NCBI GenBank assembly: GCA_913031205.1
Contig: CAJWEM010000006.1
Location: 1 to 57,255, forward strand
Reading direction: 5' to 3'
Length of the DNA: 57,255 bases
DNA from: an uncultured Gammaproteobacteria bacterium
GTDB taxonomy: Bacteria; Pseudomonadota; Gammaproteobacteria; Poriferisulfidales; GCA-002705445
The notes below the pieces were generated by a model. It ran no database searches. It saw nothing but the letters and a program-made list of their open reading frames with translations, and was not told the origin of the DNA. Shown piece after piece: positions 1 through 57,255 of this stretch. How positions within the stretch are numbered: position 1 is the first letter of the stretch; every line of letters starts with the position of its first letter. Position numbers and translations under genes: made by a program.

Positions 1-886
1 TTGTAATGTTAACTGAATTTAATTGCGTATTTGCTTCAATATTTATAATATCGTTCTTTATAGATATTTCTGCGCCAGCTTTTTTTAATTTTTCTATTAT
101 AATTTTTAATGTATCTGGTCTTGTATGCGTTAGAGTAAGTTTTCCTTTTGTAATTGCTGCGGCAACCAAAAATGTAGCTGTTTCTATTCTGTCTGGTAAA
201 ACGTCATAATTACATCCTCTTAATTCTTTTACTCCATCAACTGTTATACTTGAAGTGCCATCACCCTCTATTTGTGCGCCCATTAATCTTAAACAATTTG
301 CCAAATCAATTATCTCTGGTTCTTTTGCTGCATTTTTAATTACAGTTTTACCATTAGCTAATACTGCTGCCATCATCAAATTTTCGGTTCCTGTAACTGT
401 AGCTATAGGTAAAGTTATTTTTGCCCCTTTTAATTTTTTTGCTTTAGCAAAGATATAACCATCCTCAACTTTTATATTTGCTCCCATAGCCTTCAACCCT
501 TCGATATGAAGATTTACTGGTCGAGAGCCAATAGCACATCCCCCCGGTAAGGATACTTTTGCCTCTCCAAAGTGAGCAAGGAGTGGTCCCAAAACTAAAA
601 TAGAAGCGCGCATAGTTTTAACCATTTCGTAAGGCGCATAAAACTTTTTTACTGAAGCAGCATTAACGGAGACTTTCATTTTTTCATCAATTGAAAGATT
701 TGCTCCCATCTCAGTTAGCAAAGAAATAGTTGTGGTTACATCCTGAAGGTGTGGAACGTTACCGATTATTAAATCTTCCTCACATAAAAGACTTGCTGCC
801 AAAATCGGTAAAACTGAATTTTTCGCACCAGAAATTTTTACTTCGCCTTTTAAAGGATTTCCCCCGCTTATAAGTAACTTTTCCAT
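1..886 (-). CDS. murA: UDP-N-acetylglucosamine 1-carboxyvinyltransferase (partial, runs off window start)
   Basis: Own reverse-strand translation: MEKLLISGGNPLKGEVKISGAKNSVLPILAASLLCEEDLIIGNVPHLQDVTT... typical MurA N-terminus; no in-frame stop to window edge. Confidence 0.93.
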   Translation of the reverse strand, partial: MEKLLISGGNPLKGEVKISGAKNSVLPILAASLLCEEDLIIGNVPHLQDVTTTISLLTEMGANLSIDEKMKVSVNAASVKKFYAPYEMVKTMRASILVLGPLLAHFGEAKVSLPGGCAIGSRPVNLHIEGLKAMGANIKVEDGYIFAKAKKLKGAKITLPIATVTGTENLMMAAVLANGKTVIKNAAKEPEIIDLANCLRLMGAQIEGDGTSSITVDGVKELRGCNYDVLPDRIETATFLVAAAITKGKLTLTHTRPDTLKIIIEKLKKAGAEISIKNDIINIEANTQLNSVNIT

Positions 887-889
887 TAA

Positions 890-1516
890 TTAAGACTCAG
901 ATTCTGGGGAGTCAGTTTCTAACCTATTTATAACTGCTTCAATACCTTTTTCTTCGATTTCAGGTAAAAGACTTTTTCTTAAGCTCTTAACAAGTCTCAA
1001 CCCATTCGCTACTACTTCCACAATTTTCCAACTATTGGAAGAATTTTTCATTACATAAATGACTTGAAATGGTGGTTTGCCTTGACCAATAGACAATTCG
1101 GTTTTTACTATGTAAAACCCTTTATTTTTTGTGGAGCTAATTATTGTAATTTTAGAGTTTGAATACTCAACTATTGTTTTGGCATAAATCCTTATTAATT
1201 GATTTTTCAATGCAATTTTAAATCTATTTTTTAAATCCTCAGAAGTATTCTGATAATTTTTTTTACCAATAATACTCTTTATAAGTACTTCAAAGTCTAC
1301 GATTGGCGTTAAAATATTGTCTACCCTTTCGTAAAAGGCAGTTATATCCTCTTCATAGAGTGATTTATTTTTTTCAACATCTAAAAATAGGTCGTTTGCC
1401 GCAGATAAAATCACTTTTTCGGGTGGTAAATCTTCAGCAAAGGAAGATATATTCCCTAATAAAATGAGAAAAGGTAAAAAAATCAATATTGCTTTATTTA
1501 AACTAAATATATTCAT
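890..1516 (-). CDS. MlaC/Ttg2D/HpnM-family periplasmic phospholipid-binding protein
   Basis: ORF with signal peptide, 'ITAFYERVDNILTPIVDFEVLIKSIIGKK' and 'GKPPFQVIYVMKN...WKIVEVVANG' pattern of MlaC family. Confidence 0.8.
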   Translation of the reverse strand: MNIFSLNKAILIFLPFLILLGNISSFAEDLPPEKVILSAANDLFLDVEKNKSLYEEDITAFYERVDNILTPIVDFEVLIKSIIGKKNYQNTSEDLKNRFKIALKNQLIRIYAKTIVEYSNSKITIISSTKNKGFYIVKTELSIGQGKPPFQVIYVMKNSSNSWKIVEVVANGLRLVKSLRKSLLPEIEEKGIEAVINRLETDSPESES

Positions 1517-1548
1517 ATGTCTATTATTTCACATAAGTGTGTGTTTCT

Positions 1549-4074
1549 TCAAGAAACATCCTGATTATTTTCGCTTCCTAAAGGTTTAAATAAAATTAAT
1601 AAAGAAGGTAATAATGTTAATGATGCCAAAAGCGCTGTAAGCATTGCAAGGCCTGTAAGAAGACCAAAGTATATTGTGGGTATAAAATTTGATAAAGATA
1701 AAATTGAAAAACCTATTACTATTATAGATGAAGTGTAATACATTGCTTTGCCAATGCTTCCATGGCAAATTTTTACAGTCTCAAAATAATTCCTGTTCTT
1801 TGAAAATTCCCTTTTAAATCTTATTACATAATGAATCGTATTATCGACGGCAATCCCTACGCTAATCGCTGCTATTGTAATAGTCATTAAATCAAGGGGA
1901 ATGGATTTAAGCCCCATAAAACCAAGAACCAAAGTTGCTGGTAATATATTTGGAATAATTGCAATAACTGCCAAAAATATTGATCGAAATAGTATAAGAA
2001 ACATAAACATTATTGAAATGAAAACGAACCCTATTGTCTGTATTTGAGAGGAGAATAAACTTTGTAGCATATTATTATATAGAACAAGCATATTTGTTGT
2101 TTTAAATCTCTCTTTTGGGTAATTCATTTCCTTTTGTAAAAAATTTTCTACTCTTTCAATAAATTCTTTTCTATTCAAATTCTTGTCAGAATCAATAACT
2201 CTTAAAGTTATTCTAGTTTGAGCCTCATCTTCTGATAAGTATGGATCTAATAAAACTTTTTTTACATCATCTGACAAGGCCTTTTTAAGTGCTCCTACTT
2301 GAAGATCAGATAAAGGCTCATCATCATTTAATCCAATCGCAAGGCGATACAAAGTGCCCAAGGATAAAACTTTTCCTGTTTCTGGTTGAGATTCTAAGTA
2401 ATCGTGAATTTTTAATATCTCTTTAAATTTTGGGTTGCTTAACCAATAACCCGCAACGTCTTCTTCATCATCCCCTAAAATTTCTGATAAACTATCAAAC
2501 TCAAGATCTTCATCCTCTATTTCATTTGTGATTTCTTTGTCTTGGACATCAGACTCAGGTTTATCAATAATTATGTCAAAGGGAGTTGTTCCCCCTAGTT
2601 TTCTATCAATCTCTAACATTCCTTGATGAATTTCAGTATCTGAATGAAAGTAATCAATGAACCTATTTTCAACTTTTACTTTGGATATCCCATAAATACT
2701 TATTGCCATAACAAATATTGAAAAGAAAATAATTTTTACATAATTGTTTATTGAAAAGTTGGCAAATTTTTTTGTAATACTTTTTGTAATGTCATTTTTT
2801 TCTTCAATATATTCCTTAGGTAAAATCATTAGTATTGTAGGAAAAACTATAAAGGTAATTATAAATGCTGAGGTTATACCTACCGTCATCATATAACCAA
2901 AATCAATTACCGGTCTTATGCCACTCACAAATAAAGAGACAAATGCAACTATAGTTGTTAAAGATGTGTAAACGCATGGAATAAACATATAATGTATTGT
3001 CTCTGAAACTATATCGTACTTACTTTTATCTTTTTTTTGAGAATTAAGTTCTCGATATCGGACAGCTAAGTGAATTGTCATCGACATTGTAATTATCAAT
3101 AAAATAGCTGCAAAATTTGATGAGATTACTGTAATTCGCCAATCTATAGAGCCTGCTAAACCGCTAACAAAAATTACTGAAATGATACAGCCAAATAACG
3201 GTATGAAAACCCATCTTATATTTCTAAAGATGACAAAAAGAATTAAAACTAGAAAAAGAAAAACGCCAACTCCAAATTTTTGTACATCTTGGGCAATAAA
3301 ATCTGTCATGTCCGATGTTATCATAGGTACACCACCTAAAAACATTGATGCGTCTGCTTTAAAGCTGTCAATAATTTTTCTAATTTCTTTGATATTTTGT
3401 TTTTCTTTTAACGCATGAAGTGAACTGTAATCTTTAAAATCTGTTTCATATTTACTTAATAATTTTTTTTCATCTGAAGTTAATTCTCTTGAAAGATTTA
3501 TTTCTCTAAGGCTATTTCTATTATTTAATAATTCAAAATACTTTTTATCTTTCTTAAAATTTACAACTATTACTGTTGTGGTTGAATCCTCGCTCATTAA
3601 TAAATTTTTATAAAGTGGGCTTGATTCAAATTCTTTTTTAGCTAGGTTCAAATCAATATCTTTTGATCTTAAAGTTCTTTGCTCATTAGACAAATCAGAA
3701 AATCCAATTTTTGGACTATTTAAAAGCGGAACATCAAGTATAGTAAGAACTTCGCTAACATCAGAAATATCTTTCTTAAGCTTAATTGAGATGTCATTAA
3801 GTAAATTTAAAGATTCTTGATTATATATTCCGTTGTCAGGTTTGAAGGTAATCACAACAAAATCTTCTGTGCCATATCTTGCGCTTGTTGCTCTATAATA
3901 TTTTAAAGCTTGATCATTTTCTAAAACCAATGAATCCGCAGATGCATCCATTTTAAAGTCTTTAATACTTAGAGAGTAAATAGAAATAATTACTAAAGTT
4001 ACAAGTAGCGATATGAGTGGCTTTTTGAAAATTAAAAAATCGTAAAAACTTACTACTTTAGCTATACTTTTCAT
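1549..4074 (-). CDS. MMPL/RND-superfamily (HpnN-like) exporter
   Basis: 841 aa with two repeated TM bundles and large periplasmic loops; 'SVGIAVDNTIHYVIRFKREF' RND motif. Confidence 0.8.
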   Translation of the reverse strand: MKSIAKVVSFYDFLIFKKPLISLLVTLVIISIYSLSIKDFKMDASADSLVLENDQALKYYRATSARYGTEDFVVITFKPDNGIYNQESLNLLNDISIKLKKDISDVSEVLTILDVPLLNSPKIGFSDLSNEQRTLRSKDIDLNLAKKEFESSPLYKNLLMSEDSTTTVIVVNFKKDKKYFELLNNRNSLREINLSRELTSDEKKLLSKYETDFKDYSSLHALKEKQNIKEIRKIIDSFKADASMFLGGVPMITSDMTDFIAQDVQKFGVGVFLFLVLILFVIFRNIRWVFIPLFGCIISVIFVSGLAGSIDWRITVISSNFAAILLIITMSMTIHLAVRYRELNSQKKDKSKYDIVSETIHYMFIPCVYTSLTTIVAFVSLFVSGIRPVIDFGYMMTVGITSAFIITFIVFPTILMILPKEYIEEKNDITKSITKKFANFSINNYVKIIFFSIFVMAISIYGISKVKVENRFIDYFHSDTEIHQGMLEIDRKLGGTTPFDIIIDKPESDVQDKEITNEIEDEDLEFDSLSEILGDDEEDVAGYWLSNPKFKEILKIHDYLESQPETGKVLSLGTLYRLAIGLNDDEPLSDLQVGALKKALSDDVKKVLLDPYLSEDEAQTRITLRVIDSDKNLNRKEFIERVENFLQKEMNYPKERFKTTNMLVLYNNMLQSLFSSQIQTIGFVFISIMFMFLILFRSIFLAVIAIIPNILPATLVLGFMGLKSIPLDLMTITIAAISVGIAVDNTIHYVIRFKREFSKNRNYFETVKICHGSIGKAMYYTSSIIVIGFSILSLSNFIPTIYFGLLTGLAMLTALLASLTLLPSLLILFKPLGSENNQDVS

Positions 4075-4207
4075 ATATGGCGTTTACTTAATGAATGTTT
4101 TGATATGTCTACTATTATAGCTATTTTATGTCAGCATTCTACAAAATTAACGAGATATGATTAATATTATCTTATATAATTAATAAAATTTTTTTTAACT
4201 TAAACAA

Positions 4208-5188
4208 ATGTCAAAATTGCAAAAAAAAGATGTTATACAGCTAGCCAAAGATATTATTGGAATTGAAGTTGCTGCGCTAAATTCTCTTAAAAAATCTTTG
4301 GACGAAAACTTGTATTCTCTTTGTAAAAGAATCAACGAAACAAAGGGAAAGGTTATTTTAATTGGTGTTGGTAAGTCGGGGCATATTGCAAATAAAATTG
4401 CGGCGACTCTATCAAGCACAGGTACACCAGCGATCTTTTTACATCCAAGCGAAGGGATGCATGGAGATTTAGGCGTTATTAGCAAATTTGACATTATTTT
4501 ACTAATATCAAACTCTGGATCTACACCTGAAATTCTAAACATCTTGCCAAACCTCGAAAAAAAAGGTTGCTCTATAATGAGCTTATGTGGCAATAGAAAT
4601 TCAAAGATTTATGAAGAGTCTGATCTGTCCATAGACATTTCTGTTAAGAAAGAAGCTTGCCCACATGATTTAGCGCCTACAGCAAGTACAACAACTGCTT
4701 TAGTTTTGGGAGATGTGATTGCAATAATTTTAATGAAGATGAAAAATTTTACGGCACAAGAATTTGGTGAAAATCATCCTGGTGGACAATTAGGTAAAAA
4801 TTTAAATTTAAAAATAAAAGATATTATGCATAAAGGCAAAGACATACCGATTTTAAAATCAGAGAAAATGCTTAAAGATGCATTGTTTGAAATGACGAAG
4901 AAAAATCTAGGTTGTGTAATTATTATAGATCATAATAATAAAGCATCTGGTTTTTTTACCGATGGTGATCTGAGAAGAGTTATAAAGAAATCAATTGATA
5001 TTCATAATACTAAAATAAAAAAAATCATGAATAAAAATTTTTTATTTTGTAACGAAGACGATTATGCAACTGATACTTTGATAAAAATGAAAAAAAATAA
5101 AATTAATTCTCTACCGGTTTTAGATAAAAAAAAGAAAGTTGTTGGCGCTATAAATATGCATATACTTGTAAATTCAGGAATGAGATAA
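4208..5188 (+). CDS. kdsD: Arabinose-5-phosphate isomerase (KpsF/GutQ family, SIS + CBS domains)
   Basis: SIS motif 'GVGKSGHIANKIAATLSSTGTPAIFLHPSEGMHGDLG', C-terminal CBS pair. Confidence 0.92.
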   Translation: MSKLQKKDVIQLAKDIIGIEVAALNSLKKSLDENLYSLCKRINETKGKVILIGVGKSGHIANKIAATLSSTGTPAIFLHPSEGMHGDLGVISKFDIILLISNSGSTPEILNILPNLEKKGCSIMSLCGNRNSKIYEESDLSIDISVKKEACPHDLAPTASTTTALVLGDVIAIILMKMKNFTAQEFGENHPGGQLGKNLNLKIKDIMHKGKDIPILKSEKMLKDALFEMTKKNLGCVIIIDHNNKASGFFTDGDLRRVIKKSIDIHNTKIKKIMNKNFLFCNEDDYATDTLIKMKKNKINSLPVLDKKKKVVGAINMHILVNSGMR

Positions 5189-5191
5189 AAA

Positions 5192-5758
5192 GTGAACTAT
5201 ATAAAAAAAAACTTTTTTAATTTTTTAATACTGATTATAGGCTGTATTTCGGTAATATATATCAATAATAAAGCTGACGATGTTTTAGAAGTTAGCTCGA
5301 CAGAAATTATAACCATGCCAGATAATTCATTTAATAATGTGAAATACATTGCGATGGATGACAATGGAAATCCTCTTTATACTGTAACTAGCCCGGTGAT
5401 GAAGCAATTTTTTAATAATGAGGTTATCGAAGCATTAAACCCAAATATTCTTCTTTTTCGAGACGATAAGCCGCCTACAAAAATTATTTCAAAATCTGGA
5501 TCAATTGCATATAAAAGAAAAAACATCAAATTATTTGGGGATGTAAAAATGTTTTTTCAGGAAAAAGAATCTGATCCTCTTTTAAAATTAAATACTGATG
5601 AAATATATATATATTTGAACGAACAATTAGCTGTAACAGACTCAAATGTTTATATAACAAAAAATAAATCCTACTTAAACGGAAAAGGAATGAAGAGCAG
5701 CCTATTGAAAGGAGAGTTTGTAATATTCGAACAAACAAGAGGAAAGTATATTGAGTAA
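5192..5758 (+). CDS. lptC: LPS export periplasmic/IM protein LptC
   Basis: Single N-terminal TM, size and position between kdsD and lptA; starts GTG. Confidence 0.75.
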   Translation: MNYIKKNFFNFLILIIGCISVIYINNKADDVLEVSSTEIITMPDNSFNNVKYIAMDDNGNPLYTVTSPVMKQFFNNEVIEALNPNILLFRDDKPPTKIISKSGSIAYKRKNIKLFGDVKMFFQEKESDPLLKLNTDEIYIYLNEQLAVTDSNVYITKNKSYLNGKGMKSSLLKGEFVIFEQTRGKYIE

Positions 5759-6245
5759 ATTAAATTATATTATTGTAATATTTTCGATATTTATATCTAC
5801 TTCAGTATATGCTTACGAATTAGATAAAAATAAACCAATTTTTTTAGAGTCAGATTCAGCAAAATGGGATGAAGATTCTCAAAAGAGCACATATAGGGGT
5901 AATGTAGTTGTCACTCAAGGCAGCATGCTACTTACTGGAGATTTGCTGATAGTCACATCGAAAAATAATGAAATTAATGACATGATTATCACTGGAGAAA
6001 AGTCAACTTATAAGCAAAAAACACGAAGTGGTAAAATCATTAATGGAGAGGCTTATAAGATTCAATATTTCGTAGATACATCCAAAATTATTTTTTTGAA
6101 TCAAGCAGTCCTAACTCAATCAAATAATGTAGTTAGAAGTAATAAGATAATTTACATAACTGAAAGCGAAAATATAATTGCGGGTGATAAGGCTGGAAAA
6201 TCAAGAGTAAAAATGACTCTCGAACCGAAAAGCGAAAATGAATAA
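5751..6245 (+). CDS. lptA: LPS transport periplasmic protein LptA (OstA-like)
   Basis: '[38 protein letters not shown]' OstA-like N domain; position before lptB. Confidence 0.88.
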
Positions 6246-6963
6246 ACTCAGTGTTAAGAAAATATCAAAATCTTATGATTCAAAAAAAGTTGTCTCAAAT
6301 GTTTCAATTGAGGTTTGTACTGGTGAGGTTATTGGCTTGCTTGGTCCAAATGGAGCTGGTAAAACAACGTGTTTTTATATGATTACAGGATTAATCTCTC
6401 CTGAAACAGGTAGCATCAATTTAAACCAGAAAAATATTACTAACCTTACAATTGATCAAAGAGCAAATTTAGGATTGGGGTATCTTGCCCAAGAACCTTC
6501 AATATTCAGAGGCTTATCAGTTAGTGATAATATTTTTTCTATTTTAGAGCAAAGATCTGATATTGATAAAAAAGAAAAAGAAGAAAAACTTTCCTATTTA
6601 CTTGAGAAATTTAATATAAGCCATATAAAGAACACTATGGGTATAAGTTTGTCTGGTGGTGAGAGGAGAAGAGCTGAAATTGCAAGAGCGTTAGCATCAG
6701 ATCCTAAATTCATTTTATTAGATGAACCTTTTGCAGGAATTGATCCAATATCAGTAATTGATATTCAAGAAATAATAAAAGATTTAAAAGAAAATAAAAT
6801 AGGCATACTAATCACTGATCACAATGTTAGAGAAACTCTTAATGTTTGTGATAGGTCGTACATTTTAAATGATAGTAAAATAATTGCTGAAGGAAACTCT
6901 GAAGATATTCTAAAAGATGATAAGGTGAAAAAAGTTTATCTAGGGGAAAAATTTAAAATGTAA
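6238..6963 (+). CDS. lptB: LPS export ABC transporter ATPase LptB
   Basis: Walker [10 protein letters not shown], signature LSGGERRR, LptB-typical '[18 protein letters not shown]'. Confidence 0.94.
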
Positions 6964-6976
6964 TATTAAAATTATT

Positions 6977-8344
6977 ATGAAAGCAAGATTAATTGCAAAA
7001 CAAGTATCTAAATTATCCTTGAGCCCACAGCTTCAAAGTGCAATAAAGCTTCTCCAGATGTCCGCCATTGAAATTAATAATGAAATTCAAAAAATTTTTG
7101 AAAATAATCCTCTTATTGAAAAAGAAGATAGTTGTGAGGATTTTGAATATAACGAATGTGAAAATCACTATTCACATTATCAAGCAAATCTATTAACAGG
7201 AATAAGAAAACAGTCTATATCTACAAGTGAAATAATCGAGAAAGTAACAGCTGATGAAGCTAATATTAAGCAGCATTTGATGTGGCAAATACATCTACTT
7301 AACATATCTGACAAAGATAAAAAATTGGCTGAATTGATAATAGATTATATAAACGATGATGGCTTTCTAATTAAAAATATAGAAACTATTTTTGATGATG
7401 TGTATTTAAATTCTGAAACCTCCATTGACGAGCTCATCGCGGTTCAGCATCTAATTCAGAATTTAGATCCTGTTGGAACATGCTGCATTGGAATACAAGA
7501 ATCTCTACTTGTCCAATTACAGAATATTTCCCCCAAAACAGAAATTATTAGTAAATGCCAAATAATTTTAAAAGATTTTTTTGAAGAGTTTGTCGCGAAT
7601 GAATTTAATGTAATTAAAAAAAATATTCAATTAAATGATAGTGAAATTGCGGAGATAAAAAAATTAATTAAAAGTCAAAATGCAAGGCCAGGATCTAAAA
7701 TCTCTACAACGAGAGAAATAAATTATATTGTTCCAGACGTAAAAATTTCAAAAAAAGAAACTGAATGGGAAATAAAAGCAAACCACCTTATTTCACCAAA
7801 TATTTCTATCAATGAAGAATACGTAAAGCTTATAGAATCTAATATAAAAAACGAAGATTCAGAATTTTTAAAAGAAAATTTAAGAGAAGCGAAGAGTTTT
7901 ATAAAAAATATAAAATATCGAAACGATACTTTGCTAAATATCTCTCAATGTATTTTTAATAAACAACTAGAATTTTTTAAAGAAGGTTCTTTAAAAATAG
8001 TTCCTTTGAAGTTAAATGAAGTTGCTAAAGAAATAGGAGTCCATGAATCAACTGTTTCAAGACTAACAAGTGGGAAATATATAGAGACACCGTATGGTGT
8101 GTTCGAATTAAAATACTTTTTTTCTAGGTATATCACAAATGATTCAGGAGAAAATATTTCTTCAAGTTCAATTAAAGAAAAAATAAAAATGATTATAAAA
8201 TCTGAGAATAAAGCAAAACCTTTATCTGATGAAAAAATAGTCAATCTCTTAAAAAAAGAAAATATTAATATTGCCAGAAGGACAGTATCAAAATACCGGA
8301 TTGCATTGAATTACGAATCATCCTCAAAAAGAAAAACAAAATAG
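6977..8344 (+). CDS. rpoN: RNA polymerase sigma-54 factor
   Basis: N-terminal 'LSLSPQLQSAIKLLQMS', C-terminal RpoN box 'ARRTVSKYR'. Confidence 0.95.
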   Translation: MKARLIAKQVSKLSLSPQLQSAIKLLQMSAIEINNEIQKIFENNPLIEKEDSCEDFEYNECENHYSHYQANLLTGIRKQSISTSEIIEKVTADEANIKQHLMWQIHLLNISDKDKKLAELIIDYINDDGFLIKNIETIFDDVYLNSETSIDELIAVQHLIQNLDPVGTCCIGIQESLLVQLQNISPKTEIISKCQIILKDFFEEFVANEFNVIKKNIQLNDSEIAEIKKLIKSQNARPGSKISTTREINYIVPDVKISKKETEWEIKANHLISPNISINEEYVKLIESNIKNEDSEFLKENLREAKSFIKNIKYRNDTLLNISQCIFNKQLEFFKEGSLKIVPLKLNEVAKEIGVHESTVSRLTSGKYIETPYGVFELKYFFSRYITNDSGENISSSSIKEKIKMIIKSENKAKPLSDEKIVNLLKKENINIARRTVSKYRIALNYESSSKRKTK

Positions 8345-8417
8345 AGTTTTTTATAAAACTTGTTACACTAATTAAAATAGAGTTTGTTAATGAAATTTTA
8401 AATGTTTGTAATAAGAG

Positions 8418-9770
8418 ATGTCTATGCCTACAGAAAGCCAAATTTTAAAATTAGATGCAATATCTGAATCATTGAATTCTGGAGCAATGTTAAAAGCAAA
8501 GCTAATTTTAAATGGTCTTCATCCCGCAGAAATTGCAAGGTTACTTGAAAGCTCGCCACCCAGACAGCGAAGATTAATTTGGGAAATGCTCGACCACTCA
8601 TATGATGGTGAAGTTTTATTAGAGGTTGGTGAGGAAGTTAGAAATAATCTAATGGAATCTATGGATGAGCAATCCTTATTAGCAGCAACAAAGGGTCTTG
8701 ACGTTGATGATCTTGCAGATTTACTTGATGAACTGCCTGAAACTGTGGTTAAGCAGGCTCTTAAAGGGATGGATTATCAGTACAGAACAAGGTTAGAAGG
8801 TGTTATGAATTATAATGAAGACACTGCTGGTGGTCTAATGAATACTGATACCATTACTATAAGACCTGATGTTACTCTGGATGTTGTCCTAAAATATTTA
8901 AGATTAAAAAAAGAAATACCTCAAAATACTGACAATATAATTGTTGTTGATAGATATAATCATTATTTAGGTACTTTGTCTGTAACAACACTCCTGTGCG
9001 CTGATCCTGAAAAAACTGTCTCAGAGTCAATGAATAACGATTACATTTCTATTAGCGCAGATTCGCTTGCGAACGAGGTTGTAAATATTTTTGAAGACAG
9101 AGATTTGGTATCTGCACCAGTCGTTGACCAAAACAATATATTACTTGGAAGAATTACAATTGACGATGTTGTTGATGTAATTCGTGAGGAAAGCGAACAT
9201 ACAGTTCTTAATATGGCTGGTCTTACTGATGAAGAGGATATATTTGCACCAGTTCTTCCTTCTACGCGACGAAGAGCAATTTGGTTAGGTATAAATTTAA
9301 TTACTGCTTTGATAGCCTCTGGTGTGATTAGCTTATTTCAAAATACAATTGAACAAGTTGTTGCGTTAGCAGTACTAATGCCGATTGTTGCGAGTATGGG
9401 AGGTATTGCAGGTTCTCAAACTTTAACTCTTGTAATTAGAGGAATTGCTTTAGGAAATGTTAGTTCTACAAATTCAAGATCACTTTTATTTAAAGAAATA
9501 TCTATTGGGTTACTAAATAGTTTTCTTTGGGCAACAGTAATTGGTGTGTTATCTTCATACTGGTTTGATAATTATCTTATTGGAATTGTCATCGGTATAG
9601 CCATGATTGCAAATTTAGGTTTTGCAGCGTTATCTGGTGTATTAGTTCCTATAATGCTTAAAAGAATTGGGGTTGATCCAGCCCTAGGAGGAGGAGTAAT
9701 TTTAACAACCATTACTGATGTAATTGGATTTTTCTCATTCCTAGCTTTAGGTACAATTTTTCTATTATGA
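8418..9770 (+). CDS. mgtE: Magnesium transporter MgtE
   Basis: MgtE N domain, CBS pair, TM domain 'MPIVASMGGIAGSQTLTLVIRGIALG'. Confidence 0.93.
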   Translation: MSMPTESQILKLDAISESLNSGAMLKAKLILNGLHPAEIARLLESSPPRQRRLIWEMLDHSYDGEVLLEVGEEVRNNLMESMDEQSLLAATKGLDVDDLADLLDELPETVVKQALKGMDYQYRTRLEGVMNYNEDTAGGLMNTDTITIRPDVTLDVVLKYLRLKKEIPQNTDNIIVVDRYNHYLGTLSVTTLLCADPEKTVSESMNNDYISISADSLANEVVNIFEDRDLVSAPVVDQNNILLGRITIDDVVDVIREESEHTVLNMAGLTDEEDIFAPVLPSTRRRAIWLGINLITALIASGVISLFQNTIEQVVALAVLMPIVASMGGIAGSQTLTLVIRGIALGNVSSTNSRSLLFKEISIGLLNSFLWATVIGVLSSYWFDNYLIGIVIGIAMIANLGFAALSGVLVPIMLKRIGVDPALGGGVILTTITDVIGFFSFLALGTIFLL

Positions 9771-9780
9771 TTTTTATTGA

Positions 9781-10023
9781 TTAAAAATTCTTTTTAATTA
9801 CGTTTTTTGCCGACTTTGAAATGGAATACGTAGTTTCTTTAAATTTTTTCAATAATTTTTTCGCCCATATAAATTCTGTAGCTAACAAGGCTAATCCTGC
9901 GGGTATAACAATAATAGCTGGGCCTGGTGTAAAAAAGAGTATGCACCCAATTAAAACAATAGAAATACCTATTAAAAAAATTGCTAATCTTCTAATTTGT
10001 TTATATAGATTTTCAGGTGTCAT
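9781..10023 (-). CDS. Small membrane protein, PGPGW-like family
   Basis: Two hydrophobic segments around 'FTPGPAIIVIPAGLALLATEFIWAKKLLKK'. Confidence 0.7.
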   Translation of the reverse strand: MTPENLYKQIRRLAIFLIGISIVLIGCILFFTPGPAIIVIPAGLALLATEFIWAKKLLKKFKETTYSISKSAKNVIKKNF

Positions 10024-10027
10024 GAAT

Positions 10028-10591
10028 CTATTTTGGTAATGTCACTCCAGTTTGTTTCTGATATTTTCCACCTCTATCTTTATAAGATACTTCGCATGCA
10101 GAATCAGATTCAAAGAAGACCATTTGTGCAACGCCCTCATTTGCATATATTTTTGCTGGTAATGTAGTTGTATTGGAGAACTCAAGGGTTACATGTCCCT
10201 CCCACTCTGGCTCTAAAGGCGTAACGTTTACAATGATTCCACATCTAGCGTAAGTAGATTTCCCTAAACATATTGTCAAAACCGACCTTGGTATTTTGAA
10301 ATATTCAATGGTTGATGCGAGAGCAAATGAATTTGGTGGGATAATGCAAGTATCGCCTTCAAAGTCAAAAAAGCTATCTTTGTCAAAATTTTTAGGATCT
10401 ACAATTGCAGAATTTATATTTGTAAAAATCTTAAATCTACTTGAACACCGAACATCATAACCATAACTTGAGGTACCATATGATATTACTTTATTTCCTG
10501 AAAGTTCTTTTACTTGGTCTGGCTCAAAGGGTGAAATCATGTTTTCTTCCTTTGCCATCTTTTTTATCCAATGGTCAGATTTTATAGACAT
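10028..10591 (-). CDS. dcd: dCTP deaminase
   Basis: '[14 protein letters not shown]', '[47 protein letters not shown]'. Confidence 0.95.
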
Positions 10592-10601
10592 ATTTTTTTC
10601 A

Positions 10602-11687
10602 CTAATTATTATCGATCACAATTTTTGGAAATTTAGAACTATAATCTTTTGATTGCGCAGCTAACTTACCTGCAGCCTTTCTAGCGATTTCGCTATAAAT
10701 CTCTGCAAGTCTGCCATCCGGTTCATATACAACGCTTGGCTTCCCAGTATCTGTTTGTTCTCTAATTGAGATATCTAATGGTAATTTACCAAGTAAATCC
10801 ACATTACTTTCAGATGCCAAAGATGTGCCCCCGCCTTCACCAAATATAGATTCTTCGTTTCCACATTTGCTACAAATATGAAGACTCATATTTTCAACAA
10901 TTCCTAAAACTGGAACCTCTACTTTCTCAAACATTTTTAACCCTTTTCTGGCATCCAATAATGCTATGTCTTGAGGTGTAGTTACTATTACAGCTCCGCT
11001 AACAGGTATTTTTTGAGCCAGTGTTAATTGAACATCCCCGGTCCCTGGGGGTAAATCAATTATTAAGTAATCAAGATTTTTCCATTGGGTATCAGATAAT
11101 AGTTGTTCTAATGCTTGTGTAACCATAGGTCCTCTCCAAATCATTGGAGTTTCCTCATCAATTAAGAATCCAATAGACATTGCTTGGATATTGTAATTTT
11201 CCATAGGCTCAAGAGACTTACCGTCTTGAGAATCAGGCTGACCCTTTAATCCAAGCATTCTAGGCTGGCTTGGTCCATAAATATCTGCATCAAGTATTCC
11301 AACATTCGAGCCCTCAGCTGATAAAGCAAGAGCTAAATTTACTGCAGTTGTTGATTTTCCAACTCCTCCTTTCCCGGAGGCAACAGCAATCACGTTTTTT
11401 ATATTCTGCATAGGCTGTAAACTCTTCTGTACAGAATGGCTTTCAATTTTCCAGCTAATTTCTACTTCACCACAAGAAATCTCATTGGACGATAACTGCT
11501 TTATAATCATCTCATTTAAATTTGACGCAAAATTCTTAGCTGGATAACCAAGAACAATTTTTAAATTTGGTTTATTATCAACTATCTCAATTGAGCCGAC
11601 AGACTTTGTTTCGACTAAATTTTTTCCTGTATTTGGATCAATTAATCCTTTAAGCGACTCAATGACCATTGCTTCAGTCAACGACAT
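10602..11687 (-). CDS. apbC: Mrp/ApbC-type Fe-S carrier P-loop ATPase
   Basis: '[21 protein letters not shown]', CSKCG motif. Confidence 0.93.
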
Positions 11688-11767
11688 TCTTTTCTCCTTT
11701 TAATTTAAATACTTTCAACACATTAACTAACATTATTATATACTACTTATAGATTTTTGGAGAAAAA

Positions 11768-13762
11768 ATGGATACAAATAATAAGATTTTAGTAACAAGT
11801 GCCCTACCTTATGCAAATGGGCCAATACACATTGGTCATTTAGTTGAGTACATACAGACTGATATTTGGGTAAGGTTTAATAAATCTCAAAAAAAATCAG
11901 TTGCTTATATTTGTGCTGATGATGCCCATGGAACACCAATAATGCTTAAAGCTAAAGAACTCGGGATTGCTCCTGAGGAATTAATAGAAAAAGTTCAAAA
12001 AGAGCACAAAAAAGATTTTGCAAGCTTCTATGTAAATTTTGATCATTACTCTTCGACACACACAGATGTCAATGAAGAATTATGCAAAAGAATTTTTCTT
12101 AAACTAAAAGAAAACGGCTTTATTGAAAAAAGAACAATATCGCAATTTTATGATGAAAAAGAAAAAATATTTTTGCCTGATAGATATATAAAGGGAACAT
12201 GTCCAAAATGTAAATTCGAAGATCAGTATGGAGATTCATGTGAAAATTGTGGAACTACTTATAGTCCAGTTGAACTTATTGATCCAGTATCAATCCTTTC
12301 ACAATCCAAGCCTATTACAAGAGAAACCGAACACTATTTTTTTAAGTTAAAGAACTTTAGAGAATATTTAATTAACTGGACGCAGACAAATAATCTACAA
12401 CCCTCTATTAGGAATAAATTAGATGAATGGTTGAAAGATGATTTAAATGATTGGGATATTACAAGAGATAGTCCATACTTTGGTTTTAAGATTCCAGAAG
12501 AGCAAGATAAATTTTTTTATGTTTGGATGGATGCTCCAATTGGTTATATAGCTGCATATGAGGAATACTCTAAAAAAAATAATTCATTTGCTGATATATG
12601 GGATGATGAGAAAGTTGGCGAAATCTACCATTTTATTGGGAAAGACATTGCTTATTTTCACGCTCTTTTTTGGCCGTCCATTTTAGAGGGCTCTGGACGA
12701 AGAACACCAAATGGGATTTTTTGTCATGGATTTTTGACAGTTAATGGTAAAAAAATGTCAAAATCAAGAGGGACCTTTATTAAAGCAACTGATTATCTTA
12801 AACATTTAGACCCGGAATTTTTAAGATATTATTTTGCAAGTAAATTGAATGATGGTATTGAAGATATTGACCTAAATTTTGAAGATTTTTCTAAAAAAAT
12901 TAATAGCGATCTTGTGGGAAAACTTATAAATCTTGCAAGTAGATGCTCATCATTTATTGAGAAAAAATCAAATTTTCTTCTTTCAGACGAGTTAGAAGAT
13001 CAAAAAAAGTTTAATGCTTTTCTAGATGAGGTTAAAGAAATTGAAGTTTTCTATCAAAAGAGAAAATTTAGTAATGCTATAACAAAAATTATGTCAATGA
13101 CTGATAAAGCAAATCAATACATAAATGAGAAAAAGCCATGGGCATGTGAAAATGATGACGAAATTCAAAAAGTAGCAACCCAAGGTTTAAATTACTTTAG
13201 GACAATTGTGATAATTTTGTCGCCGGTCATGCCAAATTTATTAGAGCAAACTGAGAAAATATTTAATGAAAAGAAATTATTTTGGGATAATTGCTTCGAT
13301 CCAAAGTTGGGCTCAAAAATAGAAAAATTTATACCACTTAAAGAAAGAATAAAAAAAGAAGAAATTGAAAGTTTGAACAACAGTCTTTTAGATGAGACTG
13401 AGAAAAAAGATAAAACAGAGAGGAAAAGTATGACAGAGGAAATCGATTATGAAAATTTTGCAAATATTGATCTTAGAGTTGGCGAAATAATAAGAGCTGA
13501 AAATATAGAGGGTGCTGATAAGCTTCTAAAGCTTGAAGTTGATCTTGGCGACTTAGGAGTAAAAGAAGTTTTTGCTGGTATAAAAAAATACTATAAAATT
13601 TCTGATTTACTTGGGTCAAAAACTCTAGTTGTATCAAATTTAAAACCAAAAAAAATGAAATTTGGATTGTCCTCGGGTATGATACTTGCTGCAGATTCTG
13701 ATGGTGATATCATCATAATTAGTCCCGATAGTAAGATAAAAAATGGTTCAAAAGTAAAATGA
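11768..13762 (+). CDS. metG: Methionyl-tRNA synthetase with C-terminal tRNA-binding domain
   Basis: '[24 protein letters not shown]' HIGH motif, KMSKS, C-terminal '[30 protein letters not shown]'. Confidence 0.97.
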
Positions 13763-14082
13763 ATGAAAGAATTGTTGCTAAGATTAATGAAAACAACTGT
13801 ATTGGCTGCACCATTTGTATTAACGCCTGCCCATTCGACGCAATAATTGGAGCTCAAAACTATTCTCACAGAGTTAATAGACAAGAATGTCCTGGCTGCA
13901 AAGTATGCGTAACGAAATGTCCAACTGACTGTATTGAAATAGTAAAAATCAAGCAAAGTAAAGAAGATATTAAGGAAAAAGTTAAATTTAATTTTCAAAG
14001 AAGAAAGTTAAGGAAAGAAAACTTAAAAAAAATGCATTTAGAAAATATAAATCTTCAGCTTGATAAAATTATTAAATCATAA
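13759..14082 (+). CDS. RnfB C-terminal-like 2[4Fe-4S] ferredoxin
   Basis: '[51 protein letters not shown]' two CxxCxxCxxxCP clusters; follows metG. Confidence 0.82.
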
Positions 14083-14085
14083 TTA

Positions 14086-15501
14086 TTATATTTGAAAATT
14101 TTTATCTCTTAAGTGGAAAGGATTGAACCATTTTAATTTATTATGAAGTTTTACAACATCTCCTATTATTAAAAGTGTTGGTGGTATTATCTTATTTTTT
14201 AAAATTATTTCTGGCATGCTTTCAAGATCGCCAATGATGACCTCTTGGTCTTCCGTAGTGCCTTTAACTATTAAAGCAGCAGGAGTTTGTTTTTTTAAAC
14301 CATGCTTAATAAGCTCCTCACAGATTATTTTCGACCCATGCATGCCCATATAAAATATTAGAGTTTGCTTATCGTGCGCAAGCATTTTCCAATTTAAATT
14401 AACAGTTCCATCTCTTAAATGCCCTGTTACAAAAATACAGGCTTGAGAATAATCTCTATGTGTTAGGGGTATTCCAGCATAACTTGCGCATCCGGAAGCA
14501 GCGGTAATGCCAGGTACAATTTGGAAAGGTATGTCGTCTTTGATCAAGCTTTCGATTTCCTCTCCGCCTCTGCCAAATATAAACGGATCCCCACCTTTTA
14601 ATCTTAAAACCTTTTTACCCTCTAATGCTAGTCTAGCAAGAAGTTGATTTATATTTTCTTGAGGCATTGCATGATCGGCCCTTTGTTTTCCAACATATAT
14701 TTTTTCTGCATCTTGTCTTATTAAATTCATAATTGGTTTTGAAACTAATCTATCATATATAACAATATCAGCTTTCTGCATTAACCTTAGAGCCTTAAAA
14801 CTTAATAACTCAGGGTCGCCTGGCCCCGCTCCAACTAGGTAAACTTCCCCAGTTTTTTCAAGCATCACTTTTTCTTCAAGTGATTTGTCTAAAGCCTTTT
14901 TTGCTTTGTCAACGTGACCAGATAAAACCATCTCAGAAATTGGGCCATCTAAAAAGATTTCCCAAAAATTTCTTCGGTCTGATATTTTAAGAAAAGTTTT
15001 TTTTACTACACTCCTGTACTCCATCATAAACTCTGCGAGCTTACTAAATGAATAAGGTATAACGGTTTCAAGTTTGGTTTTTACCAACCTTGTTAGGATT
15101 GGAGATGCTGCTCCAGAAGAAACAGCAATTTTTATTGGGTCTCTATCTACTACTGAAGGTATTAGCGTATTTCCAGATACTGAATCTTCTGCCATATTTA
15201 CTAGTATATTTTTTTCTTTTGAGATTTTTGCAATCTCTTTATTTATTTTAGTATCATTTGTTGCTGCAACAATTAGAAACTGATCTTCGATATCCTCTTT
15301 ATTAAATTTGCGTTTAATTATTTTAAGGTTTTTATGCTCATTTGACTTTAAATGGATTTCATCAATTACATCTGGAGATATTAGGGTGACGCTCATATTT
15401 GTGCTCAGAATTGGTATAAGCTTTCTGCTTGCTACCTTACCCCCTCCGACTACTAAGCATTTTTTGCCTGTTACATCAATAAATAATGGCAAATAGCTCA
15501 T
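14086..15501 (-). CDS. cysG: Siroheme synthase (multifunctional CysG)
   Basis: N-terminal dehydrogenase/ferrochelatase domain plus 'VYLVGAGPGDPELLSFKALRLMQKADIVIYDRLVS' SUMT domain. Confidence 0.94.
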   Translation of the reverse strand: MSYLPLFIDVTGKKCLVVGGGKVASRKLIPILSTNMSVTLISPDVIDEIHLKSNEHKNLKIIKRKFNKEDIEDQFLIVAATNDTKINKEIAKISKEKNILVNMAEDSVSGNTLIPSVVDRDPIKIAVSSGAASPILTRLVKTKLETVIPYSFSKLAEFMMEYRSVVKKTFLKISDRRNFWEIFLDGPISEMVLSGHVDKAKKALDKSLEEKVMLEKTGEVYLVGAGPGDPELLSFKALRLMQKADIVIYDRLVSKPIMNLIRQDAEKIYVGKQRADHAMPQENINQLLARLALEGKKVLRLKGGDPFIFGRGGEEIESLIKDDIPFQIVPGITAASGCASYAGIPLTHRDYSQACIFVTGHLRDGTVNLNWKMLAHDKQTLIFYMGMHGSKIICEELIKHGLKKQTPAALIVKGTTEDQEVIIGDLESMPEIILKNKIIPPTLLIIGDVVKLHNKLKWFNPFHLRDKNFQI

Positions 15502-15619
15502 TCTTTCTCCCCCACATGTCAGAATAACTTTATGATAATTCTAAAAAATCTTTATAATAATTATTATGTAAAATTACTTAAATTTTTACATTAAGCAACC
15601 ATAAAAGATATATTGCAAA

Positions 15620-15714
15620 GTAGGTGTTTTTGTAGGTGTAAACAATGAATTTATTGGGTTTTTCACAATTTATTTCCAACCATTTGAAAAAATATATAGC
15701 TGTTTTCACAAAAC
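15620..15714. promoter_or_regulatory. Putative regulatory region upstream of C1/serine-cycle operon
   Basis: Direct repeats GTAGGTGT (15620-15627, 15632-15639), TTTTCACAA (15660-15668, 15703-15711) and dyad GTTTT-CAC-AAAAC (15702-15714). Confidence 0.35.
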
Positions 15715-15763
15715 TATAGAATAATAAATACCTGCAAGAGATTTTAAAATAAGGAGAATTAAA

Positions 15764-16396
15764 ATGACCATATCAAAAGAAGAGTTAGAAAAAATAATGG
15801 AAAAGAAGGCTGGCATGCGAAGAGAAGCATATGACCGAAGAGCCGCTCAAGAAAATAAAGATGAAGTCAGTGCTCAAGCTTGTGAAAGGTTTATGGCATT
15901 ATCCGAGTACGAAAATGCAAATGTTATTATGTGGTATATAGACTGCAGATCAGAAACCAGAACAAAACCTCATTTGCTAAAGGAAGTTGAAAAAGGCGAG
16001 AAAAAAATTATAGTACCTTATTGTACAGAAGATGAAAATGGTGAAAATAAACTAGGTCTATGGCATATGACTAGTCTCGAAGAAATGGTCGTTGGAAAAT
16101 GGAATATATTAGAGCCTCCAAAAGAGCTTTGGGGAAATCCAGAAAAAGAAGTTTCTCCACAAGAATTGGATATGATAATGGTTCCTGGAACTGGATTTGA
16201 CAGATCGGGTGGAAGAATGGGCAATGGTCAAGGCTATTATGATAGAACAATGGAGCAAGTGAGGCCAGATTGTTCGCTGATTGCTTTATGTTACGAATCT
16301 CAACTGTTCGATGAAATTCTTGTCGCTCCTCATGATGTTTACATGGATAAAGTCGTTACAGAACTCGAAGTATACGAGGGAAAAGGAAGAGGTTAA
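15764..16396 (+). CDS. 5-formyltetrahydrofolate cyclo-ligase family protein
   Basis: 'IMVPGTGFDRSGGRMGNGQGYYDRTMEQ' 5-FCL/MTHFS motif; SD AAGGAG upstream. Confidence 0.88.
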   Translation: MTISKEELEKIMEKKAGMRREAYDRRAAQENKDEVSAQACERFMALSEYENANVIMWYIDCRSETRTKPHLLKEVEKGEKKIIVPYCTEDENGENKLGLWHMTSLEEMVVGKWNILEPPKELWGNPEKEVSPQELDMIMVPGTGFDRSGGRMGNGQGYYDRTMEQVRPDCSLIALCYESQLFDEILVAPHDVYMDKVVTELEVYEGKGRG

Positions 16397-16399
16397 CTG

Positions 16400-17317
16400 A
16401 TGACAGCGATAATTGATGACACATATGCTGAAGCATTTAAGAGTATGTACTCTGAGGTTCTAATTACAGCCATAAATAAAAAGTGGCTTGCTCATGCAGT
16501 AAATGCTGCAACCGGAAATGCTTCGAGTAGTATTCTTTGTGATTGTGAGGCTGGTTTAGATAGATATGTTGGGCCTGGAGGTGATGAAAGTGTTAACACG
16601 CCAGATGGAAGACCAGGAGCAATCATTCAACTACATATTCCTAAATTTTGGAAAGACCCAAAAAAACTTGAAAAAGCGGCGCTTGTAAGAATTAGCCAAA
16701 ACATTTTAACGTGTCCAACTGCGTCTTGTTTTAATCTTATTGAAGACGAAGAGCTATATTTCAAACTCGGAAAAAAGGTTGCGTTTTTTGGCAATAAGCA
16801 TCAAAAAAGAATTGAAAGACATGGACGAAAAATGTGGTGGATTCCAATTCTCGGTGGTGAATTTATACTTGACCGAAGGTTTGGTTATGCGGATGGATTA
16901 ATGGGAGGGAATTTGTGGTATTTTGGCAAAACCACTGAAGCAGCTCTTGAAGCGGCAGAAAAAGGAGTGGAAGCTATCTTACCTATTCCAAATGTCATAA
17001 CAACTTTCCCTGGTGGTATTGCTGGCAGTGGTTCTAAAGCTGGCAGTGATTATGATTTTACAATCGCAAGTACTTACGAAAAGTTTTGTCCCTTGCTTCA
17101 AAATGATCCAAATGTTGATGCTGGTCTTCCCGATGGTGTTAACTCCGTAATGGAAATTATAATGAACGGTAAGAATATGGAATCAATAATAGAAGCGACT
17201 CAAGCAGCTATTCAAGCGTCTAAAAATACAGAAGATTTATTAATGATATCTGCTGGAAACTATAATGGTAAGCTTGGTAAAAGTTTTATATATCTCCACC
17301 CCGAAAAACAACCATAA
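16400..17317 (+). CDS. Formylmethanofuran:tetrahydromethanopterin formyltransferase (Ftr/FhcD) homologue
   Basis: 'IDDTYAEAF', 'VLITAINKKWLAHAVNAATG', 'TPDGRPGAIIQ', 'FPGGIAGSGSKAGSDY', 'ISAGNYNGKLGK' match recalled archaeal/methylotroph Ftr motifs. Confidence 0.85.
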   Translation: MTAIIDDTYAEAFKSMYSEVLITAINKKWLAHAVNAATGNASSSILCDCEAGLDRYVGPGGDESVNTPDGRPGAIIQLHIPKFWKDPKKLEKAALVRISQNILTCPTASCFNLIEDEELYFKLGKKVAFFGNKHQKRIERHGRKMWWIPILGGEFILDRRFGYADGLMGGNLWYFGKTTEAALEAAEKGVEAILPIPNVITTFPGGIAGSGSKAGSDYDFTIASTYEKFCPLLQNDPNVDAGLPDGVNSVMEIIMNGKNMESIIEATQAAIQASKNTEDLLMISAGNYNGKLGKSFIYLHPEKQP

Positions 17318-17347
17318 AACTAAATTTTTGGATATGAAGGGAACTTT

Positions 17348-18223
17348 ATGAATTATACGGAAAAAGGAACTTTGATCTTAGATGGAAAGTTAGTTGCAAA
17401 AGAAATTCAAAGTAATATAAAAAAGAGAATCGAAGAATGTAATGTAGAAATTACTTTGGTGACTGTCCTTGTCGGAGACGATAAACCAAGTCAACTCTAT
17501 GTGAACAATAAACACAAGCAAGCAACTTCTTCTTCAATCAAATCAATAATGGTAAATCTTCCAGGTGATATATCTCAATCGGATTTAGAGAATAAAATTA
17601 AAGAGCTGGGTGATGACAATTCTGTTAATGGCATATTAATTCAGATGCCATTACCTAAAGGACTGAATGAAAACAATGTTATTGAAACTATACCACCAAA
17701 CAAGGATGTGGATGGCTTAAAGGAAAAAAACTTAGGTAGGCTTATTGTTGGTAATAATATTTTAAACCCTTGCACGCCGCTTGGTGTTATGAAGCTCATT
17801 CAATATTACAAACTTGAAACTAGTGGTAAAAAAGCATTAGTGATAGGAAGATCTAGATTGGTAGGTATGCCACAAGTTCTTATGTTAGGTTCGAAAGGTA
17901 TCGATTGCACAGTAACTCTAGCTCACTCAAGAACAAAAAATCTTGATGGTCTAATTAATGAGTCAGAGATTGTGGTGCCAGCTATCGGAGTTCCCAATAT
18001 GATAAATTCTAAAAATGTCCGAAAAGATGCAATTTTACTTGATGTAGGAATAAGTAGCGACGGGAAAGGTATTAAAGGAGATGTAGATTTTGAAGGTGTT
18101 GATGGGATTGCAAAAGCTGTTACTCCAATGCCTGGCGGCACTGGGCCAATGACAGTGGCTTGCCTGCTAGAAAATACAATGAAAGCTGCTGAACTTCAGG
18201 GTATAATCCCAAAAGAGAAGTAA
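17348..18223 (+). CDS. folD: Methylene-THF dehydrogenase/methenyl-THF cyclohydrolase
   Basis: 'YVNNKHKQA', 'GILIQMPLPKGL', 'PNKDVDGL', 'VTPMPGGTGPMTVACLLENT'. Confidence 0.93.
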   Translation: MNYTEKGTLILDGKLVAKEIQSNIKKRIEECNVEITLVTVLVGDDKPSQLYVNNKHKQATSSSIKSIMVNLPGDISQSDLENKIKELGDDNSVNGILIQMPLPKGLNENNVIETIPPNKDVDGLKEKNLGRLIVGNNILNPCTPLGVMKLIQYYKLETSGKKALVIGRSRLVGMPQVLMLGSKGIDCTVTLAHSRTKNLDGLINESEIVVPAIGVPNMINSKNVRKDAILLDVGISSDGKGIKGDVDFEGVDGIAKAVTPMPGGTGPMTVACLLENTMKAAELQGIIPKEK

Positions 18224-18358
18224 ATCTATAAGGTTACTAATAATTAAGGGTTGAGCCTCACATGATGCTATGGCATTATTTACGCCTTGTTATATATTGA
18301 ATAAAAACATAGATTTCGAAAGAATTAATTAAATTAAACAACATAAAGGAAGAAAATT

Positions 18359-19597
18359 ATGCCTGGTCAAAAACTATCATACCCTGGAAGAAATTATCTA
18401 TTTGCTCCAGGCCCTACTCACATACCAACAGTCGTGCAAAATGCTATGAATGTTCCTATGGAAGATCACAGAGCTCCAGATTTCCCTGAACTTGTAAAAC
18501 CAATTCTCAGAGATTTAAAAAAGGTTTTTTTAACAAAAACAGGTACGCCTTTTATTTTTCCAGCAACTGGAACAGCAGGTTGGGAAGTAGCATTAGCAAA
18601 CACTTTATCGCCAGGAGATAAAATTCTTACTTCAAGATTTGGTCAGTTTAGTCACCTTTGGTACGACCTAGCCGTGCGTATTGGTCTAGAGGTTGAGCTG
18701 ATAGATACGAAATGGGGAAATGGTATAGAAATTGAAAAATTCAAAAAAGCTCTTGCGAAAGATAAAGATAAAAAAATTAAGGCCGTGGTTGTATGTCATA
18801 ATGAAACTGCAACTGGAGTAACGAGTGATATCGCTGGATTAAGAAAAGCAATGGACCAAGTCAAGCATCCTGCTTTATTAATGGTAGATGGTGTAAGTTC
18901 GATAGCGAGTATGGAATTTAGATTTGACAAGTGGAAAATTGATATTGCTGTAAGTGGCTCACAAAAAGGTTTTATGCTTCCAGCTGGACTAGCAATTCTA
19001 TGTTTTAGTAAAAAAGCTTTAGCAATGAGAAAAAATGCTAAATGTAAAAGATGCTTCCTCGATGTTCAAGATCATTTAAATACAAATAAAGATGGGTTTT
19101 TTCCTTATACTCCTCCAGTAAACTTATTACGCGGTTTAAGAGTCGCTATTGATCTACTTCTTGAAGAAGGGATGGAGAATGTTTTTTACAGGCATAAGAG
19201 ATTAGCAAATGGAGTTCGAGCGGCTATAAAGGCTTGGGGTCTAAGGTTAGCAGCCTCCTCTCCAAAATGGCATTCGGATACAGTTAGCGCCATTTGGTTG
19301 GAGCCAGGTTCAAAAAACAACCCTGATGGGAAAAAAGCCATTGAAGTAATTAATATTGCATACCATAGATATAATATTTCGCTTGGCGCAGGATTAACCC
19401 AAGTAGCAGGAAAAGTCTTTAGAATCGGTCATCTTGGTGATAACAATGAAACAAGAATGATGGCTGCTCTTGGTGGAGTTGAAATGGCCATGATTGATGC
19501 AGGAATAAAATTCACACCAGGAAGTGGAACAGGCGCTGCGGCAAAATATTGGACAAGTAATCCTGATAAAACTAAGAAAAAGAAAAAAAAGAAATAA
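18359..19597 (+). CDS. Serine-glyoxylate aminotransferase
   Basis: Class V aminotransferase: 'LFAPGPTHIPTVVQNAMNVPMEDHRAPDF', PLP lysine 'SGSQKGFMLPAG'. Confidence 0.92.
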   Translation: MPGQKLSYPGRNYLFAPGPTHIPTVVQNAMNVPMEDHRAPDFPELVKPILRDLKKVFLTKTGTPFIFPATGTAGWEVALANTLSPGDKILTSRFGQFSHLWYDLAVRIGLEVELIDTKWGNGIEIEKFKKALAKDKDKKIKAVVVCHNETATGVTSDIAGLRKAMDQVKHPALLMVDGVSSIASMEFRFDKWKIDIAVSGSQKGFMLPAGLAILCFSKKALAMRKNAKCKRCFLDVQDHLNTNKDGFFPYTPPVNLLRGLRVAIDLLLEEGMENVFYRHKRLANGVRAAIKAWGLRLAASSPKWHSDTVSAIWLEPGSKNNPDGKKAIEVINIAYHRYNISLGAGLTQVAGKVFRIGHLGDNNETRMMAALGGVEMAMIDAGIKFTPGSGTGAAAKYWTSNPDKTKKKKKKK

Positions 19598-19627
19598 AAA
19601 AAATTAAAAAACTTTAAGGGTGAAAAA

Positions 19628-20575
19628 ATGAGTCACAAAATATACGAACAAACTTCTAGAAGAGTTCAAAGGAGTGAGCTTGCGGTTCCAGGGTCCAACC
19701 CAAAGATGTTTGAAAAAGCATTGAATAGCGATGTTGATTTTGTTTTTTTAGATTTAGAAGATGCAGTGGCTCCAGATGATAAAGTCACAGCGAGAAAAAA
19801 TGTAATTGAAGCTCTTCAAGATTTAGATTGGCAAGGTAACGGAAAGACTGTTTCTGTTCGTATTAATAGTATTGACACACACTATATGTATCGAGACGTG
19901 ATTGAAGTAGTGGAGCAAGCTGGTGAACATCTTGATACTATTCTGCTTCCAAAAGCTGGAACACCCTCTGACATTTATATGCTTTCGGCATTGTTAAACC
20001 AAATTGAAACTTCAACAAGTCTTAAGAAACGTATTGGAATTGAGATCTTAATTGAGACGACTTTAGGTATGGCAAATGTAATGGAGATTGCAAAATCTGG
20101 TCGTGAAGAAAGATTAGAAGCAATGCATTTTGGAGTTGCCGATTATGCTGCAAGCTGCAGAGCACGCACAACTGTTATTGGTGGCTTAAATGAAGATTAT
20201 CCTGGAGACCAATGGCATGCCGATTTATCACAAATGTTAGTAGCGTGCAGAGCTTATGGATTAAGAGCGATTGATGGACCATTTGGTGATTTTAAAGATC
20301 CTGAAAGCTATACTTTAGCTGCAAAGAGAGCTGCTGCACTAGGCTATGAAGGAAAGTGGGCCATTCATCCTTCTCAGATTGAACTTGCAAATGCAGTATT
20401 TACTCCGCCAGCAGCAGAAGTGGATAAAGCAAAAAGAATATTAATAGCTTTAGATGAGGCTGCAAAAGCAGGTCAAGGTGCAGCTTCGTTAGATGGAAGA
20501 TTGATTGATGCTGCATCAGCAAAAATGGCTGAAAATATTGTTGAAACTGACAAAGCAATTAATTCAAAAAAGTAA
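19628..20575 (+). CDS. mcl: Malyl-CoA/beta-methylmalyl-CoA lyase
   Basis: HpcH/HpaI/CitE family: 'RSELAVPGSNPKMFEKALNSDVDFVFLDLEDAVAPDDK', 'KWAIHPSQI'. Confidence 0.92.
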   Translation: MSHKIYEQTSRRVQRSELAVPGSNPKMFEKALNSDVDFVFLDLEDAVAPDDKVTARKNVIEALQDLDWQGNGKTVSVRINSIDTHYMYRDVIEVVEQAGEHLDTILLPKAGTPSDIYMLSALLNQIETSTSLKKRIGIEILIETTLGMANVMEIAKSGREERLEAMHFGVADYAASCRARTTVIGGLNEDYPGDQWHADLSQMLVACRAYGLRAIDGPFGDFKDPESYTLAAKRAAALGYEGKWAIHPSQIELANAVFTPPAAEVDKAKRILIALDEAAKAGQGAASLDGRLIDAASAKMAENIVETDKAINSKK

Positions 20576-20592
20576 AAAAATAGGGGGTAACT

Positions 20593-21756
20593 TTGGACAT
20601 ACACGAATACCAAGCAAAAGAAATTTTATCAAACTTTAATGTTCAAACACTTGATGGAAAGTTAGCATTGAAAACTTCCGAGGCAGTTGCTGCTTTTAAT
20701 GAGTTAGAAACTAATGTATGTGTAGTAAAGGCACAAGTTCATTCTGGAGCAAGGGGTAAGGCTGGTGGAATTATTATTTGTAAAAGCGACGAAGAAGTAA
20801 GAACTGCATCTGAAAAGCTTCTTGGAACTTATTTAAAAACGATTCAAACTGGTGAGCAGGGAAAGTTAATAGAAAAACTTTATATTGAATCGGGATGCGA
20901 TATTGATAGAGAAATTTACTTAGCTTATGTAATGGATAGAGCAAAACAAAGAATTGTTATTGTTGCTTCAGCCGAAGGCGGTATGTCAATAGAGGAACTT
21001 GCGGCAGAAAAGCCTGAGGCAATTAAAAAAGTAGAAATTGATCCTGCTGTAGGTCTTACTGGCTTCCAAGCAAGAGAATTGAGTTTTGCGCTTGATTTCC
21101 CGAAAGAAGTTTTAGGTAAAGCTGTCCAGCTATTCATGGGTTGTTATAAGGCAATGGTTGAGCTTGATATGAATATGTTAGAGATTAACCCATTAGTTCT
21201 AACAAAAGACCAAAATCTTGTAGCTTTGGATGCAAAAATGAGTTTTGATGATAATGCTTTGTTTAGACACCCTGAAATAAACGAGTTAAATGACAACAGT
21301 CAAAAAGATAAAAGGGAAGTTGCCGCATCTGAGCATGATCTCAGTTACGTTGGCTTGGACGGAGATATTGGCTGTATGATTAATGGTGCTGGTCTGGCAA
21401 TGGCCACAATGGATATGATTAAATATTGCGGTGGTGAGCCAGCAAACTTTTTAGATATTGGCGGTGGCGCATCTCCTGAAAGAGTTGGAAAAGCTTTCGA
21501 ATTAGTGCTAGCTGACGATAATGTTAAAGCTATGCTTGTAAATGTTTATGCTGGAATAAATAGATGTGATTGGATTGCAGAAGGTTTAGTAAAAATAATT
21601 CCAACAGTTGATTTAAAAATTCCATTGATCGTAAGATTATCAGGTACAAATGTTGAAGAGGGTTTAAAAATAATAAAAGATAGTGGTCTTCCGATTATAT
21701 TGGCAGATACTTTGAAAGACGCTGCAGAAAAAGCAGTTGAAGCAGCAAAAAAATAA
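20593..21756 (+). CDS. mtkA: Malate-CoA ligase beta subunit (SucC-like)
   Basis: 'MDIHEYQAKEILSNFNV' ATP-grasp, 'NPLVLTKDQNLVALDAKM', context between mcl and mtkB; TTG start. Confidence 0.85.
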   Translation: MDIHEYQAKEILSNFNVQTLDGKLALKTSEAVAAFNELETNVCVVKAQVHSGARGKAGGIIICKSDEEVRTASEKLLGTYLKTIQTGEQGKLIEKLYIESGCDIDREIYLAYVMDRAKQRIVIVASAEGGMSIEELAAEKPEAIKKVEIDPAVGLTGFQARELSFALDFPKEVLGKAVQLFMGCYKAMVELDMNMLEINPLVLTKDQNLVALDAKMSFDDNALFRHPEINELNDNSQKDKREVAASEHDLSYVGLDGDIGCMINGAGLAMATMDMIKYCGGEPANFLDIGGGASPERVGKAFELVLADDNVKAMLVNVYAGINRCDWIAEGLVKIIPTVDLKIPLIVRLSGTNVEEGLKIIKDSGLPIILADTLKDAAEKAVEAAKK

Positions 21757-21770
21757 TTTAGGGGATAGAT

Positions 21771-22661
21771 ATGTCAGTTTTATTGAATAAAAATACAAAA
21801 GTTTTAGTGCAAGGAATTACAGGGAGAATTGGAAACTTTCATGCTGAAGAAATGATCGCTTATGGTACAAATGTTGTTGCTGGGGTAACTCCTGGTAAAG
21901 GCGGCACAAAACATCTAGACAGACCAGTTTTTAATACAGTAAAAGAAGCCGTAGATGCTACTGGTGCGGAGGCAACAATAGTATTTGTCCCAGCTGTTGC
22001 TGCAGCTGATGGAATAATGGAAGCAGCAGATGCGGGCATCAAGTATGCTGTATCAATTACTGACGGTATCCCTGCTCACGACATGATGAGAGTTAAAAGA
22101 TATATGTTGAGATATAAGAAAGAAGAAAAAATGATTTTAACTGGTCCAAACTGCGCAGGTACAATTACTCCAGGTGAAGCAATGATTGGAATTATGCCTG
22201 GTCATATTTACACTTCAGGGGATGTAGGTGTAATAGGTAGATCAGGTACCTTAGGATACGAAGCAGCGTCACAAATGAAAGCGGAAGGAATTGGAATTTC
22301 AACAAGTGTTGGAATTGGTGGTGATCCTATTAACGGAAGTTCTCATAAAGATATACTTGAGCTTTTTAATGAAGATGAAAAAACAAAAGCTGTAATGTTA
22401 ATTGGTGAGATTGGTGGCCCACAAGAAGCGGAGGCCGCAGAATATGTAAAAAGTAATATGAAAAAACCAGTAGTTGCATATATAGCTGGTCTAACAGCAC
22501 CTAAAGGAAGAAGAATGGGTCATGCTGGTGCAATAGTTTCTGGTAAAGGTGAAAGTGCTGCAGAAAAAGTTGAAATGCTTAAAGAAGCAGGTATTCATAT
22601 TATTCCCAATCCATCAGAAATGGGAAGTAAAATGAAAGAAGTAATTGAAAAACATTTATAA
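21771..22661 (+). CDS. mtkB: Malate-CoA ligase alpha subunit (SucD-like)
   Basis: '[35 protein letters not shown]', '[23 protein letters not shown]', 'GHAGAIVSG'. Confidence 0.88.
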
Positions 22662-22678
22662 ATTATTGGGGTGAAAAA

Positions 22679-23650
22679 ATGAGTAAACCAAAAGTATTAG
22701 TAACAAGAAAATGGCCTGCTGAAGTTGAAGCAGAATTAAAAGAAAAATATGATGTAACTCTTAATGAAAAAGATATCGCTTTAACCATTCCAGAATTACA
22801 AGAAGCATTTCAAAACTATGATTGTGTTTGCCCTACTGTTACCGACCCCATAAATGAAGAAGTATTATCTGTATCAAATAAAAAAGCGAAAATCATAGCA
22901 AGCTTTGGAGTTGGGTTTAATCACATAGATCTAGACGCTGCAAAAAAAGAGAATTTAGTTGTTACAAATACTCCAGAAGTTCTTACTGATTGTACTGCCG
23001 ATATTGCTATGGCTTTACTTCTCAGTGTCGCAAGACGAACTGGTGAAGGTGAAAGAGAATTAAGAGCTGGTAAATGGGCTGGTTGGAGACCTACTCATCT
23101 CCGAGGAACCCAAGTAACAGGAAAAACTTTAGGATGTATCGGTTTTGGAAGAATTGCTCAAGCAACTGCTGATCGCGCTCATTTTGGATTTGGGATGAAA
23201 ATTATATTTTCTGACCCATATATGCCATCCGACGAAGTGATAAAAAAATATAATGCAACTCCTTGTAGCAGTGTTGAAGAAGTTTTGGAAAAAGCAGATT
23301 TTGTTTCCATTCATTGCCCTGGCGGCGAAAGCACTTATCATTTAATGAATAAAGAAAGAATTGGGCTTATGAAAAAAGGAGCATATTTAATTAACTCTGC
23401 AAGAGGCGATGTAATTGATAACGATGCTCTAATTGATGCTTTAAAAAATAATAAAATAGCAGGGGCTGGGCTAGATGTGTTTGAAGGTGAGCCAGAGCTT
23501 AATCCTGGATTTTTAGATTGCGAAAATGCTGTTCTTCTTCCTCATTTAGGAAGTGCGTCAATTGAGACAAGGATTGCAATGGGGATGCGTGTTCTTGAAA
23601 ACATGGAAGCATATTATAATGATAAAGAACCAGGAGACAGGGTAGTCTAA
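22679..23650 (+). CDS. D-2-hydroxyacid dehydrogenase, likely hydroxypyruvate/glyoxylate reductase
   Basis: 'FGVGFNHIDLDAAKKENLVVTNTPEVLTDCTADIAMALLL', 'GKTLGCIGFGRIAQATADRA'; serine-cycle context. Confidence 0.87.
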   Translation: MSKPKVLVTRKWPAEVEAELKEKYDVTLNEKDIALTIPELQEAFQNYDCVCPTVTDPINEEVLSVSNKKAKIIASFGVGFNHIDLDAAKKENLVVTNTPEVLTDCTADIAMALLLSVARRTGEGERELRAGKWAGWRPTHLRGTQVTGKTLGCIGFGRIAQATADRAHFGFGMKIIFSDPYMPSDEVIKKYNATPCSSVEEVLEKADFVSIHCPGGESTYHLMNKERIGLMKKGAYLINSARGDVIDNDALIDALKNNKIAGAGLDVFEGEPELNPGFLDCENAVLLPHLGSASIETRIAMGMRVLENMEAYYNDKEPGDRVV

Positions 23651-23672
23651 AGACAGTTTAATTCGCCCTAAT

Positions 23673-24338
23673 TTAGTTTCGAGAAAGTATTTCGTCTTCT
23701 ACTTCTTTTAATTTCACTATAAGATCGTTAGCCTCTAATTGTCTCTCAATTTCTGATTTTAGTTTCATTATTTTTTCCTGTTCATTAACTAAATCAGAAC
23801 TATATCTTCCTATACTAGTGCTATTATTTTTTTTATCTTTAACAAGCTGAAAGTAGAATTTTTTTGTATCCTCTCTTGAATGGAAAGCTGTCATCATAGC
23901 GAGATAAGCAGACCCTAAACGAAAATCATATGCTTTATAATCTCTGAGGTCTTTAACGAGAGGTCTATTTTCCTTAATAATTTCTTTAAAAGTTTCCTTG
24001 AAACTAAGAAGAGAATTTCTAATCTCATCACTAACTTGGTATTCTTTTATTAACTCATCAATTACATCAGTTATTCTAATTCTAATATCGTCATATTTAA
24101 GCAGTGCTTTGAGTAGATTTCTATCCATTTCTTTTTTCTCTTGAAACTTAAATTTTCCAGTTTCTTCTAAATTTGCTTCGAGTAATAGTTTTACTTTTTT
24201 TAGATCAGTAATTGATAGATTCTTAGTATTATATAAATGTTTAGATACGTAATTTGAATCTATTACCGGATGAGGTTCGTCGTTCCCAGAAAAAGAAATA
24301 GGAGTAAATAAAAGTAGTGTAAGAATAAAATATTTCAT
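23673..24338 (-). CDS. Hypothetical secreted helical protein
   Basis: ORF with signal peptide (MKYFILTLLLFTPISFSG) and charged coiled-coil-like body; no family recognised. Confidence 0.7.
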   Translation of the reverse strand: MKYFILTLLLFTPISFSGNDEPHPVIDSNYVSKHLYNTKNLSITDLKKVKLLLEANLEETGKFKFQEKKEMDRNLLKALLKYDDIRIRITDVIDELIKEYQVSDEIRNSLLSFKETFKEIIKENRPLVKDLRDYKAYDFRLGSAYLAMMTAFHSREDTKKFYFQLVKDKKNNSTSIGRYSSDLVNEQEKIMKLKSEIERQLEANDLIVKLKEVEDEILSRN

Positions 24339-24344
24339 AAATTT

Positions 24345-25793
24345 TCAATTTGTTATTTTTTCAGAATTAATAACTATTAGTTTATCATACATTAAATCAG
24401 AAAAAGTGTAATCAATTCCGCCGACTGATTCACCTGAATGCTTTATTCCACCGAAAGGCATCCAGTCAACTCTAAATGCAGTTTGTTCATTGATAAATAC
24501 ACTTTTTGCATCAAGTTTTTCGAAACTCTCCATTGCAGTATCTAAATTATTAGTAAAAATAGATGATTGAAATGCAAATAAATTGTGATTTGCTTTTTCT
24601 ATAGCATCATCTATATTTTTATATCCGTATACACATAAAACTGGACCAAAGATCTCTACTTTATTAATTTCGGAGCTTTGTTTTGGATTTTTGATAACCG
24701 TACATTCATAGGTTGATTTAGAGATTGCTTTACCCCCGCAAACTAATTCAGCTCCATTTTTTATAGAGTTTTTAACAAGACTATCAACTCTTTTTAGTTC
24801 ATTTGGTCTTATCAATGGGCCGACATCTGTATCTCTTTTCAAGGGATCACCAACTTTAACCTTTTGTAACGAAGCTTTAATTTGTACAATGAATTCATCA
24901 AGTATATCTTTATGAACGATTACTTTTTGAATAGAAACACAAACTTGTCCAGCATGGTAAAAAGCTCCTCTTACAATCATAGGTAATATTTTTTTTATAT
25001 TCGTGCCTTTATCTATAATAACTGAAGCGATTCCTCCGTGTTCTAAAGCACATCCTGTTCCTGGAGAAACCATAGACTTTAATTTCCATCCAACCTTAGA
25101 GCTTCCGATAAATGAGAAGAATGAGATTCTTTCATCTTTAAGAAAAGACTGTGTTACAGAGTGGTCATTTACATTTATCATTTGGCAGAATCCATTCGGT
25201 AAACCAGCATCTAATAATAAATTTATAAACTCAAAACATGTTGCAGGGGTATCCAAAGCTGGCTTTATAATTATTGGACATCCTGCAGCTATTGCTGGTC
25301 CAACCTGATGAATAATTAAGTTTAGGGGGTGATTGAAAGCGCTTACAGCAAAAACTGGTCCTACTGGAAATTTTTTTGTAAAAGCCATTTTTTTCATAGA
25401 AGCGTCATTTAATCCCATAGGAATCTCAATTCCATGACATTTCTTAAGAGAATCAATACAAAGCTCTAGACCACTTATTGCTCTTTGAACTTCAACCTTT
25501 GAATCTTTTAAAGGCTTTCCTCCCTCTAAAGCAATCAGCTTTGAAAAATGATTTGACTTTTTTGTAAGTAAATTTCCTGCTTTTTTTAGAATTTTTATTC
25601 TATCTTTTTTTTCTATATATAGTGATTTATTTTTAAAAAAATTGTAAGAAACTTCCAAAATTTTATTAACATCACCTTTTTTTATACATTCAATTTTTGC
25701 AATCTTCTTTTGATTCCATGGAGAATATAAATCTACTTTAACTGGGTTTTTAATTAAAACAGGAGATATATTTTTTATTACCTTATTTATCAT
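24345..25793 (-). CDS. NAD(P)-dependent aldehyde dehydrogenase family protein
   Basis: 'VGPVFAVSAFNHPLNLIIHQVGPAIAAGCPIIIKPA', 'EHGGIASVI', catalytic Cys 'YHAGQVCVSIQKV'. Confidence 0.92.
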   Translation of the reverse strand: MINKVIKNISPVLIKNPVKVDLYSPWNQKKIAKIECIKKGDVNKILEVSYNFFKNKSLYIEKKDRIKILKKAGNLLTKKSNHFSKLIALEGGKPLKDSKVEVQRAISGLELCIDSLKKCHGIEIPMGLNDASMKKMAFTKKFPVGPVFAVSAFNHPLNLIIHQVGPAIAAGCPIIIKPALDTPATCFEFINLLLDAGLPNGFCQMINVNDHSVTQSFLKDERISFFSFIGSSKVGWKLKSMVSPGTGCALEHGGIASVIIDKGTNIKKILPMIVRGAFYHAGQVCVSIQKVIVHKDILDEFIVQIKASLQKVKVGDPLKRDTDVGPLIRPNELKRVDSLVKNSIKNGAELVCGGKAISKSTYECTVIKNPKQSSEINKVEIFGPVLCVYGYKNIDDAIEKANHNLFAFQSSIFTNNLDTAMESFEKLDAKSVFINEQTAFRVDWMPFGGIKHSGESVGGIDYTFSDLMYDKLIVINSEKITN

Positions 25794-27441
25794 AATTATC
25801 TTCTAAGGAGCTTAAAAAACTAGTAAGTTTCTCATTTTCAGAATAGTCAATAGGAATAACAAATAATGTAGGTCCATTTAATTCTTCTGTTTGTTTTAAT
25901 TTGTCTTGAATTTTTGAGCTATCATCCTCAAATATATAATTCCACTCAAATGAATTTGCTAATTTTTCCCAATTTGGATTATCAAAATCTAAATCCGTTG
26001 ATTCGCCAAATTGGACTTGTTGTTTCCATTTAATAAGGCCATAAGACTTATCTTCCCAAATAATGATAATAATATTTGAGTTTAGCCGTTTCGCAGTTTC
26101 CATTTCTTGAACATTCATTAAAAAACCGGCATCCCCGCTGATTGCAAAGACTTTTTTCTCTTTACTTATCAGTGATGCTGAAATTGCGGCTGGTAAGGCA
26201 TATCCCATTGAACAAAAGCCATTCGGGATAATGCATGTATTTGGCTCATAACATTTAAAATCTCTGGCTATCCACATTTTGTGTGCCCCTACATCAGAAA
26301 TTAAAAGGTCTTTTTTACCTAAGTACTCTCTGAGATCATATAAAAATTTTTGAGGCTTTATCAAGCCAACTTGCTTATTATTTTTATACTTTTCACCATC
26401 ATCATCTATATCTTTCCTAATTTTTTGAACATATTTGAAGTCAAAATCTGGAATACTTTCTTTATCTATCATGTTATTCAATGTTGAAAGTGAATGAGCT
26501 AAATCACCGACAACCTCTACTTCCGGAATATAATATTCATCAATTTCCGCAGCCTCGAAATCAATGTGTATTATCTTCGCTTCAGAATTTCTACTCCAAA
26601 GTTTTGGATGATACTCGACCATGTCATATCCCAAAGTAATTACAAGATCAGAATTATTTATAGCAATATCTCCAAAATCGACTGCTCCGAGACCAACTGT
26701 TGATAAAAAGTATTCTGCTTCACAATCAACTGCTCCTTTGCCCATAAAGGTTGTTACGACGGGTATATTTGTTCTTTCACAAAATTCTCTTAATTGCCTA
26801 GAGGCTCTTTTCCTAATTGCCCCATTCCCCGCGATTAGAATTGGTGATTTTGATTTTTTTAGCAGATCATATGCTTTATATACAATGGTATCCTCTGCAA
26901 TAGACCGTCTAAATGGAAAAGATTCTAATGGTTGAGAATTAACTTCTAATTTTGCAATATCCTCAGGCAACTCAATGTGGACCGCCCCCGGTTTTTCAAG
27001 AGTAGCAAGCCTTACTGCTTTTCTTATAATTTCTGGGATTGTTGAGGGGTTTCTTACAGAAGTAGTCCATTTTGTAACAGATTTAAACATATCACAAACA
27101 TCCATAATTTGGTGAGATTCTTTATGAAGTCTATCGGATGCCCCTTGACCGGTTATTACGAGAATTGGGGAGTGATCCATATTTGCATCTGCAACTCCTG
27201 TAAGTAAATTTGTTGCACCAGGGCCCAAAGTGCTTAAACAACATGAAAGTTTTCCAGTAAGCTTGCCGTAGGACTCCGCCATAAATGCTGCACCCTGCTC
27301 GTGTCTAGTAAGAATAAATTCAATTTTTTTTGATTTGTGAAGTGACATCAAAAAGTCAGCATTCTCTTCACCAGGAACGCCAAAGATGTACTCTATTCCT
27401 TCGTTCTCAAGGCATTTTATAAAAAGATCGGAAGTCTTCAT
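25783..27441 (-). CDS. Acetolactate synthase-like TPP-dependent enzyme
   Basis: 'MKTSDLFIKCLENEGIEYIFGVPGEENADFLMSL', 'TRHEQGAAFMAESYGKLTGK', TPP motif 'ISGDAGFLMNVQEMETA'; start chosen at internal Met, not the 27516 extension. Confidence 0.9.
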   Translation of the reverse strand: MKTSDLFIKCLENEGIEYIFGVPGEENADFLMSLHKSKKIEFILTRHEQGAAFMAESYGKLTGKLSCCLSTLGPGATNLLTGVADANMDHSPILVITGQGASDRLHKESHQIMDVCDMFKSVTKWTTSVRNPSTIPEIIRKAVRLATLEKPGAVHIELPEDIAKLEVNSQPLESFPFRRSIAEDTIVYKAYDLLKKSKSPILIAGNGAIRKRASRQLREFCERTNIPVVTTFMGKGAVDCEAEYFLSTVGLGAVDFGDIAINNSDLVITLGYDMVEYHPKLWSRNSEAKIIHIDFEAAEIDEYYIPEVEVVGDLAHSLSTLNNMIDKESIPDFDFKYVQKIRKDIDDDGEKYKNNKQVGLIKPQKFLYDLREYLGKKDLLISDVGAHKMWIARDFKCYEPNTCIIPNGFCSMGYALPAAISASLISKEKKVFAISGDAGFLMNVQEMETAKRLNSNIIIIIWEDKSYGLIKWKQQVQFGESTDLDFDNPNWEKLANSFEWNYIFEDDSSKIQDKLKQTEELNGPTLFVIPIDYSENEKLTSFLSSLEDNYDK

Positions 27442-27484
27442 ATACGTCCATAATATAAGATTTAATATATAGTATAATAGAAGT

Positions 27485-27613
27485 ATGAATAATATAAATA
27501 AAAAAAATTCAATCATATATTTAATTATGATTACAGTATTATTTGTATCATCTTGCGATCAAAATGTTGGTAAACGAATTATTGAAAAATCGGAAAAAGT
27601 CAAAGAAAAATGA
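27485..27613 (+). CDS. Small putative lipoprotein (42 aa)
   Basis: MNNINKKNSIIYLIMITVLFVSSCDQNVGKRIIEKSEKVKEK; lipobox-like LFVSSC; stop overlaps next ATG (ATGA). Confidence 0.55.
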   Translation: MNNINKKNSIIYLIMITVLFVSSCDQNVGKRIIEKSEKVKEK

Positions 27614-28596
27614 ATCAAGTGAATTTGAAAAATTTTGGACGGGGATTATTTAATGAAGATTTTAAAATTGATGAGATCAAGGGTGATGCTAGTAACAGAA
27701 GATATTATAGACTGTCTTCAAATAAAAAGAGTTTTATATTAATGGACAGCTCGCGTGAGAATCGTAATTTCACGAATTTTTTAAAATTTTCTAGTATTTT
27801 TGAAAAACATAAGATAAATATACCTAAAATACTTAAAAGAAACATGAAAAAAAATCTACTAATTATTGAAGATTTCGGTGATAATTTAATTTATAAAAAA
27901 TGTAACCCAAAAAATTTTAACCAAATATATGAAAAATCAGTTCAAAACATATGTGATATTCAAAAAATAGCAGAAAGAAATATTTATCTATATAAAAAAG
28001 AAAAATATTTGTCTGAAAGTTCGCTTTTCTTAGAATGGGTTCTTATTAAATTTCTTGATATAAAAATTCCAAGTAAAGATAAAAATAGAATAATGAAAGA
28101 AATGAAAACCATTGTTAATAATATTGACCATAAAAATTATAAATTGGTACATAGAGATTATCACTCTAAAAATATTTTTTATAAAAATGGGAAAATTGTA
28201 GTAATTGATTATCAAGATGCAGTTCTTGGATCTCCACTTTATGATCTTGTTTCTTTATTGAACGATTGTTACAGAGATATAAACTATAAACAAAAAATCA
28301 GGCTTAAAAATTTATTTTTAGAAAAATTTAATTCTCAATCGATAAAAAAGTTATCTAGTGATGAACTTTTACATAATTTTGATATTCTATCAATTCAACG
28401 ACACATGAAAGCTTCTGGAATTTTCTGTAGATTAAGTAAAAAAAATTCACGTCATGGTTATTTAAAATATTTAAAAAGAACCTTTGATTACATCATTAAT
28501 GCATCATCAAATTACACAAACCTAAAAACAATAAACTTTTACGCAAAAGAGGCGAAAAATCAATTTAATGAAAGCAATAATTTTAGCAGCAGGTAA
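27610..28596 (+). CDS. amgK: Aminoglycoside phosphotransferase-family sugar kinase, AmgK-like
   Basis: 'KLVHRDYHSKNIFYKNGKIVVIDYQDAVLGSPLYDLVSLL'; overlaps murU-like gene. Confidence 0.82.
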   Translation: MNQVNLKNFGRGLFNEDFKIDEIKGDASNRRYYRLSSNKKSFILMDSSRENRNFTNFLKFSSIFEKHKINIPKILKRNMKKNLLIIEDFGDNLIYKKCNPKNFNQIYEKSVQNICDIQKIAERNIYLYKKEKYLSESSLFLEWVLIKFLDIKIPSKDKNRIMKEMKTIVNNIDHKNYKLVHRDYHSKNIFYKNGKIVVIDYQDAVLGSPLYDLVSLLNDCYRDINYKQKIRLKNLFLEKFNSQSIKKLSSDELLHNFDILSIQRHMKASGIFCRLSKKNSRHGYLKYLKRTFDYIINASSNYTNLKTINFYAKEAKNQFNESNNFSSR

Positions 28597-29233
28597 AGGA
28601 AAACGTTTTGGTGATATTACAAAAAAGACACCAAAGCCCCTAATTAAACTCGGTAAGTTGTCTCTTATCGAACATAATATAATGTTACTAAAAAAATATG
28701 GATATAATGATATTGTAATTAACGTTTCCCACCTTCGCGATCTAATTATTGATTATCTTGGCGATGGAAGTAAATATGATATAAAAATAGAGTACTCAAT
28801 TGAAGATCCAGAACCTTATGAAACTGGAGGTGGAATAAAATATGCTTTGAATCTTCTAGGAGATAAGCCTTTCTTGGTAATTAACTCAGATATATATACA
28901 GATTTTAATTTATCAAATTTTGAATTAAATAAAAATGATCTTGCTTCCTTGGTTATGGTGAGAAATCCTAATCATAATGCTAAAGGAGACTTTTCTATTT
29001 TCAAAGGAAGAGTAATTGTTAAAGAAAAGAACGAACTTACGTATTCAGGAATTTCAATTTTAAATCCTAAAATATTTGAAAATTTCAATGATCGTAAATT
29101 TAAGTTAATTGATGTTTTTTTGGAACAGATAAAAAAGGATAACGTCACCGGCCAAATTCATAATGGCACTTGGATTGATATCGGCACTCCTGACAGATTA
29201 AAAATTGCTGAAGAATTATTTGTTAATAATTAG
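28568..29233 (+). CDS. murU: Nucleotidyltransferase, MurU-like (N-acetylmuramate-1-P uridylyltransferase)
   Basis: 'MKAIILAAGKGKRFGDITKKTPKPLIKLGKLSLIEHNI', 'INSDIYTDF'. Confidence 0.85.
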   Translation: MKAIILAAGKGKRFGDITKKTPKPLIKLGKLSLIEHNIMLLKKYGYNDIVINVSHLRDLIIDYLGDGSKYDIKIEYSIEDPEPYETGGGIKYALNLLGDKPFLVINSDIYTDFNLSNFELNKNDLASLVMVRNPNHNAKGDFSIFKGRVIVKEKNELTYSGISILNPKIFENFNDRKFKLIDVFLEQIKKDNVTGQIHNGTWIDIGTPDRLKIAEELFVNN

Positions 29234-29821
29234 TTGCCAAAATTTATCTTTCTCTATTAAATTAAGCGCTGATTTAAGAAGAGATTTTCCAGGATCCTTT
29301 TTATACCATGTCGAAAGCCCTGATGGATGGGGCAAACATATTAGATTGAAATCATTATGTTTGTTTTTATATTTAATTTGCTTTCCAACAACATCATTAA
29401 GTTTTTCAAAATGTATAAACTGAGATATAGCAAGTTTTCCAACTGGAATTATTAATTTAGGTTTTAAAGTTTTAATTTCAAAATCTAACCATTTAGAACA
29501 TTTTTTTATTTCAATTTTGGTAGGCACTCTATCCCCTGTGCCTGAACTATTTTTTCCTGGATAACATCTGCATACTGCGGACATATAAACTTTTTTTCTA
29601 AATTCCTCCTCATTTACACCGATAGATGAAAACCACTTAAACATATTTTTTCCGGCAGTCCATGCAAAAGGTCTTTGAAGATCACCCTCTCTAATGCCAG
29701 GAGCTTGCCCAATTAAGATGATTTTTGATTTAATTGGGTTTCCAACGATTGGAGTGCCTATCATGTCACCACAGTTATTACACTTTAATAGATCTTTTTG
29801 GTGTTTTAGAATTTTATCCAA
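29216..29821 (-). CDS. Uracil-DNA glycosylase superfamily protein
   Basis: 'ILIGQAPGIREGDLQRPFAWTAGKNMFKWF', 'LPHPSGLSTWY'. Confidence 0.85.
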   Translation of the reverse strand: MDKILKHQKDLLKCNNCGDMIGTPIVGNPIKSKIILIGQAPGIREGDLQRPFAWTAGKNMFKWFSSIGVNEEEFRKKVYMSAVCRCYPGKNSSGTGDRVPTKIEIKKCSKWLDFEIKTLKPKLIIPVGKLAISQFIHFEKLNDVVGKQIKYKNKHNDFNLICLPHPSGLSTWYKKDPGKSLLKSALNLIEKDKFWQLIINK

Positions 29822-29823
29822 AC

Positions 29824-30684
29824 TTAATTAATACTTTTGATAAATTGGGAAAAAATCTCTTCTGTTATTTTTCCACAAGTTCCTGTGCCAATTGTATTAT
29901 TATTTATTTTATTAATTGAAACAATACATTGTGTTGAGTTCGTGACAAAAATTTCATCCGCTGATTCTAATTCCTCTTTAGAAAATTCTTTTTCAATTAA
30001 TTCATATTCAGTAGATTTTATTAAATTATTTACGATATGAGTTCTTGAAATACCAGGAAGAATTAAATTACTTTTTGGACAAGTCTTGATAACATTTTCT
30101 TTAACTATGAAAACGTTGCTAGAACATCCTTCTGTTACATTGCCGTCTCGAATAAGAATTGTTTCATAAGCATTTTCCTTATGTGCTAATGTTTTCGCAT
30201 ACGCATTGTACAGTAAAGATATTGACTTAACATCACATTGCAACCATCTTTTATCTTCCATGATTATTGCTTTCTCTTCATTTGGTTTCTTTTTTGGAAA
30301 TCCTTTATTTTCAGAATAAAACATTAAAACTGAAGGGATATATTTCTTAGTTGCTGCATGTTCTCTGTATATGCCATCCTTTAGGTCTGAGGGCACACCT
30401 CTTGAAATCTGAATATATACGGAAAAATTTTTATAAACGCACGTTTCTAAAAGATTGTTAATTCTGTTAATCCATTCATCTCTTGAATAAGGATTTTCAA
30501 TATCTATCATATTTAAACTTCTTTCGAGTCTTTTGTAATGCTCATCAAAGAGAAAAGGCTTATAATTAAAATAAGGAATTAATTCGTAGATGCCATCAGA
30601 GAATAAATATCCTCGATCAAACACGGAGACTTTTGCTTCTTCCGCATCAAAAAAATTATCGTTCAAAAAAATTTTGTCACTCAA
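29824..30684 (-). CDS. dat: D-amino acid aminotransferase (class IV)
   Basis: 'VSVFDRGYLFSDGIYELIPYFNYKPFLFDEHYKRL', 'EGCSSNVFIVKENVIKTCP'. Confidence 0.88.
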   Translation of the reverse strand: MSDKIFLNDNFFDAEEAKVSVFDRGYLFSDGIYELIPYFNYKPFLFDEHYKRLERSLNMIDIENPYSRDEWINRINNLLETCVYKNFSVYIQISRGVPSDLKDGIYREHAATKKYIPSVLMFYSENKGFPKKKPNEEKAIIMEDKRWLQCDVKSISLLYNAYAKTLAHKENAYETILIRDGNVTEGCSSNVFIVKENVIKTCPKSNLILPGISRTHIVNNLIKSTEYELIEKEFSKEELESADEIFVTNSTQCIVSINKINNNTIGTGTCGKITEEIFSQFIKSIN

Positions 30685-30687
30685 AAC

Positions 30688-31833
30688 TTACTCGTTTATA
30701 AAAAAATTCGCGATTAAATCGTATGTTTTACGAAATAAATTTCCCTCATTCACATCTTCAAGTGAATAAATTTTCTCACTAGAAATGATTTCCCCAGATT
30801 TATAAAAATCAACTGTTCCAAGATTTTGATTTTTTCTTATAGGGGCAACAATTTTAGAGATTAAATTAATTTTTGGTGTAATCTTGTGATCATCATACTT
30901 TAACAAGGTCAAAAAAATATCTTTGTTAAAACCAATATCAATATATTTCTCTTCTCCGTTCCACATCCTTTGTCTTACAATTACCTGATTGATGTCAAAG
31001 TATTTTTTAGTTATAAAATTTCTAAAGCCAAATTTAAATAAAGTTTTCGCGTACTTAAATCTTGCTCTAGAACTGTTTGCACCAAATATTGCTGCTACAA
31101 ATCTTGTATCCTCGAACTTTGCCGAAGCAGCTAAACAATAACCTGCAGATTTAGTATGCCCTGTCTTGATCCCATCTGCATAGTCATATGTGGTAAGTAA
31201 ACGATTTCTATTGTTTTGAGAAATATTATTAAATTTAAATTCTCTTTGATTGAATTTCTTATATTGATTTGGAAAATCTTGAATTAATCTTTGTGATAAA
31301 ACGACTACATCTCGAGCGCTTGTATAGTGATTCTTATTTGGCATACCCGTTACATTTGTGAATCTTGTGCTATTTAAGCCCATATCTTTTGCCAATTTAT
31401 TTAGCATTGTAACGAAAAATTCCTCCCCACCAGCGATATGTTCAGCCAATACAACACTAGCATCATTTCCAGATTGAACTATAACTCCAGTAATCAAGTC
31501 TTTTATCAATACTCTTTTGCCAACCTCGACAAACATTCTTGAGCCGACCATTTTCCAAGCTTTTTTACTAACTACAGCATAATCATTTTCATTAATATAT
31601 TTTGACTCTAGAGCCTTAAAGACTAAATAAAGAGTAGCTATTTTTGTTAAACTTGCAGGTTCAACTTTTTTGTCTAAATCTTTACCAGCAATAATTGATC
31701 CTGTCTTAACATCCATCAAAGCGTAACTTGAAACATCAAGATTTGGTATAGAAAAAGGATATTTTTTTTCTGCACTTGAATATGAACTAAAGAAAACTAA
31801 TGAAAATAAAAAGAATACTTTTAATTTAGACAT
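30688..31833 (-). CDS. dacA: D-Ala-D-Ala carboxypeptidase (PBP5/6 type)
   Basis: SxxK 'PASLTKIATLYLVF', 'VQSGNDASVVLAEHIAGG', 'DGIKTGHT'. Confidence 0.95.
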   Translation of the reverse strand: MSKLKVFFLFSLVFFSSYSSAEKKYPFSIPNLDVSSYALMDVKTGSIIAGKDLDKKVEPASLTKIATLYLVFKALESKYINENDYAVVSKKAWKMVGSRMFVEVGKRVLIKDLITGVIVQSGNDASVVLAEHIAGGEEFFVTMLNKLAKDMGLNSTRFTNVTGMPNKNHYTSARDVVVLSQRLIQDFPNQYKKFNQREFKFNNISQNNRNRLLTTYDYADGIKTGHTKSAGYCLAASAKFEDTRFVAAIFGANSSRARFKYAKTLFKFGFRNFITKKYFDINQVIVRQRMWNGEEKYIDIGFNKDIFLTLLKYDDHKITPKINLISKIVAPIRKNQNLGTVDFYKSGEIISSEKIYSLEDVNEGNLFRKTYDLIANFFINE

Positions 31834-31900
31834 AAAATCCCCGAATTTAAATTTCTGGTTAGCATTGTATCACCTGATTCAAATTATATGAAAGTAAAAA

Positions 31901-32407
31901 TTAATTATTTTTAGACGCATCAATAGCTTCTACATGAACCTTTTCTGTACCTTCAGTAACTATGTCAAGTTTAACAGCAGCTGCGTATGATAAATCAATA
32001 ATTCTTCCTTTCTTAAATGGTCCGCGATCATTTACTCTTACAATTATAGATTTTCCATTTTTTAAATTTGTCACTTTAACATAACATGGAATTGGAAGCG
32101 TTTTGTGTGCGGCAGTAAGTTTATACATATCATACTTTTCTCTTGTTGAAGTTAGCCTGCCATGAAATTTTTTACCATACCAAGAAGCAAGGCCTTCCTC
32201 AGAATAGCCAATGTGGCTTTTTAGAGGCTTATATTGGACGCCAAAAACTTTATAAGTTTTCGGATTACCATATTTACTATATTTTTCAACCTTCGGAATA
32301 ACTTTTTTTAAATTATTAATATCCGAATATCTATCGTAATCTTTTTTAATTGTCGTACAACCAGATATAAAGAGAGACAGTAAAATAATTTGATATATTA
32401 TTTTCAT
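31901..32407 (-). CDS. rlpA: RlpA-like septal lipoprotein
   Basis: Lipobox FISGC, 'GLASWYGKKFHGRLTSTREKYDMYKLTAAHKTLPIP', 'VRVNDRGPF'. Confidence 0.94.
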   Translation of the reverse strand: MKIIYQIILLSLFISGCTTIKKDYDRYSDINNLKKVIPKVEKYSKYGNPKTYKVFGVQYKPLKSHIGYSEEGLASWYGKKFHGRLTSTREKYDMYKLTAAHKTLPIPCYVKVTNLKNGKSIIVRVNDRGPFKKGRIIDLSYAAAVKLDIVTEGTEKVHVEAIDASKNN

Positions 32408-33396
32408 TTACCTTCCTTGATTCTTTCACTAAGTTTAGCTACAACCATAGCGTAAAATGTACTTGGGTTGTATCTCATTATTACCTTAAAGTTCGAATAG
32501 CCAATTTTATATATCTTTTGCTTTTTACTTAATAAAATTAGATATTTTTGACCTGATTTTATTTCGCTATCTTTTAAATATTTTTCCAATTTTTTATTAG
32601 ATATCGCAATTGTTTTTACATCACCTTTTTTAAAAATTTCTTTTATATATTCTTTTTTAATTTTCTTATCAACATATATGCTTCCCCCCTTTTGCCATCC
32701 CTTGTTATTAAGAAAATTTGATATGCTAGCATAAATATCCATTTTACTGTGCCATAAATCGATGGATCCATTTTTATCAAAGTCTACCGCTAGTTTTCTA
32801 TAATTATCTGGCATAAACTGCGGTAACCCCATTGCGCCAGCATACGAGCCTTTTAAATTCTTATAATCTAATCCACTGTTATATGAAAGAGCGATAAGAT
32901 TTATGAGCTGTGCTCTAAAAAATTTATGTCTTTTAGGATGCTTAAGCGCAAGCGTACCAAGTGAGTCAATTACTTTAATTTTTCCGGTATTAGTCCCGTA
33001 GTTCGTTTCAACGCCAAGGAAGGCAACTAAAATTTCTGGAGGGACGCCGTATACCGACTCAACTTTCTTTAACAAATTTATATTTTTCTGATAGTAACTA
33101 ATACCATTTTTAACTCTCTTATCTGTGAGGTACTTCTTCTCGTACTGGCTCCAAGTATCTTTTCTTTCTGGTGCGTTTGCCATTATCCTAAGAATTTTAT
33201 TCTTAAATTTAATCGAATTTAAAGCTTTTCTGGAAAAGTCTTTGTCTACTTTGTATTTCTCATAAAGCTCTCTTTCAATCCCTAACAATTGACTTTCATA
33301 CTTTTTTAATTCACTAGAGTAATCTTTTGCATATGAATTTACAGATAAAGTAATAAAACTAATATAAAAAATTATTTTTAATAAAGAATTAATCAT
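32404..33396 (-). CDS. mltB: Lytic murein transglycosylase B
   Basis: 'YGVPPEILVAFLGVETNYGTNTGKIKVIDSLGTLA', 'GSYAGAMGLPQFMPDNYRKLAVDFDKNGSIDLW'. Confidence 0.94.
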   Translation of the reverse strand: MINSLLKIIFYISFITLSVNSYAKDYSSELKKYESQLLGIERELYEKYKVDKDFSRKALNSIKFKNKILRIMANAPERKDTWSQYEKKYLTDKRVKNGISYYQKNINLLKKVESVYGVPPEILVAFLGVETNYGTNTGKIKVIDSLGTLALKHPKRHKFFRAQLINLIALSYNSGLDYKNLKGSYAGAMGLPQFMPDNYRKLAVDFDKNGSIDLWHSKMDIYASISNFLNNKGWQKGGSIYVDKKIKKEYIKEIFKKGDVKTIAISNKKLEKYLKDSEIKSGQKYLILLSKKQKIYKIGYSNFKVIMRYNPSTFYAMVVAKLSERIKEGK

Positions 33397-34472
33397 TAGA
33401 CTCTCCTATTGATTGAAAACATTATGCCAAAAGCAAAAAATATTGATAATAATGAGCTTCCCCCGAGACTCAACAAAGGAAGAGTAACTCCAACGACCGG
33501 CAGAAGTCCGATTGCCATTGAGACGTTCGTTATTATTAATAGGACAAATATACATGTAATGCTGCCTGCTAAAATTTTTGAAAAATAATTTTTTGCCTTA
33601 TGAGTAATATGTATACATCTCAATATAATAATAAGATACAACAAAAATAAAATCATTATTCCAAAAAAGCCAAATTCTTCAGCGAAAACTGCAAATATAA
33701 AATCTGTACCTCTTTCTGGTAAAAATTCAAGTTGTGATTGTGTTCCGTTTAAAAAGCCTTTGCCAAAAAAACCTCCCGAACCTACTGCAATTTTTGATTG
33801 AATAATATGGTAACCTGAGCCAAGTGGATCACTCGATGGATCAATCAGCGTTAGTATTCTTTTTTTTTGGTAAGGTAAAAGTAAAAACTTCCACATTAAA
33901 GGTGCGACAACAAGAAATAAACCGAAGATGTACATAATATGTGTCCTTTTAATACCTCCAAGAAAGATGCTTATTATTCCGCAAAGTAATATTATTAGTG
34001 ATGTGCCCAAATCAGGTTGTTTTATTACAAAAGATATCGGAAGAAATATTATCAGAAATGAAATTACTAATTTTGTGAAGTCAATTTCTTTGTCTTCAGA
34101 TAAAGATAAAAACCAAGCTAACATCATCGGAAGAATAACCTTTAGAATTTCCGACACTTGAAGAGAAAAACCAAAAATCATTATCCACCTTGTCGCACCC
34201 TTGGAATCATGACCCCAGAATAAAGTTATAATTAGTAAAAATATTGAAATAACATAAACGTATGGCGATATTATTTTTAACCTATTTATATCTAAAGAGC
34301 TTATAAACAACATAAGAAAAAAACAAAAAATTAATCTAGTGCCTTGTCTAATGACAACATCTAGATTTTCATTTGTTGCACTATATAATATTGTAAGTCC
34401 AAGAAGCGAAACGATTATTATAGTTAAAAATAATAATTTATCTGTAACACCAATGTTTTTATTTAAAATCAA
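33396..34472 (-). CDS. mrdB: Rod-shape SEDS glycosyltransferase RodA
   Basis: 'KQPDLGTSLIILLCGI', 'FLPERGTDFIFAVFAEEFGFFG', multiple TM. Confidence 0.95.
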   Translation of the reverse strand: MILNKNIGVTDKLLFLTIIIVSLLGLTILYSATNENLDVVIRQGTRLIFCFFLMLFISSLDINRLKIISPYVYVISIFLLIITLFWGHDSKGATRWIMIFGFSLQVSEILKVILPMMLAWFLSLSEDKEIDFTKLVISFLIIFLPISFVIKQPDLGTSLIILLCGIISIFLGGIKRTHIMYIFGLFLVVAPLMWKFLLLPYQKKRILTLIDPSSDPLGSGYHIIQSKIAVGSGGFFGKGFLNGTQSQLEFLPERGTDFIFAVFAEEFGFFGIMILFLLYLIIILRCIHITHKAKNYFSKILAGSITCIFVLLIITNVSMAIGLLPVVGVTLPLLSLGGSSLLSIFFAFGIMFSINRRV

Positions 34473-36313
34473 TATCTTTCCTTCACTTTATTTAAATAGT
34501 AATTGATTATTTTATTACTTATTGGGGCAGCAAATTTACTGCCACTGCCAACATTTTCAACAACCGTTGCGATAACAATTTGAGGCTCGTCTATAGGTGC
34601 AAACGCAACATATAATGAATGATCCTTTAAATGGTCTGGTATGTTTTCATCGTCTCTTTCGTCTGTTTCTTGTGATAAGGAATAAACTTGAACGGTTCCA
34701 GTCTTGCCAGCTATTTTATTCTTTTTATCTCTAATGCTCCAAAATGCTGTTCCGTTTTGCTTATTTACTACATCAAACATCGCGTTTGTGATGATTTCCC
34801 AATCTTCCGGTTTTAAATTATTTTTAAAAAACTCTTCTTTCTCTAAAATTTTTTTATTTTTTTCCTTTTGAATATCTTTATTGAGTTTTGGAATTGATAT
34901 CAAGCCTCTGTTTGCAATTATGCTTGTTGCGTAGGCAAGCTGTAACGGTGTTGCTAAGAAATAACCTTGCCCAATACCAGTAATAACTGTGTCCCCATCG
35001 GTCCACTTATATCCAACATTTTTTTTCTTCCATTCATCAGATGGTAAAACCCCGGATGATTCAAAAGGCATATCGATTCCAGTTTTACTTCCAAAAGAGA
35101 AGTTTTTAAAAAATGATGACATATTTTTAATACCAAGATTATTTGCAAGATTATAAAAATAAACATCACAAGATTGAACTATTGCTTTATTAAGGTCAAC
35201 CATACCATGTCCCTCTGGCTTCCAATCTCTAAATCTTCTAGGACTATCTGGTAATTGAAAATATGGGCCTGCATAAATCTCTTGATAGGGATCTATTAAA
35301 TTATTTTTAATGCTATTTAATGCGACCAAAGGTTTTATTGTTGATCCGGGAGAGTAAAGCCCATTAATTGATCTATTAAAAAGTGGGCTCTTAAGTTTTT
35401 TTATCTCTGCTTGATCGTATCCATATTTCCAGAGTCTTTCGTTTGGATCGACGGAAGGCAAGCTAACCATGCCAAGAATTTCTCCGTTTTTTGGATTCAT
35501 TGCAATTGATGATCCAGAAAATTCTAACAAGTTTTGATGCATAAATTTTTGAAGTTCAATATCTATTGTAAGATGAATATCTACTCCAGCTTCGGCGTAA
35601 CCAATATCTAAATCGCGTAGCTGTCTGCCACGAGCATTTATTTCTACATGCTTGTACCCAGGTTTACCATATAGCTCATTTTCATAAAATTTCTCAACTC
35701 CTGTCTTTCCAATATATTGAGTATTTCGATATTTCTTTTTATCAAGACTTTTTAAATCTTTTTTATCAATATATCCAACATGTCCTAATATATGGTGGGT
35801 AACTTCTTTAAAGGGGTATTTTCTTAATAAGCTGGCGGTAACATCTAAACCATCAAATTTGTATCGAATAGATAAAATCTTTGCAACTTCTTCTTCGCTT
35901 AAATTACTTTTTAATATAATCGAATTATAATGAGAATATTTTACTCTTTTCTTATGGAAGTTATTAATTTCCTTCTGACTTAGGGCGATTTCTTTTTTTA
36001 CTGCTTCTATAATATTTTTTATATTCTTAGCTTCTTTAATATTGATTTCTATTGAATACAAAGATGCATTATCTGCAAGAACAATATTATTTCTATCATA
36101 TATTATTCCTCGTCTCGGAGGAGTTGATATATATTTAATTCTGTTTGTTTTTGATAATGTATCAAAATGATTAAAGCTCACAACTTGTAAAAAGTATAAT
36201 CTTATTATTAAAAATAAAGATAGTATTACTAGTATTGAGATTAAAATATTAAATCTATTTTGAAATAACTTTTCAGCATTTATTCTACTAAAATCTAAAA
36301 AAGATCTTTTCAA
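34469..36313 (-). CDS. mrdA: Penicillin-binding protein 2
   Basis: 'PPRRGIIYDRNNIVLADN', 'YSPGSTIKPLVAL', 'IAGKTGTVQV'. Confidence 0.95.
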   Translation of the reverse strand: MKRSFLDFSRINAEKLFQNRFNILISILVILSLFLIIRLYFLQVVSFNHFDTLSKTNRIKYISTPPRRGIIYDRNNIVLADNASLYSIEINIKEAKNIKNIIEAVKKEIALSQKEINNFHKKRVKYSHYNSIILKSNLSEEEVAKILSIRYKFDGLDVTASLLRKYPFKEVTHHILGHVGYIDKKDLKSLDKKKYRNTQYIGKTGVEKFYENELYGKPGYKHVEINARGRQLRDLDIGYAEAGVDIHLTIDIELQKFMHQNLLEFSGSSIAMNPKNGEILGMVSLPSVDPNERLWKYGYDQAEIKKLKSPLFNRSINGLYSPGSTIKPLVALNSIKNNLIDPYQEIYAGPYFQLPDSPRRFRDWKPEGHGMVDLNKAIVQSCDVYFYNLANNLGIKNMSSFFKNFSFGSKTGIDMPFESSGVLPSDEWKKKNVGYKWTDGDTVITGIGQGYFLATPLQLAYATSIIANRGLISIPKLNKDIQKEKNKKILEKEEFFKNNLKPEDWEIITNAMFDVVNKQNGTAFWSIRDKKNKIAGKTGTVQVYSLSQETDERDDENIPDHLKDHSLYVAFAPIDEPQIVIATVVENVGSGSKFAAPISNKIINYYLNKVKERY

Positions 36314-36333
36314 TTTACCCCCCTAAAAAATTA

Positions 36334-39300
36334 CTAAAAATTTCGCTCCATTTTTTTTAAAATCAAGTGTTTTACATCATCCATTATTAAATAAAAACAT
36401 GGTAAAACTATCAATATCAATATGGTAGCAAATAATAGACCAAAACCTAAGCTGACCGCCATAGGTGATAAAAATTTTGTTTGTCCTGTTGCAAAGAAAA
36501 TTAATGGTGATATCCCTAAAAAAGTTGTAATTGATGTTAAGACTATTGGTCTGGCCCTAACATTGCATGCTTCAATGGTTGCCTCGATTTTATTCTTTCC
36601 TGTATCTCTAAGTTTCTTTAGAAAATCTATTAAAATTAAAGAGTCATTTACCACTATTCCAATTAAAGCTAATAAGCCTATAACCGAAAGAAATTGTAAA
36701 TTATAATCAAACAAAATATGGCCTAAAATTACGCCAACAATTGCAAAGGGAATCGAAAACAAAACAACTAATGGATCTAGTATTGTTTTAAAAAGGACCG
36801 CTAGAATAAAGAAAATTATTGCTAAAGAAATAAATGCTGTTTTTTTCATATCAGCGAAGTTTTCTCTACTTCTTTTTTTCTCACCCAAGTACATGTAATC
36901 ATATGAATCATCATTTTGAAAAACTTTTTTATATTTTTTATCAAAGATAGCTGCCACTTCTATTGGTGTAATAATGCTTGGCTCAACATCTGCTCTAATT
37001 GTTGCAAGTCTTTGCCCATCTCTTCTTTTAACGGTGTTCATACCACGTGAAAGCTCCGTATCCGCGACTTCAGAAAGATATATAGTCTTTCCAGATTCTA
37101 AAACGATTGGCAATTGCTCTAGCTTGCTGCTATCGTTCCTGTATTTTTTTGAATAAATTAATCTCACAGGAACTCTCTCTCCGTCTAAATTAAAGTAAGC
37201 TGTTTCAAGGCCTAAATAGCCTGTTCTAACAGATTCTGCTATTTGTGCTTGCGTTAGACCAAGTTCTTTGCCTCTATTATTTATTTTATATTTAAATTCA
37301 ACTTTCCCTGGGTCTTGATCCTGATTTACATCTTTAACTCCATCAATTTGTGAAAGGAAATTCTCAATTTCTTTGGCGTACTTAGTTAATTTCTTTTGTT
37401 CCTGTCCTGTAACACCTATTACAACATCATATCCTCCGGGTCCTCCAGAAACTTTTTTTACAGCAAATTTTTGCAGCCCAGAAATTGACGATAATTTTAA
37501 TCTTAATGTATTTATAATTTCTTTTTCACTTCTATCTCTTTCGCCATAACTTTCAAATGACATATTAAATAACGGGGTTACAATATAATCTACAAATCCT
37601 TGAGGGCTCATATTTTTTAAACTCACAACGATTTGTATGTAATGACTTCCAAGATCGTAACTATTTAAATCCTTAAATGTAACGCCAACGTTTGTATGAA
37701 GTGACTCTAATTCTTCCCCAGATAGTTCCTCTAAGATCGACTCTTCCATCTTTATAGCAAGCTTTTCCGTATCCCGAAGACTACTTGTAATCGATGCCTC
37801 AGCATTAATAAAAAACTGCCCGCTATCTACTTTTCCAAATTGATAATACGGTATTCTTGTTACCGCAAAAGCAATTACAACGCATAGCACGCCGACTGTA
37901 ATGCTTGAAACTAAATATCTGTTCTGAATGCTGACTTTTAAAATTTTCTCGTATACAGATAGTATTTTTTTCCACTTATCTTTTTTATTACTCTTTTCTG
38001 GTTTTTTCAGGAAACTTGCGCAGTGTGATGGTAAAACTACAAAAGCTTCCATTAAAGAGCCAAGGAGAGCAACTGTTACGACAAGCGGGATGACCTCAAT
38101 AAATTTACCCAGAGTTCCTGTAATGCTTAACATAGGTAAGAAAGCCGCAATAGTTGTAAATGTTGATGCAACAATGGGCCAAAAAACTTCTTTGGCTCCA
38201 ATCTTTGAAGCTGAAATTGGATCCATTCCATCTTCAATATGTCGATAAGTATTTTCCGTAACGATAATTGCGTCATCAACAATCATTCCTAAAGCAACTA
38301 AGAATGCAAATAAAGATACCATATTAATAGTGAAGCCAAAAACATACATACCAAATGCAGCAACTAAAAAAGAAACAGGAATTCCAAACGCAGTAATAAA
38401 GGCTACTCTTGAATTTAAAAAGAAGTATAAAGAAAGTAACAGCAGCGTTAATCCAATAATCCCTGAGGATTTTACCGTATCAAGCCTTGTTTTAACGTTT
38501 TTTGAAAAATCACTGAATACTGAAACTTTAAGCCCAGAGGGTAGTGAGAAATTATTAATGGTATCCCTAACACCTTCTGATACATCAAAAACGGAGGCTT
38601 CCGCAGTTTTTGTAATTGACATATTCACTGCTTTCTTACCATTGAATCTACCTACAGAATTTTCATCCTCCAGTCTTTGCTCAATGGATGCGACCTCTTT
38701 TAGAAGAAGTTGTCCACCAATATCATTATTTTTCAGCGTTATATTTTCAATAGATTTTATAGATGATGATCCAAGCCCCCTTAGTAAAATATCTCCTTCA
38801 AGTGCTTTTACTGAGCCACCTGGAAGATCTCTTACATTATTTCTTAATGCAGCTATAATTTCATTCGTAGAAATTTTTTTTGCGGAAATTACTGACGGAT
38901 TTATAATTACCCAGATCTCATCATCTCTATTTCCAGCAATGCCAACTCCAGCAACCCCGTCCAGTTGCATTATTTTTTGTTTAATTTTTTTGGCATTTGC
39001 AAAAAGTAAACTTTGTCTAGTTTCTCCAAAAATGCTAACACTAATTACGGGAAATCTTGTTTTATCTTTTGAAATCTCAGGTTCTTCTGCCTCTTCAGGG
39101 AAACCATCAATTGCATCTACTAAGTCTCTAACTGTTCTTAATAGCTCGTCAACATCTGCCTCGGGCTTTAATCTTAAGGTTACTTCTGATGAGCCTTCAG
39201 AGCTAGTTGAATAATAAAAATCAATATCCTCGACATTATCTAAGGTATCTTCAATAGGAATTGTAACCTGTTTCTCTACCTCTTCAGGAGATGCGCCGTC

Positions 39301-39447
39301 GTATTCTGTTATGATCTTAATTGCATCCTTTTCAACAACCGGAAACATTTCCTCGGGCATTGATTGCCATGAAATAATTCCAATGACAACAACTAAAAAT
39401 AAAAATAAATTTACTACCAGTGGGTTTTTGATTGAATAATCTATCAT
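36334..39447 (-). CDS. RND efflux pump inner-membrane transporter (AcrB/AcrD/AcrF family)
   Basis: 1037 aa, 'FLVALGMIVDDAIIVTENTYRHIEDG', 'GIVVNDSLILIDFLKKLR'. Confidence 0.93.
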   Translation of the reverse strand: MIDYSIKNPLVVNLFLFLVVVIGIISWQSMPEEMFPVVEKDAIKIITEYDGASPEEVEKQVTIPIEDTLDNVEDIDFYYSTSSEGSSEVTLRLKPEADVDELLRTVRDLVDAIDGFPEEAEEPEISKDKTRFPVISVSIFGETRQSLLFANAKKIKQKIMQLDGVAGVGIAGNRDDEIWVIINPSVISAKKISTNEIIAALRNNVRDLPGGSVKALEGDILLRGLGSSSIKSIENITLKNNDIGGQLLLKEVASIEQRLEDENSVGRFNGKKAVNMSITKTAEASVFDVSEGVRDTINNFSLPSGLKVSVFSDFSKNVKTRLDTVKSSGIIGLTLLLLSLYFFLNSRVAFITAFGIPVSFLVAAFGMYVFGFTINMVSLFAFLVALGMIVDDAIIVTENTYRHIEDGMDPISASKIGAKEVFWPIVASTFTTIAAFLPMLSITGTLGKFIEVIPLVVTVALLGSLMEAFVVLPSHCASFLKKPEKSNKKDKWKKILSVYEKILKVSIQNRYLVSSITVGVLCVVIAFAVTRIPYYQFGKVDSGQFFINAEASITSSLRDTEKLAIKMEESILEELSGEELESLHTNVGVTFKDLNSYDLGSHYIQIVVSLKNMSPQGFVDYIVTPLFNMSFESYGERDRSEKEIINTLRLKLSSISGLQKFAVKKVSGGPGGYDVVIGVTGQEQKKLTKYAKEIENFLSQIDGVKDVNQDQDPGKVEFKYKINNRGKELGLTQAQIAESVRTGYLGLETAYFNLDGERVPVRLIYSKKYRNDSSKLEQLPIVLESGKTIYLSEVADTELSRGMNTVKRRDGQRLATIRADVEPSIITPIEVAAIFDKKYKKVFQNDDSYDYMYLGEKKRSRENFADMKKTAFISLAIIFFILAVLFKTILDPLVVLFSIPFAIVGVILGHILFDYNLQFLSVIGLLALIGIVVNDSLILIDFLKKLRDTGKNKIEATIEACNVRARPIVLTSITTFLGISPLIFFATGQTKFLSPMAVSLGFGLLFATILILIVLPCFYLIMDDVKHLILKKMERNF

Positions 39448-39459
39448 AATTTTTCTATG

Positions 39460-40521
39460 TTATTTAGATATTAAAATATCTTGGCCCTCTGCGAGTGATG
39501 AAACATCTTTCGTTACAATAATCTCCTCAGGCTTAATGTTTCCATTAATAACATAAATTTCTTTAAATCTTGTTAAAACATTTATTTCAGTTTTTTTTAG
39601 TGTTTTATTTTTTACGATAAATATATACTTTTTTCCATCATCATTTAATACAGATGAGACTGGAACTCCAAAACTTTGCTCTATTTTTGGCAAAACAAAG
39701 GTAGCAGTGGCAATCATTCCAGATCTAAATTTATTATCGGATGTTCTAATTCGTAGCAAATGTGTATATGTTTCTAGATTTGGGCTTGTCTGAAAAGATA
39801 TCAATTTACCTTTTGAATCAAAATTACCTGAAGATACTTTGATTTCCATATTTAACTTGAGTCCTTCGATAACATCACTTCTTACCTCAACATATAAATC
39901 TAGGCTTTTTGCATCAATTAGGTTTGCAATAACCACATTGGGACTAACTGTGTCTCCTTCATCAATATTGATATCATTTACGATACCCGAAAATTTTGCT
40001 TGAATAAATGTCTTATAAAAATCTTGTTTACTTCGGTACATTATAGACTCAAGCTCAATCTGTTTCTGTATTGTCTTGTCATATTGTGATTTTGATAGTA
40101 ATGATTTTTTATCAAGCTCTTCCATTCTTTTTACTTCACGCGTTTGTATTTCAAAATTCCTTTTTGCTAGTTCATACAATTTCTTATATATGTAGTACTC
40201 TTCAAGGATCAAAATTTTATCGCCAGATTTAACAAACTCTCCAGGCTGAACCAGCTTTTTAGCCAATCTGCCATTTATTTCGAATTGAAGGTCAGCTTTT
40301 TTTGATGGTTCTAGTCGACCTGTATACTCAACGACCGGTGAAATACTCTCTATCCTTAGTTTCATTGTGTCCACAACAACTGGAATTGGTCTATTTATAT
40401 TTGCTTCGGGTTCAGGCTGCACGATGAAAAGTAGTGCCGATACAGTTATAAAGAAAAAAAGAACCAATAGACTTAACCTGCCCTGATTCTTAAAATTACC
40501 AATATTCTTAAAATTAACCAA
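39460..40521 (-). CDS. RND efflux periplasmic adaptor (HlyD/MFP family)
   Basis: 'VVEYTGRLEPSKKADLQFEINGRLAKKLVQPGEFVKSGDKIL'; directly upstream of RND pump. Confidence 0.9.
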   Translation of the reverse strand: MVNFKNIGNFKNQGRLSLLVLFFFITVSALLFIVQPEPEANINRPIPVVVDTMKLRIESISPVVEYTGRLEPSKKADLQFEINGRLAKKLVQPGEFVKSGDKILILEEYYIYKKLYELAKRNFEIQTREVKRMEELDKKSLLSKSQYDKTIQKQIELESIMYRSKQDFYKTFIQAKFSGIVNDINIDEGDTVSPNVVIANLIDAKSLDLYVEVRSDVIEGLKLNMEIKVSSGNFDSKGKLISFQTSPNLETYTHLLRIRTSDNKFRSGMIATATFVLPKIEQSFGVPVSSVLNDDGKKYIFIVKNKTLKKTEINVLTRFKEIYVINGNIKPEEIIVTKDVSSLAEGQDILISK

Positions 40522-40586
40522 AATAACCTCTCATATGCGCTATTTTCAATTATTATCTCAAATTTTTGATATATAATATATCTTAT

Positions 40587-42866
40587 ATGAAAAAAATAAT
40601 TAACGTAACAATATGTATTTTTTCACTTTTTTCAATAAAAGCATTTTCTCAAGATATTTCTGAGACAGATTTTTTTTGCTGCTCAGTTAATGACATATAC
40701 AAAACATCAACAGACATCAATAAATACGAAGATTCCTTAGAGAAAGAATCGTCAAATTCCACGCCGGATATAATCAATATCGAGGCCGACGAAACATTTA
40801 GAGATGAAAGAGAACAAATAACTATTCTTCAAGGTGACACAAAAATTGTTAGGGGTTCAGAAACTATTCAAAGTGAACTTACAAACGTTCTTCAGCTTGA
40901 AGATAGAGCTCGAATGAGTGGAAATGTCAGATATGAAAATGAAGGCCTTCAAATTACATCCCCATATGCTGAATATAATACGAGAAGCTCAAGAACGGAC
41001 TTTTTGTCTCCAAAATATAAATACCCAGAGTTAGAAATATCTGGCAAAGCTCATTACGGCGTTAGACTAAAAAACAAAAAAGTTTTTTTGAAAAATTCAA
41101 CTTATACGACTTGCGACTTACTTAACCCTGATTGGAATTTAATTGGAAGTTCAACCGAGCTAGATTTTGAAAATGGTATTGGTAAAAGTAGAGATGTTTT
41201 TGTAACTGTAAAAGGAGTACCAGTATTTTACAGTCCTTACATGCAATTTTCTTTAGATGATCAGAGAAAAACTGGCTTCCTTGTTCCGGATTTTTCAGGT
41301 AGTTGGGTTAAAGGGCCGGACGTTATTACTCCCTTTTACTGGAGTATAGCACCAAATATGGATATGCTGATAAGGCCTGGATACATTCAAGAGAGAGGAA
41401 GTAAACTTGAATCAACGTATAGATATCTAAATCAAAATTTTATAGGTACTATGTATTTTTCTTTCCTAGATGATGATTCTGAATACAAAGGATCAGGAAA
41501 AAATACAAGAAGTAACAGCGATAGATACAATTTTTACTTTAAACATGAACACACATTCGCGAATAATTTAAAAATCGATTTACTTTATGACAAATTTTCT
41601 GATAAAGACTATTTCGATGATTTTGGAAGTGGTATATCGGATAGTAGTACGTCATATAGAACAAGGCATGCAAAGCTAGAATATGATTTTAATGGCTGGT
41701 CTATTCGCTCTAGATTTATGGGATATCAGACATTTGATAAAAATTTAAATTCTTCATCTCAACCATATGACATATTGCCAGAAGTGAATATCCATAAGAG
41801 AGTGGATCAAAGTTTTGTAAATTACGATTTGAACTTAAATATTGCGGAATGGGATCATGTATCAAAAGTTGATGGTACAAGAGCAGACGTGCAAATAGGT
41901 ATTGATAGAACTTTTTTTGCGAAAGGAATATCAATAAAACCAAGATTCAAATTACAACACACTACTTACGATTTAGATAAACAATCTGCAGGTCTAACGT
42001 CTAGCCCAAGTAAAACGATACCAATATTTTCTTTAGATAATGAAATGACATTATCAAAGCAAATTGGTAACTCTAGTTTAGTTCATCAAATTAAACCTAG
42101 AATATTTTACTTGTACTCTGGCGAAGAAGATCAAAGTGATATTCCTATTTTTGACACTGGAGTTAATGAATTTACATATTCACAGTTATTCCGAGATAAT
42201 AGTTTCTCAGGATATGATAGAAACAATGATACAAACCAGCTAACACTCTCACTTTCTTCAGGATTTTACAGTATTGAGGAATCTAGAGAATTATTTTCTG
42301 CCAGCATTGGGCAGATTTTTTATTTTGAGGATAGAAATGTATCACTAGACAATAGTTCAGTAAGTAGAAGAGCGAATTCAAACATAGTTGCGGAACTTGA
42401 ATATAAGCCATTTTTAAACACAAGTTTTAAATCTACTTTTATGTATGATAGAAAAGCAGTAAGCCAAAAAACACAAAAAAATATTCATACATTTCAATAT
42501 AAAGGTAAAGGAAACAATGTGTTTAATGCGAGCTACAGATATAGAAAAAATGACATCGAGCAAGGTGATTTGAGCTTCGCTTGGGGGTTAAGTGATAGAT
42601 TAAATATTCTTGGAAGATGGAATTACGATTTTAAAAATAATTTAAGCGCAAATAATTCTGGTGATATTGAGACACTAGCTGGATTAGAATATGAAAGTTG
42701 TTGCTGGAAAGCAAGATTAGTTCACAGGAGATTTAAAATTGATGAAAATTCTTTTGAAAAAGATATTCAATTCCAAATAATGTTAAAAGGATTTACTGAT
42801 GTTGGAACACCCTTAGGTGATCTAATTTCCAATAGTATAAAAGGGTATATTGATAAAGAATATTAA
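40587..42866 (+). CDS. lptD: LPS-assembly outer membrane protein LptD
   Basis: OstA-like N domain, 'LLNPDWNLIGSSTELDFENGIGKSRDVFVTVKGVPVFYSPYMQFSLDDQRKTGFLVPDF'; start set at MKKIINV with signal peptide. Confidence 0.94.
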   Translation: MKKIINVTICIFSLFSIKAFSQDISETDFFCCSVNDIYKTSTDINKYEDSLEKESSNSTPDIINIEADETFRDEREQITILQGDTKIVRGSETIQSELTNVLQLEDRARMSGNVRYENEGLQITSPYAEYNTRSSRTDFLSPKYKYPELEISGKAHYGVRLKNKKVFLKNSTYTTCDLLNPDWNLIGSSTELDFENGIGKSRDVFVTVKGVPVFYSPYMQFSLDDQRKTGFLVPDFSGSWVKGPDVITPFYWSIAPNMDMLIRPGYIQERGSKLESTYRYLNQNFIGTMYFSFLDDDSEYKGSGKNTRSNSDRYNFYFKHEHTFANNLKIDLLYDKFSDKDYFDDFGSGISDSSTSYRTRHAKLEYDFNGWSIRSRFMGYQTFDKNLNSSSQPYDILPEVNIHKRVDQSFVNYDLNLNIAEWDHVSKVDGTRADVQIGIDRTFFAKGISIKPRFKLQHTTYDLDKQSAGLTSSPSKTIPIFSLDNEMTLSKQIGNSSLVHQIKPRIFYLYSGEEDQSDIPIFDTGVNEFTYSQLFRDNSFSGYDRNNDTNQLTLSLSSGFYSIEESRELFSASIGQIFYFEDRNVSLDNSSVSRRANSNIVAELEYKPFLNTSFKSTFMYDRKAVSQKTQKNIHTFQYKGKGNNVFNASYRYRKNDIEQGDLSFAWGLSDRLNILGRWNYDFKNNLSANNSGDIETLAGLEYESCCWKARLVHRRFKIDENSFEKDIQFQIMLKGFTDVGTPLGDLISNSIKGYIDKEY

Positions 42867-42871
42867 TTAAA

Positions 42872-44218
42872 ATGAAATATATAAAACTAATAATATTTTT
42901 TGTATTATTTAATACAAATGCTTTTTCAAAAATTTTGGATCAAGCAATAGTCATTATAGAAAATGATGTAATCACCCAAACAGAATATCAAAAGAGATTA
43001 AGATTTATATTAAATCAGTATCAATTAACTGGTCAACAACCACCCCAAGATAAAGAAGCTTTTTACAAGCAAGTTCTTGATCATATGATAAATAAAAGAT
43101 TACAAATGCAATTTGCGAAAAGTATTGGTCTTGAAATAAAAGAATGGATGGTAGACAAGTCAATGGAAAATATGGCAAAGAGAGCAAATCTTTCACTTTC
43201 TGAATTTAGAGAAAAAATCATTGAGAGTGGGGTAGACTATAGTATTTATAGAGAAAATTTAAAAGAAGATTTAATTTCAAGAGAAATTCAACGAAGAGTG
43301 ATCTCTGAAAGAATAAAAATTAGTGAAAAAGAGATTGATGAATTTATTGAACATCAATCACACGTATTTAAAGAAAATAATGAATATAAAATTTCTTTAA
43401 TTTTAGTATCTCTCCCAGAGACTCCATCAATAAATGAAAAAATTACCGCAAAGAAAAAGATTGAAATGATAAAAGGTAAGTTTTTATCCGGAGAAAGTTT
43501 TTCATCTCTAGCTAGAAATTATTCTGATAGCGGTAATGCTTTAGATGGTGGTGATTTAGGATGGAGAAAAATTAGTGAGGTACCTGAAATATTTTTAGAT
43601 TCTTTAGAAGTTGTTGGTAAAGGTAGCATTAGTGATATTATTGAAACTCTAAATGGATTTTACTTATTTTTCTTGGAAGACAAAAAAGAAATGCAAAATG
43701 TTGAAATTGTAGAGAGAAAAGTAAGACATATTCTAATTAAAAAGAATGCAATTGTAACTGACGAGATTGCACAAAATAAGCTTAAAGAATTAAAGGTAAG
43801 AATTGAAAATGGAGAATCATTTTCTGATCTTGCTAAGGCCTATTCTGATGATACGATGTCAGCCGCTTCTGGTGGTGAGTTGGAGTGGTCTGCCCCAGGA
43901 ACTTTTGTACCTCAATTCGAAGATAAAATAGATCAACTTCCACTCAATCAAATTAGCGTGCCTTTTCTAAGTCAGTTTGGATGGCATATTCTTGAAGTTC
44001 TTGATAAAAGAGTACAAGATAATACTGAAATTATTAAAAGAAATTTAGCTAAGCAATATCTAATTTCAGGTAGGTCGAGAGAAGTAATAGATGCTTGGTT
44101 AATTGAGTTAAAAGAAAAAAATTTTATAAAATATGTTTCCGAAAATAAGAAAAAAACTAATAAAATTCTCGAAAGAAATAATTCTCTACAACAACGATGG
44201 GATCCTTTCTCTGAATGA
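42872..44218 (+). CDS. surA: Periplasmic chaperone/PPIase SurA
   Basis: SurA N domain, two parvulin domains; synteny lptD-surA-pdxA. Confidence 0.95.
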   Translation: MKYIKLIIFFVLFNTNAFSKILDQAIVIIENDVITQTEYQKRLRFILNQYQLTGQQPPQDKEAFYKQVLDHMINKRLQMQFAKSIGLEIKEWMVDKSMENMAKRANLSLSEFREKIIESGVDYSIYRENLKEDLISREIQRRVISERIKISEKEIDEFIEHQSHVFKENNEYKISLILVSLPETPSINEKITAKKKIEMIKGKFLSGESFSSLARNYSDSGNALDGGDLGWRKISEVPEIFLDSLEVVGKGSISDIIETLNGFYLFFLEDKKEMQNVEIVERKVRHILIKKNAIVTDEIAQNKLKELKVRIENGESFSDLAKAYSDDTMSAASGGELEWSAPGTFVPQFEDKIDQLPLNQISVPFLSQFGWHILEVLDKRVQDNTEIIKRNLAKQYLISGRSREVIDAWLIELKEKNFIKYVSENKKKTNKILERNNSLQQRWDPFSE

Positions 44219-45198
44219 AAAAATATCCGAAAATACTAATATCCCCAGGCGACCCTTCTGGAATAGGTTATGATATTCTTTTTGATTTAACAAAAAAGAA
44301 ATTTCCTGCGCACATAGTTATTGTTGCTAGTTATGATAAGTTAAAAGAAAGATCAGAATTACTTAGAAAAAAAATTAATTTAATAAAAATTGATATAAAG
44401 CAAGATAACCTACCAAAATTAAAAAAAAATGACTTATTAATACATGATATACCTAGTAGAAAAAAAGTAGATATTGGCTCACCAAGTATTAAGCATGCGC
44501 CTATGATAATTGAATCGTTAAATCTGTGCATTGAGTACTGTATTTCTAAAGAATATGATGCAATGGTCACTGGGCCAGTACAAAAAAATATTTTACTAGA
44601 ATATGGCGAGAAATTTTCTGGACATACAGAATATATTGCAACTAAGACTGGTGGTACTCCAATTATGATGCTCCATTCAAAGAATTTAAAAATTGCTCTT
44701 CTAACAACTCACGTTCCTTTAAAGAAGGTGCCAAATTTAATTACAGGAGAAAGAATTAAAAATTATGTTGAAATAATTAGTTCAGACCTAAATGAAAAAT
44801 TTGGCATCAAAAAACCACGAATAAATGTATGCGGGCTAAACCCACATGCTGGTGAGGAAGGATATATTGGTAAGGAAGAAAAGGAAATTATCTCTCCAGC
44901 TATAAAAGACTTGAAAAAACGCGGTTATAATGTTTTTGGACCATATTCGGCTGATACAATATTTGCCAGAGATGATGCGGATTTAATACTAGCAATGTAT
45001 CACGATCAAGCCTTACCAGTAATAAAAACATTGGGCTTTGGTAGCATTGTTAACACGACTTTAGGTTTACCAATTGTAAGAACATCTGTAGACCATGGTA
45101 CAGCTATTGATATTGCGGGAACAAATAAAGCTGATTCAAGTAGCTTAATAGCTGCAATACAGGCATCTATCAACATAGTAAAAAGTAAAAATGTTTGA
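44215..45198 (+). CDS. pdxA: 4-hydroxythreonine-4-phosphate dehydrogenase
   Basis: 'SPGDPSGIGYDI', 'GLNPHAGEEGYIGKEE', 'RTSVDHGTAIDIAG'. Confidence 0.96.
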   Translation: MKKYPKILISPGDPSGIGYDILFDLTKKKFPAHIVIVASYDKLKERSELLRKKINLIKIDIKQDNLPKLKKNDLLIHDIPSRKKVDIGSPSIKHAPMIIESLNLCIEYCISKEYDAMVTGPVQKNILLEYGEKFSGHTEYIATKTGGTPIMMLHSKNLKIALLTTHVPLKKVPNLITGERIKNYVEIISSDLNEKFGIKKPRINVCGLNPHAGEEGYIGKEEKEIISPAIKDLKKRGYNVFGPYSADTIFARDDADLILAMYHDQALPVIKTLGFGSIVNTTLGLPIVRTSVDHGTAIDIAGTNKADSSSLIAAIQASINIVKSKNV

Positions 45199-45964
45199 AA
45201 AAATAAATCCAAAAAAAAGTTTGGGTCAGAATTTTTTAAAAAATCAAATTACAATTAATTTAATTGGTGACATAATAAATATTAAGGAAAGTGATTACGT
45301 AATAGAAATAGGGCCAGGGATGGGAGCTATTAGCAGTAGTATACTGGATAAAACGAAAAACTATGTTGGAATTGAAAAAGATCCTTATCTTTCTGAATAT
45401 CTAAAAAAAAAGTATGAAAAAGATATAAAAATAATAAACGAGGACGTCCTGAAAGTTGAATTTTCTGATATTTATAAAAAAAAATATAGAATAATTGGCA
45501 ATATTCCATATAACATATCAACCGAAATTATTATTAAGTGTATCGAAAATAGAATGAATATTCAGTCAGCTTTCTTTATGATGCAGAAAGAATTTGTGGA
45601 TAGAATTCAATCTAAATTTGGAAATAAGGTATTTGGAAGATTATCTGTTTTTTGTCAGATATTTTTTGATATAAATAAATATATCGATATTTCCCCCAAA
45701 GATTTTTATCCAGAACCAAAAGTTTATTCGTCTTTTTTTTCTATTACTCCAAAAAAGAAAATATTATTAGAAGAAAACGAAATTGATAGTTTTTTAAATT
45801 TCGTAAAAGAAATTTTTGAAAAAAGAAGAAAAAAAATCAAGAATTGTATTTCAATAAAGTACGACAATGTATATGATAATATTGATAAAAGAGCTGAACA
45901 ATTATCAATTCAAGAAATGATTAATTTATATAGAGACTTAAAGAATGATGGAAAGCTTGTATAA
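45191..45964 (+). CDS. rsmA: 16S rRNA dimethyladenosine transferase
   Basis: 'KKSLGQNFLKN', 'IEIGPGMGAISSSIL', 'IIGNIPYNISTEI'. Confidence 0.96.
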   Translation: MFEKINPKKSLGQNFLKNQITINLIGDIINIKESDYVIEIGPGMGAISSSILDKTKNYVGIEKDPYLSEYLKKKYEKDIKIINEDVLKVEFSDIYKKKYRIIGNIPYNISTEIIIKCIENRMNIQSAFFMMQKEFVDRIQSKFGNKVFGRLSVFCQIFFDINKYIDISPKDFYPEPKVYSSFFSITPKKKILLEENEIDSFLNFVKEIFEKRRKKIKNCISIKYDNVYDNIDKRAEQLSIQEMINLYRDLKNDGKLV

Positions 45965-46325
45965 AATTGAGGTCAAAGTTTTTACAGAGTATGTTGAAAG
46001 TCAATCATTGCCGTCTGAAGGTAAATATTTTTTTTCGTACACCGTTAAAATAAAAAATATTGGTAAAATTCCTGCAAAGCTTATTAGCCGTCATTGGATA
46101 ATAACTGATGCAAATGAAAGGAAAGAAGAAGTTAGAGGGTTAGGAGTTGTCGGAGAGCAGCCAAGGCTGAAAACAAATGAATCTTTTGAATATACAAGCG
46201 GCACAATAATTAATACTCCGGTAGGTACAATGTATGGTACTTACCAAATGATTGCTGATAATGGGTACGAATTTGATGCAGAAATACCTCTTTTTTCTTT
46301 AAATGTCCCGAAAGTCTTAAATTGA
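45945..46325 (+). CDS. apaG: ApaG protein
   Basis: 'GKYFFSYTVKIKNIGKIPAKLISRHWIITDANERKEEVRGLGVVGEQP'. Confidence 0.96.
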   Translation: MMESLYKIEVKVFTEYVESQSLPSEGKYFFSYTVKIKNIGKIPAKLISRHWIITDANERKEEVRGLGVVGEQPRLKTNESFEYTSGTIINTPVGTMYGTYQMIADNGYEFDAEIPLFSLNVPKVLN

Positions 46326-46326
46326 T

Positions 46327-47145
46327 ATGTCTACATTTGCTATTGGGGACATTCAAGGTTGTTACAAAGAATTCAGAAATTTACTAAATGAAATTAAATT
46401 TAATAAGAGTAAGGATACTTTGTGGTTAGCGGGTGATTTAGTTAATAGAGGGCCAAATTCTTTTGACGTAATTAAATATGTAATGGATTTAGAGTCCAGT
46501 GCAATAACTGTTTTAGGAAATCACGATTTTTACTTACTTGCCTCGTATTATAAGGTTGACCCATGGCCACATAAAAATAATAATTTTAATGAGATTATTG
46601 ATGATCCTAATGGAGACCAAATAATAAACTGGCTTAAAAACCAAAAGATGGTGCATACTGATAAGGATCTTGGTTTTATTATTGCGCACGCAGGAATTTA
46701 TCCTAAATGGACACTAGAGGATATAAATTTTTTATCAAAAAATATCGAGAAAAAGCTTCAAGATAAGAACTGCAACTATTTTTTAAAGTATCTTTGGAAT
46801 GACGAGCCAGCAAATTGGCATGAGGCATTAAGTGAGGATGAAAAATTAATATTTGCTGTTAATGTATTTACTAGAATGAGATATCTTAATAAAGATTTGT
46901 CCTTAAATTTAACAGTTAAAGCTAATCCGAATGATGTTGAAGCAGATGGCAAATATCCTTGGTTTGAATTTAAAAATGACGTATTAAATGAATTTAAGAT
47001 GATTATTGGTCATTGGTCAACTTTAGGCTACTACGAAAAAAATAATTTTGTTTCAATAGATACTGGATGTGCTTGGGGTAAAAAATTAACTGCTATTGAA
47101 CTAAAAAGTGAAAAGAAAGTAAAAAAATATCAGGTTACATGCTAA
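46327..47145 (+). CDS. apaH: Diadenosine tetraphosphatase (symmetrical)
   Basis: 'FAIGDIQGCYKEFRNLL', 'LAGDLVNRGPNS', 'VLGNHDFYLLA'. Confidence 0.96.
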   Translation: MSTFAIGDIQGCYKEFRNLLNEIKFNKSKDTLWLAGDLVNRGPNSFDVIKYVMDLESSAITVLGNHDFYLLASYYKVDPWPHKNNNFNEIIDDPNGDQIINWLKNQKMVHTDKDLGFIIAHAGIYPKWTLEDINFLSKNIEKKLQDKNCNYFLKYLWNDEPANWHEALSEDEKLIFAVNVFTRMRYLNKDLSLNLTVKANPNDVEADGKYPWFEFKNDVLNEFKMIIGHWSTLGYYEKNNFVSIDTGCAWGKKLTAIELKSEKKVKKYQVTC

Positions 47146-47644
47146 GCTTTTTTACATATACCTCTGATCTGAAGTTATGCGAGTTTTTTTCATTTTTACT
47201 ATAATTTTCGCTACTAACTAAATCCCAAGCTTCGAAATCCACTTCGGGGAAATATTTATCTCCTTGAATATTCTCATCAATTTTTGTAATAAATATTCTT
47301 GCTGCCAAATTAATGGTCTGAGTGTATATCTCCTGCCCACCTATAATAAAAACTTCATCTTCATCTTTTACAGACTGAAGTGCTTCATTTATAGTCTTAT
47401 AAACGGGGACTTCCTTATGAGTAAGGCTTCTTGATAAGATAATATTCTTTCTACCTGGCAAAGGCTTACCTATTGATTCATATGTAAGTCTTCCCATTAT
47501 GATAGTTTTTCCCATGGTAATTGATTTGAAATTTTTAAGATCATCCGATAAATGCCATGGCATTGTATTATCTTTACCGATTACTCTATTTTTGGACATT
47601 GCTACGATAATCGAAATATTCATATTAGACAGCGATTTCACCAC
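47135..47644 (-). CDS. folA: Dihydrofolate reductase
   Basis: '[52 protein letters not shown]'. Confidence 0.96.
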
Positions 47645-48419
47645 TAATATGTGGGTGTGATTTATAATTTTCTATCTCGATGTCTTCAAATTTAAAGGAA
47701 AAGATATCATCAACTCTTCTTTTTATATTTAAATTTGGAAGTGGGAATGGCTCTCTCGCCAGTTGAATTTTTGCTTGTTCGATATGATTTTTATATAAGT
47801 GCAAATCTCCAACAGTATAAATAAATTCACCAATATCTAAGGAAAGAACATGAGATACCATGTGTAATAAAAGTGAGTAGGAAGCAATATTAAATGGTAC
47901 TCCTAAAAAAGAATCTGCGCTTCTTTGGTAAAGCTGGCAAGATAACTTATTTCCTTCAATATAAAATTGAAATAAACAATGACACGGTGGAAGCGCCATT
48001 TGATGAAGCTCTCCTACATTCCAAGCAGACACAATATGTCTTCTTGAATCAGGATCATTTCTAAGGCCTTCTATCAAGTTCTCAATTTGATCAACATAGC
48101 TACTATCTTTTCTACCCCATTTCCTCCACTGAACACCATAAATTTTACCAAGATCTCCTTTATTATCAGCCCATTCATCCCAAATAGAAACTCCATGATC
48201 ATTTAAAAATTTAATATTACTATCTCCATTCAAAAACCATAAGAGTTCGTATACAACTGATTTTATATGTATCCTTTTTGTTGTAACTAATGGAAACCCC
48301 TTACTCAAATCAAATCTTGTTTGATATCCAAATGTTGACAGAGTCCCAACACCAGTTCTATCGGCTTTTTCAACACCATTGTTTAATACGTGACTGAGTA
48401 AATTATGGTATTGCTTCAT
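47625..48419 (-). CDS. thyA: Thymidylate synthase
   Basis: '[18 protein letters not shown]', '[11 protein letters not shown]', '[24 protein letters not shown]'. Confidence 0.97.
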
Positions 48420-49192
48420 GAATGATTTCCTTTATTTATTTGTAACAGATATATACCTAAAAGTAACATTGGCAGACATAGTAATTGACCCATTGTAACC
48501 CAATTAAATGCAATATATCCAATATGAGCGTCCGGCATTCTAAAGAATTCAATTGAAAATCTAAAAGCAGAATAAAGGATAAGAAAGTAAGCTGTAATAA
48601 CTGAAAAACTCAATTTTTTTAAATACAAAATATTCAAAATTATAAATAATATTATCCCTTCGAAAACCGCTTCATATATTTGTGTTGGATGCCTAGGAAT
48701 CATATCTACGCTTGGAAAAATAATACCAAAGGAAGTATTTGTTGGCTTCCCCCAAAGTTCACCATTAATAAAATTTCCTATTCTTCCGGTAAATAAACCG
48801 ATTGGTGTCAAAGCGGTAATGAAATCTGATATTTGGAAAAATTTGATTCTATTTTTTCTACAAAAATAATAAATGCTTATTAGAACTCCTATGAAGCCAC
48901 CATGAAAGCTCATGCCTCCTTCCCATATAAAGAATAGAGATAATGGGTTTTCAATTGTAAATGCAAAATTATAAAAAAAACAATACCCTATTCTTCCTCC
49001 AAAAAAAACACCTAAGAAACTGTAGAAAATCAAATCAGAAAATTGATCTCTTGATATGGGAACTAAATGTTTTCTTATATATATGTTACCCAAAATCCAT
49101 GCCAGAAAAAAAGCAAATAGGTACATAATTCCGTACCAATAAATATGGAAATTACCAATTGTTAGAAAGATTGGATCAATACTATGTATCAT
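48416..49192 (-). CDS. lgt: Prolipoprotein diacylglyceryl transferase
   Basis: '[17 protein letters not shown]', '[14 protein letters not shown]', '[10 protein letters not shown]'. Confidence 0.96.
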
Positions 49193-49300
49193 AAGTAAAT
49201 AATTCTTTCAAAAAGCATATGATACCAGAGGAAACAAGAATTTTAACCATGTAAATATTTTTTCCGCTTTATTAACGAATAGAAGTATAATGTCAATAAA

Positions 49301-50068
49301 TTGATGTTACGGGCTTTATGTTTTATGAAAATTCTCTATTTTTTTAAAAAACTGTTTAAATTTCTTTTTCATATTACGAATACGAAAAAAATTATATCTG
49401 ATATAGGTAGTTTTAATATTTGCGCTAACCAAAAACAAGCTGAAAAAATTAGGCTTTGGTTTAAAAAAATACTAGATATTGTTGATGTTAAGCTCGTAGT
49501 AAAAGGTAAAGTAAAAGAGGGGAATTATTTAATAATTTCGAATCATTCGTCCTGGCTTGATATTGTAATTCTTGGCAGTATATTTCAAACAACATTCCTA
49601 TCAAAAATTGAAATTAGTAGATGGCCAGTTTTAGGCAAAATTACAACAGCAGTGGATATGCTTTTTATAGATAGAGGCGCAAAGAATGCTGCAAATAAGG
49701 CTGTCCAAGATATTTCACAATACATCCAAAATAATAGAAACGTTACAATTTTTCCTGAGGGAACATCGTCAGGGGGGAAGGGTTTATTAAATTTTAAACC
49801 GCGTCTTTTTGCCAGCTGTATTGAGGCAAATTGTCCAGTTCAATGTGTTACAATAAGATATCCCTTTAAGGGTGAGAGAATGCACCCCACTGTTCCATTT
49901 GTAAGGAAAAATTCTTTGTTTTTAAATATTTTAAAAGTTTTATATAGAAACGATATCATTGCTGAAGTAAGTATTGTTGATTTTGTAGATACTGAAAATA
50001 AGAATAGAAAAGATATATCAAAAGAATGCTATGAAATTGTAAAAAATAATTTAGAACATAATGCTTAG
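49301..50068 (+). CDS. 1-acyl-sn-glycerol-3-phosphate acyltransferase family (PlsC-like)
   Basis: 'ISNHSSWLDIVIL' NHX4D motif, 'TIFPEGTSSGGKGLLNFK'. Confidence 0.88.
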   Translation: MMLRALCFMKILYFFKKLFKFLFHITNTKKIISDIGSFNICANQKQAEKIRLWFKKILDIVDVKLVVKGKVKEGNYLIISNHSSWLDIVILGSIFQTTFLSKIEISRWPVLGKITTAVDMLFIDRGAKNAANKAVQDISQYIQNNRNVTIFPEGTSSGGKGLLNFKPRLFASCIEANCPVQCVTIRYPFKGERMHPTVPFVRKNSLFLNILKVLYRNDIIAEVSIVDFVDTENKNRKDISKECYEIVKNNLEHNA

Positions 50069-50744
50069 TAACATCTTAGAAACTGCTTTTCATTTAATTT
50101 TTACTCTTAACGAAGATTTAATTGAAATTATAAGCCTGTCATTAAAAGTAACAATATCTGCTCTTGTGATATCAGTGATAATAAGTATACCATTTGGTGC
50201 TTTTCTTGTTTTATATAGAAATAAATTACAATCTATGGTGATTCTAATTTCAAACACACTCATGGGAATGCCTCCAGTTGTTCTTGGATTAATTATCTAC
50301 ACCCTTGTATCAAAAAGAGGTATTTTTGGTTTTTTAGATATTCTATATACACCATCAGCTATGATAGTTGCGCAAACATTGTTAATAACGCCAATTGTAG
50401 TTTCACTTACCTATGAAGAAATTTATAAAAAATATAAAGATTACTATTTATTTTTAAATTCTTTAAACCTTAGTAACTTTTCTAAACTCAAGACCCTAAT
50501 ATACGAGTGTCGCTATGCACTAATTACTGTTACATTAACTGGTTTTGGGCGTGCCAGTGCTGAAGTTGGGGCCGTAATGATCGTCGGTGGAAATATTAAC
50601 CATTTTACCAGAGTCATGACAACCGCAATAGCTTTCGAAACTAGTAAGGGAAGTATAGAATTAGCTGTAGCTTTAGGTTTAATTTTAATATTAATATCTT
50701 TTATGATAACTTTAATAATTAAATCTTTACGTAAAATAAAATGA
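50061..50744 (+). CDS. ABC transporter permease, TupB-like (tungstate)
   Basis: 'LMGMPPVVLGLIIYTLVSKRGIFGFLDILYTPSAMI', 'GFGRASAEVGAVMIVGGNI'. Confidence 0.78.
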   Translation: MLSNILETAFHLIFTLNEDLIEIISLSLKVTISALVISVIISIPFGAFLVLYRNKLQSMVILISNTLMGMPPVVLGLIIYTLVSKRGIFGFLDILYTPSAMIVAQTLLITPIVVSLTYEEIYKKYKDYYLFLNSLNLSNFSKLKTLIYECRYALITVTLTGFGRASAEVGAVMIVGGNINHFTRVMTTAIAFETSKGSIELAVALGLILILISFMITLIIKSLRKIK

Positions 50745-51436
50745 AAATTCTTCCAATAAAGATAGAAAACCTTTCTTATACTATAAAAGATAGTGAAATA
50801 TTAAAAAACATAAATATTTTTTCTGATGAAAAAAAAATTACAATAATTGCTGGGAATAATGGTTCTGGAAAAACAACTTTGCTAAAGTTTATGCACGGAC
50901 TTATTGAGGATCCATCAAATAGTATTAGTTGGGGAAGTAATTCAATAAGAGAAATTAAAGAGCAACAATCTATGGTTTTTCAGACTCCTATTCTTTTAAA
51001 CAGAACAACTTTTGAAAACATTTTGTATGTTGCAAAGAAAAAAAAAGTTAATAAAAAACATTCTGTTAATAAAATTATTGAAAAGCTAAATTTAGAGAGT
51101 ATTTCTAATACTGATGCAAGATATCTATCAGGAGGAGAAAAGCAAAAAGTTGCAATAGCGATGTCAATAATAGGAAATCCAACGATAATTTTTTTAGACG
51201 AGCCTACATCTCAACTTGATCCAGTTTACAAAAATGAAATTGAAAGTATAATTTCTGAGCTCTCAAAAGATGGTACAAAAATTTTTATGACATCTCATGA
51301 TATATCACAAATAAAAAGAATTGGAGAGGAGATAATATTTTTAGATAAAGGTGAAATAATATTTAATGGAAAATTAATAGAATTTCTTGATCAAGATATA
51401 AGTAATGTAATCAAAAATTATATAAGCTATGGCTAA
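50741..51436 (+). CDS. ABC transporter ATPase, TupC-like
   Basis: Walker A GNNGSGKTT, LSGGEKQK; overlaps the permease gene. Confidence 0.82.
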   Translation: MKILPIKIENLSYTIKDSEILKNINIFSDEKKITIIAGNNGSGKTTLLKFMHGLIEDPSNSISWGSNSIREIKEQQSMVFQTPILLNRTTFENILYVAKKKKVNKKHSVNKIIEKLNLESISNTDARYLSGGEKQKVAIAMSIIGNPTIIFLDEPTSQLDPVYKNEIESIISELSKDGTKIFMTSHDISQIKRIGEEIIFLDKGEIIFNGKLIEFLDQDISNVIKNYISYG

Positions 51437-52587
51437 TTAAAGAGACTTAAGTTTTGATTCGCATGGTTTACAATATTTTTTTTGAGAAAATCATTTTTGT
51501 TAATCTTAGACATTCCAAAACCAACTAAATTTTTAATAAGAGAATTCTCTAATGAATAAAATCTTTCGATTAGCTCGAGCTGCTGCCTAGCTTGTGAATT
51601 AATAATTTTTTGTTTTCTCGCGTATTTATCGAAGAACCTATGGTCTCCAAATTTATAGATATCTAGATCAAATGCCTTATATATTTCAATAATATCTGAT
51701 AGCCCCAAGTTCAAACCCATGCCTGCAAGCGGATGAACTGAATGTGCAGAATCTCCAACAAACACGATATTTTTATGTTTATAGCTATCTGAATTATAAC
51801 CAAACAAATTAAAGTTTATTACCTCACCAAGAATATCAATTTCCCCGAAGGAACCGTTCGTTATTTGATTTAAATATTGTGTAAGATTTTCTTTACAATA
51901 AATGTTTGAGTCATTGAATTTATTTCTTACGCTTATTACCATTGAAAATTCATTTTCACTGACTGGCAAAAAAGCAATAGGTCCATTTTCAAGAAATATT
52001 TGGTATGCTGAATTATTATTTGATTTTTCAGTTTGAATATTAAAAACAAAAGCTTTTGAATCATAGTCTTTTATTAAATTATTTATACTTATCTGATCTT
52101 TTATAAAGGAATTAGTTCCTTCGCAACTGAAGATATAATCACCCGAATAGATATCTGATTCACTTGATTCTATCTCATAATTATTTTCATCTCTTTCTAT
52201 AATGCTTTTGAGATTCACTTTATCAATTAATTCAATATTTTTATCTGCCATAACTTTTTTATAAAGAACACTTGTAATATCAGAACTCTGCGCGATGAAA
52301 CCAATCTTTTGTAGGTCAGAACGAAAACTTATATTATTTTTATCTTCAAAGCTTCTGTATAGAATAACCATATTTTTTATTTCATTTACAGAATTAAGTT
52401 CATTCCATACTTCTATTTCCTTAAATAAATTTTTTGACTTATTAGATATGGAGTAGATCCTATTTATTGAGTGACTTTTCTTTATATCTTTTTCAAGAAT
52501 CAAGACTTTCTTATCTCTTTGAGAAAGAGACAGAGCTAAACTCATACCAATTACACCTGCTCCTACTATTACGATATCTTTTTTCAT
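51433..52587 (-). CDS. UbiH/UbiI/VisC-family FAD monooxygenase
   Basis: 'IVGAGVIGMSLALSLSQRDKKVLILEK', 'VFVGDSAHSVHPLAGMGLNLGLSD'. Confidence 0.88.
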   Translation of the reverse strand: MKKDIVIVGAGVIGMSLALSLSQRDKKVLILEKDIKKSHSINRIYSISNKSKNLFKEIEVWNELNSVNEIKNMVILYRSFEDKNNISFRSDLQKIGFIAQSSDITSVLYKKVMADKNIELIDKVNLKSIIERDENNYEIESSESDIYSGDYIFSCEGTNSFIKDQISINNLIKDYDSKAFVFNIQTEKSNNNSAYQIFLENGPIAFLPVSENEFSMVISVRNKFNDSNIYCKENLTQYLNQITNGSFGEIDILGEVINFNLFGYNSDSYKHKNIVFVGDSAHSVHPLAGMGLNLGLSDIIEIYKAFDLDIYKFGDHRFFDKYARKQKIINSQARQQLELIERFYSLENSLIKNLVGFGMSKINKNDFLKKNIVNHANQNLSLFN

Positions 52588-53801
52588 TTATTTTTCATGT
52601 CTGAGATTAACTTGTCAGAAAAATTCACACCCAATAAATAGCGGATTACATCTATTCTTAATGTCTTATTAGAATCAATTGCTAAAAGGAATAAGCTAAT
52701 AAATTTATTTTTTACTATATTTCTTCCATGAACGAACGTAGATAAAAAATCAGTGAATTTTACTATCCTTTGAACCTCTTTTTTTCTATTATTTTCATAA
52801 TCTGAAAAAATATGCGAGAAATTTATATTACCTTTGCTAGAGTATTGTTTTATCATTTTAGTTATCTCTAAGCAATCTCGGACTGATAGATTAAAACTTT
52901 GTCCTGCTATTGGATGGAGTGTGTGAGCTGCATCTCCTAAAAGACATGTATTTTTATTTGTGAAATTCTCATAAAAATTAAGCTTTAAAGGATACGAGAC
53001 TAAATTTTTAATATCTATTATTCCCCCACACTTTGAGCCTATAAGATTTTGAAAGTAATCCTTTAGCTCTGATTTACTAAGTTCATTTATATAACCAGAT
53101 TCTTTGAAGTTCGTTGAGTATATTAGTGTCCATGAATTTTTTTTTCTAGGAATTACGCCAAGAATTCCATCATCCGTGAATCTCTCAAAAGCTGTAATAG
53201 AATCGTGCAAGTCCGTAAGTACTTCGCAAACGATAGCATTTTGTTTGTAATCTTTTTGTATTTTAGGTTGAAATAAGTCTTTAACAATATTAAGTTGAGA
53301 ACCACTGGTAAATATCAATGCACGAGATGAAATTGTTTCCTCTTTTTTATTACGTATAAATTTAACATTAATAATATCGTCCTGTATAACACTCGCTACT
53401 TCTGATCGACTATAAACACGGATATTTTTTGATAATTTTATACTCTGATATAGCTTATTTAAAAGCCTTTTTAGAGGAATCTGATAGCCCAAACTTTCAA
53501 TATTTTCGTCCTTAGCACTCACAATGGTATTTCCAAAGACATGTTTTTTTGAGATATGAATATTTTTAATCTCAGTACAATAGTTTTCTAATTCCCCCCA
53601 TATGCCCATATTTGAGAGAATAATTTTACTAGTATTTGATAAAACAATATGCCTATTATCATCAAAAGTATTATAAAATTCTTCTGGATTCACATCAAAA
53701 ATTGCAATTTTTATATCAGTTTCTCTTAGAAAATTACAAAATGTTAAACCTGTAAGTCCTGCACCTACAAGAATGATATCTTCATCAACTTTATTCTTCA
53801 T
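52584..53801 (-). CDS. UbiH-family FAD monooxygenase
   Basis: 'LVGAGLTGLTFCNFL', 'LLGDAAHTLHPIAGQSFNLSVRDC'. Confidence 0.88.
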   Translation of the reverse strand: MKNKVDEDIILVGAGLTGLTFCNFLRETDIKIAIFDVNPEEFYNTFDDNRHIVLSNTSKIILSNMGIWGELENYCTEIKNIHISKKHVFGNTIVSAKDENIESLGYQIPLKRLLNKLYQSIKLSKNIRVYSRSEVASVIQDDIINVKFIRNKKEETISSRALIFTSGSQLNIVKDLFQPKIQKDYKQNAIVCEVLTDLHDSITAFERFTDDGILGVIPRKKNSWTLIYSTNFKESGYINELSKSELKDYFQNLIGSKCGGIIDIKNLVSYPLKLNFYENFTNKNTCLLGDAAHTLHPIAGQSFNLSVRDCLEITKMIKQYSSKGNINFSHIFSDYENNRKKEVQRIVKFTDFLSTFVHGRNIVKNKFISLFLLAIDSNKTLRIDVIRYLLGVNFSDKLISDMKNK

Positions 53802-55092
53802 TTTTATTACAAATTTCCTCTACATGATTCCTTTTTTTTGGCAACTTATTTGTTAAAACCTCATTTCCATTGTCTGTGATTAATATATCATCCTCAATTC
53901 TTACACCTATTCCTCTCCATTTTCTTTCAACATTTTTATTGGATTGATTTATATAAACGCCAGGTTCGACTGTTATTATCATTCCAGGTTCAAATAAAAT
54001 ATTTTCATATTCACCAACATCATGAACATCGAGTCCTAGCCAATGACCTGTTTTATGCATATAAAAATCCTTATACAATTCTTTATTTATCACCTCTTCA
54101 AGACTTTCTTTCAATATTTTTAATTCAATTAAGCCTTCTGATATGGTTTGCACAGTTATATTATGAAGTTCATCCCAAGTAATGCCAGGTTTTATAAAAT
54201 TAATTGCTTTTTCTTGTGATTCTAAAACTAAATCATAAATTAATGCTTGTTCTTCTGAAAATTTTCCGTTAACTGGAAAAGTTCGAGTAATATCTGAGGC
54301 ATAGCCATTACACTCAGCTGCAGCGTCTATAAGGACAAGCTCATTATCATTTAAAATTGAGTTATTTTTTATATAATGCAGTATACATGCATTGTTTCCG
54401 CCACCAACTATTGACATGTATGCGAAAGGCATATTATTTTTGTTAAAAATATATTTGATTTCTGCATCAAGCTCATATTCGTATATACCTGGTTTTGCTT
54501 TTTTCATTGCAGCTATATGCCCTTGAACTGAAACTTCTGCTGCTTTTCTCACCAAATCAATTTCATACTGAGATTTTACTAATCTTAATTTTTGCGTAAT
54601 TGAATGAAGAGCGATAATTTTTTTAGGGAAGGAAGCCCCTCCCCTATTATTCATTGAGCTACTAGCAATATTGTTTGATATGAAATTATCTAGATCTTCA
54701 TTTATTCCTGATTCAATATAAAGAGTTTCTTTCTTTGAAATTAAATCAACAAGCTTTTCAATATAATTTTCATAATTAAAAACTTCAGTAAATCCAAAAC
54801 TTTCTAAAATTTCAGAATTATCCAGCCTTTCGCCATCCCAAATTTTTTCTTTTTCAGAAGTATTATCTCTAAATAGAATAGAATGAAGATTGTTATCTTT
54901 TTCAAAAATAACAAAAAGTAAATTTGGCTCGCTTATTCCAGTCAAATAAAGAAAATCACTTTCTTGTCTAAATGGATTTTCCACATCTCTCGTTCTAAAA
55001 TTCCTATTAGCAGATGATAATATAGCGATTGAATTATTAGCCATCTTATTTACAAGAGATTTTCGCCTTCTTTTTAGTTCCGCTAACTCCAT
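53791..55092 (-). CDS. pepP: Xaa-Pro aminopeptidase
   Basis: 'DAAAECNGYASDITRTFPVNGKFS', 'HKTGHWLGLDVHDVGEYE', 'TVEPGVYI'. Confidence 0.95.
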   Translation of the reverse strand: MELAELKRRRKSLVNKMANNSIAILSSANRNFRTRDVENPFRQESDFLYLTGISEPNLLFVIFEKDNNLHSILFRDNTSEKEKIWDGERLDNSEILESFGFTEVFNYENYIEKLVDLISKKETLYIESGINEDLDNFISNNIASSSMNNRGGASFPKKIIALHSITQKLRLVKSQYEIDLVRKAAEVSVQGHIAAMKKAKPGIYEYELDAEIKYIFNKNNMPFAYMSIVGGGNNACILHYIKNNSILNDNELVLIDAAAECNGYASDITRTFPVNGKFSEEQALIYDLVLESQEKAINFIKPGITWDELHNITVQTISEGLIELKILKESLEEVINKELYKDFYMHKTGHWLGLDVHDVGEYENILFEPGMIITVEPGVYINQSNKNVERKWRGIGVRIEDDILITDNGNEVLTNKLPKKRNHVEEICNKNEE

Positions 55093-55176
55093 TTTTTCTT
55101 TTACTTTAAAAAAATTATTATAAATTATGTAATTTTCTATTGACCTACATTGTTGGCAAGAATAGTATATAGTTAT

Positions 55177-55410
55177 ATGAATAATGATCCCATAATATCT
55201 TCTTTAAATAAAGAGTTAGACGAACTAGAAGCAAAAATAGATCAGTTGTCTAAGAAATATTTAGATTTAAAAAAAGAAAACTCCTTGCTTAAGGAAAGAC
55301 AGGAAAGAGAAGTCTCTGAAAAATTTAAAATCAAAGAAAAAAATCAAAAAGTTCAAAGTAAGGTCGAAGGGATTATAAATAGGCTTCGATCTTTGGAGTA
55401 TAATCAATAA
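55177..55410 (+). CDS. ZapB-like/TIGR02449-type coiled-coil protein
   Basis: 'SLNKELDELEAKIDQLSKKYLDLKKENSLLKERQ'; position between pepP and zapA. Confidence 0.65.
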   Translation: MNNDPIISSLNKELDELEAKIDQLSKKYLDLKKENSLLKERQEREVSEKFKIKEKNQKVQSKVEGIINRLRSLEYNQ

Positions 55411-55712
55411 TGGAAAATCAAGGAAAAAAGATTCCGGTTACTGTTAAAATTTTAAATCAAAACTATGACGTTTTCTGTTTCGAGAATGAGAAAGAAACGC
55501 TAATAAAGTCAGCAGAGCTTCTAAATGACAAAATGATGAAGACAAAAGCTGAAGGGAAAACAATAGGTCTGGATAGAATAGCAGTAATCTCTGCACTTAA
55601 TTTTGCAAAAGATTCTTTAAGTCATAAAGATATAATAAATTCTCTTAATTCAACTTCAAAACAAAAGTTATCAGAACTAAATAATAAAATTGATAATTTG
55701 ATTTTAGATTAA
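55410..55712 (+). CDS. zapA: Cell division protein ZapA
   Basis: 'VTVKILNQNYDVFCFENEKETLIKSAELLNDKMMK'; precedes 6S RNA. Confidence 0.88.
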   Translation: MENQGKKIPVTVKILNQNYDVFCFENEKETLIKSAELLNDKMMKTKAEGKTIGLDRIAVISALNFAKDSLSHKDIINSLNSTSKQKLSELNNKIDNLILD

Positions 55713-55761
55713 TTTTTATATTTTATCCACTAGTTAAATTATTTTTAATTTGATATATTTG

Positions 55762-55946
55762 AAAATAGTACTGGTGTACTCGATACTGTTATTAAATCTT
55801 TGTTCCTAATTTATAAACAGGGATTGAGTATCTTAAAGTAGGTGCGCACGCCTAATTATTTAGGAAGCCTAATGCTTTAGTATCAAACCCACTTGAACTC
55901 AAGGGTTCAAGGAAAATTAATAGTAACGGTATACCGGTATTACCTA
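55762..55946 (+). ncRNA. ssrS: 6S RNA
   Basis: Position after zapA; closing stem 55767-55780/55928-55941 (with GU pairs); hairpin CTTGAAC(892-898)/GTTCAAG(905-911) matching the ACCUUGAACCAAGGGUUCAAGG signature. Confidence 0.85.
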
Positions 55947-55956
55947 GTAATTCATC

Positions 55957-56049
55957 ATGACATCATCATATTCTTTAATATTTAAAAAAAATAAATTAAA
56001 AAAAAAGAAAAAATCACTTAAAAATAAAAAAATTTTAAAAAAAAACTAG
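55957..56049 (+). CDS. Lysine-rich micro-ORF (30 aa), coding status uncertain
   Basis: MTSSYSLIFKKNKLKKKKKSLKNKKILKKN (13 Lys of 30) read by hand; may be chance in A-rich DNA. Confidence 0.25.
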   Translation: MTSSYSLIFKKNKLKKKKKSLKNKKILKKN

Positions 56050-56100
56050 GAAATGTTAAAAAAACGTTAAAAAATGAATAAAAAGTTAAAAAAATGTTTG

Positions 56101-56243
56101 AAGAAACTATTCGGCGTGTTAGAACCTACGAAGCACTCTTAGGAGAGAAAAAGACACCAATTGTGGAGCCATCAACTGAATGCTCAAACTCTCCGGTGAA
56201 TATGATTTCGTCTGATAGCATTGACGCAACTGCCTTCACCTAA
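56101..56243 (+). other. Candidate structured RNA element or 49-aa ORF in GC-richer island
   Basis: Nested stems ACGAA(128-132)/TTCGT(207-211), GGAGAG(142-147)/CTCTCC(189-194), GAGC(166-169)/GCTC(182-185), all +56000; also an open frame 56094-56243. Confidence 0.35.
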
Positions 56244-56300
56244 TTAAACCTATTACCCCCTATTCTACCCTATTAAGCACAAAAAGGCAACAGCTCAACC

Positions 56301-56552
56301 CTATAAAAACCCGATTAATTTCCTACTTTTTTTAGAAAGATGATAGCTATCAATGGATCTTTGTAGTTTATGCCTTTTTTGGATTAATTTTTTGTTTATA
56401 GGGGCTAGCTCATGAACAGCTTTATTAAATCCAGACCAAAATCTCTTACTTGAAATACTGGTTCCTCTCAAAACTTCATTATTTACAAAGTCAAATAATA
56501 ACTTTGATACTGATAAATCGCATATTTTTATAAATTTTTCCTGTTTTTTCAT
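56301..56552 (-). pseudogene. glcB: N-terminal remnant of malate synthase G
   Basis: 'LLFDFVNNEVLRGTSISSKRFWSGFNKAVHELAPINKKLIQKRHKLQRSIDSYH' aligns with GlcB N-terminus '[53 protein letters not shown]'; stops at 83 aa. Confidence 0.8.
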
Positions 56553-56635
56553 AAACTTATCAAATATTTTAATAATTTTTATTTTATCTATTTTATTGCC
56601 AATTGAAAATTGATAAAGAAATATTTATAAAATAA

Positions 56636-57255
56636 ATGAAAAATTACTTAAATTTCGAAACAAACATCAAAGAACTTGAGGCAGAATTAGATAATCTTAA
56701 AGATCCGTTTAATAAAGAGGGATTAACCGAGGTGGACACAAATAAAATTTCAAATTTGCAAGAAGAAATAGATAGCAAATTAAGAGATATTTACTCAAAT
56801 CTAGATCCATGGCAGAAAACAATGGTTGCCCGACATGAGGAAAGACCAAAGTCAAAATTTTTTATTGATAATCTATTTTCAGATTTCATTCCATTAAGTG
56901 GAGACAGATATTATGGTGAGGATAAATCAGTAATTACTGGATTTGGAAAATTCAAGGATATTTCAGTTTTAGTAATTGGGCAAGAAAAAGGAGACAGTCT
57001 TCAAACAAGGATTGAGAGAAACTTTGGAATGATGAAACCAGAGGGATATAGAAAAACAGTTAGACTAATGAGGCTTGCAGATAAATTTAATTTGCCAATT
57101 ATTTTATTTATAGATACTCCCGGCGCTTATCCTGGAGTTGGAGCAGAGGAGAGGGGTCAAGCTGAAGCAATAGCAAGATCAATAGAATGCTCAATGTCGG
57201 TTGGTGTGCCTACAATTTCAATTATTATTGGTGAGGGAGGATCTGGTGGCGCAAT
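56636..57255 (+). CDS. accA: Acetyl-CoA carboxylase carboxyltransferase alpha subunit (partial, runs off window end)
   Basis: 'MKNYLNFETNIKELEAELDNL...FIDTPGAYPGVGAEERGQAEAIARSIECSMSVGVPTISIIIGEGGSGGA'. Confidence 0.97.
   Translation, partial: MKNYLNFETNIKELEAELDNLKDPFNKEGLTEVDTNKISNLQEEIDSKLRDIYSNLDPWQKTMVARHEERPKSKFFIDNLFSDFIPLSGDRYYGEDKSVITGFGKFKDISVLVIGQEKGDSLQTRIERNFGMMKPEGYRKTVRLMRLADKFNLPIILFIDTPGAYPGVGAEERGQAEAIARSIECSMSVGVPTISIIIGEGGSGGA

Follow-up and report, generated by a model that had tools for sequence, protein, structure and literature searches.

A divergent formyltransferase and the 5-formyl-folate enzyme that accompanies it in uncultured Gammaproteobacteria and Planctomycetes: a predicted formyl bridge to tetrahydrofolate

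Serine-cycle methylotrophy has been described as branching mainly at formate, with formate-tetrahydrofolate (H4F) ligase (FtfL) catalysing the first step dedicated to assimilation, and a delta-ftfL mutant did not grow on methanol (PMC4169470). In Methylorubrum extorquens and Methyloversatilis, the FtfL-Fch-MtdA bridge joins H4MPT/methanofuran (MFR) oxidation to methylene-H4F for the serine cycle, goes through free formate and 10-formyl-H4F, and spends one ATP at the H4F-loading stage. Formyltransferases of the Ftr/FhcD type (1ftr, 2fhj, 6s6y) have two Pfam domains over their full length, and their Glu245 (M. kandleri numbering) is reportedly catalytic, according to the work on 2fhj and 2fhk. 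The 5-formyl-H4F cyclo-ligase (MTHFS; 5-FCL) matches PF01812 and TIGR02727 and carries a GxGxGYYDR motif and a conserved Glu.

The window, that is, the whole 57,255-nucleotide stretch of DNA analysed, carried a 5-FCL, an Ftr homologue (Ftr2) and a FolD (Table 1). The initial annotation had described these as tightly spaced at the head of a serine-cycle operon, and the open reading frames agreed with that description. Intergenic gaps were 3 bp (5-FCL to Ftr2) and 30 bp (Ftr2 to FolD); the serine-cycle set started 135 bp after FolD and spanned 18359-23650 on the same strand. The GC content was ~37% in the trio and serine-cycle genes vs 30% in the downstream stretch. The top model of the aminotransferase in the Sga position was BhcA (aspartate-glyoxylate aminotransferase), with a score under its cut-off.

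Table 1. Coordinates of the trio and the adjoining serine-cycle genes in the window
Feature	Position	Strand	Length, domains and model scores
5-FCL	15764..16396	+	210 aa; PF01812 128 bits, TIGR02727 well over cut-off
Ftr2	16400..17317	+	305 aa; PF01913+PF02741
FolD	17348..18223	+	291 aa; PF00763+PF02882
Serine-glyoxylate aminotransferase (Sga) by context; class-V aminotransferase, BhcA-like	18359..19597	+	PF00266; BhcA model 555.7 bits, cut-off 650
Malyl-CoA lyase (Mcl) by context; HpcH/CitE-family lyase	19628..20575	+	PF03328
Malate-CoA ligase beta subunit (MtkA)	20593..21756	+	NF010647 626 bits, cut-off 604
Malate/succinate-CoA ligase alpha subunit (MtkB)	21771..22661	+	NF004230 over cut-off
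Hydroxypyruvate reductase (Hpr) by context; D-2-hydroxyacid dehydrogenase	22679..23650	+	PF02826/PF00389; top model glyoxylate reductase, score under its cut-off

Like Ftr/FhcD, Ftr2 had both Pfam domains at full length (FTR, 140.5 bits, cut-off 27; FTR_C, 161.8 bits, cut-off 25), and it exceeded the NCBIfam FhcD equivalog cut-off narrowly (297.2 vs 292.6 bits). Most family-invariant residues were kept, and E252 aligned with Glu245 of 1ftr and was invariant in both the Ftr2 and the canonical sets. Unlike Ftr/FhcD, Ftr2 had two insertions, around residues 58-64 and 80-85, as well as residues particular to its clade (including R137, R140, R159 and R160), and stood beside a 5-FCL. A tree built from 157 non-redundant locus sequences plus four solved structures placed the 82 Ftr2 sequences in one clade and the 75 canonical bacterial Ftr, together with Methylorubrum FhcD (6s6y), in another; by this tree, Ftr2 and FhcD are deeply separated paralogues. 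The paralogue was sharply separated, because a profile of Ftr2 scored 607 bits with the window and at most 247 bits with any other Ftr over 399 Pseudomonadota genomes; with this profile, Ftr2 was seen in no other genome of the sample. The AlphaFold2 model of Ftr2 (mean pLDDT 63, pTM 0.64) was too weak for a comparison of sites.

No FhcABC was found inside the 7 kb flanks of Ftr2 loci, and Ftr2 lay outside both the FhcD clade and, unlike FhcD, any fhc/fwd cluster (fhcABCD included) in the neighbourhoods seen. At least one further FTR_C match was present in 44/44 genomes reached through Ftr2 loci (only as a fragment in G064 and broken by a stop in G085), which together with the separate clade ruled out Ftr2 as the canonical FhcD subunit of an Fhc whose other genes are missing. 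Ftr2 is predicted to be a formyl-MFR:H4F N5-formyltransferase.

The trio was contiguous in 18 of the 19 genomes of the window's order, and the remaining genome (G003, 79% complete) was without all three genes. Two FTR_C matches were present in 17 of these genomes, one strong (~180-206 bits) and one weak (~157-163 bits); the window's genome (G000) had the weak match only and G003 the strong one only. The weak match was the window's gene, here named Ftr2. The single 5-FCL and the sole over-cut-off FolD common to the genomes of the order directly adjoined Ftr2 in 18/19, with one additional partial FolD match in G006.

A scan of the GTDB collection returned 80 Ftr2 loci, 35 gammaproteobacterial and 45 planctomycete, the latter including loci merely assigned to that group and a few with unspecific titles. 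The gammaproteobacterial loci belonged to uncultured 'Thiothrix' single cells, Ca. Porisulfidus, UBA4575, UBA1858 and one Methylococcaceae bin. In this group 5-FCL was immediately upstream of Ftr2 in 34/35 loci (the sole exception started at a contig end; median gap 6 bp, stop codon counted), FolD followed Ftr2 directly in 28/35, and Sga was within 6.5 kb of Ftr2 in 30/35. Planctomycete loci had an upstream 5-FCL in 18/45 and none adjacent in 27/45, and neither FolD nor Sga was close to Ftr2 in any of the 45. The cultured planctomycete Zavarzinella formosa also carries Ftr2 (L185). The initial annotation's proposal of a conserved unit was thus borne out within the order, and the 5-FCL/Ftr2 pair recurred in Gammaproteobacteria outside it as well as in Planctomycetes; the conservation of the arrangement ruled out a chance neighbourhood. 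Among uncultured Gammaproteobacteria of marine and sponge-associated origin, as in many Planctomycetes, a second, divergent formyltransferase is carried together with a 5-formyl-folate enzyme of its own. No paper describing this pairing was found in the open-access library.

Six gammaproteobacterial loci (L144, L148, L150, L151, L152 and L159) had the order 5-FCL-Ftr2-Sga, without FolD between. A small conserved ORF (~150-270 aa) preceded Ftr2 in L175, L177, L180, L181, L183 and L184, loci of some Planctomycetes without an adjacent 5-FCL. An apparent 5-FCL-Ftr2 fusion in L163 was rejected, with the match coordinates placing the two in different frames.

Like MTHFS, the 5-FCL of the trio was over the cut-offs of its models (27 bits for PF01812) and had the conserved Glu and the GxGxGYYDR motif, as GNGQGYYDR. 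It was the single 5-FCL match in the window's genome. The 5-FCLs paired with Ftr2 fell in one clade (52/52, support 0.95), and sampled members were 43-89% identical to that of the window; identity was 25-29% with two 5-FCLs from Gammaproteobacteria lacking Ftr2 and with Bacillus and Aquifex structures, the comparison set outside the pair being small (five sequences). Unlike those five, the trio 5-FCL belonged to a clade of its own, here always beside Ftr2, and this clade appears to be specific to Ftr2 neighbourhoods. That a dedicated 5-FCL accompanies Ftr2 in two phyla was the strongest single argument for joint function. At the far end of the window (55410-57253), zapA, 6S RNA (55765-55944) and accA were found, with no 5-FCL after the 6S RNA, unlike in E. 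coli.

Both FolD domains passed their cut-offs (C-domain, 182 bits vs 27), and FolD matched solved FolD structures (best E 2.7e-60). The active-site residues, read by eye, were present: Tyr-x3-Lys (YVNNK), Gln (ILIQMP) and Asp (KDVDG). This FolD was the single over-cut-off copy in the window's genome.

The initial annotation had implied that the H4MPT/MFR genes were missing and had left the formyl donor unnamed, and neither point was supported. Mch, whose presence the initial annotation had listed among the refuting signs, occurred in 18/19 genomes of the order, including the window's own, so a version without the H4MPT pathway was rejected; the bridge thereby gained an obvious donor, formyl-MFR. 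Relatives had the whole formylmethanofuran cluster, including a second, canonical Ftr, separate from the trio and predicted to be the source of formyl-MFR, which with Mch points to formyl-MFR as the likely donor. A search of the window's 93.6%-complete assembly did not recover fhcABC. The full cluster was present in a genome of the same genus (G001) with trio proteins near-identical to the window's, and therefore the gap was likely one of assembly.

Formate-H4F ligase (FTHFS) was over cut-off in 0/19 genomes of the order, where three weak hits were short and partial; this agreed with the co-occurrence that the initial annotation had proposed between the trio and the absence of ftfL. FTHFS was also absent from the single-contig genomes G019, G110 and G258. 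No PurU was identified among the PF00551 (Formyl_trans_N) matches, whose frame lengths fitted Fmt and PurN. Of 387 evenly sampled Gammaproteobacteria, 50 had an Ftr, and FTHFS was over cut-off in 2/11 of those with Ftr2 and in 31/39 of those without it (Fisher p = 0.0004), Ftr2 status being assigned from the match pattern and not from a tree. Counted by family, the anticorrelation was weaker (p = 0.06), and part of it was therefore shared ancestry. Several genomes were without both FTHFS and Ftr2 and may use other assimilation cycles. Against a bridge that takes the place of the ligase, FTHFS was present in three Gammaproteobacteria with Ftr2 (G152, G285 and G076) and in 6/32 Ftr2 Planctomycetes; the 27 planctomycete loci that lack a neighbouring 5-FCL also count against it. 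Two FTHFS genes of one genus (G151:C1:83704-85341 and G284:C95:3446-5086) each had a single in-frame TGA.

The sequences show that the genes are there and conserved, that a second Ftr occurs alongside them and that FTHFS is lacking; on this basis, we consider it probable that the trio acts as a direct formyl bridge from methanofuran/H4MPT oxidation to H4F, in place of formate-H4F ligase. Formaldehyde would be oxidised on H4MPT and canonical Ftr would load the formyl group onto (methylo)furan. Ftr2 would then convert formyl-MFR and H4F to 5-formyl-H4F and MFR, and 5-FCL, by its predicted activity, would convert 5-formyl-H4F and ATP to 5,10-methenyl-H4F; this ATP-driven step would set the direction and pull the Ftr2 transfer forward. 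FolD would reduce methenyl-H4F, the resulting methylene-H4F feeding GlyA and the serine cycle, and the cyclohydrolase side of FolD would supply 10-formyl-H4F for Fmt and PurN. Like the FtfL-Fch-MtdA bridge, the trio would join H4MPT/MFR oxidation to methylene-H4F with one ATP at the H4F-loading stage, which would equal the ATP cost of FtfL; unlike it, the trio is predicted to go through N5-formyl-H4F, bypassing free formate and the ligase that the known bridge needs. We infer H4F as the acceptor, formyl-MFR as the donor and the direction of flux. The N5-formyl-H4F bridge into the serine cycle proposed by the initial annotation remained the best-supported reading, with the trio conserved and FTHFS lacking, and was probably right in substance; what changed was the donor, which is probably formyl-MFR.

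In Methylorubrum, the polyglutamate tail of methylofuran binds the cofactor tightly to Fhc (PMC8141765), and a free Ftr2 would therefore have to gain access to it somehow, which counts against the bridge; unbound and MyfB-bound methylofuran pools also exist (PMC8141765). A conserved lineage that lacks FTHFS and links an Ftr paralogue to a 5-FCL suggests a second MFR/H4MPT-H4F junction. If this is true, the orphan Ftr of many Planctomycetes would gain a testable role, synthetic methylotrophy a compact part, and the C1 reconstructions of uncultured bacteria would be corrected.

An alternative, which we regard as unlikely, would make Ftr2 a conventional formyl-MFR:H4MPT isozyme, such as a free Ftr accompanying a complex-bound FhcD, with 5-FCL and FolD as housekeeping folate genes in a C1 regulon. 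The narrow pass over the FhcD equivalog cut-off, the retained catalytic Glu and most other family-invariant residues, and the greater similarity of Ftr2 to archaeal Ftr (221 bits) than to Methylorubrum FhcD (162 bits) are consistent with such an isozyme, but it leaves unexplained why FTHFS is lost, why Ftr2 is so tightly paired with a special 5-FCL clade in two phyla, and by what route C1 units enter H4F for the serine cycle. The loss of FtfL is likewise not accounted for if Ftr2 works in reverse, moving the formyl group of N5-formyl-H4F to MFR while 5-FCL recycles, so that serine hydroxymethyltransferase (SHMT) is protected from N5-formyl-H4F. SHMT is known to form N5-formyl-H4F as a by-product and to be inhibited by it, and Ftr reactions are reversible; in most bacteria, however, the ATP-driven 5-FCL is enough by itself, and Ftr2 and 5-FCL would compete for one pool, which makes salvage of this kind very improbable.

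The low identity of the paired 5-FCLs to others, together with the matching of PF01812 by archaeal controls too, would also suit a clade acting on 5-formyl-H4MPT instead of 5-formyl-H4F, the pair then being an ATP-driven step within the H4MPT branch. We find this scarcely credible: Mch is present and does that conversion without ATP, the gene directly next in most gammaproteobacterial loci is FolD, and H4F would be left without an input.

Returning to the bridge from formyl-MFR to H4F, its upstream enzyme differed among the genomes that carry Ftr2. With respect to the distinction between Fwd/Fmd and hydrolytic Fhc, relatives of the window carried FwdB-FhcA-FhcD-FhcC, FwdD, a ferredoxin and an oxidoreductase. 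The 'FhcB' of all five family clusters read (G001, G004, G007, G009 and G011) was full length and matched archaeal FwdB, with a Cys-rich N-terminus and an SVCHGPS motif, and the same was found in genomes G012, G013 and G019 of the order. In G001 it matched 5t5i at E 2.6e-111 and 6s6y_B at 5.1e-12. FwdD, a 2[4Fe-4S] ferredoxin and a pyridine-nucleotide oxidoreductase adjoined the FwdB-like gene, and the cluster of the window's family is predicted to be a redox formyl-MFR dehydrogenase; with an FwdB-like 'FhcB', formate may therefore never be released. A formate-free C1 economy in this family is a tentative reading, held with more doubt than confidence, in which the redox FwdB-type enzyme, with ferredoxin and oxidoreductase, would interconvert formyl-MFR and CO2, and Ftr2/5-FCL would tap formyl-MFR for H4F and the serine cycle. 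If so, the pathway would branch at formyl-MFR rather than at formate, and the same route would in principle be open to CO2.

Hydrolase-type FhcB was present in other Ftr2 genomes (G015, G110, G258, G189, G152, G391, G062 and G065), and Ftr2 was therefore independent of the redox form. G187 and G311 had both cluster types, redox Fwd and hydrolase Fhc, without Ftr2. A strict rule by which redox Fwd means Ftr2 was rejected on both grounds.

A 2016 review had Proteobacteria without fwdD (PMC5020050). Gammaproteobacterial formyl-MFR clusters of the redox type, with FwdB, FwdD, ferredoxin and oxidoreductase, were observed in L036 (5292-12259), L037, L041, L043 and L047, and also in L049, L289, L290, L295 and L296. 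In L031, L328, L329, L336 and L337, redox-type Fwd and hydrolase-type Fhc clusters were neighbours on one contig.
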